DNA from: Paenibacillus sp. YYML68
Lineage (GTDB): Bacteria; Bacillota; Bacilli; Paenibacillales; NBRC-103111
Direction of reading: 5' to 3'
NCBI RefSeq assembly: GCF_027923405.1
Contig: NZ_BQYI01000001.1
Coordinates: forward strand, 3,078,501 to 3,142,500
Length of the DNA: 64,000 nt
This document shows positions 1 through 64,000 of the stretch, one piece after another. Position 1 is the first letter of the stretch. Each line of letters opens with the position of its first letter. The translations under genes and the position numbers were made by a program. The notes beneath the pieces are model-generated. The model saw nothing but the letters and a program-made list of their open reading frames with translations. It had not been told where the DNA came from and did not search any database.

Positions 1-2955
1 CGGATTGCGTATCTCGTGCGCGATACCTGCCGCAAGCTGTCCGACGGCCGATAGCATCTCAGACTTGCGAAGCAGCTCCTCGGTATGCTTTCTTTCAGAA
101 ATATCCTCCGATATTTTCAAGTAATGAATAAGGCGGCCTGTCTGTTCCTTAATCGGTAAGAACTTGACCGACTCCCAGTACACGGACCCACTCTTATGCT
201 TACTCTCCAGCTCCCCTCTCCACGCCCGCCCGCTCTGCAGCGTGCTGATGACCTCAAGAGGAAGGACGCTCGAGGCTTCCCAGTTATGAAGCTCCCAGAC
301 CGAAGTTCCGAGCACGTCCGATGTCTCATACTCCGTCACTTCGCAGAACTTCGGATTCACGTACTCGATCGTCCCGTCGAGATTCGCTATAACAGTTATC
401 GAAGGACTTTGCTCGATCGCGTAGGATAGCTTCAGCATCTCGACATTCGTTTTCTTCAGCTCCGTAATATCGACGAAGGTCAATACGATACCCTTGATGA
501 AGTTATCGCTTGTCCGATATGGAAGAACGCGCATGCTGTACCACCTGCCGCTGCGGCTCTGAATCTCCTTCTCCTCAGGTACGAGCGTCTTCAGCACCCG
601 CTTCGCGTCCTCCAGAATGCCGTCGTACTCGAAGTTATGGGAGATGTGCGAGATCGGGCGGCCGTAATCGACCTCGAGCAGGTTAATCTCCTTCGTGATC
701 ACCGGAGTGAACCTTCTGACGCACATATTGCGGTCAAGAAAGATCGTCCCAATCTTCGTGCTGATCAGGAAATTATCCATGTCGTTATTCAGATCGGTCA
801 GCTCTTGAATCTTGTACTGGTATTCCGTATTGACTGTGACCAGCTCTTCATTCACGGACTGCAGCTCTTCATTCGTGCTCATGAGCTCCTCGTTGGCAGC
901 CACGAGCTCCTCATTCGTCGCCTGCAGCTCCTCGTTGGACGTCTCCAGCTCCTCAATCGTCGCCTGCAGCGATTCTTCGGCGCGCTGCAGCTCCTGCTCC
1001 AGCTCCACAATGCGTTGATTGACGTTGCTCTCGATCTCGAAGGAGTCGACAACCTTGACCGGTGTCGGCTGCGAAGATTCCTCGAAGGTAACGAGCACGA
1101 GCTTGTCGTACTTACGGTTATTCGCAGAGAACGGCTTCACGGCGAGATGGATATACGGAGATTGCTCGGAATTGTTCACCCGAATATCCTTATAGTAAAT
1201 CACACGCTTCTCTTGACGCACCTTCTGTACGGCCGTCACAATCGCAACGGCAAGATGCGCCTCGACCAGCTTGTAGATGTTCCAGCTCGGCTTGCCGCGA
1301 GCGATGACCAGATATGGATTGACATTACCGCTTAGGTGCAGCACGTCGTTGTTTTCATCAATCAGCATGCACGGAGGCATGTGCTCGTCGACGAATGTCG
1401 TGTACATGTCGTCCGTTTTTTTATGCGTTTGATACTCCTTCAAGTTCGAATACCCCCTCCGCGCCATCTGCTGCACCTTGGAGTTGTTGACGTGTTCATT
1501 CAGGTCAATATCGTTGGCTGCGGTTAATGAAACATTAAACTGACGTTGCTGGAAGATGTTCCACTTGCGCTCATACGTTGAGAATAAATTTGTTAGCCTG
1601 CCGATCGTTTCGCTCGGACCGAGAAAGAGGAAGCCGTTCGGATTTAAGGCAAAGTGAAATAAAGATAGAAGCTTCTGTTGCATGTCCGATTGCAAATAAA
1701 TAAGCATGTTACGGCACGTGACCAGGTCCAGATTGCTGAACGGAGGGTCCTTCAATAAATTGTGCGGTGCAAACACGATCATTTTACGTATTTCCTTGTT
1801 GATCGTATACATCTCGCCGTTCTGCGAGAAATACGTATCGAGTATGGACCTCGGCACTCCTTTAAGCGCAGACTCCGGGTAAATGCCTTGACTCGCGAAG
1901 TCGATCGCATCCTTATCCAGGTCGGTTGCGAATATTTTGACCGTATACGACTGATCGAGCTGAAGGGCATATTGATGGAACAGGATGGCAAGCGAGTAGG
2001 CCTCCTCACCGGTGGAGCAACCCGCAACCCAGATCCGAATTTGCCGCTCGCTGCTCTTGTTGTGGAAGATCGCTGGAACGACACGCTTCTCGATGAGCTC
2101 GAACGCCTGAGTGTCGCGGAAGAAGTGAGTAACCCCAATCAGCAAGTCTTTGCCAAGTGCATCCAGCTCCTTCGCATCGCCCTCCAGCACAGCGACATAC
2201 TCTTCGAGCGACCGTTGTCCGACCAGATTCATTCTCCGCTCGATTCGCCGCAGAATGCTATTCTGCTTGTAATAGGTGAAATCAATGCCGTTCAGCTGTC
2301 GCAGCAGCTCGAATATTCGATTCAGCTCCGCCTCCTGATTCGAACTAAACAACGATTCTCTCTCTTCCAACCTCACCGTACTCTCCTCTTGCATCGTTCT
2401 CGAAGCCAAGCTATTGAAGAAGCTTGCTATAGCCTGCGGCGTCATCACATGATCGGTATATCCGCTCAAGCGGGCACTGCTAGGCATTCCGTCGAACTTG
2501 GCCGATTGTTCATCCTGAACAATCACAAGACCACCGCGCTCCTTAATCGTCTCGATCCCTCGCGTACCGTCGCTGCCCGTTCCGGACAATATAACAGCAA
2601 TCGCCTTGCTGCCGACATCCTGGGCGAGCGAAGTCAGGAACACGTCGATCGGCAAATTCAAGCCGGACGATTCATGGTCTGTAACCTGCAGAATACGATC
2701 AATGATTTTAATATCCTTCTTAGGGGGAATGAGATAGATGCAGTTGGGCCGTACCTCCATGAGGTGCTCCGCTTCGTAAATGTTCATCTGCGTATGCTTA
2801 GACAATATTTCGGACATAAAGCTCTTGTAGTTAGGCGATAAATGCTGCACGACGACAAACGACATACCGCTGTCCGAATCCATATGCTCAAAAAACTGCT
2901 GAAGCGCCTCTAAGCCGCCTGCGGAAGCTCCGATTCCTGCAATGTAACTGCTCAT
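1..2955 (-). CDS. CheB-CheR-PAS hybrid sensor histidine kinase (3' end beyond window)
   Basis: The frame is open for 985 codons from ATG at 2955 (AAGGGG six bases upstream) to the window edge. Residues 1-180 are a CheB methylesterase domain with the Ser in GIGASAGG, the His in VVVQHLSP and the Asp in GTGSDGT. Residues about 200-470 are a CheR methyltransferase with the SAM-binding motif [13 protein letters not shown] near 315. A long coiled coil of repeated NEEL units (about 645-720) leads to two PAS domains (about 722-825 and 832-950). The last residues seen are the start of a HisKA H-box, AHEIRNP, with His980. The kinase catalytic domain must lie outside the window. Such fusions are known signalling hybrids. 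The input ligand is unknown, and no receptor or other che gene is nearby. Confidence 0.92.
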
Positions 2956-3037
2956 TCGCTGCCCCTTCCACTCATCCACCGTTAACATTCCTTAACCCCG
3001 TTTCGGTCGGCAACGCCGTTCTGCCAAAATAATAATA

Positions 3038-3043
3038 AGTATA
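3038..3043 (-). promoter_or_regulatory. Extended -10 of the CheB-CheR kinase gene
   Basis: On the minus strand this reads TATACT preceded by TGT, an extended -10, about 85 bases upstream of the start codon. No good -35 is visible at 17 bp. Confidence 0.35.
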
Positions 3044-3179
3044 ACAAAATGACTAAAGTCTCACATATGAAGTTTATAGTAACGTGATACGCGTTTATCC
3101 ACTGAGGTGCCGCGCTCGCGGCGCGGTTATCTAATTTATTTAATAACCTGCTATGGAAACGATGAAACGTTTGAGCTAA

Positions 3180-3185
3180 TATAAT
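3180..3185 (+). promoter_or_regulatory. -10 box for the B12-binding protein operon
   Basis: A perfect TATAAT lies 24 bases upstream of the first start codon. No consensus -35 sits 16-18 bp upstream. Instead there is the 8-bp palindrome AAACGTTT at about 3165-3172, which could be a regulator site. The weak -35 suggests activation or an extra factor; this is inference. Confidence 0.4.
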
Positions 3186-3208
3186 ATAAACTGCCGCAGG
3201 GGGAACAA

Positions 3209-3880
3209 ATGATGAACTTTCACGCTGAACTGTTGGCGGAAGCATTGCTCGCGGGCGATTATGACAAGAGCTGGAGCATTGTCGACCAGCAGACTTCAGC
3301 AGGACGAAACAGCCTGTACATCTACAGCAAGCTACTTACGCAGGCGATGCGCTATATTGGAGAGCTGTGGGAGCACAATTCCATATCGGTAGCAGACGAG
3401 CACCTCGCCTCAGCTGGCTGTGACCGTCTGCTTACCTTATACGGACATATGCAGGTTCAACAGATGGAGCACGCCAAGAAGGTCATGCTGCTATGTATGG
3501 AAGGCGAGCTGCATTATCTCGGTCTTAAGATGATTAGCTCCTTCTTTCAAGAGAACGGCTGGGAGACCCGGTGCTTCGGACCGAACCTGCCACTAGAATA
3601 TGCGCTTGTGCATGCGCTCAGCTGGAAGCCTGATGTAATCGGGATCTCAGTAACGATGGTGCACGCTCTGCCCAAGCTGAAGGAATATGTGCACACGCTC
3701 GAGAACATGCACCATCGTCCGATGGTCATGATTGGAGGCCGATTAGTAGGTAAATACGATCTACGCCCTTACTGTTCAAGCCAAACGATATTGCTCGAAG
3801 ATATGAACGAGCTGCACCAATGGCTGGAGCAGGATACCATGAAAACGTTGTACAAATCCAGTAAAATTTTAGGAGGCTAA
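3209..3880 (+). CDS. Stand-alone cobalamin-binding protein with CarH-like photosensor signature
   Basis: This 223-residue protein has the two-part architecture of B12-binding modules: a helical bundle (about 1-85) and a Rossmann-like cobalamin domain (about 90-215). The cobalt-ligand motif is E100-x-H102-x-x-G105, the E/DxHxxG pattern. The bundle carries W54 followed after exactly nine residues by E64-H65. W-x9-EH is the signature of adenosylcobalamin photoreceptors of the CarH class, where it caps the adenosyl group. Unlike CarH there is no MerR DNA-binding domain, so any light or B12 signal must go through a partner. It starts after GGGGGAACAA and its stop overlaps the next start (TAATG). 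Light sensing is inferred; B12 binding is well supported. Confidence 0.85.
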   Translation: MMNFHAELLAEALLAGDYDKSWSIVDQQTSAGRNSLYIYSKLLTQAMRYIGELWEHNSISVADEHLASAGCDRLLTLYGHMQVQQMEHAKKVMLLCMEGELHYLGLKMISSFFQENGWETRCFGPNLPLEYALVHALSWKPDVIGISVTMVHALPKLKEYVHTLENMHHRPMVMIGGRLVGKYDLRPYCSSQTILLEDMNELHQWLEQDTMKTLYKSSKILGG

Positions 3881-4506
3881 TGTCAATTATGACGAACGCC
3901 CGGTCGATGCTACCCGTCCCCTATTTTGCCATCGACTCCCAATACCGAATCTTAGAACGGTCAGAACTAAGCAGCTCACAATTCCCCCCTACGGAGCAAT
4001 TTCGTGAGCTCGTTGACATCGGCTCGGAGGAGAAGCTGGAGCGCTTCATTCGGCCGATGCAGGATCAACGGGTTGAGCTGAACCTGATGTATGGCCCGCG
4101 CAAGCAGCCCATGCTGTTCGAGGTCCATCAATGCTGGGAGAACGAATCGATCGGGCACCTCGTGCTCATCCGCAACCAGCACAGGCTTCAGCCGCTTCTG
4201 GATTCGATGGAGCGCATGCGTGAGGAGCTCACCCACGTAACGAGACAAGCATCCAGTCCACTCTCTCCGTCCCCATCCCCATCTCGGCACTTGACATCGG
4301 TTCCGCGAAGCGAGGGGAGCGTTCAGGAGAGCTCGAAGGAGAACTATTACTTGGAGCTTCATGACGCGCTGGTCACGATCGACGACCTGCTTGCGATTGT
4401 CCGTTCCACGCTCATGGAATCCGGCAAGGACGCTTACACGATGCTTCTGCTCGAGCAGACCGCCCATGCCAAGGAGCTTGTTCGCAAGCTGCAGCAATAC
4501 AAATAA
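3880..4506 (+). CDS. PAS-like partner protein of the B12-binding protein
   Basis: This 208-residue protein is translationally coupled to the B12-binding gene: its ATG overlaps the upstream TAA, with AGGAGG just before it. Residues about 8-100 look like a PAS-type sensor fold, beginning VPYFAIDSQYRI. A helix follows (about 105-125), then a Ser/Pro-rich linker (about 128-145) and a C-terminal helical pair (about 152-208). No kinase ATPase motif, receiver aspartate or DNA-binding helix is visible. It could be an adaptor between the cobalamin sensor and a kinase, possibly the divergent CheB-CheR hybrid. That role is inferred only from position. Confidence 0.6.
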   Translation: MSIMTNARSMLPVPYFAIDSQYRILERSELSSSQFPPTEQFRELVDIGSEEKLERFIRPMQDQRVELNLMYGPRKQPMLFEVHQCWENESIGHLVLIRNQHRLQPLLDSMERMREELTHVTRQASSPLSPSPSPSRHLTSVPRSEGSVQESSKENYYLELHDALVTIDDLLAIVRSTLMESGKDAYTMLLLEQTAHAKELVRKLQQYK

Positions 4507-4545
4507 ACCCGAATCGAGTATAGACTCGATCGGGTTTATTTTTTT
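4505..4545. terminator. Bidirectional terminator between the PAS-like gene and galU
   Basis: Inverted repeat 4505-4519 / 4524-4537 (AAACCCGA...TCGGGTTT with one mismatch) followed by a T run on the plus strand. It overlaps the stop codon of the upstream gene. A-rich sequence on the left also gives a T tract for the convergent galU transcript. Confidence 0.8.
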
Positions 4546-4562
4546 GCCATATACGCACAGAC

Positions 4563-5432
4563 TTACATACTTAGCCGCTTGCGCAAGTACGCCTCGAGCG
4601 GCTCGCGAAGCTCCTCGCGCTCAAGCGCCATCTCGATCGTCGCCTCAATGTAGCCGAGCTTGTCGCCGACATCATAGCGGCGGCCGGTGACCGGATGCAT
4701 GACCATACGCTGTATACGATTAAGAACACGGAGCGAGTCCGTCAGCTGAATCTCGCCGCCCCGACCAGGACTGCTCGTCTCCAGCAGAGCGAATATTTGC
4801 GGAGTCAGTACATAGCGCCCGATGATTGCCTGATTCGAAGGAGCCGACTCACGGTCCGGCTTCTCGACCAAGTCTTCAATCCAGCGGTACGTCGAATTTC
4901 CGTCCTCATATGGAGAAATAATGCCGTACTTGTCCACATCGTGCCAAGGCACCTCTTGCGTCCCGATGACCGATGTCTGCGTCTGGTCGAACAGATCGAT
5001 CATTTGCTTCAGACAAGGCGGCTCCGACTGAATGATATCATCGCCCAGCAGGACGGCGAACGGCTCGTCTCCGATAAACTTACGCGCGCACAGCACGGCA
5101 TGACCTAGTCCAAGTGGCTGCTTCTGTCGGATGTAATGCACATCGGCCATGTTAGAAATGGACTGTACCATATCCAGCAGCTCGACCTTCCCCTTCTCCT
5201 CCAGCGTCGACTCGAGCTCAACGGATTTGTCAAAGTGGTCCTCGATCGCCCTCTTGTTGCGGCCCGTCACTATAATAATATCTTCAATGCCTGAGGAGAT
5301 CGCCTCCTCCACAATGTATTGAATCGCAGGCTTGTCTACAATCGGCAGCATCTCCTTCGGCTGAGCCTTAGTAGCCGGAAGGAAGCGGGTACCTAGACCC
5401 GCAGCCGGAATAATCGCTTTACGCACCTTCAT
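4563..5432 (-). CDS. galU: UTP-glucose-1-phosphate uridylyltransferase
   Basis: This 289-residue protein makes UDP-glucose from UTP and glucose 1-phosphate in the cytoplasm. UDP-glucose feeds glycolipid, teichoic acid and exopolysaccharide synthesis. The nucleotide-binding loop AAGLGTRFLPATKA is at residues 10-23, with the following PKEMLPIVDKPAIQY stretch typical of GalU/GtaB. Length matches the family (about 290-300). The gene overlaps the upstream PHP gene by four bases (ATGA), so the two are probably cotranscribed and translationally coupled. It could equally be called gtaB by Bacillus convention. Confidence 0.95.
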   Translation of the reverse strand: MKVRKAIIPAAGLGTRFLPATKAQPKEMLPIVDKPAIQYIVEEAISSGIEDIIIVTGRNKRAIEDHFDKSVELESTLEEKGKVELLDMVQSISNMADVHYIRQKQPLGLGHAVLCARKFIGDEPFAVLLGDDIIQSEPPCLKQMIDLFDQTQTSVIGTQEVPWHDVDKYGIISPYEDGNSTYRWIEDLVEKPDRESAPSNQAIIGRYVLTPQIFALLETSSPGRGGEIQLTDSLRVLNRIQRMVMHPVTGRRYDVGDKLGYIEATIEMALEREELREPLEAYLRKRLSM

Positions 5433-6289
5433 CGTTCGTTTCGTCCTCCTTGTCGTAATTTCAGCTGCTCCAGAACGTCCGTGCTTACGCGGCGACTCCC
5501 GATCGGCGCATGAAAGACGACACCGCCCCGTTCGCCGTGATAATCGGAGCCGGCTGTCACGAGCAGTCCATGACTCGCGGCGAGCTCCGCATAGTGCTTC
5601 TCCTGCTCAGGCGTATGGTCAGCATGATACGCCTCCACGCCAGCGAGTCCTTGCTGCGCCAGCTCAGCGATCAGCTCGTCGCGGCCGTACAGCCCCGGAT
5701 GTGCGAGCACCGCCGCGCCTCCAGCCTCGCGAATCCATTGTACCGCCTCCGCAGGCGCGATTCGCGGCGGATTGATGTGCGCCGCCTTCCCGGCGGCCAA
5801 GTATCGGTCGAACGCCTCGGCCATGGAGGCGACGTAGCCTTTGCGCACGAGCGCGTCGGCAATATGAGGCCGGCCGATTGTATCGCCCCTCCTTTTCACA
5901 TGACGGACCGATTCATACACATCCTCCATGTCGATCCGTAGGCCAAGCGACTGAAGCCGCTCTACGATCAGCTCATTGCGCCTGTCGCGGACGCGGCGAA
6001 GCTGCTCGAGCCTCTCTAGCAGCAGCGGGTCACGCCACTCGATCCAATAGCCGAGCACATGAATGTCGCAGCCGTCGACTGCCGTACTGATCTCCACGCC
6101 AGGGACTACCGTAATACCGAGCTCGCGCCCGGCCTCCAGCGCCTCCTCTACACCGCCCACTGTGTCGTGATCCGTAATCGCAACAGCGGATAATCCAGCG
6201 TCCAGCGCAAGCCTCACGTTATGCGTGGGCGTGCCGGTGCCGTCCGAAGCAATCGTATGCGTATGTAGATCCGCTTCAAGCATCTTCAC
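5429..6289 (-). CDS. PHP-domain metal-dependent phosphoesterase
   Basis: The GTG start at 6289 is chosen because AAAGGAGG lies six bases upstream; ATG at 6283 is the alternative. The 286-residue product begins with the PHP metal-binding motif DLHTHT (residues 7-12). It continues with ITDHDT, the GVEIST stretch and a late GSDYHG, all typical metal ligands of the PHP phosphoesterase family (YciV/RnaAM-like). Members act on 3',5'-bisphosphate nucleotides or 5' ends of small RNAs. The substrate here cannot be read from sequence. It is coupled to galU by a 4-base overlap. Confidence 0.85.
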   Translation of the reverse strand: MKMLEADLHTHTIASDGTGTPTHNVRLALDAGLSAVAITDHDTVGGVEEALEAGRELGITVVPGVEISTAVDGCDIHVLGYWIEWRDPLLLERLEQLRRVRDRRNELIVERLQSLGLRIDMEDVYESVRHVKRRGDTIGRPHIADALVRKGYVASMAEAFDRYLAAGKAAHINPPRIAPAEAVQWIREAGGAAVLAHPGLYGRDELIAELAQQGLAGVEAYHADHTPEQEKHYAELAASHGLLVTAGSDYHGERGGVVFHAPIGSRRVSTDVLEQLKLRQGGRNER

Positions 6290-6378
6290 GAAGCCCCTCC
6301 TTTGCACCTGTAGCCCTATACAGGGAACAGCCCCCATACATGGTAACGAATTGAAGCGAAAAAATCAAAAACATCGAC

Positions 6379-7290
6379 CTACAGCCACTGACTTAAGTCA
6401 CGCTCGCGCAAAAACGTCAAAAACGTAACGGCCGAAATCGGCAGCAGCGTCGAGCTCAAATAAATCGCGTGGAAGCTGCGAGCGAAGCTCACGTTCTCCA
6501 CCGACTTCACATGCAGCACGCCTAGCGCCGCCTCATGCTTCACCGACGACTGGGACAAGATCGAGATGCCAAGCCCAGCCTCGACAGCAGACTTGACCGC
6601 TCCGGTGCTGCCAAGCTCCATCACAATCTTCAGCTCCGAGATGTCGCAGCCCGCCTTCACCAGCTCCTCCTCCATCACACGTCTCGTTCCCGAGCCCTGC
6701 TCCCGCAGCACGAACGGATAATGGACGAGCTCGCTAATCGGTACCTGCTCGAACGCCGCCAGCGGATGACCACTCGGCACGATGAGCTTCAGCTCGTCAC
6801 TCAGCACCGCCTCGGTGTGCAGATCCGGATGGTTAACCTCTGCCTCGACGAGGCCGAATGTCAGCTGATGGGCCATGACCTCTTCTAAGATTTGCTTCGT
6901 GTTGATCACCTTCATACTAACCGAGATGTTCGGGTATTCTTGACTGAACGGCCCGAGCAGCCGCGGCAATATATATTCACCGACCGTCAGACTCGCTCCG
7001 AGATGAAGCCGGCCCTCCAGCATATGCGTGAACTTGGACATGCCTTGATCCGTTTCTTTAATCAGGTCAATGCTTCGTCTTGCGAACGGCAGCAGCGTCC
7101 GTCCCGCCTCGGTCAGCTCCACCCGCTTCGTCGAGCGGATGAACAGCTTCGTGCCGAAGTAATCCTCGAGCGACTGGATCTGCATCGTCACAGCCGGCTG
7201 GGTCATGTGCAGCGCGCCTGCAGCATGCGAGAAGCTCCCCTTCTCCGCTACCGTATAAAAAATATGGAGCTGGTGAAAATTGAGTGCCAT
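6379..7290 (-). CDS. LysR-family transcriptional regulator (CysL/YeiE-like)
   Basis: The start at 7290 has GGAGG six bases upstream and gives 303 residues. The N-terminal winged helix (about 1-60) contains FHQLHIFYTVAEKGSFSHAA and MTQPAVTMQIQSLE, the LysR recognition helix. A substrate-binding domain follows (about 90-300). The sequence resembles regulators of sulfur or selenium metabolism such as CysL and YeiE, but no such target gene is adjacent. Many LysR genes regulate a divergent neighbour; none is present here, as the upstream gene is on the same strand. The effector is unknown. Confidence 0.88.
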   Translation of the reverse strand: MALNFHQLHIFYTVAEKGSFSHAAGALHMTQPAVTMQIQSLEDYFGTKLFIRSTKRVELTEAGRTLLPFARRSIDLIKETDQGMSKFTHMLEGRLHLGASLTVGEYILPRLLGPFSQEYPNISVSMKVINTKQILEEVMAHQLTFGLVEAEVNHPDLHTEAVLSDELKLIVPSGHPLAAFEQVPISELVHYPFVLREQGSGTRRVMEEELVKAGCDISELKIVMELGSTGAVKSAVEAGLGISILSQSSVKHEAALGVLHVKSVENVSFARSFHAIYLSSTLLPISAVTFLTFLRERDLSQWL

Positions 7291-7442
7291 AGCGTACCTC
7301 CACAAGTGCCATTCCAAGCCTTTACTCTAATTATAGCGAAAAAAAACACTTGAAGCTATCATCGTCGGTCGGAACCGCGGACGAAACGACGAAAGGCGTA
7401 CCGCGGACGGCACGCCTGTAATCGCTTCCAACAATATTGAGC

Positions 7443-7892
7443 TTATCTTCGCTTCCGGCCGTTCTTGATCAATGTCATCCGGCGCGAGTGACGCAGCCAG
7501 GAGTAATAAGATCGCAGATCGCGTAGCTCGATCGTCTCTGACATACGCCCGAGGAACGTGACGACGATCATCTTGTACGTTATATCTGACTTAGGGACCA
7601 TCTGCAGCGGATCAACCGGATTCGGTGTAAACTCCGCAACCATAACAAGATCATCATCGATCAGGTATACATCCTGTTCATTGCGGTAATACGTTCGAAT
7701 GGCCCCTTCCCTCAGCTTGTTCCATAGAAATGCGGTAATATCGTGAAAACCGGTCTTCTGTGACTCGACTCTGTCCGCCCACCGGCTGCGGGCGTGATGG
7801 GTAATCACGATATCGGTAATCGCCTTGCCCCCGAGCACGAACGGGCTGGCATCGCTTCGATTGCTTAATGGACCGATTCTCGATTCTTTCAC
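7443..7892 (-). CDS. Conserved-looking protein of unknown function
   Basis: A GTG start at 7892 with GGAAGAGGG eight bases upstream gives 149 residues. I do not recognise the family with certainty. The segment ITHHARSRWADRVE (about 30-43), followed by LIDDDLVMVAEF, recalls the His/Arg-rich start and beta-strand core of small DUF4258-type folds, but this is weak. The C-terminus is strongly basic (RHSRRMTLIKNGRKRR), which suggests nucleic-acid contact. No signal peptide or membrane segment is visible. It stands alone between a LysR gene and ylbG. Confidence 0.55.
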   Translation of the reverse strand: MKESRIGPLSNRSDASPFVLGGKAITDIVITHHARSRWADRVESQKTGFHDITAFLWNKLREGAIRTYYRNEQDVYLIDDDLVMVAEFTPNPVDPLQMVPKSDITYKMIVVTFLGRMSETIELRDLRSYYSWLRHSRRMTLIKNGRKRR

Positions 7893-8016
7893 AAACCAAA
7901 CCCTCTTCCTACAAAAATAGTTCGTTCAACCTATGTACTTCCGATTGCCTTCTTACTCTATTTTAACGCATACGCTTACAGAATCAAATTAAAAAATCTT
8001 TAGATAATTAAAAATG

Positions 8017-8045
8017 CAAAAAAGCTCCAGTAAGAAACCGGAGCC
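8017..8045 (-). terminator. Terminator of ylbG
   Basis: On the minus strand GGAGC...GCTCC (8024-8028 / 8040-8044) with an 11-base loop is followed by a seven-T run at 8017-8023. Confidence 0.75.
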
Positions 8046-8093
8046 TTGCTTCGCACATATGCTATAATGGGCACGGTCTATCTGCCGCATCTT

Positions 8094-8360
8094 CTATAAC
8101 GTGTAAAATCTCGTCTTATCAGGCATATTACTGCTATACTCAGTCTTGATCTCGTTGCGGTACGAGCGCTCAACCTTCTTGACGAACGGCAGACGCATCA
8201 GCTGCTTGACCGTCTCGTCAAACCGGCTCGCATACACATACATGGCGGCGTAATGCAGCTTCTTGGAAATAAAGTGGACGTTCCCATATTTCTCGAGCTG
8301 CTTCCCGGCCGCCTTCACATCGGAGACCCATACAATGATTCCCGTACGTTCGGTAAACAT
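8094..8360 (-). CDS. ylbG: UPF0298 family protein YlbG
   Basis: This 88-residue cytoplasmic protein matches Bacillus YlbG along its length: RTGIIVWV, YGNVHFISKKLHYAAMYV and the near-invariant LPFVKKVERSYR (about 58-69). The biochemical role of the family is unknown. In Bacillus subtilis ylbG directly follows ylbF; here the two are about 1.3 kb apart because an asparaginase gene on the opposite strand lies between them. The start has GAAGG nine bases upstream. Confidence 0.9.
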   Translation of the reverse strand: MFTERTGIIVWVSDVKAAGKQLEKYGNVHFISKKLHYAAMYVYASRFDETVKQLMRLPFVKKVERSYRNEIKTEYSSNMPDKTRFYTL

Positions 8361-8455
8361 AGCCGTGACCTTCTTTCTTCATCAATAAGCTGAAATCTTG
8401 TGCTATCGTGCCGCAGCATGATCGAGATTGTTCAGTCGAAAGGAATGAGCCTTCC

Positions 8456-9493
8456 ATGAGCTTCCCCGATTCTGATTCTGCCATCATCGCCGTCGTTCGG
8501 CGGGGCGAGCTGGTTGAGAGCTTGCACCGAGGACATATCGTCGCGGTACATGCCTCCGGACAGCTGGCTGCCTGGGCAGGCGATCCCCGCTATTATACGT
8601 ACGCCCGTTCAACAGCGAAGCTGCTGCAGGCGCTGCCTCTGCTCGAGGAGGGAGGCGTCCGGCGCCTAGGATTGACAGATGCGGAGATCGCTCTCGTCGC
8701 GTCATCACATAACGGCGAGCCCGCGCATACGGCTGCAGTTGCATCCATTCTGCATAAGGCCGGACTCGATGTAAGCGCTCTAGACTGCGGGGCGCAGGAG
8801 CCGCTTCATAAGCGCGAGGCGGACCGGCTGAAGCATGAGCATCTGGCGTGCGGCGACATTCATAACACGTGCTCCGGCAAGCATGCGGGCATGCTCGCAT
8901 TAGCCGTGCTGATGAATGAATCTATTTACAAGTATACCTCGCCGAATCATCCTGTCCAGCAAAAGATGCTGCGCATCGTCAGCGAGATGAGCGGCTGCCC
9001 GCCGCAGCACATCACGATCGGCATCGACGGCTGCGGCGTTCCGGTCTTCGGACTTCCGCTCGCCGCTCTTGCCGCCGCATATGCCAAGCTCGGCAAGCCG
9101 GATGACCTCAGCCCTGTCCGCCAAGAGGCGTGCCGCACATTGCTAGAGGCGATCGCTCGTGCGCCCTACTACATCGCAGGCACCGGCCGCTTCGATACGC
9201 GGCTGTCCGAGGTGACAGACGGGCGTGTCATCGGCAAGATGGGCGCTGAGGGCGTCTACGCGGCAACGGCGCCCGCCGCCGGCCTCGGGCTCGCGCTGAA
9301 GCTGGAGGACGGCGCAGAGCGGGCGCTCTATGCGGCTGCGACCGAAGCGCTGCTGCAGCTCGGGCTGCTCACCGCTGCAGAGGCCGGGGCGCTAGCCAGC
9401 TTCCATCGGACTGACGTAGTGAACCGCCGCGGCGAGGTCGTCGGCACGATCAAGCCTGGGTTCACGCTAAACATACCTTCCACGGAAGAGTAA
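8456..9493 (+). CDS. L-asparaginase, Rhizobium-type (thermolabile, zinc-binding family)
   Basis: This 345-residue protein belongs to the Asparaginase_II family typified by Rhizobium etli ReAV, unrelated to the classical bacterial asparaginases. The Ser-Lys catalytic pair is S52-x-x-K55 (RSTAK). The metal-site residues are C139, K142 (CSGKH) and C193 (DGCGVP). Their spacing (87 and 54 residues) equals that of ReAV S48/K51, C135/K138 and C189. It should hydrolyse L-asparagine to aspartate and ammonia. The start at 8456 fits homologue length, with a weak AAAGGA 11 bases upstream; an in-frame ATG at 8408 would add 16 residues. No signal peptide. It lies between ylbG and ricF on the opposite strand. 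Confidence 0.88.
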   Translation: MSFPDSDSAIIAVVRRGELVESLHRGHIVAVHASGQLAAWAGDPRYYTYARSTAKLLQALPLLEEGGVRRLGLTDAEIALVASSHNGEPAHTAAVASILHKAGLDVSALDCGAQEPLHKREADRLKHEHLACGDIHNTCSGKHAGMLALAVLMNESIYKYTSPNHPVQQKMLRIVSEMSGCPPQHITIGIDGCGVPVFGLPLAALAAAYAKLGKPDDLSPVRQEACRTLLEAIARAPYYIAGTGRFDTRLSEVTDGRVIGKMGAEGVYAATAPAAGLGLALKLEDGAERALYAAATEALLQLGLLTAAEAGALASFHRTDVVNRRGEVVGTIKPGFTLNIPSTEE

Positions 9494-9692
9494 GAGCTGT
9501 GAAGCGAGAGGCTGTTGAGGGAACCTCAGGCAGCCGCTCGTGGTGGCAGGCAGCGGTTCGCTGCTGTGCGCGGTGGCTCGGTTATATGCTTCGGATAACA
9601 GCGGCTAGCTGCTGCCAGCGGCCATTCGCAGCTACACGCGGCCGTTGACTCACCTCTGTGTCCTATTGCACCCGCTCACTCCTACGTGGACG

Positions 9693-10139
9693 TTAGCCGC
9701 ACTTCCCGCTGCAGCTGCCGCCGGAGCTGCAGCCGCCTGTGCTAGCGAGCGGATCGTTCGAGGGCACCTTGATCGTGTCGGACACGGAGTAGGCGATCGT
9801 TTCAGCGACAGCCTGCAGCAGCTCGTCCAGCTTCCGCTCAGCTTCCTTGAACCGTCGAACGGACATTACCTCGTCCAGCTCCGCTTGAACCGCCTGGATC
9901 TGCTCCAGCGCCTCATGATAGTTCGGGTGATAATGTCCGAAGCGCTCACATTCCTCGAAGCGCTCCTTCGCCTTCTGAAACTTCCGTACAAGAAGTGCCG
10001 CCTCTTCGTCCTGGTCCTTCATATGCTTCCAATATAGGTAATCCGCCGTCTCAGCGGAATTATTAATCATATCGGCTAATTGATAGGCTTCCAGCAGGAG
10101 AGCCGCCATATCGAGCGTGCGCGATTCCATCACTGCCAT
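9693..10139 (-). CDS. ricF: YlbF/RicF, Y-complex subunit for RNase Y specificity
   Basis: This 148-residue protein matches Bacillus YlbF (RicF), a member of the YlbF-YmcA-YaaT complex that modulates RNase Y mRNA processing, competence, sporulation and biofilm genes. The helical body contains ERFGHYHPNYHEAL near 68-80. The C-terminus is the Cys/Gly tail GGCSSGGSCSGKCG (135-148), with C137, C143 and C147 as candidate iron-sulfur ligands. The start MAVMES aligns with the Bacillus protein; four codons upstream a GTG is also open. It is transcribed alone and is convergent with the asparaginase gene. Confidence 0.92.
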   Translation of the reverse strand: MAVMESRTLDMAALLLEAYQLADMINNSAETADYLYWKHMKDQDEEAALLVRKFQKAKERFEECERFGHYHPNYHEALEQIQAVQAELDEVMSVRRFKEAERKLDELLQAVAETIAYSVSDTIKVPSNDPLASTGGCSSGGSCSGKCG

Positions 10140-10215
10140 ATCGGCAAGCACCGCCTTTCATCATCTAGGAATCATCCTATCTATCATAGCACATTGAGGC
10201 CAGCTGCGTCGCCCG

Positions 10216-12315
10216 CTAATATTTATCGTTAATCCCCGGCAAGATGAGCTTCATCTCCTCCCACTCGTCTGCGAGTAGTCTCAGCTCTCCCGTGTTCGCT
10301 TCTTCACTCGTGCCGCCGCGCTCCAGCGCCGTGACGCACCAGGTTCCCCGTGTGTCCTGCACCTTGCGCGGTACGATCCGGCAGTCAGCGCCGTTCCTGC
10401 GAATCTGCAGCAGCGTACGTAGCGCAATCGCACGCTCAACGATGTCCCGCCGCGTCGAAGCATGATAGCTCCGATAATCCTTCAGCCAGGAGGCTGGTAT
10501 GTCACGCAGCTCCGGGTACAGATCATGAGACTCGGGAAGACGCGTCTCCAGCTGGTAATACGCAAGCGAGCTGCGGGCGTACAGCAGCCCTTGGCAGTTG
10601 CCATCGGCTGCAGCAGCCGTACGAACAGTTTCCTCCTCCTCGTCTGCGGACACAAGCTGTGGATACCGAAGCGATGCGTGCTCGCCAGCCCCGTCAAGCG
10701 CCACCTCAGGCATGAAGCCTGCCTTCTCCAGCGCGGCTGCCAGCGCCGGTACGTGCTCCTCCTCTACGCGGTAATGCAGCTCTCCGAGCGGCTCCGCCAA
10801 ATACTTGGCCGCATGAGGCAGTCGGCCAATCGCCGAAGCCGTATCCACATCGGCGCAGCGCAGCAGCACAGCTCTCGACAGCTTCGTCAAGCCGAATGGC
10901 CGCGCCCACTGCTCGACCGCTATGCGCACGTTGTCGGGCACACCGTATGCGCAGTGCTTCTCCAGGAAGCACAGGATGTCATCTGCACACCTCCCCTGCT
11001 CCAGCGCATGCTTGACACTCGACTTCGTCAGCTTGCATACGCTCAGCGTGTCACGCTTGAGCGCCTCTGTGAAGCAGAGGAGCTCCCATTGCAGCTTCAG
11101 CGGCGCATCCGGAGGAATGAGCACGTCGAAGTCCGGCTGTAGCACGAATGGGGCTTCGGCTTCCATAGCTGTATCCGCTGACATTGCAAGCACTGCCGTC
11201 CCCTGCGAGACCGACGTGCCCGACATGACCGAAGAGACCGATGTGAACGGCCGACAATGCCAAGCGTACACCGTGCGCGTCGCCTCACCACCAGCGAGCC
11301 CCTTCTCCAGCCAGCCGAGCGCATGCAGCGGCCGCAGCCACTGCTCCTCGAGCCGCCTTACATATTCGAACCGATGCTCCTCTCCGGCTGCAGGAAGCAG
11401 ACCTGCGCGCTGTAACTTCGATACGATCGCCGCAGGCTCAAGCCACGCCCCCTCAGGCGCTGCTTCGAGACAGAGCGCCGCGTGCTGCAGCCAGGACGCT
11501 TGCGGCCAAGCCGCCCCTCTCCACAGCGCATACAGCTGGTCATTCTGAAGCGAGCGAGTGCCAGATAGGAACGTGTGTAGCGCCGACTTCTGCACCTTCA
11601 GCTCGCCCTGCTGCTCAGCAAGAAGGCCAAGTCGCAGCAGCCAATCGAGCAGCAAGGCAACAGGAAGCGGGTACGTATCCGCGTGAGCGTGCTTCAATGG
11701 AACGCCGCAGAAGTCATCCTGCTGCCAGCCGAGCAGCTCTCCGAGACGCTGCACCGTCCGCTTCATCAGCACGCCGCCCTTCGTCAGCTTCAGCTCCTGC
11801 TTCGCGCTGAATACGAGCAAGTCAAGGACCGTGACCGCAGGCTCCCGAATCGGCCTCACCGTACATGCTATAGGCTCGACAGACGGCCCAGCCACTTGCT
11901 CCGCTGACTCCCATTCCGCCGCATTCGCGAACAACAGTCGCTGCCATCGAGGCAAGGCGTCGCTAGGCAGCACGTACAGCAGCTCGCCCCACGTCTTGCG
12001 GAACGCCAATATCAGCCCCTTGCGGCGCAAACCGGCGAGCCCTGCTGCCGTCTCCGCACCTGACATACTCGTACCGAGCGTACGCTCCAGCCGAGCGTCA
12101 TCGAACGGCTCGCTGCCGATGCGGCTGACGACCGCCACAAGCACCTTACGCTCGGCCCCCGCGAGCCGGTTGCAGATCGTCTCCAGCACGACATCGTCTG
12201 ACCATAGCTGCTCCAGCGTCTGACCGCGGCTCAGCCAAGACGCGTACACCGTCTCTGCCTCGATCGAAGCACGCAATTCAGCTGGCATGAGCGCCAGCAG
12301 CTGATCGTAATTCAT
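10216..12315 (-). CDS. Helicase-associated domain protein, partner of XPB
   Basis: This 699-residue protein starts inside the stop codon of the XPB gene (ATGA overlap), so it is translationally coupled to it. It has an N-terminal winged-helix-like region and a later segment (about 390-560), with FVLQPDFDVLIPPDAPLKLQWELLCFTE followed by LEQGRCADDILCFLEKH, which resembles the helicase_C_3 / helicase-associated domain in the XPB N-terminus. It has no Walker motif of its own. Mycobacteria pair an XPB helicase with such a protein, and archaea pair XPB with the nuclease Bax1. I see no clear Bax1 nuclease motif. A DNA-processing accessory role is likely; the activity is unknown. Confidence 0.75.
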   Translation of the reverse strand: MNYDQLLALMPAELRASIEAETVYASWLSRGQTLEQLWSDDVVLETICNRLAGAERKVLVAVVSRIGSEPFDDARLERTLGTSMSGAETAAGLAGLRRKGLILAFRKTWGELLYVLPSDALPRWQRLLFANAAEWESAEQVAGPSVEPIACTVRPIREPAVTVLDLLVFSAKQELKLTKGGVLMKRTVQRLGELLGWQQDDFCGVPLKHAHADTYPLPVALLLDWLLRLGLLAEQQGELKVQKSALHTFLSGTRSLQNDQLYALWRGAAWPQASWLQHAALCLEAAPEGAWLEPAAIVSKLQRAGLLPAAGEEHRFEYVRRLEEQWLRPLHALGWLEKGLAGGEATRTVYAWHCRPFTSVSSVMSGTSVSQGTAVLAMSADTAMEAEAPFVLQPDFDVLIPPDAPLKLQWELLCFTEALKRDTLSVCKLTKSSVKHALEQGRCADDILCFLEKHCAYGVPDNVRIAVEQWARPFGLTKLSRAVLLRCADVDTASAIGRLPHAAKYLAEPLGELHYRVEEEHVPALAAALEKAGFMPEVALDGAGEHASLRYPQLVSADEEEETVRTAAAADGNCQGLLYARSSLAYYQLETRLPESHDLYPELRDIPASWLKDYRSYHASTRRDIVERAIALRTLLQIRRNGADCRIVPRKVQDTRGTWCVTALERGGTSEEANTGELRLLADEWEEMKLILPGINDKY

Positions 12316-14027
12316 CGCACAGCCTCCTCCTCCGTCGGCGCCTGCGAGCTCTCCTGCTCCTCGGCCGCCGTTCGATACTGATACCCTTGCTCGATCAGGA
12401 ACAGCTGTCTATTCATCGCATACTCCTGCTCCTTCGTGCCTTCGCTGACCAAGGTGTAGAAGTAGGCTCGATTATCCCTGCTCTTCGGGCGCAGTATACG
12501 TCCGAGCCGCTGCGCCTCCTCCTGGCGCGAGCCGAAGCTGCCTGACACCTGGATCGCTACGCAAGCGTCGGGCAGGTCGATGGCGAAGTTCGCCACCTTC
12601 GACACGATCAGCACCGGCAGCTCCCCCTTCCGGAAAGCGGCGAATAGCTGCTCGCGCCTCTCATGAGGCGTCTTCCCATACACAAGCGGAGCTCCGGTCC
12701 GCTTCGAGATGAGCTCCAGCTGCTCCAAGTATTGGCCGATGATGAGCGTCTGCTCTCCTGCGTGCTTGCGCAGCAGTCGGTCAATCGTCGGAAGCTTCGC
12801 CGAATTCAGACTCGCGATACGCATGCGCTCCCTCTCCGCGGCAGCACGATATTGCTCGAGCTCCGCGTCCGGCATCGACAGTCGCAGCTCCATACACTCG
12901 ACCGAAGCGATCCAGCCCTCGCTCTCGAGCGTCTTCCACGGCATCTCATAGCGCTTCGGTCCGACCAGAGAGAACACGTCCTCCTCACGCCCGTCCTCGC
13001 GCACCAGCGTCGCCGTCAAGCCAAGCCTGCGCGTCGCCTGTATATCCGCTGTAACCCGGAACACCGGAGCGGGCAGCAGATGCACCTCATCGTAGACGAT
13101 AAGCCCCCAATCCCGCTTGTTGAACAGGTCCATATGCACGAACGGATCGTTCTTCGACTTGCGGTAGGTCAGCATCTGGTACGTCGCGATCGTGACCGGA
13201 CGCACTTCTTTATTCTTAGCGGAATACTCACCTACCATCTCCTCGGTCAGATCGGTCTTGTCGAGTATTTCACGCTTCCATTGCTTCACGGACGTACTGT
13301 TCGAGGTCAAAATCAGCGTCGCGCAGCACAGCTTGCCCATCGCCGCGATGCCGATCACGGTCTTGCCTGCACCGCACGGCAGTACGAGCACGCCGCTGCC
13401 TCCCGCTAGCGAGCCTTCGCGGTAGAACGACTCGACTGCTGATCTCTGATAATCTCGCAGCGAGAAGGCGCCCCCCTCCTCACTCTCCGTCCGCAGCCGA
13501 ATCGGCAGCGACTCGCCGCTCGAATAGCCGGCCAGATCATCGACAGGGAAGCCGAGCTTGATCAGCTCCTGCTTCAATAGACCGCGGTATTGCGGCGAGA
13601 AGCGAAGCGTGCGCTCGTCCACCTGCACGAGGCCATAAGAACGAAGTGACTTATAGGACACCATCTCCTTAATAACAGACAGGTCGTCGGAGATGAGCAG
13701 CAGCTCGTCGCCCAGCCGCTCGAGACGCACCAAGCCGTATCTTTCGATGAAGCTGCGAATATGTTGCTTAACCGTAGCAGGAAGCCCGAATTTGGCCCGC
13801 TGCTCGAGAAAGTCAATGATCTCATGCGACGTCAGCCCAGCGGCTGCAGCGTTCCACAGCGTCAGCGAGGACATCCGGTACGTGTGTATGTGCTCTGGAG
13901 ATTTGACCAGCTCCGCGAAGCGGGACAGGACGGCTCGCGTCGGCTCGAATTCCGGGTGCCGTGTCTCAAGCAGCACGCAGAAATCATGCTGCACAACGAG
14001 CGGTCGGTCCTTATGAACGACAGCCAT
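12312..14027 (-). CDS. XPB/ERCC3-type superfamily 2 DNA repair helicase
   Basis: This 571-residue helicase has Walker A LPCGAGKT (216-223), the DEVH box (313-316), the XPB-specific RED motif R343-E344-D345 within LVREDGREED, and the motif VI arginines in QRLGRILRPK. The N-terminal 180 residues form the damage-recognition-like and helicase-associated region also seen in the partner protein. Bacterial XPB is an ATP-dependent 3'-5' helicase or translocase; its role in bacterial repair is poorly defined. GGAGGGG lies five bases before the ATG. The downstream partner overlaps its stop. Confidence 0.93.
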   Translation of the reverse strand: MAVVHKDRPLVVQHDFCVLLETRHPEFEPTRAVLSRFAELVKSPEHIHTYRMSSLTLWNAAAAGLTSHEIIDFLEQRAKFGLPATVKQHIRSFIERYGLVRLERLGDELLLISDDLSVIKEMVSYKSLRSYGLVQVDERTLRFSPQYRGLLKQELIKLGFPVDDLAGYSSGESLPIRLRTESEEGGAFSLRDYQRSAVESFYREGSLAGGSGVLVLPCGAGKTVIGIAAMGKLCCATLILTSNSTSVKQWKREILDKTDLTEEMVGEYSAKNKEVRPVTIATYQMLTYRKSKNDPFVHMDLFNKRDWGLIVYDEVHLLPAPVFRVTADIQATRRLGLTATLVREDGREEDVFSLVGPKRYEMPWKTLESEGWIASVECMELRLSMPDAELEQYRAAAERERMRIASLNSAKLPTIDRLLRKHAGEQTLIIGQYLEQLELISKRTGAPLVYGKTPHERREQLFAAFRKGELPVLIVSKVANFAIDLPDACVAIQVSGSFGSRQEEAQRLGRILRPKSRDNRAYFYTLVSEGTKEQEYAMNRQLFLIEQGYQYRTAAEEQESSQAPTEEEAVR

Positions 14028-14204
14028 GTGTACCCCTCCAAACTTTGGCAGATGGCATTAGTATGAGGGAACACGCGACGAATTAAACGTATTTTTCGAG
14101 GAATGGCCGCTCAATCGTGCTGTTCGTGTTGTAATCGTGATCTGCTTATGAAAAAATAAGGTACAGCTACACGCACATCACGAGCATAGTCAGGAGAGAA
14201 AGCA

Positions 14205-15017
14205 ATGACAAACCGCAGTATCGCATTACTCGTACTCATACTAGCCTTCATGCTGTCAGCCTGTTCGAATGGAGCTATGGTGACAGGCAGCTCGGTACAA
14301 GGAGAATGGCTGGACGCCGTGCTTAAGGATTACCCTGAGCTGCGCTCCAAGCAGGTCGAGGAAGAGAAGGTGAGCCGCGTCGTCGACGGCGATACGTTCG
14401 AGACCGCGTCAGGCCGCAAGGTACGGCTCATCGGGGTGAATACACCGGAGAGCGTCGGCGGCAAGGTGGAATATTACGGCAAGGAAGCGAGCGCGTTCAC
14501 GAAGTCGCAGCTGACGAATCGGAAGGTGCTGATGTTCAAGGATGCAGGCGACACGGATAGGTACGGCAGACTGCTCCGTTATGTATTCGTTGAGGACGAG
14601 CCGATGATGTACAATGAGCTGCTCGTCGTAAGCGGGTACGCCAATCCGATGACCGTGCCGCCGAATGTCATGTTCGCAGACCGCTTCACAGCTGCAGAAC
14701 GCAAGGCGCGGGCAGCAAGCGCGGGCTTGTGGGCGAAGAGTAACGGAGGCGATGTCTCCCAAGGCTCCAGCTCGTCCGGTGCAGGCGGAGCGGCTGACGC
14801 TCGAGGCTCCGGCTCTACCAGCGCGGGAGGAGCGAATGCTGCGAAGACGGAGGCGGCGGGCTGCTCAGAGCCGACGATTAAGGGGAACATCAACAGCGCC
14901 AAGGAGCGCATCTACCATGTGCCAGGCGGCCGCTATTATGAGCAGACCGTGGCGGAGCAGATGTTCTGCACTGAGCAGGAGGCGATCGATGCTGGCTTCC
15001 GCCGCTCGAAGGTCTAA
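14205..15017 (+). CDS. Staphylococcal-nuclease-like lipoprotein with C-terminal sunset-type domain
   Basis: This 270-residue protein has a lipoprotein signal with lipobox LSAC (Cys20). The nuclease domain (about 55-170) keeps VVDGDT with metal-binding D61, R74 and E82 in RLIGVNTPE, and R122 in DRYGRLLRY. These correspond to R35, E43 and R87 of micrococcal nuclease with the same 8-residue spacing. After a low-complexity Gly/Ser/Ala linker (about 175-220) comes IKGNINSAKERIYHVPGG, the small sunset-like domain often attached to secreted nucleases. It probably degrades extracellular DNA or RNA while anchored outside the membrane. AGGAGAG precedes the ATG. Confidence 0.9.
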   Translation: MTNRSIALLVLILAFMLSACSNGAMVTGSSVQGEWLDAVLKDYPELRSKQVEEEKVSRVVDGDTFETASGRKVRLIGVNTPESVGGKVEYYGKEASAFTKSQLTNRKVLMFKDAGDTDRYGRLLRYVFVEDEPMMYNELLVVSGYANPMTVPPNVMFADRFTAAERKARAASAGLWAKSNGGDVSQGSSSSGAGGAADARGSGSTSAGGANAAKTEAAGCSEPTIKGNINSAKERIYHVPGGRYYEQTVAEQMFCTEQEAIDAGFRRSKV

Positions 15018-15069
15018 CTCCACAGACGCAGCTGCATACAGCTCGAACCCCTTCATGCTCTATGCATGC

Positions 15070-15096
15070 AAAAATCCCCCTGACGGGGGATTTTTC
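15070..15096. terminator. Terminator downstream of the nuclease lipoprotein
   Basis: Perfect 11-bp inverted repeat 15070-15080 / 15085-15095 (AAAAATCCCCC) with a TGAC loop. The flanking A and T runs allow termination in both directions. Confidence 0.9.
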
Positions 15097-15132
15097 GCTT
15101 CAGCCTCGTATTTAGCTCCGATATTGAATAAA

Positions 15133-15576
15133 TTATACCGTTTTGACCGTTTCCTTATGCTTCTCGGAGATGACGCTCAGCGCCTCGCCCGCTTCGTCCT
15201 CGAACTTGTCGCGGACTGCGAGATCACCGATCGACACAATACCGACCAGCTCGCCGTTCTCGACGACTGGCAGGCGGCGGATTTGCTCCTTCGCCATCAC
15301 TTTGGCTGCTTCCTCGACTGTCGTTTCTGGAGACACGGATACGACCTTGTCGCTCATCACGTCCTTGATCGCGCCGGAGCCTTCGATCTTCGCCGCATAG
15401 CCGCGAATGACGAGGTCTCGGTCTGTGATGACGCCGATCAGCTTTTTACCGTCGACGACCGGAATGAATCCCGTATCCTCCTGCTTCATCTTGACAGCAG
15501 CCTCATACACATTGTCCTTCAGCGTCACCGTAGCGCAATCCGTCGTCATGATGTCACGAAGCTTTTTACCTGTCAT
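15133..15576 (-). CDS. Two-CBS-domain protein (YlbB-like)
   Basis: The start at 15576 (MTGKKLRDIM, GGGAGGG nine bases upstream) gives 147 residues made almost entirely of a CBS pair. The first CBS is about 8-60 (IPVVDGKKLIGVITDRD) and the second about 72-125 (LPVVENGELVGIVSIGD). Such Bateman modules bind adenine nucleotides. Bacillus has a similar protein, YlbB, in the same ylb neighbourhood as ylbF and ylbG, which supports orthology. It is not AcuB: no ACT domain follows. The ligand and partner are unknown. Confidence 0.88.
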   Translation of the reverse strand: MTGKKLRDIMTTDCATVTLKDNVYEAAVKMKQEDTGFIPVVDGKKLIGVITDRDLVIRGYAAKIEGSGAIKDVMSDKVVSVSPETTVEEAAKVMAKEQIRRLPVVENGELVGIVSIGDLAVRDKFEDEAGEALSVISEKHKETVKTV

Positions 15577-15690
15577 AGCATGAATCCCTCCCGAAAGGAA
15601 TTGACGTGCAGCGGCTGAGCATGTTCTAACCGTTACCCGTCCCCATATAGACTGTCCCTCGGGAGTGGATTCATGCACACCTGATAAGTG

Positions 15691-16878
15691 CTAATTACAG
15701 GAGTGCTCGGCCAAATAATCCATCGTCATCGTCACGAACAGCTTAGCGGCGTGCAGCATCGCCTTCTCCTCAATGTCGAAGCGCGGATGATGATGCGGAT
15801 GAACGATACCGCGCTCCTTGCTGCCCGCTCCGACCAGCATGAAGCAGCCAGGCACCTGCTCCAGATAGTACGCGTAATCCTCTGCCGCCATAATGAGCGG
15901 CGAACGCTGCGTCCCTTCCTCCCCGAACACCTTAGGCGCCGCGCGTACGAATCGCTCAGCCTCCGCCTCATGATTCACAACAGGCGGGTAGCCCAGCTTG
16001 TAATCAATCCTGTAGCGGGCACCGTGCATTGAACACGTCTGTGCCACGATCGTCTCCAGCCGCTCTCTAATACGATTGCGCAGCTCACCGTCGAACGTCC
16101 GAACGGTGCCCTTCAGCTGCGCGGTCTCGGCGATCACATTGAACGTCGAGCCGCTGTGAATAGAGCCGACGGACACGACACACGGCTGCGTCGGATCGGC
16201 GGACCGGCTCACGATCGACTGCAGGCTCACGACGAGCTGGGACGCGATATAGACCGCGTCGATCGTCTCGTGCGGCAGCCCGCCATGCCCGCCTCTGCCA
16301 AGCACATCAATAATGAATTCATCGGCAGCCGCCATAATCGGCCCTTCCTTGCACCATGCCGTTCCCGCTTCGAGTGGCGACCACAGATGAACGCCATAGA
16401 CGACGTCAACGCCTTCCAGCGCACCGTCCGCAATCATCGGCGCCGCTCCGCCAGGCGTCATCTCCTCCGCATGCTGGAATAGGAAGACGACTGTGCCCGC
16501 CCATTCGCCGCGGCATTCACTCAGCGCCTTCGCCACCGCGAGCAGCGTCGCGGTGTGCGCATCATGACCGCAAGCATGCATGACGCCGGGCACCTTGGAC
16601 GCATATTCGCAATCGTTCTCCTCGTGAATCGGCAGCGCGTCCATATCGGCCCGCAGCGCCACCGTCGACCCTCGGCCCAAGCCTCCCTCGAGCTTCGCCA
16701 GAATGCCGTGACCTTGTCCGACCTTCGTGCGAACGTCAAGTCCCCATTGTCGAAGCTTCTCCTCGACGAAGGCAGCCGTGTGGTCCTCCTTGAACGAGAG
16801 CTCCGGGTATTGGTGCAGGTGACGTCGCCAGACGACCATTTCTTCATATGTAGCCTCGAGCGCTTCCATTATCGTCAT
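15691..16878 (-). CDS. M20-family amidohydrolase (amino-acid N-acyl hydrolase)
   Basis: This 395-residue protein is an M20D peptidase-family amidohydrolase of the hippurate / N-acyl-amino-acid hydrolase group. The metal-site motifs are RADMDALPI (77-85) and MHACGHDAHT (100-109, with C103, H105 and H108), followed by QHAEE with the catalytic glutamate. The Cys in the HACGHDAH motif is typical of the YxeP/HipO subgroup. It probably releases amino acids from N-acyl derivatives in the cytoplasm; the acyl specificity cannot be read. GAGGGGG lies seven bases before the ATG. It is a separate unit from the CBS gene about 110 bases downstream. Confidence 0.9.
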   Translation of the reverse strand: MTIMEALEATYEEMVVWRRHLHQYPELSFKEDHTAAFVEEKLRQWGLDVRTKVGQGHGILAKLEGGLGRGSTVALRADMDALPIHEENDCEYASKVPGVMHACGHDAHTATLLAVAKALSECRGEWAGTVVFLFQHAEEMTPGGAAPMIADGALEGVDVVYGVHLWSPLEAGTAWCKEGPIMAAADEFIIDVLGRGGHGGLPHETIDAVYIASQLVVSLQSIVSRSADPTQPCVVSVGSIHSGSTFNVIAETAQLKGTVRTFDGELRNRIRERLETIVAQTCSMHGARYRIDYKLGYPPVVNHEAEAERFVRAAPKVFGEEGTQRSPLIMAAEDYAYYLEQVPGCFMLVGAGSKERGIVHPHHHPRFDIEEKAMLHAAKLFVTMTMDYLAEHSCN

Positions 16879-17030
16879 GCTTGTGCCCCCTCGAGAGTTG
16901 TAGGTTAACAGCCGGTCACACGCTCAAGCTGTTTTTGCTTATTTTAACAGATGCTCGGAACGGTTTCACGCATGTGTCACAAATTTTCAAACTTTGCTGG
17001 TTTCGCCTTGTCCGAACGACTGCATTAGGC

Positions 17031-17059
17031 TTGCACTGCAAGGGGAAACATACTATCAT
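17031..17059 (+). promoter_or_regulatory. Sigma-A-type promoter of yugN-ftsW
   Basis: TTGCAC (17031-17036), a 17-bp spacer and TATCAT (17054-17059) lie just upstream of the AGGAGG of yugN. Confidence 0.6.
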
Positions 17060-17095
17060 GGGTAAGGTGATGTACATAGATTAGGAGGGCTTGCT

Positions 17096-17443
17096 GTGAT
17101 TATTGAGAACAGTGGATTGAAGGGCTTGAAGAGCGATCTCGCCCATTTGGATGAATCGATGGAGCAGCTTGGCTTTGTACGCTGGCAGTGGGAGTATTAC
17201 CGCGCTACGTACGATCTGAAGCTGGAAGATAAAAAGAACGGTGAAGACTACTACCTTCGTGTGAATGCGCGCGTGGAGTCCGGCAAGCTGGAGCAGCCGC
17301 ACGCCATTCTCTATATTGAGGACACATATATCGGAAGAGCGACCTTCCCGCACGGCCTCGACTATCAGTCCCCGGTTCCGGATGCCTTTATGAAAATTGT
17401 TGAAGCGAAGCTCGCTGAGCTCAAGACGAAGCTGACGCAATAA
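17096..17443 (+). CDS. YugN-like family protein
   Basis: A GTG start with AGGAGG seven bases upstream gives a 115-residue soluble protein. Features of the YugN family include the N-terminal MIIENSGLKGLKSDL, the central WEYYRATYDLKL and the C-terminal TFPHGLDYQSPVP. Its function is unknown in all bacteria I know of. It precedes ftsW by 14 bases and is almost certainly cotranscribed with it. Confidence 0.85.
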   Translation: MIIENSGLKGLKSDLAHLDESMEQLGFVRWQWEYYRATYDLKLEDKKNGEDYYLRVNARVESGKLEQPHAILYIEDTYIGRATFPHGLDYQSPVPDAFMKIVEAKLAELKTKLTQ

Positions 17444-17457
17444 GCGAGGGCCTCTCT

Positions 17458-18597
17458 ATGAGCCAGCCGCGACGAGGAACGCCCGACTTTTTATTGCTGT
17501 TTCTGACGTTTGTACTCGTTTGCATTGGTTTAGCGTTTGTTTTTAGCGCCAGCGTGGCGATGAAGGATCCTTTGTATCTCGTCATCAGACAAAGCTTCGC
17601 CGTAGGAATTGGCACGGTGCTGCTTTTGTTTTGCATGAATGTCGACTTTCGCAAGTTCCAACGCTGGGTCGCACCACTGCTCGTGTTCACGATTGTACTG
17701 CTGCTTCTCGTGCCCATCGTTGGCCGCGAGGTCAATAGTGCCAAGAGCTGGATCTACATCGGATCGTTCGGCCTCCAGCCGACGGAGCTGGCCAAGCTGT
17801 CGATCATCTTGTACTTGGCGGCGCTGGTCAGCAAGAAGGGCGACAAAATCCGCGATTTCAAGCGGGGGCTCGTGCCCCCGCTTCTCGTCATAGGCTTCTT
17901 CTGCATGCTAATCATGCTGCAGCCTGACCTCGGCTCTACGATGATCGTCGTGCTTAGCGCAATGCTCGTCATTATGGTGGGCGGTGCCAACCTGAAGCAC
18001 ATCGCCGCGCTCGGGCTTGCAGGTGTTGCATTTCTCTCCATTGCGATCTCAGCTACCTTCCTCAAGTCTGGAGACATGAACTACAGAATTGGACGTATTA
18101 TGACGTACCTGGATCCGTTCGCGGACAAGCAGGGTGACGGCTACCAGATCGTTCAATCGCTGTATGCATTCGGACACGGAGGGCTGACAGGAGCTGGATT
18201 TGGCCAAAGTATCCAGAAGCTGCATTATTTGCCCTATGCGCATAATGATTTTATATTTTCCATTATCGGCGAAGAGCTCGGCTTTATCGGAACATCGTTG
18301 TTTCTGATCTTGTACTTAAGCTTCTTGCTGCGTGGACTTATCGTCGCGCTCCGCTGTCAGGACCTGTTCGGCATGCTTACGGGCGTCGGGATCGTCGGGA
18401 TGATCGGCGTGCAGGCGTTCATTAACATCGGCGGCGTCACCAACACGATCCCGATGACCGGCGTGACGCTGCCGTTAATTAGCCATGGCGGAACATCAAT
18501 GCTCGTGACGCTAATGGCACTCGGTATCCTGCTCAGCATTTCCCGCGAATCGAACAAGCCGCAAGCGAGTAGCATACAATCGAAAAAGAGAGCCTGA
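17458..18597 (+). CDS. ftsW: FtsW/RodA/SpoVE-family peptidoglycan polymerase
   Basis: This 379-residue protein has about ten membrane segments and is a SEDS glycosyltransferase that polymerises lipid II with a class B PBP. Diagnostic pieces are QPTELAKLS, MLQPDLGSTM, the region around YAFGHGGLTGAGFGQSIQK and NDFIFSIIGEELGF, and the C-terminal TLPLISHGGTSML. The nearby ylaN, although on the other strand here, is next to ftsW in Bacillus, which favours FtsW over RodA or SpoVE. The start is 14 bases after yugN. A perfect terminator follows. Confidence 0.88.
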   Translation: MSQPRRGTPDFLLLFLTFVLVCIGLAFVFSASVAMKDPLYLVIRQSFAVGIGTVLLLFCMNVDFRKFQRWVAPLLVFTIVLLLLVPIVGREVNSAKSWIYIGSFGLQPTELAKLSIILYLAALVSKKGDKIRDFKRGLVPPLLVIGFFCMLIMLQPDLGSTMIVVLSAMLVIMVGGANLKHIAALGLAGVAFLSIAISATFLKSGDMNYRIGRIMTYLDPFADKQGDGYQIVQSLYAFGHGGLTGAGFGQSIQKLHYLPYAHNDFIFSIIGEELGFIGTSLFLILYLSFLLRGLIVALRCQDLFGMLTGVGIVGMIGVQAFINIGGVTNTIPMTGVTLPLISHGGTSMLVTLMALGILLSISRESNKPQASSIQSKKRA

Positions 18598-18610
18598 CGG
18601 CTCTCTTTTT
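18583..18610 (+). terminator. Terminator of the yugN-ftsW operon
   Basis: Perfect 12-bp stem 18583-18594 / 18599-18610 (AAAAAGAGAGCC) with loop TGAC and a T run. It begins inside the last codons of ftsW, so the stop codon lies in the hairpin. Confidence 0.9.
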
Positions 18611-18625
18611 GCTTCTATGCTTCGA

Positions 18626-19015
18626 TTATTTCACCCGATGCTGTGCATCCTCAGACTGCGGCTGCTCTTCCTCACGGAAGGCGACACCCTCAACCTTGAT
18701 GTTCACCTCTACGACCGACAAGCCCGTCATATTCTCGACCGCTTCCCGTACATTCTCCTGAAGACTGCGGCATACCTCTTGAATCTTGCTTCCAAAATGA
18801 ACAATAACCCGCAGGTCGATAGCCGCTTCAACTTGACCGACTTCGACAGAAACACCGCGCTGTACGTTCTTACCACTAAGGCGCTTCGCCAATCCTTCTG
18901 ATATACCACCCGACATGGCGGCGATCCCCGGCGTCTCCAGAGCAGCAAGACCTGCTATAGTTGCTACGACGTCATCTGAAATGCGGATTTGTCCTGTTTG
19001 AATTTCTTCGCTCAT
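18626..19015 (-). CDS. Asp23/Gls24 family envelope stress protein
   Basis: The start at 19015 has GGAG eight bases upstream and gives 129 residues. The sequence GQIRISDDVVATIAGLAALETPGIAAMSGG is the family hallmark, and the segment VSVEVGQVEAAIDLRVIVHFG follows. Family members (Asp23, AmaP partners, YqhY, YloU) form membrane-proximal assemblies or help balance lipid synthesis and envelope stress. Which paralogue this is cannot be settled. It stands alone downstream of ylaN on the same strand. Confidence 0.88.
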   Translation of the reverse strand: MSEEIQTGQIRISDDVVATIAGLAALETPGIAAMSGGISEGLAKRLSGKNVQRGVSVEVGQVEAAIDLRVIVHFGSKIQEVCRSLQENVREAVENMTGLSVVEVNIKVEGVAFREEEQPQSEDAQHRVK

Positions 19016-19174
19016 GAGGATCACTCCTTCAAGGGTTATACACTCTATTGTAATGTCTTCCTGCTTGGAAAGCAAATACAACCCGGACGCAGAATGACAT
19101 CGTTCGACAGCTTCGCCTAGGTCACGGAGTTCCATTGTGCTGATGAGTTGAGATTGACTCGTCCCCTCCAGTCT

Positions 19175-19220
19175 GCAAAATAAAAGGCAGCCTTCGCTCG
19201 AAGGCTACCCTTTATTTTGC
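19175..19220 (-). terminator. Terminator overlapping the end of ylaN
   Basis: Long, nearly perfect inverted repeat: GCAAAATAAAAGG (from 19175) and CCTTTATTTTGC (to 19220), with AGCCTTC/GAAGGCT inside. The ylaN stop (19205-19207) is in the stem. Confidence 0.85.
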
Positions 19221-19495
19221 AAGTCCAAGGCTTCGTAAAGCTGCGCCAAGTTCCGCTCCAGCTTCATCAAAATTTGCTTGCCGACCGACTCGGTCACGAG
19301 CTCCGCTCGAATGGCAAAATCAATTTCACGCGAAAGCCCGTATATTTGCGTATCTAAGACCTCTTCATACAGAGGACATTGGCGTGTGGTCAAATTTAAC
19401 ATCTGCACCTCGATCAGCTTCTCAATCTTATCCGCATCCTCCTGAAGAAGATGCAGCGCTTTCTGAGATAAGCTGAGCAGCATATCCGACGACAT
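19205..19495 (-). CDS. ylaN: YlaN (UPF0358), iron-related Fur-interacting protein
   Basis: This 96-residue helical protein matches Bacillus YlaN almost throughout: CPLYEEVLDTQIYGLSREID (39-58) is nearly identical. In Bacillus ylaN is next to ftsW and is needed for growth under low iron; the protein binds iron and interacts with the Fur repressor. Here it lies on the strand opposite ftsW with the Asp23 gene between. Note C39 as a possible metal contact, which is inference. The stop codon lies inside a strong terminator hairpin. Confidence 0.92.
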   Translation of the reverse strand: MSSDMLLSLSQKALHLLQEDADKIEKLIEVQMLNLTTRQCPLYEEVLDTQIYGLSREIDFAIRAELVTESVGKQILMKLERNLAQLYEALDLQNKG

Positions 19496-19647
19496 GGCGC
19501 TCCCCCCTGTAATCTACCGTTAGCTATTCATTGCCCGCAAGCCATTCGAATACAGCTTATCGCTCCCCCGACGCCTGCCAAGCGAGCTCTATGACGTAAT
19601 AGCTTTATATTAAGCTAAATCGCAGGATTACACAAGCCCAACGCACA

Positions 19648-19682
19648 TAAAAAAGGCATTCCCGCACTTAACGGAAATGCCT
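19648..19682 (-). terminator. Terminator of the HPr-like gene
   Basis: On the minus strand AGGCATT...AATGCCT (19654-19660 / 19676-19682) is followed by a T run at 19648-19653. Confidence 0.8.
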
Positions 19683-19693
19683 CATCTGCTGTC

Positions 19694-19942
19694 TTAGTCT
19701 TGAATGCTGTTGATTGCAAGACCGTGCTTCTCAAACACTTCGGCCATCGCCTGCTTCGCTTCGTCCGCATCCGGTCCATGAACGTGAAGGTCGTAGCTGC
19801 CTGTCGTCAGCAAAGTCGTAAACAGGCCGAGAATACTTTTCACATCGATGTACTTGTTCTCGAATTGGAGAACGATTGAGGATCTGAACTTGTTGGCAGT
19901 TTGCGAAATTTCTACGATTGCAGCATTGTTCGCGTTCGGCAT
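19694..19942 (-). CDS. HPr-family protein lacking the catalytic histidine (Crh-like)
   Basis: This 82-residue protein has the HPr fold pattern. The regulatory-serine region VKSILGLFTT (S36) aligns with Ser46 of HPr. The region that should contain the phosphocarrier GIHARP reads NKFRSS, so the position of His15 is a phenylalanine (F19) and the Arg/Pro are lost. It cannot carry phosphate in the PTS. It could act like Crh, a Ser-phosphorylated corepressor of CcpA that also lacks His15. CcpA and ptsI are in this window. The gene is monocistronic with its own terminator. Confidence 0.8.
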   Translation of the reverse strand: MPNANNAAIVEISQTANKFRSSIVLQFENKYIDVKSILGLFTTLLTTGSYDLHVHGPDADEAKQAMAEVFEKHGLAINSIQD

Positions 19943-20071
19943 GTTAATCCCTCCATTCGTCCATGGGACGAGTAAATAAATCGCTTTCTTTCATGATACA
20001 TTGGCAAAAGATAACATGCAACCATTTTTTCGACTATCCTGAAATAACCGGTGCTGCACATTCCGAAACGG

Positions 20072-21193
20072 TCAACCCTTCAGCCTCTCCGGATTGAGCC
20101 CCTCCAGCTCAGGTACGACGAACCTTCCGTCCTTACGGATCAGACGATCATCGAAGTAAATCTCCCCGCCGCCGAACTCTGGCCGCTGAATAAGCACGAG
20201 ATCCCAATGGACAGCAGATCGGTTGCCGTTATCCGCCTGCTCATACGCCTGCCCCGGTGTGAGGTGAAGACTGCCGTCAATCTTCTCGTCGAACAGTGTG
20301 TCCTTCATCGGGTAGGCGATGTACGGATTGAAGCCGAGGCTGAACTCGCCGATATAACGGGCCCCCTCGTCCGTATCGAGAATGTCATTCAGGCGCTGCG
20401 AGTCGTTGGCGGTCGCTTCTACGATACGGCCGTTCTCGAAGCGGAACGTAATCTGCTCGAAGGTGAAGCCGGAGCTGACCGAAGGTGTGTTATAGGCGAT
20501 GACGCCGTTCACGGAGTCGCGCACGGGAGCGGTGTATAGCTCACCGTCCGGCAAGTTGCGGCGGCCGCAGCACTTCACCGAGCCGATGCCCTTGATGGAG
20601 AACGTCAGGTCTGTCGCGCCCGGACCGACGATGCGTACACGATCCGTACGGTTCATGAGCTCCTGCAGCGGATTCATCGCCTCGGACATACGCGCATAGT
20701 CGAGATTACACACCTGGAAGTAGAAGTCCTCGAATCTTGCCGTGCTCATGCCGGCCAGCTGTGCCATCGAGGCGTTCGGGTAGCGAAGCACGACCCATCG
20801 CGTGCGCTTCACCCGCTCCTCCAGATGAACAGGCTTCTGGTACAGCTGCTTATACAGCTTCATCCGATCGTCAGGCACGTCGGACAGCTCGCTCGCATTA
20901 TCCCCGGATCGTATGGCCACATAGCAATCCATTGCCTTCATACGGGCAAGATCGAGCTCTGCCCATCGCTCCACCTGCTCCTGTGTCGCCCCGCTCAGCA
21001 CGGAAGCAAGCACACAAGGATCGCGCAGCTCGACGAACGGATAGCCGCCGCGCGCGTAGACCTCGTCGACGAGACAACGGACCATTTCTCGCTCCGAGCC
21101 GATCATCTCGATCATGACGCTCTCGCCCGGCTGTACGTCGAGGGAATATTGGACGATGTTGCAGGCCAGCTTCTCAAGTCGTGAATCATTCAT
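20072..21193 (-). CDS. M29-family aminopeptidase (AmpS/PepS)
   Basis: The start at 21193, eight bases after AAAGGAGA, gives 373 residues. The protein matches the thermophilic-type metalloaminopeptidase family M29: N-terminal LACNIVQYSLDVQPGESVMIE, central IVGPGATDLTFSIKG (about 210), GEVYT-like GELYTAP, and late VHWDLV. It removes N-terminal amino acids from peptides in the cytoplasm using a two-metal site. The upstream in-frame extension to 21304 lacks a ribosome binding site and is rejected. It is a single-gene unit. Confidence 0.9.
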   Translation of the reverse strand: MNDSRLEKLACNIVQYSLDVQPGESVMIEMIGSEREMVRCLVDEVYARGGYPFVELRDPCVLASVLSGATQEQVERWAELDLARMKAMDCYVAIRSGDNASELSDVPDDRMKLYKQLYQKPVHLEERVKRTRWVVLRYPNASMAQLAGMSTARFEDFYFQVCNLDYARMSEAMNPLQELMNRTDRVRIVGPGATDLTFSIKGIGSVKCCGRRNLPDGELYTAPVRDSVNGVIAYNTPSVSSGFTFEQITFRFENGRIVEATANDSQRLNDILDTDEGARYIGEFSLGFNPYIAYPMKDTLFDEKIDGSLHLTPGQAYEQADNGNRSAVHWDLVLIQRPEFGGGEIYFDDRLIRKDGRFVVPELEGLNPERLKG

Positions 21194-21308
21194 CGTTATC
21201 GTCTCCTTTTTGACAGCCGACATGCGGCAATTTTCGTTTTCATTTATTGTAGCAAACTGCAGCCGCCCTGCAAAAGCACTCTCGCAGGAAATCACTTGAT
21301 GCAATCAC

Positions 21309-21336
21309 TTGACACACCCCTTGTTCATCTTATAGA
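21309..21336 (+). promoter_or_regulatory. Strong sigma-A promoter of rpsD
   Basis: Perfect TTGACA (21309-21314), a 16-bp spacer and TATAGA (21331-21336). The start codon is about 210 bases downstream of the predicted transcript start. Confidence 0.75.
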
Positions 21337-21342
21337 ATTAGA

Positions 21343-21550
21343 AGTCGAGAATAAGCATTATCGCCATAGCGGCGGTTGTGCTTACAGGTGGAAGACGGTG
21401 TCACCCTCTATTAGATTTTGTTGCCGATAAGGACCGCGGCTGGTTCTTCCTGTCGGTTGCTTTCCTAGCTGGAAGCCATAAGCAAAGTCGGGCGCTTTCT
21501 CCACACGTTGCAGTACCACACCCATTCTATTTTAACGACAAAGGAGCCCA
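21343..21550 (+). promoter_or_regulatory. Long rpsD leader, candidate S4 autoregulatory RNA
   Basis: About 210 bases lie between the promoter and rpsD with no ORF. In Firmicutes ribosomal protein S4 represses its own mRNA by binding a structured leader. Position, length and the GC-rich paired segments (for example 21437-21475) fit this. I could not derive the pseudoknot by eye, so the assignment rests on context. Confidence 0.45.
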
Positions 21551-21556
21551 TCATAC

Positions 21557-22156
21557 ATGGCACGTTACACAGGTCCTAAATTTAAATTGAGCCGCCGCCT
21601 CGGCATTTCCCTGAGCGGTACTGGCAAAGAATTGAAACGTCCTTTCCCTCCAGGTCAGCATGGCCCGGGTCAACGCAAGAAGCTGTCCGGCTACGGTGTA
21701 CAGCTTCAGGAGAAGCAGAAGCTTCGCCATATGTACGGCTTGAACGAGAAGCAGTTCCGCAACCTGTTCGACAAAGCTTCCAAGCTGCAAGGTATCGCGG
21801 GTGAGAACTTCATGTTCCTGCTTGAGAGCCGTCTGGACAACCTCGTATACCGTCTTGGTCTGTCCAACTCCCGTGCAGGCGCGCGTCAGCTCGTCGCTCA
21901 CGGTCACGTTACAATCAACGGCAAGAAGGTTGACATTCCTTCTTACCTCGTAAGCATCGGCGACATCATCGGTCTTCGTGAAAGAAGCCGCAGCCTGTCC
22001 GCTGTCAAGGAAGCACTGGCGAACCGCCACCACATTCCGTCCTACGTTGAATTCAACGAGAGCGCAATGGAAGGCAAGTTCGTTCGTCTGCCAGAGCGTG
22101 CTGAGCTGTCCCAAGACATCGATGAGAAGCAAATCGTCGAGTTCTACAGCCGTTAA
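21557..22156 (+). CDS. rpsD: 30S ribosomal protein S4
   Basis: This 199-residue protein is the primary 16S rRNA-binding protein S4. Clear features are the N-terminal [16 protein letters not shown] and [16 protein letters not shown], and the S4 RNA-binding domain (about 90-155) with [20 protein letters not shown] and [16 protein letters not shown]. It has the C- (non-zinc) form without the N-terminal cysteines. As in Bacillus, rpsD lies beside tyrS and is convergent with it. A strong promoter and long leader precede it and a terminator follows. Confidence 0.98.
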
Positions 22157-22164
22157 TATCGAAG

Positions 22165-22195
22165 AACCGTTCCCGACTCGGGAACGGTTTTTTTT
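22165..22195 (+). terminator. Terminator of rpsD
   Basis: Stem AACCGTTCCCGA / TCGGGAACGGTT (22165-22189) followed by eight T. Confidence 0.92.
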
Positions 22196-22350
22196 GTGGA
22201 TGGATCGATGCTGGATGCCAAGCTGGCAAAACCAATAAGCCTTCCGTAACACCTGCTCTCGCGAGGTGCCGGGAAGGCTTATTGTCGTTGCTTCGGCCTA
22301 CCAACCTTCAGACCGACGCCTGATGTTGTTCATCCGAGTTCAACGGATGA

Positions 22351-23610
22351 TTAGCCGAGCTTAATACGGGCGAACTTCCGCTTGCCTACCTGCACAATAT
22401 CACCGTCCGCGAGCGTTAGCTCGGCATTCGGATCATCGACCTTCTCCTCGTTCACCTTCATCGCTCCCTGCTGTACGCTGCGGCGCGCCTCGCTGCCAGA
22501 TGCTTGCAGTCCGAGCGTAACTAGCAGCTTCGCGGCGCGAATGGTGCCGTTCTCAAGAGCGTCCAGAGGAAGCACGACCTCCTCGATATCAGTCGGGAGC
22601 GCACGCTGCTGGAACACCGTCACGAAGTGCTGCTGCGCCTCCTCGGCCGCCTGCTCACCGTGATACATACGCACGAACGTGTACGCCAGACGCATTTTCG
22701 CATCGCGGGGATGAACAGTTCCGTCCTCGATGCCGCTGCGCAGCTGCGCAAGCTCATCATTGCTCAAGTCCGTAGCCAGCTCATAATACTTGAGCATCAG
22801 CTCGTCCGGAACGGACATCGACTTGCCGTATATTTCGTTCGGTGCCTCGTCGATACCGATGTAGTTGCCCAGACTCTTCGACATCTTGTTGACGCCGTCC
22901 AGTCCCTCCAGCAGCGGGTTCATGATGGCGACCTGCGTCGGAACACCGTATTCCTTCTGGAGCGTGCGGCCCATCAGCAGGTTGAACTTCTGGTCGGTGC
23001 CTCCGAGCTCAATGTCGCTCTTCAGTGCGACCGAATCGTAACCCTGCATGAGCGGGTAGAAAAATTCGTGGATATGAATCGGCAGTCCCGAGCCGTAACG
23101 CTTCGAGAAGTCGTCACGCTCCAGCATGCGAGCAACCGTAACCTTCGCCGACAGTTGTACGACGTCAGCGAACGTCATCGGGCCGAGCCATTGCGAGTTG
23201 AAGTATAGCTCTGTTTTGCTCTCGTCCAAAATTTTGTAAATCTGCTTCTGGTACGTCTCGGCGTTGCGCTTCACATCGTCCTCGGTCAGCTGCTTACGCG
23301 TCTCCGACTTGCCTGTCGGATCACCAATGCGGCCCGTGAAGTCGCCAATGATCAGCTGAACCTGATGGCCAAGCTCCTGAAATTGACGCAGCTTATGAAG
23401 CACGACCGTATGACCGACATGAATGTCTGGTGCGGACGGGTCAAGCCCGAGCTTCACCTTCAGCGGCGTGCCTGTTGCGACGGAGTCGATCACCTTCTGC
23501 CGAAGCTCGTCCTCCGGTACGATCTCAATGACGCCGCGCCGGATCGTCTCCAGCTGACGGTTTACTTCCTCCTGCTGCTGTACGGTAAGCTGTTCCCATT
23601 TGGTTTCCAT
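22351..23610 (-). CDS. tyrS: Tyrosyl-tRNA synthetase
   Basis: This 419-residue class I synthetase charges tRNA-Tyr. The HIGH motif is the HVGH form (64-67, within LDPSAPDIHVGHTVVL) and the KMSKS motif is intact near residue 243 (GVNKMSKSLGNY). The C-terminal S4-like tRNA-binding domain occupies about 350-419. The GLDPSAPDIH context is that of the TyrZ-type branch rather than classical Bacillus TyrS, so this may be a tyrZ-class enzyme at the tyrS locus. Expression is controlled by the upstream tyrosine T-box. Confidence 0.96.
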   Translation of the reverse strand: METKWEQLTVQQQEEVNRQLETIRRGVIEIVPEDELRQKVIDSVATGTPLKVKLGLDPSAPDIHVGHTVVLHKLRQFQELGHQVQLIIGDFTGRIGDPTGKSETRKQLTEDDVKRNAETYQKQIYKILDESKTELYFNSQWLGPMTFADVVQLSAKVTVARMLERDDFSKRYGSGLPIHIHEFFYPLMQGYDSVALKSDIELGGTDQKFNLLMGRTLQKEYGVPTQVAIMNPLLEGLDGVNKMSKSLGNYIGIDEAPNEIYGKSMSVPDELMLKYYELATDLSNDELAQLRSGIEDGTVHPRDAKMRLAYTFVRMYHGEQAAEEAQQHFVTVFQQRALPTDIEEVVLPLDALENGTIRAAKLLVTLGLQASGSEARRSVQQGAMKVNEEKVDDPNAELTLADGDIVQVGKRKFARIKLG

Positions 23611-23654
23611 TCCTTATTCCTCCTCCTATGATATAGCGGGTGTACACGCCCTAC

Positions 23655-23992
23655 ATGACAAAAAAAGCCCTCTCATCCACAAAGGGACGAGAAGGCTATG
23701 CTCGCGGTACCACCCTAATTAAAGCCGGTCCACATGGGACGGCTCTCACTCACATCGATAACGGGAACAACCCGATCGGAAGCTACTGAAACTGCGCTCT
23801 GGCTTAAGCCGTGCGCCTTCGTTCCCCTCCGCTGCTCCGGACTGTAATTCGAGACAAGCTCAGCACCGGTTCACACCTCCCACCGACTCTCTGCAAGCTG
23901 CATGCGTTGACTCTACTGCGCGTCCATCGTAGCATTTCACGTATTCGTCCTACCAGCCGCATCAAGCTCGAACGATATGCCGAGGATGCGCT
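23655..23992 (-). ncRNA. T-box leader (tRNA-Tyr sensing) of tyrS
   Basis: Read on the minus strand, the leader has the stem I apical motif (GCAGAGAGTCGGTGG, 23880-23894) and the specifier-loop context GAATTAC, with the tyrosine codon TAC at 23846-23844. It also has the canonical T-box AATTAGGGTGGTACCGCG (23720-23703) and a terminator hairpin with a seven-T run (about 23660-23697). Uncharged tRNA-Tyr should pair with the specifier and T-box and let transcription read through into tyrS. Confidence 0.93.
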
Positions 23993-23998
23993 CGTCTC

Positions 23999-24028
23999 AT
24001 TTAACCACAATGCTGCTTCGATTGTCAA
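23999..24028 (-). promoter_or_regulatory. Probable promoter of the tyrS T-box transcript
   Basis: On the minus strand TTGACA (24028-24023), an 18-bp spacer and TTAAAT (24004-23999). This places the RNA start near 23992, giving a leader of usual T-box length. Confidence 0.5.
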
Positions 24029-24119
24029 ACGTTGTCTGCTCATAGCGACGGTCTCCCGCCCTACCAGCTCCTGCCGCACAGCAGGAGTGTCGAAGCATGT
24101 CCAGCTTGACGCATTGTGC

Positions 24120-24125
24120 TATAAT
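24120..24125 (+). promoter_or_regulatory. Extended -10 of the class A PBP gene
   Basis: TGCTATAAT, a perfect TATAAT with the TG extension, 40 bases upstream of the start. There is no good -35. Confidence 0.5.
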
Positions 24126-24164
24126 AGTTAGGAATGTTTAGCCAATCAGGAGGAACCTGTTTAC

Positions 24165-27100
24165 ATGGACATGGATCATAAGGATAACTCAACCAAGCAA
24201 AGCAGCACTCATAAGAGAAGCTCCAAGGCTAGCAAGGCAAAAAAAATAGCGCTGCAAATCGGTAAGTATACGCTTATTACGTTCAAATGGCTGTTCATTA
24301 TCGGCATCATCTGCGGCTTTCTCGCAGGCGGAGCTGCGTTCGGCTATGTGACCGCCCTTGTGAAGGACGATCCGATCCGCGACAAGGAGACGATGCTGAA
24401 GCAGATGAACGAGGATGCGCTGACCGGCTTCGTCTATTTCCGCGATCATACGATTGTCGGACAGCTACGCACCGAGGAGGACCGGCGTCTGGCTGGACTT
24501 AGCGATATTCCTCAGGTCGTGCTCGACGCCGTATTCGCCATCGAGGATAACAATTTCTACAACCATCCCGGTATCGACTTCAAGGGTACGGCACGTGCCG
24601 TTGTGCAGAAGGTGCTCAACCAGGATGTGCAGACTGGCGGCAGCACGATTACGCAGCAGCTGGCAAGACGCGTATTCCTGTCGCTGGAGAAGGCGGACAG
24701 CCGTAAGGCGAAGGAGATCTTCCTGTCGCTGCGTCTCGAGCGTATGATGTCGAAGGACGAAATTTTGCTTGCCTATCTCAACAAAATTCCGTACGGCAAC
24801 GGCTCATCCGGCTACAACGTATACGGCATCAAGGCGGCAGCCAAAGGCATCTTCAATATCGAGGACTTGAGCCAAATTAATCTAGCTCAAGCGGCTTACC
24901 TCGCCGGCCTGCCGCAGCTGCCAAGCAATTACTCCGCGTTCAGCAGCAAGGGTGAATTCGACGGAGCCGCCTTCAAGCGGGCGGTCACGCGTCAACAGCT
25001 CGTGCTGCGCCGCATGCTGGAGGAAGGTAAAATTACGTCGCTGCAATACGAGGAAGCGCTGCAGTTCGATCTGAAGAGCACGCTCGCCGAGCGGGTCAAG
25101 AAAGCATACTCTACCTATCCATACTTGATGATCGAGGTGGAGAAGGAAGCCGCCAAGGCGCTGCTGAAGGTGGAGAATCCGGAGCTCGATCCACAGAAGC
25201 ACGCCGATACATATGCTGAGGCGCTGAAGAGCATGCAGTCGAAGCTGAGCCGGGGCGGCTACCATGTGCACACGACGATCGACAAGGACATTTACGAGTC
25301 GATGCGCGCGATTGCACAGGAGCCTAAGAACTTCACAGCCGACGATAAGGTCAAAGGGGTCGAGCAGGTCGGCGCCGTCATGATCGAGAACAAGACCGGA
25401 GCCATACTCGGCATGCTGGAGGGACGCGACTTCTTCAAGGAGCAGCTGAACCATGCCACACAGGCGTTCCGCCAGCCGGGCTCCACGATGAAGCCGATCG
25501 CCGCCTTCCTCCCTGCTCTCGAGAAGGGCGCGATCCAGCCAGCCTCTGTCATTGATGACGTCCCGCTGCTGCTGAAGGACGGCACGAAGGTCGGCTACCA
25601 CATTCCAGAGAACTGGGATGACGGCTACCACGGCCTCGTCACCGCCCGACATGCGCTGAACCAGTCGTACAATATCCCTGCGATCAAGCTGTTCACCGAG
25701 ACGGTCGGCATTAAGGAGGCTTGGCTATTTGCTAACTCCGTAGGCATCAAGTCAGTTACGGAAGCCGATTACGTCGCCCAGACGGGCGTCATCGGCGGCT
25801 TGAAGTACGGAGTGACGGTGAAGGAGCTGACGAATGCGTATGCCACCATCGGCAACAAGGGCGTGTACAACGAGGCGTACTTGATCTCCAAGATTACCGA
25901 TTCGAACGGCAACGTCGTGTACGAGCATCAGCTGAAGCCGAAGACGGCATTCTCGGAGGAAACCGCATACCTCATGACCGATATGATGCGAACCGTCATT
26001 ACGTCCGGTACGGCGACAGACTTGATGACTAAGTATAAGCATTATGGCAAAATCCCGATTGTCGGCAAAACAGGCTCGACCCAGGACGACGCAGATGCCT
26101 GGTTCATGGGCTATACGCCCGATGTGACGCTTGGCGTCTGGGCTGGCTATGAGCTGCAAATTCATAAGCTAAGTAAGAACACTGGCGGTACGAATCGCGC
26201 GAAGAACGTGTGGGCGATGGCGCTGAACGCCGCCATTGAGAAGCATCCAGAGCTGTTCCCGACCAAGGGGTTCACGAAGCCAGCGAACATCGTCGAGATG
26301 ACCGTCTCGAGTCTATCAGGTAAGCTCCCGAGTGAGTCGATCACGGCAGCCGGCAAGCTGACGACGGACATTTTCAACAAAAAGTACATTCCTACCGAGG
26401 AAGACAACGTTCTGGTCAAGCTGCCGATTATCAGCTATAACGGACTGAACTACATCGCACAAGAAGCGACGCCGAGTGACTTCGTTCAGGAGAAGACGGT
26501 CATCCGGCGGGAACAATCGCTGAACACCATCCTGCAGGAAATTATGGCGATCATGGACCGCATGCCGCCAGAGCGTAAGCGCAGTGTTGACTTCTACAAG
26601 CCGAGGGACTTCGAGGAGGACGCCCCTTCCGAGACGGACCCGAGAGTGGACGACGGCGAAGCGCCGAACGCACCGACGACCGTCGTTGCCACCCATTCAG
26701 GTAGCACCAGCGTTATCACATTCCAAGCAGCGACGAATCCGGACATCGTCGGTTATCGACTGTATCGCTCCGTCAGCAACGGCGAATTCCGTCAGGTGAC
26801 CGGCAAGGTCGTTCTTGCGGGCGCCGAGACGAAATTCACGGATGAAGTGCCGAGCGGCTTCCATGGCTATTACGTCACCTCTGTTGATGTAGCGGGCCGC
26901 GAATCGGCTCCGAGCAAGGCCGCGTATACAGATGGAACGGCGATGGACCTTCTGTTCTTCGGTGCGGACAGTGAGCAGGATGGCAACCCACAGACGGGAG
27001 GCGCATCGAGCGATGAGACGCTGGACGACCTGCAGCTCATACCGGGCGCGCCAACTACACCAACTGCGCCTAGCATGAAGCCGAAGACGGATCAGCCAGC

Positions 27101-27401
27101 GGCCAAGGAGCAACCAGCGGCCAAGGCACCGCCAGCCTCACCTACCGGGCTGACAGGCAAGTCAACCGGAGGCGGAGGCGTCGAGCTGTCCTGGAAGGCC
27201 AGCTCGACAACCGAGAAGGTGACGAGCTACACCGTCTACTTCAGCGAGAAGGCGGACGGTACGTTCACGAAGATCGGCTCGGTGAAGGGCGCGACGAAGT
27301 TCCGCTACTATGCGGTGTCGTTCGACGGCTACTACCGGATTACCGCCGTGAACGAGCACGGTGAATCGAAGCCTTCTGTGGCCATTCATTATGTGAAATA
27401 A
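24165..27401 (+). CDS. Class A penicillin-binding protein with C-terminal fibronectin III domains
   Basis: This 1078-residue bifunctional peptidoglycan synthase has a Lys/Ser-rich cytoplasmic tail and one membrane segment (about 34-60). The glycosyltransferase domain has catalytic E127 in AIEDNNFYNHPGID. The transpeptidase has S440-x-x-K443 (PGSTMKP), S501-Y-N503 and K635-T-G-S638. After residue about 820 two fibronectin III-like domains follow (about 823-910 and 985-1078), joined by a Pro/Ala-rich linker. This resembles Bacillus PonA, which also carries a C-terminal FN3-like tail. The ribosome binding site is AGGAGG. The gene sits between tyrS and acsA, which are adjacent in Bacillus. Confidence 0.95.
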   Translation: MDMDHKDNSTKQSSTHKRSSKASKAKKIALQIGKYTLITFKWLFIIGIICGFLAGGAAFGYVTALVKDDPIRDKETMLKQMNEDALTGFVYFRDHTIVGQLRTEEDRRLAGLSDIPQVVLDAVFAIEDNNFYNHPGIDFKGTARAVVQKVLNQDVQTGGSTITQQLARRVFLSLEKADSRKAKEIFLSLRLERMMSKDEILLAYLNKIPYGNGSSGYNVYGIKAAAKGIFNIEDLSQINLAQAAYLAGLPQLPSNYSAFSSKGEFDGAAFKRAVTRQQLVLRRMLEEGKITSLQYEEALQFDLKSTLAERVKKAYSTYPYLMIEVEKEAAKALLKVENPELDPQKHADTYAEALKSMQSKLSRGGYHVHTTIDKDIYESMRAIAQEPKNFTADDKVKGVEQVGAVMIENKTGAILGMLEGRDFFKEQLNHATQAFRQPGSTMKPIAAFLPALEKGAIQPASVIDDVPLLLKDGTKVGYHIPENWDDGYHGLVTARHALNQSYNIPAIKLFTETVGIKEAWLFANSVGIKSVTEADYVAQTGVIGGLKYGVTVKELTNAYATIGNKGVYNEAYLISKITDSNGNVVYEHQLKPKTAFSEETAYLMTDMMRTVITSGTATDLMTKYKHYGKIPIVGKTGSTQDDADAWFMGYTPDVTLGVWAGYELQIHKLSKNTGGTNRAKNVWAMALNAAIEKHPELFPTKGFTKPANIVEMTVSSLSGKLPSESITAAGKLTTDIFNKKYIPTEEDNVLVKLPIISYNGLNYIAQEATPSDFVQEKTVIRREQSLNTILQEIMAIMDRMPPERKRSVDFYKPRDFEEDAPSETDPRVDDGEAPNAPTTVVATHSGSTSVITFQAATNPDIVGYRLYRSVSNGEFRQVTGKVVLAGAETKFTDEVPSGFHGYYVTSVDVAGRESAPSKAAYTDGTAMDLLFFGADSEQDGNPQTGGASSDETLDDLQLIPGAPTTPTAPSMKPKTDQPAAKEQPAAKAPPASPTGLTGKSTGGGGVELSWKASSTTEKVTSYTVYFSEKADGTFTKIGSVKGATKFRYYAVSFDGYYRITAVNEHGESKPSVAIHYVK

Positions 27402-27495
27402 GCTGAAAAGGCCTTACCGCTCCCTCTAGGAGCCGGTAAGGCCTCTTTAATCTTACTCATATATGCTTAATCGCTGCTGCTCAGAGCTTCAAAGC

Positions 27496-29220
27496 TTAAT
27501 CCTCGATCGTCGACAAGTCGCCGGTCGGCAGGTTCAGCTCCCACGCCTTCAACACGCGGCGCATAATTTTGCCGCTGCGCGTCTTCGGCAGCTTATCCTT
27601 GAATTCGATCTCGCGCGGCGCTGCGTGGGCGGACAGCCCTTCCTTGACGAAGCGCGAGATGTCCGCCTTCAGCTCCTCTGATGGCGTATACCCTTCACGA
27701 AGCGCGATGAACGCCTTGATGATCTCGCCGCGCATGGCGTCCGGCTTGCCGATAACACCAGCCTCGGCGACGGCTGGATGCTCCACCAGCTTGCTCTCGA
27801 CCTCGAACGGACCGACCCGCTCGCCTGCCGTATTAATCACATCATCGATTCGGCCTTGGAACCAGAAGTAGCCGTCTGCATCCATGTAAGCGGAGTCGCC
27901 GGAGATGTACCAGCCCGGAATACGGAAATATTCCTGGAATTTGGGCTCGTTCTTCCAGATCTTACGCATCAGCGACGGCCAAGGCGTCTTGATCGCCAGA
28001 TTGCCCATACGGAACGGCGGCAGCACGTTGCCTGCATCGTCGATAATAGCTGCCTCAACGCCTGGCAGCGGCTTGCCCATCGAGCCGGGACGAATGGCCA
28101 TGCACGGGTAGTTACAGATGAGCTGTGCGCCTGTCTCGGTCATCCACCACGTATCGTGAATACGCTGACCGTACACCTTCAGCCCCCAGCGTACGACCTC
28201 CGGATTGAGCGGCTCGCCTACGCTCAGCACGTGACGCAGCGTGGACAGGTCGAACTGCTTGACCGCCTCGTCGCCTGCTCCCATCAGCATGCGGAACGCC
28301 GTTGGCGCACTGTACCATACCGTCACCTTGTAGCGCTGGATCGTGTTATACCAATCCTGCGGGCTGAAGCGACCTCCGCGGATGACGTTCGTCGCTCCGT
28401 TCAGCCACGGCGCGAAGATGCCGTACGATGTACCCGTGACCCAGCCGGGGTCGGCTGTACACCAATAGACGTCCGATTCCTGCAGATCGAGCACGACCTT
28501 GCCTGTATAGTATTGCTGAATCATCGCATTGTGCACGTGCACAACGCCCTTCGGCTTGCCTGTAGAGCCAGACGTGTAATGAATGAGCATCGGGTCCTCA
28601 CGGTCCATCCACTCAAGGTCAAGCTCCTCCGAAGCGTCAGCCATTTCTTGATAAAAGTCAACCTGACCCTCCTGCAGCTCCAGCTCTGTGCCGACCAGAA
28701 TGACGTGCTTCAGCTTCGGCAGCTGATCAACGGGCACACGGCTCAGCTGCGAAGGCGTCGTCACGATCGCCACCGCCTCACTGTCCTCGAGTCGATCCCT
28801 CACAGCCGTCTCCATGAACGCCTCGAATAGAGGCCCGGCAATGGCGCCGACCTTCAGAATGCCGAGCAGCGAGAAGTACAGCTCCGGTGTGCGCGGCATA
28901 AATATAAAGACGCGGTCACCCTTGCCTACGCCGAGCTTGCGCAGCACGTTGCCGAACCGATTCGATTGCAGCATCATCTGCTCATACGTATACTGCTCGT
29001 CCCGACGGTCATCGCTGTAATGGAGCGCTATCTTGTGCTTGCGCTCGGACTGGGCATGACGGTCAATCGCTTCGTGAGCCATATTCACTTGTCCGGTAGC
29101 GGACCAAGAGAACGTCTGCTCCACACGCTCCCAGCTGAACTGGGCGCGTTCCTGCTCATAATCGGTCATATTCGAATGACCCGATACGGGCGCTATCGTT
29201 TCTACACTCGCTTGATCCAT
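27496..29220 (-). CDS. acsA: Acetyl-CoA synthetase
   Basis: This 574-residue AMP-forming ligase converts acetate, ATP and CoA to acetyl-CoA. The adenylation loop is YTSGSTGKPKG (about 195-205). The A10 lysine is K551 in PKTRSGKIMRR (545-555), the residue that AcuA-type enzymes acetylate to inactivate the protein. Length and sequence match Bacillus AcsA. It is divergent from acuA-acuC, as in Bacillus. A cre-like site lies between its promoter and start codon. Confidence 0.96.
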   Translation of the reverse strand: MDQASVETIAPVSGHSNMTDYEQERAQFSWERVEQTFSWSATGQVNMAHEAIDRHAQSERKHKIALHYSDDRRDEQYTYEQMMLQSNRFGNVLRKLGVGKGDRVFIFMPRTPELYFSLLGILKVGAIAGPLFEAFMETAVRDRLEDSEAVAIVTTPSQLSRVPVDQLPKLKHVILVGTELELQEGQVDFYQEMADASEELDLEWMDREDPMLIHYTSGSTGKPKGVVHVHNAMIQQYYTGKVVLDLQESDVYWCTADPGWVTGTSYGIFAPWLNGATNVIRGGRFSPQDWYNTIQRYKVTVWYSAPTAFRMLMGAGDEAVKQFDLSTLRHVLSVGEPLNPEVVRWGLKVYGQRIHDTWWMTETGAQLICNYPCMAIRPGSMGKPLPGVEAAIIDDAGNVLPPFRMGNLAIKTPWPSLMRKIWKNEPKFQEYFRIPGWYISGDSAYMDADGYFWFQGRIDDVINTAGERVGPFEVESKLVEHPAVAEAGVIGKPDAMRGEIIKAFIALREGYTPSEELKADISRFVKEGLSAHAAPREIEFKDKLPKTRSGKIMRRVLKAWELNLPTGDLSTIED

Positions 29221-29251
29221 CTCTCATAACCTCCCGAATGTCGTACTTATG

Positions 29252-29265
29252 TATTAAAACGCTTA
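29252..29265 (-). promoter_or_regulatory. cre-like CcpA site in the acsA leader
   Basis: Minus strand TGTAAGCGTTTTAA matches the cre pattern TGWAANCGNTNWCA at all but one position. It lies downstream of the acsA -10, where CcpA would block elongation. In Bacillus acsA is CcpA-repressed. Confidence 0.6.
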
Positions 29266-29280
29266 CACAATCCATCCCAT

Positions 29281-29289
29281 ATTATAGCA
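29281..29289 (-). promoter_or_regulatory. Extended -10 promoter of acsA
   Basis: Minus strand TGCTATAAT, perfect with TG extension. The -35 at 17 bp (TGGTCG) is poor. Confidence 0.55.
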
Positions 29290-29332
29290 TAATGCTTTCT
29301 CTCCGACCATTTATTTGTTATGCTTAAAGCTG

Positions 29333-29347
29333 TGTAAACGTTGTACA
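29333..29347 (+). promoter_or_regulatory. cre-like CcpA site before acuA
   Basis: TGTAAACGTTGTACA is a near-palindrome with the central AACGTT of catabolite-responsive elements. It ends 15 bases before the acuA start, overlapping the leader. Confidence 0.55.
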
Positions 29348-29362
29348 GGGAGAGAACGCCTC

Positions 29363-29995
29363 ATGGAGCATCGCAAAATACTGCACACCTACACCGTCCC
29401 TTATCTCGACAGCGTTATCGTCATCGAAGGTCCGATCGAGCCGAATCGGCTGCGAGCGTATTCGATGCACGCCGACCTCGATGCGTTCCGACGCCCGAAG
29501 GAACAGTTCGAGGCTCTCCTCGAGATCGCGGAGCTGCCTGAGGGGCGCATCATCGCAGCACGTCACGGGGACGTGATCGTCGGCTATGTCACCTTCCATT
29601 ACCCCGACGAGCTGGAGCGCTGGTCTGAGGGTCAGATGGACGATCTGATCGAGCTTGGTGCCATCGAGGTGGCGAACGATTATCGGGGACTCGGCCTCGG
29701 CAAAAAAATGATTCAGCTCGCCTTCATGGACGAGCAGCTGGAGAACGTCATCACCTTTACGACCGAATATTATTGGCATTGGGACCTGGAGCAGAGCGGA
29801 CTGAACGTGTGGGAATACCGCGATATGATGGAGAAGCTGATGAAGAGCGTTGATATGGTCTGGTATGCTACCGACGATCCGGAAATATGCTCCCATCCAG
29901 CCAATTGCTTAATGGTTCGAATCGGCAAATATGTACCGCTGTCCTCCGTCGAGCAATTCGATCGGGTCCGATTCAGACAGCGGTTTATGTACTAG
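29363..29995 (+). CDS. acuA: Protein acetyltransferase AcuA
   Basis: The start at 29363 (GGGAGAG eight bases upstream) gives 210 residues. It is a GNAT acetyltransferase with the acetyl-CoA loop YRGLGLGKK (about 113-121) after the strand GAIEVAND. AcuA acetylates the active-site lysine of AcsA and switches it off. The target gene is divergently adjacent. The gene is followed after 15 bases by acuC. Bacillus has acuB between them; no acuB is present here. Confidence 0.94.
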   Translation: MEHRKILHTYTVPYLDSVIVIEGPIEPNRLRAYSMHADLDAFRRPKEQFEALLEIAELPEGRIIAARHGDVIVGYVTFHYPDELERWSEGQMDDLIELGAIEVANDYRGLGLGKKMIQLAFMDEQLENVITFTTEYYWHWDLEQSGLNVWEYRDMMEKLMKSVDMVWYATDDPEICSHPANCLMVRIGKYVPLSSVEQFDRVRFRQRFMY

Positions 29996-30010
29996 TGGAG
30001 GCACACGAGG

Positions 30011-31201
30011 ATGAAATCGGAATCGAATCCTACAGCATTATTTATTTATGATGAGCATGAAACGGCGTACCGCTTCAATGACAGCCATCCATTCAACCAG
30101 AAGCGACTACAGCTCACTGTTGATCTGCTCATGAAGGCTGGAGCACTGACACCTAGCTACACCGTTCCGACATCTCCTGCCGCGGAGGAGCTGCTGCAGC
30201 TCGTCCATACGCAGGACTATATTGAAGCGGTGAAGGCGCTCAGCGAGGAGACACCGTCGGCTGGCTGGTCATCGAAGGCGGGACAGTATGGTCTCGATAC
30301 CGAGGACACCCCCTACTTCTGCAGCATGCATGACATAACACGGCACGTCGTCGGAGGTTCCGTTCATGCTGTGGATGCAGTCATGAGCGGCACCGTGAAG
30401 CACGCCCTCCATCTTGGAGGCGGACTGCATCACGCGATGCCAAACAAGGGTGCGGGCTTCTGCGTGTATAACGATGCCGCGGTTGCCATCGCCCATGCGA
30501 AGCAGAAGTACGGAGCGCGCGTGCTCTATGTCGATACCGACGTGCATCACGGAGACGGCGTACAGTGGGCGTTCTACACCGATCCGAGCATCTGTACGTT
30601 TTCGATTCATGAAACAGGTAAATACTTGTTCCCCGGTACTGGAGCCGCGAATGAGCGCGGCGACGATGCCGGGTTCGGCACCTGTGTGAACGTTCCGATG
30701 GAACCGTTTACGGAGGATGACTCGTGGCTGGAATGCTTCGAAGAGACACTAAGCCGTACGATCGCACATTTCAAGCCAGACCTGATCGTCTCCCAGCACG
30801 GCTGTGACGCGCATGCGTTCGATCCTCTCGCCCATATTCACTGTAGCATGCGGATCTACCACCGCATGCCGCAGCTACTGCTTCAGCTGGCTGAGCAATA
30901 CTGCAGTGGCCGCTGGGTCGCGCTCGGCGGGGGTGGCTATGACATCTGGCGCGTCGTACCGCGAGCGTGGAGCCTACTATGGCTCGTCATGAGCGGCCAT
31001 CCGATCGCCGAGCAGCTCGCACAATCGCCAGAGCTACCGCTGCCGGACGAGTGGATTCGAGCTTGGCAGCCCCATTGCGAGCTTCCGCTGCCCACGACAT
31101 GGCTAGACCCGGTGCATACGTGGGAGCCGATGCCACGACGCAAGGAGATTACCGAGAAGAATCGGCAGGTGGTCTCCTTATCGATGCTGTACCACAGCTA
31201 G
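30011..31201 (+). CDS. acuC: AcuC, histone-deacetylase-superfamily lysine deacetylase
   Basis: This 396-residue protein is a class I HDAC-type deacetylase. Features are HHAMPNKGAGFCVYND (about 140-155), the zinc site VDTDVHHGDGVQ (about 175-186) and SQHGCDAH (about 260). In Bacillus AcuC removes the AcuA-made acetyl group and reactivates AcsA, so acuA-acuC-acsA form a reversible switch on acetate use. It is cotranscribed with acuA and followed by a terminator. Confidence 0.95.
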   Translation: MKSESNPTALFIYDEHETAYRFNDSHPFNQKRLQLTVDLLMKAGALTPSYTVPTSPAAEELLQLVHTQDYIEAVKALSEETPSAGWSSKAGQYGLDTEDTPYFCSMHDITRHVVGGSVHAVDAVMSGTVKHALHLGGGLHHAMPNKGAGFCVYNDAAVAIAHAKQKYGARVLYVDTDVHHGDGVQWAFYTDPSICTFSIHETGKYLFPGTGAANERGDDAGFGTCVNVPMEPFTEDDSWLECFEETLSRTIAHFKPDLIVSQHGCDAHAFDPLAHIHCSMRIYHRMPQLLLQLAEQYCSGRWVALGGGGYDIWRVVPRAWSLLWLVMSGHPIAEQLAQSPELPLPDEWIRAWQPHCELPLPTTWLDPVHTWEPMPRRKEITEKNRQVVSLSMLYHS

Positions 31202-31246
31202 AGATGCATGCAAGCTGTGCATATGCTGTCTACCCTATGAATGCAG

Positions 31247-31285
31247 CAAGCCGTATGCTCCTTGGAACAAACGGCTTGTTTTTTT
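31247..31285 (+). terminator. Terminator of acuA-acuC
   Basis: CAAGCCGT (31247-31254) / ACGGCTTG (31271-31278) followed by seven T. Confidence 0.85.
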
Positions 31286-31299
31286 GACATAGACAGTAG

Positions 31300-32178
31300 C
31301 TAGATGTAGTGAATATCTTCGCCCGCATCATATACCCATGGCTCCATAGGGACAGCGCCCTGCTTCACCACCTGCAGAAGCCGTTCCCGAGTCACAGGCT
31401 CCAGCTCAGCCTGATGCTCCTTCACCCACTCGCGTACTGCGAAGTGGAGTCTGCGTGCCTCCTTGGTCGGCAGCTGATGCTTCGCGCCCTTCACCATCAC
31501 GAGCGAGGAGCTCGCGAGGCCTCGATGCAGCAGCTGGGCATAGCCGGTAAAGCGCTTGTCCTTATCCCCGTATATGAGAAGCGTCGGGAGTTGAATCTCG
31601 TGCAGCCGATCCGAGCAATTGTATAAGTAGCTGAATCGGTAATATTGATGAATGTTACGAATATCGCCGCGCATCGCCGATTCGTACAGCAGCCGATATT
31701 GACTGAAGCTATCGGCATTGCCGTACGATATGGCAGACGCCAGCAAGCGCTTCGCCCGCATGCCCGACAGCAGGCGTGCCAGCCACACCTCGCCGCTCAG
31801 TACAGGCGTGCTCACCTCTGACATTGCGCTGATCAATATACCGCCCCAGAATCGGTCCGAGGCAGTGAGCAGTGCTTCCAGAGCGACCGAGCCTCCCGTC
31901 GAATAGCCTCCAATATATGCCTTCTTAATCTGGAGCACATCCAGCAGCTGAACGATATCCTCTGCTAGCAGCCCGTATGAGATCGGTATGCGCGAGTAGT
32001 CGCTACGGCCGTGCCCGCGAGCATCGAAGGTGATCACCTGGAACATGTCCGACAGCTCTTCCAGCTGTCGATCGAATACCGAAGACGTCAATAGAGGCGG
32101 ATGAATCAGCACGAGCGGAATTCCTTGCCCCCTCATGCGGTAGTAGATGCGAGTACCGTTAATGGTCATGAATGCCAT
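31300..32178 (-). CDS. Alpha/beta hydrolase
   Basis: This 292-residue protein has an alpha/beta-hydrolase fold with oxyanion HP motif LIHPPLL (24-30), the nucleophile S93 in GYSTGG, the acid in YGDKDKRF (about 209-215) and the His in KGAKHQLP (about 235). There is no signal peptide. The family includes esterases, lactonases and haloperoxidase-like enzymes, so the substrate cannot be named. It is a single gene convergent with acuC. Confidence 0.85.
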   Translation of the reverse strand: MAFMTINGTRIYYRMRGQGIPLVLIHPPLLTSSVFDRQLEELSDMFQVITFDARGHGRSDYSRIPISYGLLAEDIVQLLDVLQIKKAYIGGYSTGGSVALEALLTASDRFWGGILISAMSEVSTPVLSGEVWLARLLSGMRAKRLLASAISYGNADSFSQYRLLYESAMRGDIRNIHQYYRFSYLYNCSDRLHEIQLPTLLIYGDKDKRFTGYAQLLHRGLASSSLVMVKGAKHQLPTKEARRLHFAVREWVKEHQAELEPVTRERLLQVVKQGAVPMEPWVYDAGEDIHYI

Positions 32179-32275
32179 AATGCGAAGCGTCCCTTCTCTT
32201 GATATAAGCTACTGCTAGGTTACCCAAGATTCAGCACGCTCATGCTCAGAGGAACAGACGGCTACTGAGAGCCGC

Positions 32276-32313
32276 AAAAAAGCCGCAAGCCCTTGTAAAC
32301 AGGACTGCGGCTC
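32276..32313 (-). terminator. Terminator of glyS
   Basis: On the minus strand AGCCGCA...TGCGGCT with paired flanks, then six T. Confidence 0.85.
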
Positions 32314-32318
32314 CTTCA

Positions 32319-33704
32319 TTAAAATTCGATCTTGCTATCGAGGAACGTCTTCAGCTCGCTGATCGGCATCCGGGTCTGCTCCATCGTATCGCGGTCGCGC
32401 ACCGTAACTTGTCCATCCTGCTCCGACTCGAAGTCGAACGTAATGCAGAACGGCGTACCGATCTCGTCGTGACGGCGGTAACGCTTGCCGATCGAGCCCG
32501 TCTCATCGTAATCGACGAGGTAATGCTTGGCGAGGTCTGCGAACACCTTGTGCGCGCCTTCAGACAGCTTCTTCGACAACGGGAAGATCGCTGCCTTATA
32601 CGGCGCCAGAGCCGGGTGCAGGTGAAGGACGGTACGGCTGTCATCGCCTTCCAGCTTCTGCTCCTCGAAGGAGTTGATCAGGAACGCCAGCGTGACACGG
32701 TCCGCACCAAGCGATGGCTCGATGCAGTAAGGCACACATTTCTCGTTCGTCTCCTGATCCAGATAGCTCAGATCTTGACCGGAATGCTCCATATGCTGCT
32801 TCAGGTCGAAGTCTGTACGGTCTGCAATCCCCCACAGCTCGCCCCAGCCGAATGGGAACCGATACTCAATATCTGTCGTCGCATTACTGTAGTGCGACAG
32901 CTCATCATCGGAATGGTCACGCAGACGGATGCTCTCTTCCTTCATGCCGAGGCCGAGCAGCCAATCGCGGCAGAACGCGCGCCAATATTCGAACCATTGC
33001 ATATCCTCGCCCGGCTTGCAGAAAAATTCAAGCTCCATCTGCTCGAACTCACGCGTACGGAATGTGAAGTTACCCGGCGTAATTTCGTTACGGAAGCTCT
33101 TACCGATCTGACCGATTCCGAATGGCAGCTTCTTGCGCATCGTGCGCTGCACATTCTTGAAGTTCACGAAGATGCCTTGCGCCGTCTCCGGACGCAGGTA
33201 CACGACGTTCGAGCTCGACTCGGTTACACCCTGGAACGTCTTGAACATCAGGTTGAACTGACGAATCTCGGTATAATCCATCGCGCCGCAATCCGGACAT
33301 ACGATCTGATGCTCAGCGATCAGCTTCTCCATGTCGGCGAACGACAAGCCGTCCACGATCATCTCGATGCCCTTGTCCGACAGCGCGTTCTCGATCAGCT
33401 TGTCCGCACGGTGGCGAACCTTACACTTCTTACAGTCGATCATCGGATCGTTGAAGTTACCGACGTGACCAGACGCGACCCAGGCCTGCGGATTCATCAG
33501 AATCGCCGCATCCAGACCGACGTTATAAGGCGACTCCTGGATGAACTTCTTCCACCATGCGCGCTTGATATTGTTCTTCAGCTCGACGCCGAGCGGGCCG
33601 TAATCCCACGTATTCGCGAGACCTCCATAAATTTCGGAGCCTGGAAATATAAATCCTCTGTGCTTCGCCAGAGCGACCACTTGATCCATAGTAACGGAAG
33701 ACAT
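32319..33704 (-). CDS. glyS: Glycyl-tRNA synthetase, single-chain dimeric type
   Basis: This 461-residue class II synthetase charges tRNA-Gly. It is the eukaryote/archaea-like alpha2 enzyme (GlyQS), not the alpha2-beta2 GlyQ/GlyS pair of Bacillus subtilis. Seen are the N-terminal [20 protein letters not shown], a zinc-ribbon-like insert CKKC...CPDC (about 92-140), motif 2 [19 protein letters not shown] and the motif 3 region SLGADRV. It is 59 bases downstream of mtnN with no T-box between, so it probably shares the mtnN transcript. Confidence 0.95.
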
Positions 33705-33763
33705 GCTCTACATTCTCTCCTTATCTCTAAATAAAATATGTAACGTGTGCAGGAGCACGACGA

Positions 33764-34471
33764 CTAAGCCTGCAGCCTTAGAAGCATCCCGTCCACGATC
33801 TGGAACGAATGCTCGGAAGCCAGCTGCGTGAACTCGGCAAAATTAACATGCGCCGACCCGTCCGCCTTGTCCGACATCGAACGAATGACGACGAACGGAA
33901 CCTCGTTCATCGTGCATACTTGCGCGACCGCCGCGCCCTCCATCTCGACGCAAGCGCCCTGCAGCTCGCTGTGCAAGGTGCTGACGACCTCGCGGCTCGC
34001 GATGAACTGATCACCGGACAGGATGCGCCCCTCGAGCACGCGGCCCTCGAACTTCTCCCGGCTAACGGCAGCCGCAAGCTCACGCAGCTCCTTGTTCGCC
34101 GTGAAGACGGACGACTCCTGATAAGGTATCGTGCCGCGCGGGAAGCCGAGCGCTGTCACGTCTACATCATGCTGCATCAGATCAGTAGACACGACCAGAT
34201 CGCCAACGTTCAGCGCGGGGTCTACCGCACCGGCTACCCCCGTGAATACGATCGCTTCCACGCCGAACGTATCAATCAGCAGCTGCGTCGTTACTGCCGC
34301 GTTCACCTTGCCTACGCCAGAGCGGCACAGCACGATCCGCTGTCCATGCAGCGTTCCTTCCACGAACGTGATGCCGGCCTTCACCGTTTCCTGCGTATCC
34401 TGCAGGTGCGCGTGGAACATTTCAATTTCTTCCTTCATCGCACCAATAACACCTAACTTCTGATAACCCAA
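33764..34471 (-). CDS. mtnN: 5'-methylthioadenosine/S-adenosylhomocysteine nucleosidase
   Basis: The TTG start at 34471 has GGGAGGG six bases upstream. The 235-residue enzyme splits adenine from methylthioadenosine and S-adenosylhomocysteine, recycling methionine-pathway by-products. Motifs are IGAMKEEIEMF at the N-terminus, FTGVAGAVDP (about 75-85), and the substrate-binding VEMEGAAVAQV (about 171-181) and SMSDKADG (about 193-200), with the catalytic Asp in the last. It lies between ccpA and glyS. Confidence 0.96.
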   Translation of the reverse strand: MGYQKLGVIGAMKEEIEMFHAHLQDTQETVKAGITFVEGTLHGQRIVLCRSGVGKVNAAVTTQLLIDTFGVEAIVFTGVAGAVDPALNVGDLVVSTDLMQHDVDVTALGFPRGTIPYQESSVFTANKELRELAAAVSREKFEGRVLEGRILSGDQFIASREVVSTLHSELQGACVEMEGAAVAQVCTMNEVPFVVIRSMSDKADGSAHVNFAEFTQLASEHSFQIVDGMLLRLQA

Positions 34472-34490
34472 CTGAATCCCTCCCTCTACA

Positions 34491-34521
34491 AAAAGAAATG
34501 GCTCACATCAACGATGAGCCA
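34491..34521 (-). terminator. Terminator of ccpA with the stop codon in the loop
   Basis: On the minus strand TGGCTCA / TGAGCCA (34521-34515 / 34505-34499) is followed by TTTCTTTTT. The ccpA stop (34510-34508) is in the loop. It probably attenuates reading into mtnN. Confidence 0.8.
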
Positions 34522-35524
34522 CTGAATTTCTATGAATGACTTCATGCGGCAAAACAACTTGCTGGGACTGCTCGGCTGCATCCTTCGTTTCCTTGTTCAT
34601 CAGCTTCGTGAGCAGGCGCATCGCTACCGCTCCGATATCGTACATCGGCATTGCAACAGTCGTCAGCTGTGGACGAACCATCGAAGCCATGCGAATGTTG
34701 TCGACACTGATGACCGACATATCGTCAGGCACCTTCAAGCCGCTGTCCTGCAACGTATGTATAGCACCGATCGCCATCTCGTCCGTAGCTGCGAAGATCG
34801 CAGTCGGACGATTCTCAAGCTCAATGAAATGCTTCGTCACGTCCATACCCGACTCGTAACGGTAATTGCCTACGCGTACATATTCCTCACGGAGCTCCAC
34901 ACCGCCGTCCTCCATCGCCTTCTTGTAGCCCTGATACCGGGCATACCCGTTGGCCGGATCCTGAAGGTGGCCGGAAATCATCGCGATGTCACGGTGTCCC
35001 TGAGATAGGAGCAACGAGACAGCGTCGTAAGCGGCCTTCTCATGGTCAATATCGACAGATGGGATCAGTCGCTGCTCATCGGCTGTCGCACACAATACGA
35101 CCGGCACCGATGCCGTCTTGAATGCTTGTACATGCTCCTCGGTTACAGTACCGCCCATGAAGAGCAGACCATCCACCTGCTTCTCCAGCAGCGTGTTAAT
35201 GACGCGGATTTCTTTTTCCTTCTTCTTGTCGGCATTACAGAGGATGATATTATAATGATACATATTCGCAATATCTTCAATGCCTCGTGCAACTTCTGAG
35301 AAAATCGAATTCGAAATATCGGGAATGACCACGCCCACGGTCGTCGTCTTTTTGCTCGCAAGCCCACGCGCAACCGCATTCGGACGATAACCAAGCCGTT
35401 CAATCGCTTCGAACACTTTTTTGCGTGTTTGTGGCTTTACATTCGGGTTGTTATTGACAACCCTCGAGACGGTTGCCATGGAAACGCCTGCTTCTCTGGC
35501 TACATCATAAATTGTCACAGTCAC
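34508..35524 (-). CDS. ccpA: Catabolite control protein A
   Basis: This is a LacI-family global regulator that binds cre sites with Ser-phosphorylated HPr or Crh. The helix-turn-helix [20 protein letters not shown] starts the protein, followed by the hinge helix [13 protein letters not shown] and the periplasmic-binding-like core. The GTG start at 35524 gives ideal spacing (7) to GGAGAG and matches the Bacillus N-terminus; ATG at 35530 is possible but too close to the ribosome binding site. The product is about 338 residues. The gene order acsA-acuA-acuC...ccpA matches Bacillus. Confidence 0.96.
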
Positions 35525-35650
35525 GGCCATTCTCTCCATTGTTTAATAATGTATAATGCGATCAGGTCATTTAGACTTATCATACGACAAATTGTTAGCT
35601 TTCGCAATGAATTTAGCCGCTTGCTTCTGTTTATAGTAACAAATTACGCT

Positions 35651-35680
35651 AAAAAAGCCAACTGCAAAGCAGTGGCTTTT
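35651..35680 (-). terminator. Terminator of the zinc-ribbon gene
   Basis: Minus strand AAAGCCACTGC / GCAGTTGGCTTT with one mismatch, then a run of T. Confidence 0.8.
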
Positions 35681-36095
35681 AAAAATCCTGTACCGTCAGC
35701 GAATGCTTCGCAATCTGCGAAAGCCTTCTCCGCACGTCCTCAATCCATAGCTCGTCGTCGAGCGAACGGGCAAGCAGGAGTAAGTCAAGCAGCTCATTAA
35801 TGCGCTCATCAATGATCGTCTCGATCGAGTCGTTAGCCCGTTTTTTGTCGGTCACCTTCTGCATCAGATGAGCTACCTCGCTCACTTCGTTAAATAACAC
35901 CTGCTTCTTCTCCGGCCTGCCACCTAGCGTACCAATGAGACCAGTCAAGTCCGGCTTCACCTCGGCGAACACCTCGCTGCGGTTGCAAGCGTCACAGGAG
36001 AAGATCGGGACGTTCTCAATTTCCACTTTATTTTGATAAATGACGGTACGGAGGCGGATGCTCATGGACTTTCCGCATTTGCACTGCTTCTGCAA
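35679..36095 (-). CDS. Zinc-ribbon protein of unknown function
   Basis: A TTG start at 36095 is chosen because AAAAGGAG lies eight bases upstream; a longer frame exists to 36152 without a ribosome binding site. The 138-residue product opens with a zinc ribbon, C5-x-C7 (QCKCGK) and CDAC (about 34-37), like YgiT/YokU-type proteins. A helical C-terminal half rich in charged residues follows (IDERINELLDLLLLARSLDDELW). It may bind nucleic acid or a protein partner. I cannot assign a function. It is monocistronic. Confidence 0.7.
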   Translation of the reverse strand: MQKQCKCGKSMSIRLRTVIYQNKVEIENVPIFSCDACNRSEVFAEVKPDLTGLIGTLGGRPEKKQVLFNEVSEVAHLMQKVTDKKRANDSIETIIDERINELLDLLLLARSLDDELWIEDVRRRLSQIAKHSLTVQDF

Positions 36096-36210
36096 GTATA
36101 CCACTCCTTTTTGACGGCGAAACAGACTTGAGTTCTTGAACACTTCTCGCATTATGAATTCTACCTGCGTTCAATATCTCCTGCCGCCAGAAGGCTAGCA
36201 AATATTAGCA

Positions 36211-36615
36211 TCAGCGCTTAGGCTCGAAGAAGCGCCTCACCGCGGGCACGGAGCAGACGAGCATCGCCAGCACAGCACCGATCGTATCGTTGCGCAGGTC
36301 ATACACATCAGGCGTCCGCCCCGGCACGAACGCTTGATGCAGCTCATCGGATACACCGTACAACAGGCACAGAAGGACGACCAGTCCCTTCACTGCCCAG
36401 CTAACGACTGTTGGTCGCAGCCCCCACAAGTACGTCAGCGCAAGTATAAAGTACGAGACGAAGTGGCCCCAATCGAACCCGGCCATCATCGGAATCCAGC
36501 GCTGGATCGCATCGAGCCAGCCGCCCAGATCGCCGCCCGTACGCGACGAGAAATAAAAAATAGCTGCCATCCACAGGATGGAGGGCAGCCAACGTAACCA
36601 TTTGCTCGAGTTCAT
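36211..36615 (-). CDS. VanZ-like membrane protein
   Basis: This 134-residue protein has four predicted membrane helices. Its features are VanZ-like: the start WLPSILWMAAIFYFSSR, the middle GHFVSYFILALTYLWGL and the signature GVSDELHQAFVPGRTPDVYDLRNDTIG (about 87-113). VanZ proteins confer low-level teicoplanin resistance in one system, but most chromosomal copies have unknown roles in the envelope. It lies 18 bases downstream of the DJ-1 gene and may be cotranscribed. Confidence 0.87.
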   Translation of the reverse strand: MNSSKWLRWLPSILWMAAIFYFSSRTGGDLGGWLDAIQRWIPMMAGFDWGHFVSYFILALTYLWGLRPTVVSWAVKGLVVLLCLLYGVSDELHQAFVPGRTPDVYDLRNDTIGAVLAMLVCSVPAVRRFFEPKR

Positions 36616-36633
36616 GTGAAGCTCCTCGGATCG

Positions 36634-37167
36634 TTATTTCTGAATATATTTCGCCAGCACGTCGACGAACAGCTTCGTGAACGCAGGAAGGTCTGGCGGT
36701 CTGCGGCCAGATACGATGTTGCGGTCGACCACCGCCTCCTCATCGATCCAGATCGCGCCTGCATTCTCAAGGTCATCCTTGATGCCCGGTGTGGACGTCA
36801 TCGTATAGCCCTTGCATATTTTCGCAGAGGCGAGCACCCAGCCTGCATGACAGATGTGCGCGATCGGCTTCTCCGCCTCATGAAACTCACGTGTCAGCCG
36901 CAGCACCGACTCGTAGCGGCGAAGCTTGTCCGGCGCCCAGCCGCCCGGCACATACAAGCCGATGTAATCGGACGCTTGCACCTCATCCAGCGCATAATCC
37001 GTCTTCAGTGGCACCCCATACTTGCCGATGTAGGAATGATCCTTCTTCGGCCCAGCCAGATGCACCTCTGCGCCTGCCTCGCGCAGCCTGAGCACCGGAT
37101 ACCACATTTCCAAATCCTCGAACTCTTCATCGACAAAGGCGAGCACCTTATAGCCCTTCAGCTCCAT
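36634..37167 (-). CDS. DJ-1/PfpI family protein
   Basis: The start at 37167 (AAGGAG eight bases upstream) gives 177 residues. The nucleophile-elbow cysteine C106 is followed by H107 in AHICHAGW, and E17 lies in EEFEDLE, the arrangement of DJ-1/PfpI/YhbO proteins. The family includes glyoxalase III-like deglycases and stress proteins. Exact activity is unproven here. It follows ptsI by 33 bases on the same strand. Confidence 0.88.
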   Translation of the reverse strand: MELKGYKVLAFVDEEFEDLEMWYPVLRLREAGAEVHLAGPKKDHSYIGKYGVPLKTDYALDEVQASDYIGLYVPGGWAPDKLRRYESVLRLTREFHEAEKPIAHICHAGWVLASAKICKGYTMTSTPGIKDDLENAGAIWIDEEAVVDRNIVSGRRPPDLPAFTKLFVDVLAKYIQK

Positions 37168-37200
37168 TACATTCACTCCTTCGTTCGTAGTTACCATCAC

Positions 37201-39006
37201 TTACATACAACTGCTCGTCGAACGGGGAACATCAAGGTTCGCCCCTCCGCTCTCGTTCACGTCCCGCAGTCGCTCGGGGCTCACAGCCTCGTTCTGCGCA
37301 TAATGCTCCAGCACCTCAAGCACACGCACGCTGCTCGTACAGGCTGACAGCTGCTTCCACATGTTCGATGCATCCGTAGACAAGCTTTGAATAAGTCGGC
37401 TCTTCACCCGCAATATGGACGCAACGGACATACTCAGGTCAGTGATGCCGAGGGCGATCCAGAGAGGAAGCGCACGCACATCACCTGCGATTTCACCGCA
37501 TACACTTACCTGAATTCCTTGCTTGCGAGCATTATCCACCGTCATCTTCAGCATGCGAAGTATAGACGGGTGGTAAGGGTCATAGAGGTGAGCGACATGC
37601 TCGTTCATCCGGTCGACCGCCAGCACATACTGCACCAGATCGTTCGTCCCAATACTGAAGAAGTCAACCTCCTGCGCCAGCAGGTCGGAGATCATGACGG
37701 CAGCTGGCAGCTCGATCATAATGCCGACCGGAATATCATCCTTGAAGGAAGCACCCTCTTGTCGAAGCTCCTCCTTCACCTCCTGCAGTACCTCATTGGC
37801 TCTGCGAAGCTCCTCAAGCGACGAGATCATCGGATACATGATCTTAATGCATCCGTACGAGCTTGACCTGACAATGGCGCGAAGCTGTGTCTTGAACAGA
37901 TCGGTACGGTCAAGCATAATCCGAATGGCTCGATAACCGAGCGACGGATTCTCCTCCTCCGGAAGCTCCAGATAATCGAGATGCTTGTCACCGCCCACAT
38001 CCAGCGTACGGATGACGAGCGGCTTGCCTGCAAGCTTCTCCGCCGCCTCCTTATACACCTCGTACTGCTCCTCCTCGCCCGGGAAGGTGGCGCGGTTCAT
38101 GTACAGGAACTCGGTCCGGAACAGTCCGACGCCGCTCGCTCCCTTCACGATCGCCTGCTCCAGCTCCTTGATCGAGCTGATGTTCGCAGCTAAATTGTAG
38201 CTGAGTCCATCCATCGTCTGCGAAGGCAGGTCTGCTAGCTGCATCAGCTGATCCTGCTCCTGCCTCCAGCTCTCCTTCAGCTTCAAGTAATGCTTGACGA
38301 CCGTCTCTGAAGGATTAATATAGACGATTCCTTCGTCTCCGTCGATAATGAGGAAGTCCCCGGTCTGAATCGGCGTTGCCAGATGCTCCTCTAGCCCGAC
38401 CACATACGGAACGCCCATTGCACGCGCCATGATGGCGACATGCGACGTTTTGCCACCCATCATCGTAACAAGGCCTAACGTCTGGTTCACATCCAGATGC
38501 ACCATCTGCGACGGAATAAGCTCCTTCGCGACGAGCACATACGGCTCATCCTTCGGTGGCAATGTCTCCTCCAGCGCGCCGAGCAGATGCTTCAGCAGTC
38601 GGTTGCCGACATCCTTAATATCGAGCGCACGCTCCTTCATATACCCGTCGTCCAGCAGGTCGAACATGTTGACGAACTTCTCGATCGTCTCCTTGACCGC
38701 AACCTCCGCAGCCTTGTACTGCCGCTGCATGATACCCTGCACCTCGTTCATGAAGACAGGGTCCTCCAGAATGGCCAGATGTGCGTCGAATATTTGTGTC
38801 TGCTCCTCGCCAAGGACGTTGACGAATTCTTCTTTAATTTGCCGGATTTCGTCCTTCGAGCTGCGTATGCCGTCATACAGCCTTTCGAATTCGTAGGCCA
38901 AGTCCGTAACATCAATCAGCTTATCGGGAAAGTCCCACTCCCAGGTCGGAATGACGAAAGCCTTGCCCATCGCAATGCCGGATGAAGCTCCTATCCCCCT
39001 AACCAA
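37201..39006 (-). CDS. ptsI: PTS enzyme I
   Basis: A TTG start at 39006 with GGGAGGG seven bases upstream gives 601 residues. Enzyme I passes phosphate from PEP to HPr. The phosphorylated His189 is in GGKTSHVAIMAR. The PEP-binding domain has GLFRTEFLYM (about 295), EIPAAV-like IELPAAVMISDL, and the Cys of VSVCGEIAGD near 500. It is about 25 residues longer than usual at the C-terminus, ending in a Ser/Cys tail. It overlaps ptsG by 8 bases, with no ptsH between, unlike Bacillus ptsGHI. Confidence 0.95.
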   Translation of the reverse strand: MVRGIGASSGIAMGKAFVIPTWEWDFPDKLIDVTDLAYEFERLYDGIRSSKDEIRQIKEEFVNVLGEEQTQIFDAHLAILEDPVFMNEVQGIMQRQYKAAEVAVKETIEKFVNMFDLLDDGYMKERALDIKDVGNRLLKHLLGALEETLPPKDEPYVLVAKELIPSQMVHLDVNQTLGLVTMMGGKTSHVAIMARAMGVPYVVGLEEHLATPIQTGDFLIIDGDEGIVYINPSETVVKHYLKLKESWRQEQDQLMQLADLPSQTMDGLSYNLAANISSIKELEQAIVKGASGVGLFRTEFLYMNRATFPGEEEQYEVYKEAAEKLAGKPLVIRTLDVGGDKHLDYLELPEEENPSLGYRAIRIMLDRTDLFKTQLRAIVRSSSYGCIKIMYPMISSLEELRRANEVLQEVKEELRQEGASFKDDIPVGIMIELPAAVMISDLLAQEVDFFSIGTNDLVQYVLAVDRMNEHVAHLYDPYHPSILRMLKMTVDNARKQGIQVSVCGEIAGDVRALPLWIALGITDLSMSVASILRVKSRLIQSLSTDASNMWKQLSACTSSVRVLEVLEHYAQNEAVSPERLRDVNESGGANLDVPRSTSSCM

Positions 39007-40930
39007 AAACGTTCCCTCCCCTTGTGCCTGGTGTGACGGTATCTTTGACTACGACCGACATGACGGACGCCTGCCCCTTCTTGACCGCCTTATAAGGTGC
39101 GAAGCTCCACGACTTCACCGTCTCCGCGTTCGTAATGACCATCGGCGTTGCGAGCGACTTGCAGCCCTTCTTCACCTTCTGCAGGTTGAAGCGCACGAGC
39201 AGCTGACCGGCTTCTACCTCGTCGCCCTCCTTCACGTAGGCGGTGAAATATTTACCCTGAAGCTGCGCCGTATCGATGCCGATATGTAGCAGCACCTGAA
39301 GGCCATGCTCCGTTTCGATGCCGAGCGCATGCAGCGTCGGATACAGATGAATAATTTTCCCGGCAATCGGGGCTACGAGCTCCCCCTTCTCCGGGATGAA
39401 GGCGACGCCGTTGCCGACGATTTTGCCTGCGAATATTTTATCCGGCACATCCTCCAGCGCAATCATACGCCCTTGCATCGGCGAGCTGAACAGCACTTGA
39501 TGAATGTCCTTGCGCAGCACCTTGTTGATCTCCTCGCGGATCAGCTCGGAGTAGGTGCCGAATACGACCTGCACATTGCCGCCGCCCAGATGGATAACGC
39601 CCGCCGCCCCGAGGTGCTTCAGCGCCGCCGTGTCCATCTGCTTGTCGTTCACGAGCGTCAGACGCAAGCGGGTAATACACGCCTCGATGCTCTTGATATT
39701 GTTCTTGCCGCCGAGCGCCTCCAGAATGAGCGGAGATCGGTACGGAATATCGCCGGCCCACTCCTCCAGGTGTGAGCCCTCCTCGCGGCCGGGTGTTGGC
39801 AGCCTGAATCTGCGAATCGCCCAGCGGAACAGCACATAGTAGAAGGCGCCGTACGCGAGACCGACAGGGATGAGCAGCAGCCCGTTCGTGGACAGATGCA
39901 AATTAATCAAGTAGTCGATCGCCCCTGCCGAATGCGAGAAGCCGTGATGAATGCCAAGTGAATATGCAATCCACATCGACAAGCCAGACAAGATCGCATG
40001 CACGATGAACAAGTAAGGCGCCACGAACAAGAACGCAAACTCAATCGGCTCCGTCACTCCCGTCAAGAAGCAGGCGAACGCCGCTGTGAGAAACGTCGTA
40101 CGCACCTTCGGCTTCAGGTCCTCCCTCGCCTCATGGATGATCGCGATGGCAATCGCTGGCAGGGCGAACATCATGATCGGATATAAGCCTGCCATATAGA
40201 TGCCTGCTGTCGGATCTCCGGCGAAATATCGCGGAAGATCACCGAACACCGGCTGTCCGTTATTCTCATAGCTGCCGAGCTGGAACCAGAAGAAGTTGTT
40301 GAATACATGATGCAGTCCAGATGGCACGAGCAACCGATGAATAATGCCATATAGGAATGTTCCGAAGCCGCCCATACCGAGCAGCACTTCTGTCAGCTGC
40401 TGCATGGCCAGATTAAGCAGCGGGCCGAGCTTGAACATCACCATTGTGAGTACGAATACAGCCGGCCCCATGAAGATCGGAACGAGACGCGGCCCTCCGA
40501 AAAATTGTATGGCCTCCGGCAGCTGGATATGTTTCACCCGGTGGTAGATTATTGCAGCGAGGAGCCCGATCAATATACCGCCGGGAACGCCAAGCTGGAA
40601 CGTTTCACCTAGATAACGCTGCAGCGTCTCCGAGAACATGAAGTGACCGATCAGCGCAGACAGCCCTGCCATGCCAGCGCTCTCAGTCAAGCCTAGCGCC
40701 ACGCCGACCGCGAAGATCAGCGGTAAGTATGTAAAGATGGTCGTGCCGAACGCCATCAGCATCTCGCCGATATGCCCCATATTCGCCTGCTCCCAAGGCA
40801 GGGTGCCAAGCCGAATCAATATTGCCGCTACAGGAAGCGTGATGGTCGGAAGCATAAGCGACCTACCTAGCTGCTGTAAATTACCCATCCAGTTCAAAGC
40901 AAGACGCGCCCCCTTTGTCGATTCCTTCAT
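38999..40930 (-). CDS. ptsG: PTS glucose-type transporter EIICBA
   Basis: This roughly 643-residue protein takes up and phosphorylates glucose (or a close sugar). The EIIC domain (about 15-385) has ten or so membrane segments and the signature GVTEPIEFAFLF. The EIIB cysteine is in SIEACITRLRLT (about 430). EIIA at the C-terminus has the His of HGLQVLLHIGIDT (about 560). The start is uncertain. ATG 40930 lacks a ribosome binding site, and the TTG at 40972 coincides with a TTGACA -35-like box. AAGGGGG at about 40910 could instead serve TTG 40897 or ATG 40888. The family N-terminus fits a start near 40888-40930. Confidence 0.9.
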   Translation of the reverse strand: MKESTKGARLALNWMGNLQQLGRSLMLPTITLPVAAILIRLGTLPWEQANMGHIGEMLMAFGTTIFTYLPLIFAVGVALGLTESAGMAGLSALIGHFMFSETLQRYLGETFQLGVPGGILIGLLAAIIYHRVKHIQLPEAIQFFGGPRLVPIFMGPAVFVLTMVMFKLGPLLNLAMQQLTEVLLGMGGFGTFLYGIIHRLLVPSGLHHVFNNFFWFQLGSYENNGQPVFGDLPRYFAGDPTAGIYMAGLYPIMMFALPAIAIAIIHEAREDLKPKVRTTFLTAAFACFLTGVTEPIEFAFLFVAPYLFIVHAILSGLSMWIAYSLGIHHGFSHSAGAIDYLINLHLSTNGLLLIPVGLAYGAFYYVLFRWAIRRFRLPTPGREEGSHLEEWAGDIPYRSPLILEALGGKNNIKSIEACITRLRLTLVNDKQMDTAALKHLGAAGVIHLGGGNVQVVFGTYSELIREEINKVLRKDIHQVLFSSPMQGRMIALEDVPDKIFAGKIVGNGVAFIPEKGELVAPIAGKIIHLYPTLHALGIETEHGLQVLLHIGIDTAQLQGKYFTAYVKEGDEVEAGQLLVRFNLQKVKKGCKSLATPMVITNAETVKSWSFAPYKAVKKGQASVMSVVVKDTVTPGTRGGNVFG

Positions 40931-40943
40931 TGGCACTATTTCG

Positions 40944-40972
40944 ATGGTAAGCGCTAACGAAACTTTTGTCAA
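40944..40972 (-). promoter_or_regulatory. Promoter of ptsG with overlapping cre
   Basis: Minus strand: perfect TTGACA (40972-40967), a 17-bp spacer and TACCAT (40949-40944). The spacer contains GTTAGCGCTTACC (40946-40959 region), a strong cre-like palindrome. If real, transcription starts near 40937 and translation must begin downstream. Confidence 0.5.
40946..40959. promoter_or_regulatory. cre-like operator at ptsG
   Basis: GGTAAGCGCTAACG reads nearly the same on both strands and has the central AGCGCT of ideal cre elements. It overlaps the candidate ptsG -10 and spacer. Confidence 0.55.
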
Positions 40973-41013
40973 ACAACGGTTCGCCCTCCGAAATCAAGCG
41001 ATATAGCGCGGAA

Positions 41014-41034
41014 AGGCGAGCCTATTCGGCTCGC
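41014..41034 (-). terminator. Hairpin downstream of thiE
   Basis: GGCGAGCC / GGCTCGCC stem (41015-41022 / 41027-41034) between thiE and ptsG, with only a short T tract. It is a weak terminator at best. Confidence 0.5.
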
Positions 41035-41054
41035 CCACACTTGCAGCAGCACAC

Positions 41055-41723
41055 TCATGAATGAGAGCGTGCGTTCTGTGAAGCGGCGCTACGCACCGCC
41101 TCAGCGAGCCTCTCTGCAGCGGCTCTTGCGTCCTGCTGCTTCGTAATCGCAGAGACGACCGCGACACCGTCCGCGCCGCTCTCGATAACGGCGGCCGCGT
41201 TGTCGGCATCGACGCCGCCGATGCCAACCATCGGCAGCTGCGGCCAGCGCTGCTTCAGCTCCTGAAGCAGGCCGGTGCCGATCGGTGCCCCGGCATCCGA
41301 CTTCGTCAGCGTCGAGTAGATCGCACCGACGCCCAAGTAATCGGCTCCTTGAGCGACCGCCCACTCCGCCTCCTCCATCGTGCCCGCCGATACGCCGATG
41401 ATCGCGTCCGGTCCGAGCAGGCGACGTGCTTCCAGCGCGGGCAGATCATCTTGTCCGACGTGGACGCCGTCGGCCTCCAGCAGCAGCGCAACGTCAACGC
41501 GATCGTTGACGACGAACAGCACGCCTTGCTCCCGGCACAGCTCGCGAATCGCTCGACCGGCCTGCAGCACGTCGCGCAGCTGCGCCTTCTTTTCTCTGAG
41601 CTGCACGATGGTCACGCCGCCCTCAATGGCAGCCCTCGCTGTATCGAGCGCACTGCGGCCTTCGAATTCGCCCAGATCGAGCACCAGATAGACAGCCAGT
41701 GCTTCCTCCAATTGGTGCTTCAT
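41055..41723 (-). CDS. thiE: Thiamine-phosphate synthase
   Basis: This 222-residue TIM-barrel enzyme joins HMP-PP and thiazole phosphate to form thiamine monophosphate. Conserved elements are the pyrophosphate and HMP site VQLREKK (about 40-46), VNDRVDVALLLEADGVHVGQDD (about 72-93), GVSAGTMEEA and the late GIGGVDADNAAAV. No other thiamine gene and no TPP riboswitch are nearby. It starts 2 bases after the CoA-binding gene ends, so the two are coupled. Confidence 0.95.
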   Translation of the reverse strand: MKHQLEEALAVYLVLDLGEFEGRSALDTARAAIEGGVTIVQLREKKAQLRDVLQAGRAIRELCREQGVLFVVNDRVDVALLLEADGVHVGQDDLPALEARRLLGPDAIIGVSAGTMEEAEWAVAQGADYLGVGAIYSTLTKSDAGAPIGTGLLQELKQRWPQLPMVGIGGVDADNAAAVIESGADGVAVVSAITKQQDARAAAERLAEAVRSAASQNARSHS

Positions 41724-41725
41724 GC

Positions 41726-42154
41726 TTACCTTCCTCCAGGCAGCAATATGGCATCCTCGACCTTAATGCAACGATCCATAATTACTTCCAGTCCGGCTGC
41801 CTGCGCGATGTCCGCCGCCTCTTCGTTGAAGATACCTTGCTGCAGCCAGAACGTCTTGGCCCCGATCTTCACCGACTCCTCTGCGACAGGCACGACCTGT
41901 TCGCTACGGCGGAAGACGTTGACAATATCGACGGGCTCCGGAATATCGGTCAATGATGCGTAGCACACCTCGCCGAGAATCGTGCCTGTAACCATCGGAT
42001 TAACAGGGATGATCCGGTAGCCCTTCGCCTGCATCGCCTCAGCGACCATGTACGATACACGGTCCGGCTTGTCGGACAAGCCGACGACCGCTACGTTGCG
42101 GGCGCCTGCTAATATTTCTTTAATTCGATCCCGAGAAGGATTCTCGAACGCCAT
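41726..42154 (-). CDS. CoA-binding domain protein (YccU-like)
   Basis: The start at 42154 gives a 142-residue Rossmann-fold protein of the CoA_binding_2 family. It has the nucleotide loop VAVVGLSDKPDR (about 20-31), IIPVNPMVTGTILGE (about 46-60) and IVNVFRRSEQVVPV. Homologues bind CoA; the physiological role is undefined, though links to protein CoAlation have been suggested. It lies directly upstream of thiE. Confidence 0.87.
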   Translation of the reverse strand: MAFENPSRDRIKEILAGARNVAVVGLSDKPDRVSYMVAEAMQAKGYRIIPVNPMVTGTILGEVCYASLTDIPEPVDIVNVFRRSEQVVPVAEESVKIGAKTFWLQQGIFNEEAADIAQAAGLEVIMDRCIKVEDAILLPGGR

Positions 42155-42218
42155 ACTTGAACAGCTCCTCTCCACTATATACAAGTCAGGCTGCCCGATT
42201 CGAGCAGCCTCTATAGCA

Positions 42219-43121
42219 TTACCCATTCGTATAAGAAATCGCCTGCCGCCCCATCGCGTCCCATACCTTCTTGAACTGCTGCTTATCGATCTGCTTCTTG
42301 CTCTCGCCCGACAGCGGGTCGTTCACATACACGAACTGCTCATCATAGCCGACGAGCAGCACTGCATGCTCCATGAACGTCGTCTGAATCGGGCCAAGCG
42401 GCGTGTCCCAGACGACCCACTTGCTCGGCAGCTTGTAATCAATCGTCGTCCATACGACGGACGGAATACCATTACGCAGCTGCTCCTCCAGCTTCGAGAA
42501 CGGCTTGCGAGTCAAGTCTACAGCGGTCGGAATATGCGACTTCAGCTGCGGGAACAAGGCGGTATGGTAGATGCCGAAGCCTCGAGACTTGCCAGTCGGA
42601 TCGCCTACGAAGCCCGTATTGGGGTTGCCCCAATAGCCGACCGAACCATCCTTATTATATCGAAGCGGTGTCGTGTCACGCTTCATCTGCGCCGCCATCT
42701 CCAGCTTCGTCACCGCGATACCCTTGTAGTTCAACAGCATAGTCAGACTCGTAATCTCACAGCCGGAAGGCAGCTCAGGCAGCTGCCGAACGATCGGCGC
42801 ATCGAGCATGACGGTGACAGGAGCGGGCTGGGCAGGAGCAGCCTGCGGCGCAGGGGCGGCGACGCCGCCGTTAGCAGCAGCCTCGGCGGGCTCAGGAGCA
42901 ACCTCACTACCTTCTACGCCTGTTACAGCGGCCTTGGCCTTCAAGGCAAGCTCCGCTTCGGCCAGCCTGCTGGTCAGCTCATATACAGTAGGACGCACCC
43001 AATCGTCCTGATCCGATATTTTGGCATATAACAGCACTGCGAACACACCGCCGGCAAACAGCAAGCCTGCAATCAAGAAGAAAGCAAGCGTGACCTGCAT
43101 TCCCTTCCATAGAATGGCCAC
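42219..43121 (-). CDS. Membrane-anchored C39-like cysteine peptidase
   Basis: This 300-residue protein has an N-terminal membrane anchor (about 8-33), a Pro/Ala-rich spacer (about 70-102) and a C39-like domain facing outward. The catalytic Cys121 is in PSGCEITSLTMLL, the His in MEHAVLLVGYD (about 252), and the Asp/Asn in VNDPLSG (about 268). Such peptidase_C39_2 proteins are common in Firmicutes; substrates are unknown. No bacteriocin precursor or exporter is adjacent, so a bacteriocin-leader role is not supported. Confidence 0.87.
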   Translation of the reverse strand: MAILWKGMQVTLAFFLIAGLLFAGGVFAVLLYAKISDQDDWVRPTVYELTSRLAEAELALKAKAAVTGVEGSEVAPEPAEAAANGGVAAPAPQAAPAQPAPVTVMLDAPIVRQLPELPSGCEITSLTMLLNYKGIAVTKLEMAAQMKRDTTPLRYNKDGSVGYWGNPNTGFVGDPTGKSRGFGIYHTALFPQLKSHIPTAVDLTRKPFSKLEEQLRNGIPSVVWTTIDYKLPSKWVVWDTPLGPIQTTFMEHAVLLVGYDEQFVYVNDPLSGESKKQIDKQQFKKVWDAMGRQAISYTNG

Positions 43122-43187
43122 GATTCCTCACCGCCCCTATCGCATTATGTTCCTTTCCCAGATGTCGTTGGACTATCGGACGTGAAC

Positions 43188-44483
43188 TTATTCCTTGACG
43201 AGCTCAATCTGCGCGCCCAGCGACAGCAGATGGTCGAAATATTGCGGGTACGACTTCGCCACATGATGCGCGTCGTTAATCACAAGTCCTTGCTCCGAGC
43301 GCAGACCGACGACCGTCAGAGCCATAATGACGCGGTGGTCGAAGTGAGCGTTGATCTCCACGCCGCCAGTCACACCTTGCGGACGACCGTGAACGATAAT
43401 TTCGCTCTGGCGCTCCTCTACATCGGCTCCTGCCTTGCGCAGCTCGTTCAAGTAATCCGTGATGCGGTCGCACTCCTTGTAGCGCAGGTTCTCGACGTTG
43501 TAGAAGCGGGATGTGCCTTCCGCGAACACAGCCGCAGCGACCATCGCGAGCACCGCATCCGTGAAATGATCGCCGTCGAACTCGCCCGCCTTCAGCGTCT
43601 GGTTGCCGCGAACGTGAACGATGTCGTTCTCATGCGTCAGATCAACGCCCATCGCACGCAGCACATCGACGCAGGCGCGCTCGCCCTGTCGGCTCTGCTC
43701 GGCTAGACGGAGCACCGTTACATCCGAGTTCGTTACAGCCGCTGCAGCGAGAATCGCCGCAGAGCCCGGATAATCGCCCTGTACCACATATTCCTGCGGC
43801 TTGTACGCTTGACCGCCCGGAATCTTGTAATGCATCAGGTCCTCCGATGCCTCGATCTGAATACCTGCTTGGGCGATGACCTCCAGCGTCTGACCGACAA
43901 TAATCTTCGACTTCAGATCGTGCAGCACCGTAATCTCTGTATCTTCCTCCAGCAGCGGAGCGACGAACAAGAGCGAGCTCAGGAACTGCGAGCTGATGTT
44001 ACCGGATACAGTCAGCTTGCCGCCCTTCGGGCTTCCACCGCGAATCGTAATCGGCAGCTTGCCTGCATTGTGCTCGACCTGCACGTCCATCTGGCCGAGC
44101 GTCTCGATCAGGTCGTCATGCGGACGCTTGCCGAGCGACTCGGGGTACTTGTTCACGAACGTAACCTCCGGCAGGAAGGCAGCGACCGACATGAGGAAAC
44201 GAAGCACCGCTCCCGCATTGCCGACGTTCAGCTCGCTCACCTGCTTCGGATTGCGGCCGAAGCCGCGGATGACCATCTTCTCCTCATCCTCCTCGATCTC
44301 AGCTCCAAGATCGCGGATACAGCGGCGCATGGCATCGCTATCCTCGCTGTGCGCCGGGAAATATACGGTGCTTACTCCGTCGGCAAGTGCGCTGATGAGC
44401 AGGTAGCGGGTCGTGTAATTTTTGGAGGACAGTGCATTAATCGTCCCCTCCAGGCGCGGCGTCGGCTTAACAATAGCTTTCAT
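43188..44483 (-). CDS. aroA: 3-phosphoshikimate 1-carboxyvinyltransferase (EPSP synthase), divergent
   Basis: This 431-residue EPSP synthase joins shikimate 3-phosphate and PEP in chorismate synthesis. The two-domain inside-out barrel is complete, with the catalytic region GDHFTDAVLAM, YKECDRI and HVAKSYPQYF. The N-terminal loop reads SSKNYTTRYLL instead of the usual GDKSI(S/T)HR. The PEP loop is GNAGAVLRF (88-96), where most enzymes have GN(A/S)GT and Pro at the positions of A92 and F96. These changes fall where glyphosate contacts the enzyme. aroK is 1.4 kb away. Confidence 0.9.
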   Translation of the reverse strand: MKAIVKPTPRLEGTINALSSKNYTTRYLLISALADGVSTVYFPAHSEDSDAMRRCIRDLGAEIEEDEEKMVIRGFGRNPKQVSELNVGNAGAVLRFLMSVAAFLPEVTFVNKYPESLGKRPHDDLIETLGQMDVQVEHNAGKLPITIRGGSPKGGKLTVSGNISSQFLSSLLFVAPLLEEDTEITVLHDLKSKIIVGQTLEVIAQAGIQIEASEDLMHYKIPGGQAYKPQEYVVQGDYPGSAAILAAAAVTNSDVTVLRLAEQSRQGERACVDVLRAMGVDLTHENDIVHVRGNQTLKAGEFDGDHFTDAVLAMVAAAVFAEGTSRFYNVENLRYKECDRITDYLNELRKAGADVEERQSEIIVHGRPQGVTGGVEINAHFDHRVIMALTVVGLRSEQGLVINDAHHVAKSYPQYFDHLLSLGAQIELVKE

Positions 44484-44548
44484 AATAATCGAATCTCTCC
44501 CTATCTATATGTAAATTAAAGTGCATACGGTTACAGCGCTTGCAATGA

Positions 44549-44941
44549 TCATAGTCCGAATGCGAAGTCACTCAGCATGTACCCGAGCCAGGCTAACAGC
44601 ACACCAGCTACATAGCTGATTGCGATATATGCAGCTGCGGTCCGTCGGCTGCCCTTGTGCAGCATGGCCTCTGTCTCCACCTTGAAGGTGGAGAACGTCG
44701 TGAATGCTCCCAAGAACCCGGTACCGAGCAGCACGTACACCTTCTCGTGGATCAGCTCCGCCTGTCCCCACAGCAAGCCGAGCAGGAACGAGCCGAGCAG
44801 GTTCACGAGCAGCGTGCCAACCGGGAGGGCCGCACCGGCGTACCGTCTGGCTGACATCGTGCTGACCGCATAACGGCTCATCGCCCCGACACTACCGCCG
44901 ATAGCGACCGCAAACAGGTCACTTATTACGATATTCGACAT
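44549..44941 (-). CDS. crcB: Fluoride channel Fluc/CrcB, second subunit
   Basis: The start at 44941 shares one base with the stop of the upstream crcB (TGATG). The 130-residue protein has four membrane helices with the family motifs GGSVGAMSRY, the pore Asn in VNLLGSFLLG and the Phe-box TTFSTF. Fluc channels export fluoride passively. Paired homologues form heterodimers in several Firmicutes, and the overlap here ensures stoichiometric synthesis. Its N-terminus is longer if ATG 44965 is used, which I consider less likely. Confidence 0.92.
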   Translation of the reverse strand: MSNIVISDLFAVAIGGSVGAMSRYAVSTMSARRYAGAALPVGTLLVNLLGSFLLGLLWGQAELIHEKVYVLLGTGFLGAFTTFSTFKVETEAMLHKGSRRTAAAYIAISYVAGVLLAWLGYMLSDFAFGL

Positions 44942-45327
44942 CAATCGTCGAAACCCCTTTTCCATCGTGCAAATTGGAATGTTCTACCTGACCGGACAAG
45001 CAGCAATCCGCCCACCGCACTAAGCAGCATGTAGAGAGCCGCCGTCGGTAGACGTCCGGCCTCCAGCAGAGTAAGCAGCTCGACGCTGAACGTCGAGAAC
45101 GTCGTGAACGACCCGATCAGTCCGGTCGTGACGGCTGTACGCAGCCTCGGATGCTCGGCAAGTGCCGGATGATAGGCCGCGATGCCAAGCAGCAGGCAGC
45201 CTGTCCAGTTGCACAGCAGCGTTCCCCATGGAAGTGCGAACAATGGAGCCTGCTGAAGCGCGGCCGACAGCAGCAATCGCAGAGCCGCTCCCAGCGCTCC
45301 TGCGAGGCCGATATAGATCCAGAGCAA
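44941..45327 (-). CDS. crcB: Fluoride channel Fluc/CrcB, first subunit
   Basis: A TTG start nine bases after AGGAGG gives a 128-residue four-helix protein. It carries GALGAALR near the N-terminus, the pore motif CNWTGCLLLG and SFTTFSTFSVE, as in all Fluc proteins. With the overlapping second copy it should make a fluoride-selective channel protecting enolase and pyrophosphatase. No fluoride riboswitch consensus was found in the 180 bases upstream. Confidence 0.9.
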   Translation of the reverse strand: MLWIYIGLAGALGAALRLLLSAALQQAPLFALPWGTLLCNWTGCLLLGIAAYHPALAEHPRLRTAVTTGLIGSFTTFSTFSVELLTLLEAGRLPTAALYMLLSAVGGLLLVRSGRTFQFARWKRGFDD

Positions 45328-45375
45328 CCGCTACCACCTCCTTGCCGAGCGTTCCCGGGAGGTGAGCGCCAGCGT

Positions 45376-45405
45376 TTGACTTTCGTTTTCCAAACCTTGT
45401 ATGAT
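45376..45405 (+). promoter_or_regulatory. Promoter of the rhodanese gene
   Basis: TTGACT (45376-45381), an 18-bp spacer and TATGAT (45400-45405). The RNA start is expected near 45412, giving a 96-base leader. Confidence 0.6.
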
Positions 45406-45507
45406 GAGAGCATTCGGCCTGGCAGACCTAGCATCCGGCAACCATGAAGCGGATTCGACAGAACGCCAAGACGAGCTCTATAACGAAGATGGAGGCTTGA
45501 CGTCTAT

Positions 45508-45801
45508 ATGGAAACGATTACCCCTGCAGCGCTGAAGGAGCGACTAGCAAGCGGAGAGAAGCTGCATATCATCGACGTTCGGGAGCCTGAAGAAACAGCC
45601 CTAGGCATCATTGACGGCGCGGTGAACATCCCACTGATGACGATTCCGGAGCGGCTTGCGGACGTGTCCCAGGAAGGCGAGACGATCATCGTATGCCGCA
45701 GCGGCGCTCGCAGTGGACGCGCGATCGAATATTTGCAGGCACAAGGCTACACGAACCTGAAGAACATGTCCGGCGGCATGCTGGAGTGGGAGCAGCTGTA
45801 G
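45508..45801 (+). CDS. Rhodanese-domain sulfurtransferase
   Basis: This 97-residue single-domain rhodanese has the active-site cysteine in the loop CRSGARSG (about 63-70) and the N-terminal IIDVREPEE. Single-domain rhodaneses of this type carry persulfide sulfur in thiosulfate or cysteine-derived sulfur transfer. It has its own promoter and an unusually long, structured-looking leader. The GGAGG site is nine or ten bases before the ATG. It is divergent from the crcB pair. Confidence 0.9.
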   Translation: METITPAALKERLASGEKLHIIDVREPEETALGIIDGAVNIPLMTIPERLADVSQEGETIIVCRSGARSGRAIEYLQAQGYTNLKNMSGGMLEWEQL

Positions 45802-45914
45802 TAGCTCCCTCTGTTGCGTCTCTGGCTGCTGGAGCGGGTAGTGCTGAGGCCAGACCCGACTCTCTGCGTACATCTCGCCTGCAAGCTGCGCTCCTATAAT
45901 AGGCTCAAGCAGCA

Positions 45915-46427
45915 CTAGGCAAGTGAGCGCCAGCCGGCCTCAATGCGGTCTGTGATCTCCTCGACAGCCAGTCCATCCGTCTGGATGGATAGATGTGCGA
46001 AATCGTACGCGTGCTTGCGGCTCTCCATGATCGCACGGACGCGTTCTTCGACATCTCCTGCGAGCAGTGGTCGATTGCCGTCCTCGCGGACACGCTGAAT
46101 AATCGTCTCGGCCGATGCTCGCAGCGCTACGACTAAGCCGCCCTCCAGCATCGTCTGACGATTCACCTCGGCCAGCACAGCGCCGCCCCCCGTCGCCACC
46201 ACTTGCGCCTCGTCCGCCAGCACGTTATTGATGCATGCCGTCTCCTGCAGGCGGAACGCGGCTTCACCGAGCTCGGCGAACATGTCCTTAATGCTCATGC
46301 CGCTCACTTCCTCTATACGCGCATCGGTGTCCACGAAGCGGTATCCGAGGCGCTCGGCCAGCGCGATGCCTACGGTCGATTTGCCCGTGCCCATTAAGCC
46401 GATCAATATGACATTACGCTTGTTCAT
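45915..46427 (-). CDS. aroK: Shikimate kinase
   Basis: The start at 46427 gives 170 residues, the normal length. The P-loop is GLMGTGKST (10-18), followed by FVDTDARIEE (the shikimate-binding Asp), ELGEAAFR, and ATGGGAVL (about 77-84). The lid arginine is in NRPLLAG. The enzyme makes shikimate 3-phosphate, the substrate of the nearby aroA. Upstream extension to 46529 lacks homology. Confidence 0.94.
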   Translation of the reverse strand: MNKRNVILIGLMGTGKSTVGIALAERLGYRFVDTDARIEEVSGMSIKDMFAELGEAAFRLQETACINNVLADEAQVVATGGGAVLAEVNRQTMLEGGLVVALRASAETIIQRVREDGNRPLLAGDVEERVRAIMESRKHAYDFAHLSIQTDGLAVEEITDRIEAGWRSLA

Positions 46428-46601
46428 GACGACATCTACACCTCTTGAATCCATGGAATTATACCTCTCTAAGCTGCTCCTATCATACCATAGCTGGCCG
46501 AGCGTGAATAGAAAGTTTGGAAAAAACATAAGCTAGATTGAGAATAACTTCCATCTTCGCTATTACAGCTGCACCCACATTTAGGAAGGAGAATGTCGGA
46601 T

Positions 46602-46940
46602 ATGACGCAAGCCGCCCTAAAAGCACAAACCCCTCCTGCAAGTCCCACCACCATGAAGCTTGATCAAATTATGGACCCGACCCACCCTCTCTGCAAGGAC
46701 GAAATCGTATGGATGCTGGAGTACATCAAAAAAAAGGTGGCTGAGGAAGACCCGCAACTGATGGATCTTTCCCAACCACGCTTACTGCAAAACTTCCGAT
46801 ATTTCGCCGAAATCGCGCTCATGCTCATTCAGCGGCGCAACGGCTTCGACCAAGAAGCCGACCGGCTCAAGGCGTGGCTGCACGAGGCCGCCTACGGCAT
46901 CTATAAGCCGGATAGCGTGAAGTCAACTCGGAATGGATAA
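46602..46940 (+). CDS. Small conserved-looking protein of unknown function
   Basis: ATG 46602 has AAGGAG ten bases upstream; ATG 46593 is only two bases from it and less likely. The 112-residue product is soluble and mostly helical, with a Pro/Thr-rich N-terminus and the segments ILEYIKKK-like WMLEYIKKKVAEEDP and LLQNFRYFAEIALMLIQRRNGFDQEADRLKAW. I do not recognise the family. It ends three bases from the convergent gnd stop, with no terminator between. Confidence 0.6.
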   Translation: MTQAALKAQTPPASPTTMKLDQIMDPTHPLCKDEIVWMLEYIKKKVAEEDPQLMDLSQPRLLQNFRYFAEIALMLIQRRNGFDQEADRLKAWLHEAAYGIYKPDSVKSTRNG

Positions 46941-46943
46941 ATC

Positions 46944-48356
46944 TTACTTCTCAAACCACTGGTAGTGGAACGTGCCTTCCTTGTCCACACGCTTGAACGT
47001 GTGAGCGCCGAAGTAATCGCGCTGCGCCTGAAGCAGGTTCGCTGGCAGACGCTCTGTGCGGTAGCTGTCGTAGTACGCAAGCGCCGACGAGAACGCTGGA
47101 ACTGGCACACCGCGTGTTACAGCTGTACCGATGACCGTTCTCCACGCATCCTGGTAGCTCTCGATGACATTCTTGAAGTAATCGTCAAGCAGCAGGTTGC
47201 GCAGCTCCGGATTGCGATCATACGCATCCTTGATGTTCTGCAGGAAGCGGGCGCGGATGATGCAGCCGCCGCGGAAGATCATTGCAATGCTGCCGTAGTC
47301 GAGGCTCCAGTTGTACTCCTCGCTCGCTGCACGCATCTGCGCGAAGCCTTGCGCGTAAGACACAATTTTACTCGCATACAGTGCCTTGCGTACTGCCTCG
47401 ATGAACGCCGCACGGTCGCCGTCGAACGGCTGTACGCTCGGACCGCTCAGCACCTTGCTCGCCGCGATACGCTCATCCTTCATCGCCGACAGGAAGCGCG
47501 AGAAGACGGATTCTGTAATAATGGACAATGGAACGCCCAGATCAAGCGCGCTCTGGCTCGTCCACTTGCCTGTACCCTTCTGACCGGCAGAGTCGAGGAT
47601 CACATCCACCATCGGCTTGCCGGTTTCTTCATCATATTTAGTGAAAATATCCGTTGTAATCTCGATCAGGTAGCTGTCCAGCTCCCCGCGGTTCCAATCC
47701 GCGAATATCTCATGAAGCTCCTGCGTGCTGACGCCAAGCACGTCCTTCAGCAGCTGGTACGCTTCGCAAATGAGCTGCATGTCGCCGTACTCGATGCCGT
47801 TGTGCACCATCTTCACGTAATGGCCCGCACCGTCCGGTCCGATGTACGTGCAGCATGGGTCACCATTCACCTTCGCGGAGATCGCTGTCAAGATTGGAGC
47901 GACGAGCTCGTAAGCGTCCTTCTGGCCGCCCGGCATAATCGCAGGACCTTTGAGCGCGCCCTCTTCACCGCCGGATACGCCTGTTCCGATGAAGCGGAAG
48001 CCTTGTGCCTCGAGCTCCTTACTGCGACGCTGTGTGTCAGGGAAGTAGGCGTTGCCGCCGTCAATGATGATGTCGCCCTGCTCCAGATGCGGCACGAGCT
48101 GGTTAATCGTATCGTCAGTCGCTGCGCCTGCCTGCACCATGATTAAGATTTTGCGAGGCGTCTCCAAGGAAGCGACGAATTCTTCGATGCTGTATGTACC
48201 GACCAGCTGCTTACCCTTTGCTTCCTCGAGCAGCTCGTCTGTTTTGCCGCGCGAACGGTTGAACACGGACACGGTGAAGCCGCGGCTTTCGATGTTGAGG
48301 GCCAAGTTTTTACCCATGACCGCCATACCGACTACGCCAATTTGCTGTTTAGACAT
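46944..48356 (-). CDS. gnd: 6-phosphogluconate dehydrogenase (decarboxylating)
   Basis: The start at 48356 (GGAAG eight bases upstream) gives 470 residues, the full length of GndA. It oxidises 6-phosphogluconate to ribulose 5-phosphate and CO2. The cofactor loop is [16 protein letters not shown] (7-22) with NRSRGKTDE after it. The substrate motif [18 protein letters not shown] and the catalytic Lys/Glu region [12 protein letters not shown] are intact. It is the last step of the pathway suggested by the upstream gluconokinase operon, but it has its own promoter. Confidence 0.96.
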
Positions 48357-48394
48357 TGATTTCTCTTCCTTCCTGGTTCCCATATTTATTTAAC

Positions 48395-48445
48395 CCATAT
48401 GCAGCCGTCTAAAACAGGATATTCCCAGCGCACTGCTGCATATGG
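48395..48445. promoter_or_regulatory. Inverted repeat in the gnd leader
   Basis: Perfect 11-bp inverted repeat CCATATGCAGC / GCTGCATATGG (48395-48405 and 48435-48445) separated by 29 bases, between the gnd promoter and start codon. It could be an operator or a leader hairpin. Confidence 0.45.
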
Positions 48446-48458
48446 ACCCTAACCATTG

Positions 48459-48487
48459 ATTATGTTTCATTTTGTTCACAATTTCAA
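48459..48487 (-). promoter_or_regulatory. Promoter of gnd
   Basis: Minus strand TTGAAA (48487-48482), 17-bp spacer, CATAAT (48464-48459). It lies in the 182-base gap after the SDR gene. Confidence 0.55.
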
Positions 48488-48538
48488 GTCGAAGCATATC
48501 TGGGCCGCTCAGTAGCCGCCTCAGACTGAGTGCTGCGA

Positions 48539-49312
48539 TTAGATCGTCATCGAGCCGAAGCCGCCATCTACACGCAGCAGCGTACCCGTTACGAAGCCGG
48601 ATGCCTTCTCGGACGCGAGGTAGATCGCCGCACCTTGCAGCTCCTCGGCGTCGCCGAATCGGTTCATCGGCGTATGGTTCATGATCGATTGCACCCGCTC
48701 CGGGGACAAGATCTTGCGGTTCTGCTCCGCCGGGAAGAAGCCCGGAATGATTGCGTTAACACGCACGCGGGCAGGCGCGAATTCTCTCGCCAAAAACTTC
48801 GTCACGTTGTTCACCGCCGCCTTGGAAGCGGAGTACGTGAACACACGGGACAGTGGAGGCTCGGACGATACGGACGAAATGTTAATGATGCTGCCGCCCT
48901 CGCCCTTGTCCACCATATGCTTCCCAAAAATTTGGCAAGCAAGCACAACGCTCTTCAGATTGACATCCATAATGGAATCCCACTCGTCCATCTGCAGCTC
49001 GAAGAACGGCGTCGGGCTGTTCTTGCCTGGGCAGTTCATGAGCACGTCGCAGCGACCTGTCCAGGCGAGTACCTCATCTAACACACGCTTCAGATCGTCG
49101 GCGCTGGTCGCGTCGGCGGAGAAGCACTTGGCACGACCGCCCGCTGCTTCCACTTGAGCTGCAACCTCCTGCGCCTTCTCTTGATTACGGCCGACGATCG
49201 CGACATCTGCGCCGTGTCCGCCAAGTCCTACGGCCATCGCGCCGCCGAGCGTGCTGTTGCCGCCGATAATGACTGCTGTTTTACCAGTGAGATCGAATAA
49301 GTTCATCGCCAT
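48539..49312 (-). CDS. SDR oxidoreductase, probably of aldonate/uronate metabolism
   Basis: This 257-residue short-chain dehydrogenase has an NAD(P) loop of the form GGNSTLGGAMA (17-27) and catalytic S147, Y160 and K164 (YSASK). The NNAG motif is replaced by NCPG followed by KNSPTP. That pattern recalls the SDR-type D-mannonate oxidoreductases (YjmF/UxuB) and gluconate 5-dehydrogenases. It is 14 bases after gluconokinase and in one operon with it. Reduction of fructuronate to mannonate or oxidation of gluconate are the likely options. Confidence 0.82.
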   Translation of the reverse strand: MAMNLFDLTGKTAVIIGGNSTLGGAMAVGLGGHGADVAIVGRNQEKAQEVAAQVEAAGGRAKCFSADATSADDLKRVLDEVLAWTGRCDVLMNCPGKNSPTPFFELQMDEWDSIMDVNLKSVVLACQIFGKHMVDKGEGGSIINISSVSSEPPLSRVFTYSASKAAVNNVTKFLAREFAPARVRVNAIIPGFFPAEQNRKILSPERVQSIMNHTPMNRFGDAEELQGAAIYLASEKASGFVTGTLLRVDGGFGSMTI

Positions 49313-49326
49313 GTTTACATATCCTC

Positions 49327-50871
49327 CTATAATTGGGTGTGCTTCTGCTGGAAGGCGGAGATCAGGTCGAACTCCTCCTTCAGCTGGTGGTATACGCGGG
49401 TATATATATCCGTAAGCTCGCCGTATACCTGATGCGTCTGTTCGTTGCTGCGGTACGTCTGATTCACTTGAATCCAGTCGTGGATGCCGCTGAAGTCGCG
49501 GATCTCCCCGACCGCCAGCATACCGAGCAGCGCCGCGCCCATGCCGGAGCCTTCGATCGTCGACGGAATCGTCACCGGACTGCCGAGCACGTCCGCAAGC
49601 ATCTGCAGCCAGAACGGCGATTGCGCGAAGCCTCCGGACGCCCGAATCTCCTTCGTCGCACCGCTCGTCTCCTCGAGCGCCCTCACGACAGAATGGATGC
49701 GGAACATGACACCCTCGAGCACAGCGCGAATCATATGCGGCTTCTCGTGGAACAGCGACAGTCCGAAGAACACACCTCGTGCATTCGCATTCCAGTACGG
49801 CGCACGTTCGCCTGCAAGCAGCGGCAGGAAGATCAGACCGTTCGAGCCGGCCGGCACAGATGCCGCAAGCTCGGTCAAGTAATCGTAAGGCTCCATGCCG
49901 CGGCGACGGGCTTCCTCGGCCTCTGCGGTCGCGAGCTGGTCGCGCACCCAGCGGAACATGATGCCGCCGTTGTTGATCGCACCACCGACCACCCAGAAGT
50001 CTTCCTTGAGCGCGTAGCAGAACAGACGACCCTGCGGGTCAGTCTTCGGCTCGCGCACAACGCCGCGCACCGCACCGCTCGTGCCGATCGTCACCGAGTA
50101 GACGCCAGGCTCATAGGCGCCCGCGCCCAAGTTCGCGAGCACGCCGTCCGAGGCGCCGACGACGAACGGCGTATCCGCGGACAGCCCTAGACGCTGCGCG
50201 TCCTTGGGGCGCAATCCCTGCAGCACGTGCGTCGTCGATACAGGCTGTGACAGCTGCTCGCGACGAACGCCGCAAGCCGCAAGCGCCCCGGCATCCCAGT
50301 CCAGCTGCTGTAGATTGAACAAGCCTGTCGCACTGGCGAGCGAATGGTCGATGACACATTCACCGAACAAGCGGGCGAACACGTATTCCTTGATGCCGAT
50401 AAATTTGTAAGCCTCAGCGAACAGCTCCGGACGATTGTCGCGGAACCACATCAGCTTCAGCAGCGGACTCATCGGATGGATCGGCGTTCCCGTCCGTCTG
50501 TAGATGTCGAGACCGCCAAGCTCCTCCTTCAGCGTCCTCACATAGCCGACGCTGCGGTTGTCCGCCCAGGTGACGCACGGCGTCAGCGGCTGCAGCGACT
50601 CGTCCACAGCGATGAGGCTGTGCATCGCCGAGCTGAACGATACACAGAGCACTTGACCTGGAAGCACCGACGCCTTCTGCACGACGGCTCCGATGCCTGT
50701 CAGTACCGCCTGATAGATCTGCTCCGGATCTTGCTCAGCCATATCCGGCCTAGGCGTATGCAGCGGGTATTCCACCGCATGGGAGGCGATAACGCGCCCT
50801 TCCCGGTTGAACAGCAGCGTCTTCGCACTCGTGGTGCCGATGTCCGCTGCGATAATGAATGGCTTATGCAC
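49327..50871 (-). CDS. gntK: Gluconokinase, FGGY family
   Basis: A GTG start (AAAGGAG ten bases upstream) gives 514 residues. The protein is a two-domain FGGY sugar kinase: ATP-site DIGTTSAKTLLFNREG (10-25), substrate-side FSSAMHSLIAVDE and TWADNRS, VIDHSLASATGLFN, and the C-terminal ASGGFAQSPFWLQMLADVLG signature. The similarity to Bacillus GntK is strongest. It would make 6-phosphogluconate for Gnd. It sits between the LarA homologue (19 bases upstream) and the SDR gene. Confidence 0.9.
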   Translation of the reverse strand: MHKPFIIAADIGTTSAKTLLFNREGRVIASHAVEYPLHTPRPDMAEQDPEQIYQAVLTGIGAVVQKASVLPGQVLCVSFSSAMHSLIAVDESLQPLTPCVTWADNRSVGYVRTLKEELGGLDIYRRTGTPIHPMSPLLKLMWFRDNRPELFAEAYKFIGIKEYVFARLFGECVIDHSLASATGLFNLQQLDWDAGALAACGVRREQLSQPVSTTHVLQGLRPKDAQRLGLSADTPFVVGASDGVLANLGAGAYEPGVYSVTIGTSGAVRGVVREPKTDPQGRLFCYALKEDFWVVGGAINNGGIMFRWVRDQLATAEAEEARRRGMEPYDYLTELAASVPAGSNGLIFLPLLAGERAPYWNANARGVFFGLSLFHEKPHMIRAVLEGVMFRIHSVVRALEETSGATKEIRASGGFAQSPFWLQMLADVLGSPVTIPSTIEGSGMGAALLGMLAVGEIRDFSGIHDWIQVNQTYRSNEQTHQVYGELTDIYTRVYHQLKEEFDLISAFQQKHTQL

Positions 50872-50890
50872 CGTATGAACGCTCCTTTAT

Positions 50891-52159
50891 TTAACGCAGA
50901 TTGCCTTCGCTGTTGAACGTCAACGCGTACGGCTCTGTCAATACTTCAATATCCGGGTGCGCCTTCGCCTCCTCCAGCAGGTTGACCGAAATCTCGATCT
51001 CACCGAGGAGAAGCGTATCTTGAATGCGCACGAGGCGGCATGTTGTGTAATCGAGAATGTTGCACGTTTTCACTGCGGCCTTGATCGCGTAGTAGTCATT
51101 CTCAAGTGTCGTCGCAATCTTCGTCGGCGCGCACACCGTCGAGGTCAAGCCGTTCGCGTACGTCGCCGCGAGGTCGGTCTTGTCGACAAGACGCTGCGTC
51201 GTGAAGTCGGCCGTTCCTACGCCGTTCGCGTTACCCTTCGTCTCATGCGTCAGGTCGAGCACGACCATCTTGGACACGTCCGGTCCGCCGTGGGCATACG
51301 GTGTAGGGTAGCGGCCGGTGACGTTCGGGTCCATGCCGTCGCCGCTGATGTTTTTACCTATATAATCAATGACGAGTACGTCGATCTGGCTGAACAAAAT
51401 CTTCGGAAGACGTGACTTCGCAATCTCCAGCAGCTCCACCTCGCGCTCCTCAATGTCTGCTGCAGGCAGCACCTCGACCATACATGTCTCGTCATACGCG
51501 TTCTCCACGAGCGCAACGCCGAATACGATCGGCAGCTTGTCGAGCATAATGCGCGCCATCGCCGGCACGTTCTCCGCCATATACTTGAAGCCGAGCTGGT
51601 GGCACGCCTCCGCACCCTTCTGCTTGCCAAGACCGATCGCGATCATCTTCATGATGCCGCTCTCGATCGGGCCGCGGAACGCGGTATGCGGCTTCACGCG
51701 GTTAATGACGATAATCGCATCAGCCTCGGACGCGTACTTGTCCACGTACACCGGCAGCCCGTTCGGCAGCTGATCGATCTCGATGACCTCCATCGACGAG
51801 CGGATCGGCGCACCCATCGCCTCCTCCGTTACGCCGAGATGGTGCAGCACATCCTTCTGCCCTTCGGCTGTCGCGCCGCCGTGACTACCCATGCAGGGCA
51901 CAATGAACGGCTGTCCCCCGGCCGCCTTGATGGCGTCGATCGTCGCCTTCGTGAAGTCAGCAATGTGCGCCACGCCGCGGCTTCCTACTGCAACTGCTAC
52001 GGTCTGCCCCGGCTGAATGCGATCGATCGCGCCCGGCTTCTTCAGCTCCTCCTGAAGAACAGCGACCGGATTGTCAAGCTTGCTGTCATCGAACTTTTGA
52101 CGAATACGGACCATGTCCGGAATCGGAATATCCTGCAATAGTGTTCTAAGTACGCTCAT
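50891..52159 (-). CDS. LarA-family nickel-pincer racemase/epimerase homologue
   Basis: This 422-residue protein belongs to the DUF2088/LarA superfamily. Candidate active-site residues R61, H93 (GSHGG), H158 (RVKPHTAF), K171 (SGIMKM) and H187 line up with LarA R75, H108, H174, K184 and H200 with spacings equal to within three residues. K171 would bind the nickel-pincer nucleotide. LarA homologues include racemases of 2-hydroxy acids and D-gluconate 2-epimerases. Position between a LacI regulator and gluconokinase suggests a sugar-acid C2 epimerase, such as mannonate/gluconate. The cofactor genes larB, larC and larE are not in the window. Confidence 0.82.
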   Translation of the reverse strand: MSVLRTLLQDIPIPDMVRIRQKFDDSKLDNPVAVLQEELKKPGAIDRIQPGQTVAVAVGSRGVAHIADFTKATIDAIKAAGGQPFIVPCMGSHGGATAEGQKDVLHHLGVTEEAMGAPIRSSMEVIEIDQLPNGLPVYVDKYASEADAIIVINRVKPHTAFRGPIESGIMKMIAIGLGKQKGAEACHQLGFKYMAENVPAMARIMLDKLPIVFGVALVENAYDETCMVEVLPAADIEEREVELLEIAKSRLPKILFSQIDVLVIDYIGKNISGDGMDPNVTGRYPTPYAHGGPDVSKMVVLDLTHETKGNANGVGTADFTTQRLVDKTDLAATYANGLTSTVCAPTKIATTLENDYYAIKAAVKTCNILDYTTCRLVRIQDTLLLGEIEISVNLLEEAKAHPDIEVLTEPYALTFNSEGNLR

Positions 52160-52164
52160 TTTCG

Positions 52165-53181
52165 TTATTCGCCTCCGAGTATGTTTTTCACAGAATCACG
52201 AATGACAATCTCCGTATGGAACATGGTCTTCCGGCTGTCCCCTGCTAGCTTCTTCTCCATTAATGCCATCAGCTTCTCCGCGCCGAAGCGACTCATCTGC
52301 TCAATCGTCCGCCGAACGGTCGTCAGCGCCGGAGTAACGTAAGCTGCGTACATCATGTCGTCGAAGCCGGCGACCGATATATCGTCAGGGACACGAAGGC
52401 CGCCTTCTGCAGCTGCCTTGATCGCACCGAGTGCCATATCGTCACTGCAGCAGAAGACCGCTGTCGGACGCTCCTCGAGCGCTAAGAGACGCTTCATGGC
52501 GCTGTAGCCGCTCTCGAGATTGTATTCCCCCTGAACGCACAGCTCCTCGCGTATGGGCACGCCGAATGCTTCCAGCGCCTTCATATAGCCGTCCTTCCGC
52601 GCCTGCGTCGACTTGAAGCCCGCCTTCCCCTCCACGATCGCAACGCGTCTGTGGCCGCTTCGCAGCAGGTAGTCCGTCATCTTATAGGCGCCATGCTGGT
52701 CGTCCGGCACCAGATTCAGCACATCGTCCAGCTCGATCTCCCGATTCATCACAATGAACGGAATATCAAGACTTGCCACATAGTCGATGAACGGCTCGTC
52801 CGCCGCGCTTTGGCTCATCAGCATAATGCCGTCGAAGCTCTTGCGGTTAATATGCGTGAATGTCGAATAATCATCAATCCCGTGGACGATGACGTTGTAT
52901 CGATCCCTCACGACCGAATTGACGCCCTTCATCGCCTCGAACAAGAAGCCCGCTGACGTTCCGCTGTGAAGCGTCGTGAAGAACAGTCCGATCTGATACG
53001 ATCGATCCAGCACAAGACTTCTCGCGTTATAGTTCGGCGTATAGTTCAAGCTGACCGCGATGGACTTGATCTTTTCCTTCGTCTCCGGATTAATCAACGG
53101 GCTGTCATTGAGCGCCCGGGATACGGTCGTATGCGACACACCGGCCATGCGGGCAATATCCTTGATCGTCACGCTGCTCAT
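52165..53181 (-). CDS. LacI-family regulator of the sugar-acid operon
   Basis: This 338-residue repressor-type protein has the helix-turn-helix IKDIARMAGVSHTTVSRALN (6-25) and hinge YNARSLV, followed by a periplasmic-binding-like ligand domain. It is the first gene of the operon with the LarA homologue (5-base gap), gluconokinase and SDR. It probably senses an aldonate or uronate intermediate and represses its own operon. A candidate operator overlaps its promoter. Confidence 0.92.
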   Translation of the reverse strand: MSSVTIKDIARMAGVSHTTVSRALNDSPLINPETKEKIKSIAVSLNYTPNYNARSLVLDRSYQIGLFFTTLHSGTSAGFLFEAMKGVNSVVRDRYNVIVHGIDDYSTFTHINRKSFDGIMLMSQSAADEPFIDYVASLDIPFIVMNREIELDDVLNLVPDDQHGAYKMTDYLLRSGHRRVAIVEGKAGFKSTQARKDGYMKALEAFGVPIREELCVQGEYNLESGYSAMKRLLALEERPTAVFCCSDDMALGAIKAAAEGGLRVPDDISVAGFDDMMYAAYVTPALTTVRRTIEQMSRFGAEKLMALMEKKLAGDSRKTMFHTEIVIRDSVKNILGGE

Positions 53182-53201
53182 CGTGTTACCACCTCAGTCC
53201 C

Positions 53202-53231
53202 ATCATAGCATAGTCATGCACACGTTAACAA
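53202..53231 (-). promoter_or_regulatory. Promoter of the lacI-larA-gntK-SDR operon with operator
   Basis: Minus strand TTGTTA (53231-53226), 18-bp spacer, TGCTATGAT ending at 53202. TGTTAACGTGTGCA (53230-53217), a LacI-type imperfect palindrome with central CG, overlaps the -35. Confidence 0.5.
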
Positions 53232-53261
53232 TCGTTTTTTTCGACATATGCAGCTAGACAA

Positions 53262-53306
53262 AAAAGACTCTCCCGTAAGACGAAAAATTCGTCTACAGGA
53301 GAGCCT
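53262..53306 (-). terminator. Terminator downstream of the 53.3-53.9 kb gene
   Basis: Long stem on the minus strand: GGCTCTCCTGTAGACGAA with TTCGTCTTACGGGAGAGTC, one or two mismatches, then six T. Confidence 0.88.
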
Positions 53307-53323
53307 CTCGTGCTTGCTGTGGC

Positions 53324-53920
53324 TTACATTTCGAGCAGTAGCATTTCATGTCGCAGCTCCTTTAGCTTCTCTTTGCAAGCTTGAGCCTTCTGCTCATCAC
53401 CTTCACTCATCGCTTCGTGCAGCACAGCCAGCTCGTAATCCAATTCGAGCCGCAATACCGGAATTCGTTCGTCCGGACGATTGGAGCGGAACGCCTGCAT
53501 GACTTCCTCCACCGTCACCACCGGCTCTTTTTGAAATAAGACCTTATGCTCAACCCCGGATATTTCCACCATGCGAATAATTTCGCCGAACATAATATTT
53601 TCAATCAGGATCTGCCGATCCTTGAATCGCTTCACGACCGCGTGACCGCGTGTATCGCCGATCATCTTCTCCATCAGCTCAGCCAGCTTCTCATCCTTGA
53701 ACGAATAGTTGCCGACGATCTTATAGCGTTCGCCGATGCGCTGGAACTTCAGCTTCACGAGCTTCCGTCCGGTGCGGATCGATACGATGAATTGCTGCTC
53801 CGACTCATTCCAGTACAGCGAATAGCCCTCCTGGATGAGCGTCTTTATGAAGTTGCGGATTAGCCGACGGTCAAATCGTAACTCCAGGTTGCAATATTCC
53901 ACTTCATGACTTTTACTCAC
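53324..53920 (-). CDS. Unknown cytoplasmic protein
   Basis: This 198-residue protein has no membrane segment. Its N-terminal part (1-75) alternates strands and helices, with LELRFDRRLIRNFIKTLIQEGYSLYW and FIVSIRTGRKLVKLKFQRIGERYKIVGNYSF. The C-terminus (about 150-198) is a charged helical hairpin ending LRHEMLLLEM. I do not recognise the family. It has its own promoter with a palindrome in the spacer, and a strong terminator, so it is a single regulated unit. Confidence 0.6.
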   Translation of the reverse strand: MSKSHEVEYCNLELRFDRRLIRNFIKTLIQEGYSLYWNESEQQFIVSIRTGRKLVKLKFQRIGERYKIVGNYSFKDEKLAELMEKMIGDTRGHAVVKRFKDRQILIENIMFGEIIRMVEISGVEHKVLFQKEPVVTVEEVMQAFRSNRPDERIPVLRLELDYELAVLHEAMSEGDEQKAQACKEKLKELRHEMLLLEM

Positions 53921-54398
53921 GGCAATCCCTCCTCAAGGTTTCAATGTCAACAGAGCTCATCGTTAAGCTGCTTATGCTGCGAGGACTAGTCGCTGGAACT
54001 GGAACAATCAGAGTGAGGACTCTATCGACAAGCGGGACAAGAGACCCATTTTTATTTTGATAGAATTTTCTGACTATTCAGTTTCTTAGTTCTATCTTAT
54101 TATGAATCATATGATTTAGCAACTTGGTTTATGGATTTTTTTTCGGAAAATGGTACCTATTTTTTCATTAGCCTGACCGCAATGACAGCGCTACCATCAT
54201 TCCGTATCGACAGCCTGCTGTCCGTCGTGCTCGTGCACCTCGCCCACTGCCCAATAAGCATAATGAGCGATCTCATCGGTTGTCTATCGCCCCCTGATCC
54301 TCCCCTCGTATCTTTATTGTATGTACGTAGGCGCGTCCATGTACACGACTTCTTGCCCATTACTTCGATGCCGACCTTCCGATGCGCTCCTAATTGTT
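53921..54398. other. Non-coding interval
   Basis: About 480 bases between the unknown gene and the ABC exporter terminator. The left part is AT-rich and holds the leftward promoter at 54094-54122. The right part (54160-54390) has short open frames on both strands, none with a convincing ribosome binding site. I see no RNA gene. Confidence 0.6.
54094..54122 (-). promoter_or_regulatory. Promoter with palindromic spacer
   Basis: Minus strand TTGCTA (54122-54117), 17-bp spacer, TAAGAT (54099-54094). The spacer contains the perfect 12-bp palindrome AATCATATGATT (54105-54116), a possible operator. The leader to the gene at 53920 is about 170 bases. Confidence 0.5.
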
Positions 54399-54399
54399 A

Positions 54400-54434
54400 A
54401 AAAAAGCCGGAAACGCCTAAGCGCATCCGACTAG
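54400..54434 (-). terminator. Terminator of the ABC exporter operon
   Basis: Minus strand AGTCGGATGCGC / GCGTTTCCGGCT with mismatches, loop TTAG, then seven T. Confidence 0.8.
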
Positions 54435-54442
54435 CAGCTCCT

Positions 54443-55618
54443 TCATGAACTCGTCTCCTCAGACGGCTTCAGCATGCCGGAGCCGAGGCTGAGCAGCACG
54501 AAGGCGAACAGTCCCAGTACGGCAAAGTGCAGTCCCAGCTCCCGCAGCGCCGCCCCGCTCCCAAGCCGAGCAATCGCATCGAGCGCCCAGCGCTGCGGGA
54601 TGAAGAGTGCCAGCTTCTGTAAATAGTCAGGCATCTTCGACACCGACCAGAAGCACCCGCTCAGCATACACATCGGGGTTGAGATTAACGAATGGATGAC
54701 GCTGATGTTCTCCGCACTGCGCGTAACTGCCGACACGGTAGCTGCGACGCCGAGCACGGGCAGCAGCAGCGCCTCGAGCACGAGCAGATGCTGCAGCAGC
54801 GGCACCTCTTGATGGAAGCCGAGCACGAAGCGGCTGAACAGCAGCACGCTCCACACTTGAAGCGAGCCCAGAAGGAAGCAGCCTGCCAATGAACCGGCAG
54901 CGAGCTCCCACGACTTCACCGGCGCTGCGAGCATGCGCCGCATCGTCTGCTGTCTCCGCTCCTCTGTCCATAGCTGGACTGACAAGCCTGCGGTAAACAT
55001 CATGAATACGATCAGCACGCCGCTCGCAAGCCCGACAACGTCATGGGACGCTTCACCCTGAGCAGCTGTCAACGTGCGGATTGGGCGCTTCTGCGCCTCC
55101 TCCAGCCAGCGCACCCACTGCTCTGCAGGAAGGCCCAGGCCGATGACGGTGGCGGCGCTCTCCTGAAGGCGTCTGTCGAGACGCTCCAGCGACTGCCTTA
55201 GCGGCGCGGACATGTCGCTAGCTGTCAGCTCCAGCAGCTCGGCACTTTTCCGCTCGCGGGCTTCGTCTGTCGGACCGGCCAGCAGCTCGTCCGTGAGCCC
55301 AGCTGGAATGATAAGCGCTGCGGTAGCGCGCCGATTCGCTACTGCTCGCTCGGCCTCCGCTCGGCTTAACACTTGCTCGAAGCGAAGAGTCTTGTGAATG
55401 TAAGCGAGCTCACTTACGACGAATGCTCCCGCAGGTCCGCGGTCTGCATTCACATACAGGACACGAGGGGCTGCCTCGTAGCTCGGTCCGAGGAAGCCGA
55501 ATATAAGTGCAATTGCCGCTACAGGCAAGCCAATATGGACGAGGAAGCCGCTGACGTTCCCGAGCGCCCGCCTCAGCAAGTGGAGCGCGATCGTACCGAT
55601 GAGCTGTATGCTACGCAT
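54443..55618 (-). CDS. ABC-2 type permease, LnrN-like
   Basis: This 391-residue membrane protein has one N-terminal helix, a large extracytoplasmic domain (about 45-190) and five to six C-terminal helices from about 195 onward, including LAGCFLLGSLQVWSVLLFSRF. This is the ABC-2 exporter architecture. It overlaps the upstream permease by 8 bases. With the ATPase and a second permease it matches the LnrLMN linearmycin-resistance exporter of Bacillus. The exported compound is unknown. Confidence 0.85.
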   Translation of the reverse strand: MRSIQLIGTIALHLLRRALGNVSGFLVHIGLPVAAIALIFGFLGPSYEAAPRVLYVNADRGPAGAFVVSELAYIHKTLRFEQVLSRAEAERAVANRRATAALIIPAGLTDELLAGPTDEARERKSAELLELTASDMSAPLRQSLERLDRRLQESAATVIGLGLPAEQWVRWLEEAQKRPIRTLTAAQGEASHDVVGLASGVLIVFMMFTAGLSVQLWTEERRQQTMRRMLAAPVKSWELAAGSLAGCFLLGSLQVWSVLLFSRFVLGFHQEVPLLQHLLVLEALLLPVLGVAATVSAVTRSAENISVIHSLISTPMCMLSGCFWSVSKMPDYLQKLALFIPQRWALDAIARLGSGAALRELGLHFAVLGLFAFVLLSLGSGMLKPSEETSS

Positions 55619-56801
55619 CGAATCCCGCCTTTCGATGAACGAATATCGCTGTCACTGCAGCAGCTACCGCCCACATGGCCGAGATCGTCATCGCTTCACC
55701 TGCCAGCTCGGCATTCCCAAGCATCAGATGCAGCAGACTCTGCATCGTCCAGAAGCTGAACGTATATTCCCCTAGACTAGCAATCGCTGCCGGTAGCGTC
55801 GGGATGAAGCCTCCGCTAACGAGCGTCGACGCAATGATCACCATCTGGAAGACTGTGCTGGATAGCTGCTCTGTGCGACAGACCGCTGTAAGGACGACAG
55901 CCAGACTGACCGTAATCAAAGCGTACAGCCCGCACGCAGCCGCTACCCACTCAAGCCGATCACCCCAGCTCACGCCGCAGGCGACATAAGTAAAGCCGAT
56001 TACGGCGGCTGCCTGCAGCAGCGCAAGGAGGGCATAGGCAAGCACCTTGCCGCCCAGAGCCGCACGCCAAGTGACTGGATGCGTCAGCAGCCTAGCCATC
56101 GTCTTGCTCACCCGTTGCTCCTGCAAGCTTGCTGACAGCATCATGCCCGTATACAGCATGAACATGACGAGCATCGCAGCCGCATAATATTGCATCGCCG
56201 TGTATGAGGAGGCGCCATTAGCTGGTACGGATTGCGGCAGCGGCAACGATACGATCGTCGTCCATGCTGGATCGTACTTGGGTCCTATCGCATGCCGTCC
56301 AGCCTGCTGCCAACTGAGCTCTTCCACATATGGCAGCAGCACAGCTTCGGCAGCCTTATTCACAGCCTGCCTCTCTCCTGGAAGAAGCTCCCACACCCTG
56401 GCCCTTCCCCCATCTGCTGCCGGGGCTACCGAGGCGTCCAACAACGTATACTTAGGGATTACGAGTCCATATTGAGCCTCGCCGCCAAGTATGAGCTCGA
56501 CCGCCGTATCTCGGCTCGACGCCTGCCGTACCACGAGACGTCCACGCTCTTCCTCTGCTGCGAGGAGCTCTGAGACTGCGCGTCCTATGCCGCTTGTGTC
56601 GGCATCATTCGCATTCACGACGACTAGCTGCACTGGATACACGTTGGCTGTGGGCGCTCCGAACTTTTCCTGTAACGAAAGACCGAGCAATATAATGAGA
56701 ACAACCGGCAGGAGGAACAATATGCCGTATACTTCACGCGCACGGCTTAGCATCACTAGCTCACTCCTTGCGATATGAAACACCTGGCTCCAGCCATTCA
56801 T
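55611..56801 (-). CDS. ABC-2 type permease, LnrM-like
   Basis: This 396-residue paralogue of the downstream permease has the same layout: an N-terminal helix (IVLMLSRAREVYGILFLLP region, about 15-42), an extracytoplasmic domain (about 45-205) and six C-terminal helices. It starts inside the end of the ATPase gene (4-base overlap) and overlaps the next permease. The two permeases probably form a heterodimer driven by the ATPase. Confidence 0.86.
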   Translation of the reverse strand: MNGWSQVFHIARSELVMLSRAREVYGILFLLPVVLIILLGLSLQEKFGAPTANVYPVQLVVVNANDADTSGIGRAVSELLAAEEERGRLVVRQASSRDTAVELILGGEAQYGLVIPKYTLLDASVAPAADGGRARVWELLPGERQAVNKAAEAVLLPYVEELSWQQAGRHAIGPKYDPAWTTIVSLPLPQSVPANGASSYTAMQYYAAAMLVMFMLYTGMMLSASLQEQRVSKTMARLLTHPVTWRAALGGKVLAYALLALLQAAAVIGFTYVACGVSWGDRLEWVAAACGLYALITVSLAVVLTAVCRTEQLSSTVFQMVIIASTLVSGGFIPTLPAAIASLGEYTFSFWTMQSLLHLMLGNAELAGEAMTISAMWAVAAAVTAIFVHRKAGFDA

Positions 56802-57751
56802 AGGCCCCCGCCTTCCTCCTGCAAGGAGCGACCTGTCAACGAGAGGAACAACGACTCCAGATTCGGCTCGATGCGGGTAAGGGAATGAATATGTGCACCA
56901 TGCTTAGACAAGATGAACAAGATGTCCTGAAGCGATGCATCCGCTGTAGTCATGTACAGCTCGATCTTACGCCCGTCCGACATCACTCGCCTAATGCGCG
57001 GATGCGCCTCCAGCTCTGCCACGGCAGCTGGTGTCAATGGCTGCGCGAGCTGTACGCACAGCTTCTCGCCGCTGCCCGTCGCTGCCCGGAGCTCCTGCTG
57101 CGTACCGAGCGCGAGCAGCCGCCCCTTGTCCAATATGCCGACACGGTCACCGATCGCCTCCACCTCCTCCATGTAATGGCTGGAGTAGATGAACGTTGAG
57201 CCCATCCGGTTCAGCTGACGAACGGCGTCCAAGATCGCATGCCTCGACCGCGGATCGATACCTACAGTCGGCTCATCCATAATGATCAGCCTCGGTCGGT
57301 GCGCCAGCGCGCATGCAATGTTGAGGCGCCGCTTCAGCCCTCCAGAGAACGATACGGGGCGCTCGTTCCTTCTGTCCAGCAATCCAGTGAAGGCGAGCGC
57401 CTCCTCCACCCGCTCCTGCAGCAGCCGCCCCCGCAAGCCGTGCAGCTTGGCGAAGAAGGCGACGTTCTCCCATGCCGTCAGCCGCTCGTAGATCGCAAGC
57501 TCCTGCGGCACGAGCCCGATCAGCCGCTTCACCTCCAGCGGATGCTCGAGCACCGACCAGCCGCCTACCCGAATATCGCCATGATCGGGACGAAGCAAGC
57601 CGCACAGCATATGGATCGTTGTGCTCTTGCCAGCGCCATTCGGCCCGAGCAGGCCGAATATTTCACCCTCCCGCACGCTCAAGCTCAAGTGATCGATCGA
57701 CAGCCGGCTTCCGTACCGCTTGACGACCTGTTCCATCCGCACAAGACTCAT
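56798..57751 (-). CDS. ABC transporter ATPase, LnrL-like
   Basis: This 317-residue ATPase has Walker A GPNGAGKST (36-44), the signature SFSGGLKRRLN (about 138-148), Walker B LIIMDEPTVGID (about 158-169) and the H-loop SSHYMEE. The C-terminal extension is typical of drug- and antibiotic-exporting ABC-2 systems. It heads the exporter operon and is divergent from the histidine kinase gene. By arrangement it corresponds to Bacillus LnrL. Confidence 0.92.
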   Translation of the reverse strand: MSLVRMEQVVKRYGSRLSIDHLSLSVREGEIFGLLGPNGAGKSTTIHMLCGLLRPDHGDIRVGGWSVLEHPLEVKRLIGLVPQELAIYERLTAWENVAFFAKLHGLRGRLLQERVEEALAFTGLLDRRNERPVSFSGGLKRRLNIACALAHRPRLIIMDEPTVGIDPRSRHAILDAVRQLNRMGSTFIYSSHYMEEVEAIGDRVGILDKGRLLALGTQQELRAATGSGEKLCVQLAQPLTPAAVAELEAHPRIRRVMSDGRKIELYMTTADASLQDILFILSKHGAHIHSLTRIEPNLESLFLSLTGRSLQEEGGGL

Positions 57752-57896
57752 TCGAATATCCCCCTAGAATAACCGATTCCCGAGTAAACTCCTCCCTCCA
57801 TTGTAAAGGCTGCGCAGTGAAAAAACAGCTGTCCATCGTCACTGTATTTCGCACAAGCTATGACAAAAGTCATCCCTCACCACGTACAGCTTGTGC

Positions 57897-57902
57897 TATA
57901 AT
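57897..57902 (+). promoter_or_regulatory. Extended -10 of the kinase-regulator operon
   Basis: TGCTATAAT, 21 bases upstream of the kinase start. No good -35. Confidence 0.5.
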
Positions 57903-57922
57903 CGGCGTGGAGGCGGAAAAAG

Positions 57923-59083
57923 ATGGTATTATTACTGCGGTACTCACTCATCGTACTCCCCGCTGCTGGCACCATCAGCATGCTGCCGCTATCGGAGAGC
58001 CGACCGTTCGCATTGTACATCATTATGCTGCTCGCATGGGTCGAGCTTCGCCGCTCTTGGCTTCCAGTCAGAGCGCAAGCGATAGCGGCCGTCGCCGAGC
58101 TCTGTTACATGTCATGGCTCAGCGTCACGGTTGATCAGCTGCTGCTGCTGTGCCATCTGTCGACGTTGCTCTCCTATTCGCTTGAAGCTTCTGTCGCGAA
58201 GCAGCACTACCGATTGTTGCTGCTGCTGCAGCTGGCCACGATCCTCGTCCCGGCATACTTCGAGCAAGACATGCGCCTAGCCATTGCTGCTGCTGCGGTG
58301 TTCCTGCTGGCAGCGTACTTGACCACTCGTCTAGAGCAATCGCGACACGATCGTCTCGAGCTGCAGTATGTATACGACGAGCTCAGACATAAGGCGTACG
58401 AGCTTGACGCCGCACGACAACGTATCGCAGCTTATGCCGCGCAGGTGGAGCGACTGGCTCAAGCTGAAGAGCGCTCTCGAATTGCAGGCGACATCCATGA
58501 CGACCTCGGACATAAGCTCATACGCGCGAAAATGATGCTCGAAGCCGCCGTCGCTGTTGCACCCGATCGCGAGCATCAGACCTATAAGCTCACCGAGCTC
58601 GTACGCGACCAGCTAACAGAAGCGCTGGAATCGCTCCGACATACCGTTCGCGCATTGAAGCCGCTAGAGACAGCTAAGTCGGCCGACTCTCTTCATCGCC
58701 ACTCCATCCATCGGCTCATTGAAGAGCTGAAGTCTTCAGAGGAGCAGCAAGGCATCAAGATAGATCTGAGCCTGTCAGGCATGCCGCGTCCGCTCTATCC
58801 GAGCGTGGAGCTGATACTGTTCCGCAACGCCCAGGAGGCGGTGACGAACGCCATTCGCCACGGCGGGGCAACACAGATCACGTTCACACTGAACTACGAC
58901 GCAGATCAAATGATAATGAAGGTAGCCAACAATGGCAGGCTGCCTGCCGGAGATACGCTTATCCGAGGCGTAGGTCTTCTAGGCATGGAGGAGCGCGTTC
59001 GGCTCGTCGGCGGTCAACTGAAGGTGAGCCTGCAGCCGCAATTCGCTGTAACGACGGTCGTACCGTTGTACGACGGCATCTAA
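57923..59083 (+). CDS. Sensor histidine kinase, LnrJ/NarX type
   Basis: This 386-residue kinase has five to six short membrane helices (about 5-135) with little extracellular loop, a linker coiled coil, and a HisKA_3 domain with His192 in GDIHDDLGHKL. The ATPase domain has NAQEAVTNAIRHG (N-box) and GVGLLGMEERV (G-box). The mostly membrane-embedded sensor suggests detection of lipophilic or membrane-active compounds. It is cotranscribed with the response regulator and divergent from the ABC exporter. Confidence 0.9.
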   Translation: MVLLLRYSLIVLPAAGTISMLPLSESRPFALYIIMLLAWVELRRSWLPVRAQAIAAVAELCYMSWLSVTVDQLLLLCHLSTLLSYSLEASVAKQHYRLLLLLQLATILVPAYFEQDMRLAIAAAAVFLLAAYLTTRLEQSRHDRLELQYVYDELRHKAYELDAARQRIAAYAAQVERLAQAEERSRIAGDIHDDLGHKLIRAKMMLEAAVAVAPDREHQTYKLTELVRDQLTEALESLRHTVRALKPLETAKSADSLHRHSIHRLIEELKSSEEQQGIKIDLSLSGMPRPLYPSVELILFRNAQEAVTNAIRHGGATQITFTLNYDADQMIMKVANNGRLPAGDTLIRGVGLLGMEERVRLVGGQLKVSLQPQFAVTTVVPLYDGI

Positions 59084-59110
59084 TCGAGATTGAGATAGGA
59101 GTGCAGACAG

Positions 59111-59842
59111 ATGATTCGCATTTTGATCGTCGACGACGATCCTTTTATACGTGAGAGCTTACGCATGATTCTGGAGCTAGACCCGGAGCTCTCCGTCACT
59201 GCCGTATATGGCAACGGCGCCGAGGCGCACGAGCACTTCCTGCGCGGAGAAGAAGCGGACGTCGTGCTCATGGACATCCGGATGCCTGTGTGCTCTGGAG
59301 TGGAGGGCACGAAGCGGATTAAGGGTACCGCTCCCAACGTGCGCATTCTGATTCTGACGACGTTCGATGACGACGAATACATTGTCGAGGCACTGCGCAG
59401 CGGAGCCAGCGGCTACCTATTGAAGAACATCCCCCCGGATCGAATCGTTCAAGGCATTAAGGCTGTCCATCACGGCAATCTGCTCATCCATCCCGATATT
59501 GCCCCTAAGCTCACAGCTTGGCTTCAGCCTCAGCAGGCGGCAGCAACGAGGACAGAGCACGAGTGTTCCAATGAAGCGGCTGAGCGTCATGCTTCCATCT
59601 CCGACCAAGCAGTTGAACAGCAGCAGCGACGCGATCACTTCAAGAAATTCGAGAAATTCGGGCTGACGAAGACAGAGAAGCTGGTGCTGGAGCATATTGC
59701 AGGCGGGCTGACGAATAAAGAAATCGCCCAGGAGCTATTCCTGAGCGAAGGGACGGTCAAAAACTATGTAACGGAATTGTTAAGCAAGCTGGAGCTTCGG
59801 GACCGCACTCAGCTCGCGATCATGTATTGGCGGGAGCTGTAA
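59111..59842 (+). CDS. NarL/FixJ-family response regulator, LnrK-like
   Basis: This 243-residue regulator has a receiver domain with D8, D9 and the phosphorylated D55 (VLMDIRMP), and a LuxR-type helix-turn-helix at the C-terminus (LTKTEKLVLEHIAGGLTNKEIAQELFLSEGTVKNYV). The linker between them (about 130-185) is long and Gln-rich. It should respond to the upstream kinase and control the divergent ABC genes, as LnrK does for lnrLMN. Confidence 0.92.
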   Translation: MIRILIVDDDPFIRESLRMILELDPELSVTAVYGNGAEAHEHFLRGEEADVVLMDIRMPVCSGVEGTKRIKGTAPNVRILILTTFDDDEYIVEALRSGASGYLLKNIPPDRIVQGIKAVHHGNLLIHPDIAPKLTAWLQPQQAAATRTEHECSNEAAERHASISDQAVEQQQRRDHFKKFEKFGLTKTEKLVLEHIAGGLTNKEIAQELFLSEGTVKNYVTELLSKLELRDRTQLAIMYWREL

Positions 59843-59871
59843 CGCCAGCCAGTAGCTCCGCTTCCCGACTC

Positions 59872-60771
59872 TCAGGAGCCGACTTCTCTTCTGTCCGCTT
59901 CATAGTTCAGATCCTTGGTCGAAGTAATATTCACCGTATAATGATCGGGCTTCAGCGGGTCCTGCGTCAGCTTCACTTCAGCCTCCACATACTTGGATAC
60001 AGGCACCTGGTTCTGAATACGAACCGTCTCGTAATATAAGAATCGATACGCATCCGTCTTGTCCTTCAGCTTCTCCACCATAATAGGCTTCGTCGTATAT
60101 TCGACGTCCTGGAACTTGCGGGTCGCCATCCCCTTGATGTGGCTGCGCAGCATGCTCAGCTTCTCCGGATGCGGCTCGTCGGCAATGACGTAAGCTTCGT
60201 AGCCGGACGCGTACGTCTGGGTCGGCCGCTGCCTCCAGCGCTGCTGCAGCTCCTTCTCCGGGACGAACGTCTCCTCTGTCAGCCGATCCTTCGCCTTCGC
60301 TAATCCGTTCGTATCGATCCCCATCCGGCGAACGTCCTTCTCCCGGTAGTACAAGCCATGCGAGCCGGACGCCTTCGAATTGTAGGTGAGCAGCACCGGA
60401 TATTTCGCACCTAAATATTCGACGATCGTCGACTGTGGGTTCGTCAGCTCCAGCAGCTCGAACGTCTGGCTGCCATCCTCCTGCTGCTGCTCATCGTTGA
60501 TGCGGCTGTTAATATAGATCGTCTTCGATTCGCCCTTCCAGTAGATCGAGGCGCCAAGACGCTTCGACAGCTCAGCGAGCGGCAAGTAGCTTTTATCCTG
60601 ATACACAAGAGGTGCGCTCTCCAGCGTAACAGGCTTACCGTCCACCACAATGTTGAAGTCGGGTCGCAAGTACGCGTCAACCCGCTGCAGCACGTTCTCG
60701 GCATACACCCCAGCAGTGAAGGCACCGCTAATGAGTCCGGCAAGGAGCAGCACGCGATGAGTACGCTTCAT
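59872..60771 (-). CDS. Secreted stalk-domain (copper amine oxidase N-like) protein
   Basis: This 299-residue protein has a signal peptide (1-24, cleavage near VYAEN). A stalk domain of the copper amine oxidase N-terminal type follows (about 38-90: FNIVVDGKPVTLESAPLVYQDKSYLPLAELSKRLG), used in Paenibacillus for cell-surface attachment. The rest is an unassigned domain with many charged residues. It is a single gene convergent with the response regulator. Binding partner unknown. Confidence 0.83.
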   Translation of the reverse strand: MKRTHRVLLLAGLISGAFTAGVYAENVLQRVDAYLRPDFNIVVDGKPVTLESAPLVYQDKSYLPLAELSKRLGASIYWKGESKTIYINSRINDEQQQEDGSQTFELLELTNPQSTIVEYLGAKYPVLLTYNSKASGSHGLYYREKDVRRMGIDTNGLAKAKDRLTEETFVPEKELQQRWRQRPTQTYASGYEAYVIADEPHPEKLSMLRSHIKGMATRKFQDVEYTTKPIMVEKLKDKTDAYRFLYYETVRIQNQVPVSKYVEAEVKLTQDPLKPDHYTVNITSTKDLNYEADRREVGS

Positions 60772-60932
60772 TCGAGTTCCTGCCTTTCCTTAATTATGCA
60801 TTTTGTAATCCTTTATTCGACACACACACCGTTCATTCCTGCCGCTTCGCGCAATCCATATATAGGGCAAGACTCTTCCACGGTCGAATTATGGTATAGT
60901 GAAAAAGAAGCATGGCACGTTGGGAGGACTTT

Positions 60933-61565
60933 ATGATGACTTTTACCGGATTTACAGCTGAAGATTTCGACGTATTCACCATTGATGGACTCGAGCCCCG
61001 GATGGAGGCGCTCATCGAGCGTGTTCGGCCGAAGCTCCATGAGCTCGGCAGTGCATTAAGCCCTGCGCTCACCACCTTGTGCGGCGAGGAGATGTTCACG
61101 CACGTTGCCAAGCACGCGAGACGAACCGTACACGCCCCGAACGACACGTGGGTTGCTTGGGCGAACAATAAGAAGGGCTACAAGGCGCACCCGCACTTCC
61201 AGGTCGGCTTATGGTCGACGCACCTGTTCGTGCAATTCGCGCTTATATATGAAAGTCCGAACAAGAGCATATTCGCTGCCAATCTCGAGCAGCAATGGGA
61301 CGAGGTGGCTTCGAGTCTGCCTCCGCATTACGTCTGGTCGCTTGACCATATGAAGCCTGAAGGCATCCCGCATACCGAGCTGCAGGGCGAGACACTAGAG
61401 CAGCTGCTGCTCAAGCTGAAGACGATCAAGAAGTCGGAAGCGCTGTGCGGCATTCATCTGAATCGACACGACCCGATCGTGCAGGACGGGCCTCGTCTGC
61501 TCGCGGAGATCGAGCGCGTCTTCGAGACCGTCATGCCACTGTATCGACTCGCCCAGCAAAATTAA
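60933..61565 (+). CDS. UPF0637 family protein (YktB-like)
   Basis: ATG 60933 follows GGGAGG by five bases; the 210-residue product matches Bacillus YktB (UPF0637, DUF1054). Motifs are FTAEDFDVFTIDGLEPRM at the start, HVAKHARRTVHAPNDTWVAW (about 55-75) and the aromatic core HPHFQVGLWSTHLFVQFALIYE. Its function is unknown. The structure is a compact alpha/beta fold in the cytoplasm. It is monocistronic. Confidence 0.9.
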   Translation: MMTFTGFTAEDFDVFTIDGLEPRMEALIERVRPKLHELGSALSPALTTLCGEEMFTHVAKHARRTVHAPNDTWVAWANNKKGYKAHPHFQVGLWSTHLFVQFALIYESPNKSIFAANLEQQWDEVASSLPPHYVWSLDHMKPEGIPHTELQGETLEQLLLKLKTIKKSEALCGIHLNRHDPIVQDGPRLLAEIERVFETVMPLYRLAQQN

Positions 61566-61659
61566 GGCCCACTTAAGGTAAGCTTCATGTGGCACTCAGC
61601 CAAACGGGGTATGCTACAAGTGGAACACCATTACCTGAATAAGGAAGGGATGATCAGCC

Positions 61660-62373
61660 ATGAAGCAATCGTACGCACAGAAGCTGCTCGTCTCCTCGCT
61701 GGCTGCAGCTCTGCTGCTCGGAGGAGGCACATACGGACTAAGCTACAAGGCGCAAGCTGAGGAGAGCCCAGCTGCACCTGCAGCGACAGCCGAGGCTGCA
61801 CCGCAGCAGAACGCAGACAAAGCTGCCGAGCACAGCAAGCACAAGGATAAGCATCACGCTCATGCGTTGATTGAGGAAGCGTCATCCGTGCTCAGTATGA
61901 GCCAAGCGGAGCTGAAGCAGGCGCTGAAGGACAAGACGCTGGCTGAAGTCGCTAGCGATAAGGGCGTAAGCGAGGCGGAGCTGATCGCGAAGCTGAAGGA
62001 CATTCGCCTGAAGCAGCTCGATGCAGCAGTGATCTCCGGCAAGCTGACCGCGGAGAAGGCCGAGCTGATGAAGAGCAAGCTGGACGAGCACCTCAAGTTC
62101 ATGGTCAGCCATAAGCTGAGAGAGCTGGACAAGCATAAGGGTGGCAAGCACAGCAAGAGTGCGATGCACCCAAGTCCGGGCAAGCTCGCTGAGCTGCTGG
62201 GCATGACGGAGAACGAGCTCAAGGCAGAGCTTAAGGCCGGCAAGTCGTTGACGGAGATTGCCGCGGCTAAGGGCATATCCAAGGAGCAGCTCATCAACAA
62301 GATCCAGGAAGAGCTTACGCCGAAGCTTGAGAAGCTGGTCGATCATAAGCGCGGCGATAAACAGAACGACTAG
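61660..62373 (+). CDS. Secreted helical protein with a duplicated module
   Basis: This 237-residue protein has a signal peptide (1-33) and a His/Lys-rich segment (about 58-70). It carries two copies of an alpha-helical module: SMSQAELKQALKDKTLAEVASDKGVSEAELIAKL (about 78-112) and GMTENELKAELKAGKSLTEIAAAKGISKEQLINKI (about 186-220). Each has the pattern ELK.xLKxGKTLxEIAxxKGxS, known from uncharacterised Firmicutes exported proteins. The function is unknown. Preceded by an AAGGAAGG-like ribosome binding site. Confidence 0.8.
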   Translation: MKQSYAQKLLVSSLAAALLLGGGTYGLSYKAQAEESPAAPAATAEAAPQQNADKAAEHSKHKDKHHAHALIEEASSVLSMSQAELKQALKDKTLAEVASDKGVSEAELIAKLKDIRLKQLDAAVISGKLTAEKAELMKSKLDEHLKFMVSHKLRELDKHKGGKHSKSAMHPSPGKLAELLGMTENELKAELKAGKSLTEIAAAKGISKEQLINKIQEELTPKLEKLVDHKRGDKQND

Positions 62374-62478
62374 TCAGCTGCTTCTACTTCATCAAGCAGC
62401 TGACCGTTCCACTTGAAGACATAGGACAACTTCGTCTGTGCATATACTTTACAATCCTGCACAGACGAGGTGACCTCC

Positions 62479-62613
62479 ATGAGCAAGCAATCGATGACCG
62501 TTGGACAATTCATGAGCAGACCGTTCGCAGCACGCCCTCCCCGTTCCGTTGTGCTGATGCGAATTCCGGGCGGCAAGACGACGTTTCGTCTCATCCGCTA
62601 CTTTTTCACATAG
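62479..62613 (+). CDS. Candidate 44-residue basic small protein
   Basis: A short frame starts at ATG 62479, six bases after GAGGTG, and ends at TAG 62611-62613. The product is basic, with the segments MTVGQFMSRPF and RIPGGKTTFRLIRYFF. It lies between two genes and has no membrane helix or signal peptide. Ribosome binding site, position and a terminator after it support a real gene. Conservation was not tested. Confidence 0.5.
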   Translation: MSKQSMTVGQFMSRPFAARPPRSVVLMRIPGGKTTFRLIRYFFT

Positions 62614-62640
62614 CAACGGACGAGATTGACATTGTGCTAC

Positions 62641-62697
62641 ATACGAAGAAAGCCTGGCTATCAGCTCACATCGAGCTTCGCCAGGCTTTCTTCGTAT
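62641..62697. terminator. Strong bidirectional terminator
   Basis: Perfect 18-bp inverted repeat 62641-62658 / 62680-62697 (ATACGAAGAAAGCCTGGC) with a 21-base loop. It sits between the small ORF and the convergent MFS gene. Confidence 0.8.
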
Positions 62698-62701
62698 GAC
62701 G

Positions 62702-63886
62702 TTAAGAGACGAGCCGCTCGGCAAGACGATGGTCCGATCGGTCCGCGGCCATGTAACGATACAGCAAGTAGAGCGCTGCAAGCGAGACGACCGCGCCTGC
62801 GATGAATGGCAGCTGATGGCTGTAGTCGTACACCCCTGCTCCGAGCAGCGGACCGGTAATGCGTCCGAGGCTGTCCATCGACGAGTTCAGTCCGGAGGCG
62901 ACGCCTTGACCGACCTTCGTCTTCTGCGTAATGAGACTCGTCACACACGGTCGTATCAGCGCATTGCCTGCTGCGAATACACTCAAGTAGATCGAGGCGG
63001 TCAGCAGGCTGCTGGAGAACAGGATCAGGATGAAGCCTACCGCTGATAGAACGAGACCGAGGCCGATGACTCGGGCTTCCTGCCCTTTTTTGATCAGACG
63101 CCGTACGACACCGCCTTGAATCAACGCCCCGACGATACCGCTGACAGCGAACATGATGCCCAGCTGCGTAGGCGTCGCGCCGATCTGGTCGCGCTGGAAC
63201 AGCAGCAGTGTCGCTTCAAGTCCTGCGAGCGTGAAGGAGACGAAGAACGACAGGATGTATAAATATTTGAGCGAGCCGACGAACGCTGCCCAGCGTGAGC
63301 CCTTCTTCGCTTCCTGAGCCTTGCGCCTGCTCTCCTCGGTGAGCGATTCCTTGAGCGTGACAGCGGCGAAGCCGAACATCGCGAGCGCCAGTGCCGCCGC
63401 CACGAAGAACGGCACGTGATAGCCGAAGCTGCTGAGCAAGCCGCCGACAGCCGGCCCGAAGATGAAGCCAAGACCGATCGACATACCGACCAGCCCCATC
63501 CCCTTCGTTCGGTTGTCCTCCGACGTAATGTCCGCGACGTACGCGACAGCGCAAGCCGTGACCGCGCCTGAGAACAAGCCGCCAAGAATACGCGACACAT
63601 ACATGAGCATCAGGTTGTCCCCGGCCATGCCGAATATGAAGAAGCTGGCGCTGAAGCCGAGCGTGCCGATCATAATGATCGGACGTCGTCCCAGACGGTC
63701 AGACAAGCTGCCCCATAGCGGTGACATGAGGAACGAGACTAGAGAATAGACCGATAAGAGTAAGCCGAGGTGCACATTTTCGGCGCCTGAGCCGGTAACC
63801 ACGTCAGGAAGTACGGGAATAATGATGCCAAAGCCGATAAAAATCGTCATTATCAGCACCATGATAACTAGAAGTCTTTTATCCAT
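62702..63886 (-). CDS. Major facilitator superfamily drug efflux protein
   Basis: This 394-residue protein has 12 predicted membrane helices and the MFS motif A GSLSDRLGRRP (about 60-70) between helices 2 and 3. The motif C-like segment GLGFIFGPAVGGLLSSFG (helix 5, about 137-154) marks it as a DHA1 proton antiporter, close to the TetA/Blt group. Substrate unknown. Convergent with the small ORF. The promoter lies beyond 63900. Confidence 0.9.
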   Translation of the reverse strand: MDKRLLVIMVLIMTIFIGFGIIIPVLPDVVTGSGAENVHLGLLLSVYSLVSFLMSPLWGSLSDRLGRRPIIMIGTLGFSASFFIFGMAGDNLMLMYVSRILGGLFSGAVTACAVAYVADITSEDNRTKGMGLVGMSIGLGFIFGPAVGGLLSSFGYHVPFFVAAALALAMFGFAAVTLKESLTEESRRKAQEAKKGSRWAAFVGSLKYLYILSFFVSFTLAGLEATLLLFQRDQIGATPTQLGIMFAVSGIVGALIQGGVVRRLIKKGQEARVIGLGLVLSAVGFILILFSSSLLTASIYLSVFAAGNALIRPCVTSLITQKTKVGQGVASGLNSSMDSLGRITGPLLGAGVYDYSHQLPFIAGAVVSLAALYLLYRYMAADRSDHRLAERLVS

Positions 63887-64000
63887 AGGTGTAACCTTGC
63901 CTCCGATATTTCAAGTGAGTAGCTTTACTGTACCACATCTTTTTTCATGATGGAAATGATGCTGTGAGTGTTAACAATTTGGACAAACCTTCATCAAATG

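Follow-up and report, generated by a model that had tools for sequence, protein, structure and literature searches.

A free-standing B12 photoreceptor-type gene next to a CheB-CheR kinase gene in Paenibacillus sp. YYML68: a candidate split photocobilin-type sensor

Organization of the locus

The DNA analyzed in this work, referred to below as the window, is a stretch of 64,000 nucleotides of the Paenibacillus sp. YYML68 genome (contig NZ_BQYI01000001.1, positions 3,078,501 to 3,142,500). An initial annotation, made from the letters alone, had placed a B12 photoreceptor-like gene and a small partner gene near its beginning, and both open frames were confirmed. ORF A (3209..3880, + strand) encodes a B12-binding photoreceptor-type protein of 223 aa with a predicted four-helix cap and Rossmann domain. 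ORF B (3880..4506, + strand) encodes a putative PAS-like adaptor of 208 aa, which in relatives can be part of a fusion with STAS or with a kinase region. The ORF A stop codon TAA (3878-3880) and the ORF B start codon ATG (3880) have one base in common (TAATG), and AGGAGG is located just 5' of the ORF B start, for which ATG 3880 and ATG 3889 are the candidates. A terminator-like stem-loop, present on both strands, lies 3' of ORF B (4513..4530), and the next gene (- strand) converges on it.

On the other side, an intergenic region of 220 bp (2989..3208) separates ORF A from a divergent kinase gene (1..2988, - strand) that extends beyond the window. Its full-length ORF (L005 9410-12988) encodes a protein of 1192 aa with CheB, CheR_N, CheR, PAS_10, PAS_9/PAS_4, HisKA and HATPase domains, two Pfam PAS regions among them; the neighbor is thus the CheB-CheR-PAS kinase that the initial annotation had named. 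The kinase also contains a long glutamate-rich helix at about 650-740 as well as coiled-coil matches, and its second-best NCBIfam match, over the histidine kinase region and far under the cut-off, is KinD. Just beyond the window start, 55 bp behind the kinase gene and on the same strand, we found a gene (L005 8341-9354) encoding a CarH-like MerR-B12 protein of 337 aa with a W-x9-EH and an E-x-H-x-x-G motif of its own.

When the whole window was searched against Rfam at the gathering score, neither a cobalamin riboswitch nor any other RNA appeared at this locus. The sole match in the window at this score was a T-box leader (23680-23939, - strand) standing upstream of a gene (22351-23610) that by eye looks like a tyrosyl-tRNA synthetase gene. 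When seven regions upstream of ORF A were compared by eye, the motif TTCGACA, similar to the Spo0A box, was seen in loci L096, L097 and L098; it was not seen in the 200 bp of the window genome that were compared.

Structure of the ORF A and ORF B proteins

Two domains of ORF A pass the Pfam cut-off, B12-binding_2 at 7-71 (1.7e-11) and B12-binding at 91-180 (5.4e-15). They are the only ones to do so: neither a DNA-binding domain nor a MerR HTH was found, and NF052513 (CarH) scores the protein 43 bits against a cut-off of 400. Both W54-x9-E64-H65 and E100-x-H102-x-x-G105 are present, so the description of ORF A as a free-standing B12 photoreceptor-like protein lacking a DNA-binding domain holds. 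In PMC11796333, the signature of AdoCbl light sensors (SignatureFinder) is given as GxxW, EH, GxxH and GxxxP. The whole of it is found in ORF A, as G51-x-x-W54 (W54 codon at 3368..3370), E64-H65 (codons at 3398..3403), G99-E-L-H102 (3503..3514) and G124-PNL-P128 (3578..3592), all on the + strand. By analogy with CtMerR, where His204 has this role, H102 is expected to be the lower ligand of cobalt.

To follow the conservation of these residues, 51 ORF A rows were aligned, 48 non-degenerate and three degenerate; the broken copy of genome G043 was excluded. W54 and E64-H65, on whose conservation in homologues the first reading had been made to depend, are kept jointly with H102 in 47 of the 48 rows that are not degenerate; 31 of the 48 have the full set of eight signature residues. 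Family matches together with this conservation exclude a chance occurrence of the motifs. In the degenerate rows (L099, L100 and L101) W54 and H65 are lost and H102 is kept; these may possibly be light-blind B12 proteins or apo-proteins. It should be added that the degenerate ORF A of these three loci still adjoins the kinase, and that ORF B is absent from them.

By sequence, the closest solved relative of ORF A is CtMerR (8jbs, E 6.2e-16), followed by the photocobilins. A model of ORF A built from two sequences (pLDDT 68.5, pTM 0.57) shows four cap helices and a Rossmann-like part, and in a Foldseek search with this model the top nine matches were chains of CtMerR and photocobilins, 8jbs again being the best, with methyltransferase corrinoid and MetH proteins ranking lower. 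ORF A shares with CarH and CtMerR (5C8D, 8JBS, 8JBT) the predicted cap and Rossmann B12 domain as well as the complete GxxW, EH, GxxH and GxxxP set, but it differs from them in having no MerR HTH and no residue equal to His132 of TtCarH. The residue that follows W54 is E. According to PMC11796333, the His after W ligates cobalt in light-state TtCarH, and the same position is occupied by Arg in CtMerR, Gln in SasPcob and Tyr in AbDPcob. Since E follows W54 and the TtCarH His is missing, the cofactor chemistry of ORF A would be expected to be like that of CtMerR and the photocobilins rather than that of TtCarH. A PduO-type adenosyltransferase is encoded in the window genome, and therefore AdoCbl can probably be made from cobalamin. 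Sequence, modeled fold and conservation support the view of ORF A as a free-standing B12 photoreceptor-type protein. In a wider B12 tree, thinned by class and containing long branches, the ORF A rows grouped together but were intruded on by two MetH rows; these sit on a very long branch, and their placement is not trusted.

The second gene had been annotated as a small PAS-like partner coupled in translation to the first. That it adjoins ORF A, overlaps it by one base and is conserved with it was borne out, whereas the PAS-like character proved weaker. No Pfam family above the cut-off and no PAS profile match at E 0.05 was obtained for ORF B, and among 28 ORF B proteins a PAS profile matched a single one (E 0.032). 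The model of ORF B is poor (pLDDT 46.8), and a fold search with it gave no significant match; the predicted order of strands and helices is nevertheless PAS-like (two strands, three helices, three strands and a long helix). In a profile search against the PDB only weak matches were found, with a best E of 0.058. A PAS fold of ORF B is considered likely. ORF B did not match the PAS regions of the kinase in a profile-profile comparison, a test of low power because the two Pfam PAS regions of the kinase barely match each other (probability 6%).

In the profile-profile comparisons ORF B paired best with a domain at the N terminus of the hybrid kinases encoded after some fused photoglobin-B12 proteins (probability 34%, E 4e-4, in an alignment with only five filled rows). 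Such a fused protein followed by a hybrid kinase (HisKA-HATPase-REC-Hpt) is seen in L102, L105, L106 and similar loci, and the N-terminal domain of some of these kinases is faintly ORF B-like.

Distribution in relatives and exchangeable outputs

In the genus sample (25 genomes, including that of YYML68) we found a single ORF A orthologue, in G008, and a scan of genome contigs likewise revealed one relative only. In the order sample 92 of 392 genomes matched ORF A at E 1e-25. The canonical free-standing form (E 1e-76 or better) was present in eight of these genomes, the copy of G043 being broken, and a degenerate free-standing form in three. The remaining matches were longer proteins or frames of 264-281 aa (G047, G135 and G228; E about 1e-30 to 1e-28), the one in G047 coming from a fused-type gene that is split. 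Within its order ORF A is uncommon (eight of 392 genomes). In the class sample of 398 genomes there were 39 that matched at E 1e-30; two of them had longer proteins, and 37 contained free-standing ORF A (44 matches).

In total 52 loci were compared. Twelve came from earlier searches, including the locus under study, and 40 were the neighborhoods of matches outside the window genome, out of 43 such matches. They fall into several groups by the form of ORF B. In 24 loci ORF B is fused to STAS (phmmer, 1e-4); Pfam confirmed the STAS domain in about 11 of 13 such proteins in one alignment, and neither CheB nor CheR was found beside the STAS-type ORF B in any of the 24, within stretches of about 6-10 kb. 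A short ORF B is present in 17 loci, and CheB-CheR adjoins it in all of them; 16 of these contain full-length kinases and L170 a CheR frame only, and in L064 ORF A is broken. The kinase is divergent in eight and convergent in nine of the 17 loci, L170 counted. Three loci carry ORF B as a fusion with a kinase region (complete in L175 and L176, degenerate in L173). No ORF B was detected in the remaining eight (L099-L101, L145, L149, L151, L153 and L169), of which L169 contains a CheB fragment. We also observed that L145, L149, L151 and L153 carry an ABM gene, a photoglobin gene and ORF A, yet no detectable ORF B.

Output labels changed four times on the ORF A tree, as compared with a mean of 21.6 after shuffling. 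In the best tree a weakly supported branch (69/0) separates the kinase loci from the rest, and a single origin of the STAS loci is compatible with the tree test (p-AU 0.076). Two orientations of the kinase, few changes on the tree and one weak branch suggest that the link between ORF A and the kinase was kept through rearrangement and may have arisen once.

The STAS end of ORF B from L006 matched YtvA_fam only (NCBIfam, below the cut-off), which is reminiscent of the LOV-STAS stressosome photoreceptors of the YtvA type. Here the match is limited to the STAS end, light sensing would reside in a separate B12 protein, and the window ORF B itself has no STAS.

Kinase matches (threshold E 1e-120, some of them partial) were found in 24 of the 103 genomes of the family sample, and 20 of these 24 genomes have no ORF A; for near-full-length matches the figure is 11 of 15. 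The kinase is therefore not dedicated to the ORF A sensor. Thus, of the three-gene arrangement put forward in the initial annotation, the side seen from the short ORF B stands (CheB-CheR adjoins it in every locus), while the kinase is commonly found without ORF A.

The CarH-like gene was revealed in six of the 25 genus genomes (E 1e-60) and adjoins the kinase in four of them, G000, G008, G002 and G007. In G002 and G007 it stands beside the kinase in the absence of ORF A. In G007 an ORF B homologue (L209 621-1262, - strand) is located beside the kinase, the CarH-like gene is on the kinase's other side, and no ORF A was found. As the kinase occurs without ORF A, also in company with ORF B or the CarH-like gene, it looks older than its link with ORF A. 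The latter looks like an input that ORF B and the kinase either acquired or lost.

Photoglobin and ABM genes and the proposed sensor

Besides ORF A and the fused ORF B, the STAS loci contain genes for a helical protein of about 120 aa (21 of 24 loci) and for an ABM protein of about 100 aa (20 of 24) within the stretches covered, usually located directly upstream of ORF A and on its strand. The ABM protein of L006 matches the HmuQ/IsdG heme-degrading models under the cut-off (best 59.4 against 130 bits); other ABM proteins, that of the window genome included, were recognized with a profile built on such proteins. For the helical protein, Pfam Phycobilisome matched the homologue from G244 (E 0.0086, under the cut-off) and gave no match for those from G200 and L006, and profile comparison with the PDB gave weak matches to phycocyanin (the best, E 0.013) and to 8j2y/8j2x/8j2w (E 0.07-0.09). 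We call this protein photoglobin on the basis of its weak likeness to phycobiliproteins and to the photocobilin globin and of published work.

A stand-alone photoglobin-type gene is present in the window genome at 4437680-4438024, 1.36 Mb from ORF A. Its product is 53% identical to the copy beside the kinase in G244, and the gene overlaps an ABM gene by 4 bases (L179 5963-6699). Photoglobin genes unlinked to ORF A were also found in G008, G060, G043, G120, G712 and G490. In six of these seven genomes, YYML68 included, an ABM gene stands beside the unlinked photoglobin; the exception is G490, where none lies within 1.5 kb. In loci L096-L098, L139, L142, L144, L147, L150 and L152 the photoglobin gene directly precedes the kinase gene.

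In the class sample, where frames of 120-254 aa (E 1e-15) were scored as stand-alone photoglobin, judged by frame length, such frames were found in 34 of the 37 genomes with ORF A and in none of the 361 others; related genomes share ancestry, so that these and the following counts are not independent and are inflated. In 22 of the 361 there was only a long photoglobin frame (357-391 aa), taken as the fused kind. In the order sample (E 1e-28) the corresponding numbers were eight of eight and two of 384, the two being G047, with the split fused-type gene mentioned above, and G012, with a photoglobin-type frame and no ORF A match. Three genomes with ORF A (G529, G507 and G393) gave no photoglobin match, and in the three genomes with degenerate ORF A the only photoglobin is of the long-frame type.

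Based on these data, we favor with moderate confidence the hypothesis that ORF A is the B12 half of a split photocobilin-type sensor that signals through ORF B to the kinase. The sensor is probably of the split photocobilin type because the genome encodes a stand-alone photoglobin beside a gene resembling those of heme-degrading enzymes. We infer that in the dark the helical cap and the Rossmann domain would enclose AdoCbl, H102 lying below it and W54 and E64-H65 around the adenosyl group, and that light would break the Co-C bond and move the cap. The photoglobin probably binds a bilin produced by the IsdG/HmuQ-like enzyme and may dock on ORF A, which would extend the response towards the red. 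The change in ORF A would then be passed to ORF B by protein contact and further to the neighboring CheB-CheR-PAS kinase. The link to this output is supported by G007, in which ORF B stays next to the kinase even without ORF A. The signaling route suggested by the initial annotation, from a B12 or light sensor to the kinase by contact, is thus partly supported by the sequences and models.

Signaling of this kind has precedents. The photocobilins SasPcob and AbDPcob (8J2W, 8J2X, 8J2Y) have the same B12 light signature and a photoglobin, and, in PMC10979010, a stand-alone member is described as acting on another protein by contact. Unlike in photocobilins, the B12 domain and the photoglobin are here encoded by separate genes, unlinked in the window genome, the ORF A chain comprises B12 domains only, and the output probably goes via the PAS-like adaptor and the CheB-CheR kinase. 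It should be mentioned that STAS and SpoIIE partners have already been suggested for an actinobacterial photocobilin (PMC10979010). The free-standing B12 photoreceptor AerR of Rhodobacter capsulatus is cotranscribed with a PAS-type partner, CrtJ, and acts on it by contact (PMC9144470). However, CrtJ is a DNA-binding PAS protein, while ORF B is small, putatively PAS-like, devoid of an HTH and encoded beside a kinase gene. Separate globin and B12-binding genes are also known from the BBAG-2 and pre-2 clusters, where they are associated with bilin synthesis (PMC10151467); in the present case there is an IsdG/HmuQ-like ABM protein instead of heme oxygenases, and the outputs are kinases or STAS proteins.

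In Bacillus cereus, according to PMC4574943, the methyltransferase RsbM acts on the histidine kinase RsbK by methylating its signaling helix, while in our case the kinase itself includes CheR and CheB as fused domains. By inference from RsbM-RsbK, the substrate of CheR and CheB would be the glutamate-rich helix at about 650-740. A broader and tentative reading, which we regard as possible but doubtful, is that a plug-in two-chromophore sensor of separate proteins (the heme-degrading enzyme, the photoglobin, the B12 protein and the PAS-like adaptor) is a common input of Bacilli to either the stressosome (STAS) or a kinase, and that the kinase of the window's branch would be a light-sensing histidine kinase tuned by reversible methylation of its glutamate-rich helix, a chemotaxis-type adaptation. 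The tuning of the light signal by methylation is proposed because the kinase carries its own CheR and CheB.

Other interpretations were also considered. It is rather unlikely that ORF A with AdoCbl acts alone as a green-light sensor with CarH-like chemistry and that the photoglobin operon is separate and co-occurs by chance. The large distance between the two genes in the window genome and the three ORF A genomes lacking a photoglobin match agree with such independence, but stand-alone photoglobin is absent from all 361 class-sample genomes without ORF A, a photoglobin match lies within 21 of the 24 STAS loci, and fused B12-photoglobin proteins bind both chromophores (PMC10979010). It is also unlikely that ORF A responds to cobalamin itself, through its amount or its redox state (AdoCbl versus aquo- or methyl-cobalamin), instead of to light, with the kinase answering to B12 supply. 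The cofactor residues would fit this equally well, and in the open-access literature, as far as it was accessible, we found no light experiment on a protein of the ORF A family. Against it, in a light sensor of known structure the residues of the signature are packed against the adenosyl group (PMC11796333), and ORF A is associated with a photoglobin and with a gene resembling those of heme-degrading enzymes.

It seems improbable that ORF A and ORF B act, in the manner of AerR, on the CarH-like MerR protein encoded behind the kinase gene instead of on the kinase itself. The gene for this protein does follow the kinase gene in both G000 and G008, where ORF A lies on the opposite side; yet in G002 and G007, which lack ORF A, it is still next to the kinase, and of the 16 loci that combine a short ORF B with a full-length kinase, 14 showed no MerR-HTH match in the stretch covered. 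Finally, it is highly improbable that ORF A serves in a methyltransferase system as a methyl-carrying corrinoid protein of the MtbC/MtgC/MttC type. Among NCBIfam models TIGR02370 does match it best (E 6.1e-12), but the score of 45.3 bits against a cut-off of 215.3 and the fold search, topped by photoreceptors, led us to reject this identity, and in addition ORF A has the light signature and by eye no methyltransferase or activation gene adjoins it.

B12 photoreceptors, including stand-alone ones, photoglobins and pairs of globin and B12 genes are already known (PMC11796333, PMC10979010, PMC10151467 and PMC9144470). A PAS-like adaptor with exchangeable STAS or CheB-CheR kinase outputs was not found in the open-access literature searched, to the extent of its accessible text. 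If the split photocobilin-type sensor is real, it would name concrete parts for the sensing of green, and perhaps red, light in non-phototrophic Bacilli and would tie light sensing to a sporulation-kinase-like output or to stressosome-type STAS proteins. Since outputs are swapped behind one sensor, removing genes offers a way to test the route, and sensors split into B12 and bilin proteins would be of use in optogenetics.

Two further observations were made by eye. The ABM-photoglobin pair of the window genome is located near a sigI/rsgI-like pair. In G060, RsbW-, RsbV- and PP2C-like genes (L063 1762-4128) lie about 5 kb from ORF B, and a similar PP2C-like gene is present in G043 (L064 3594-5003).
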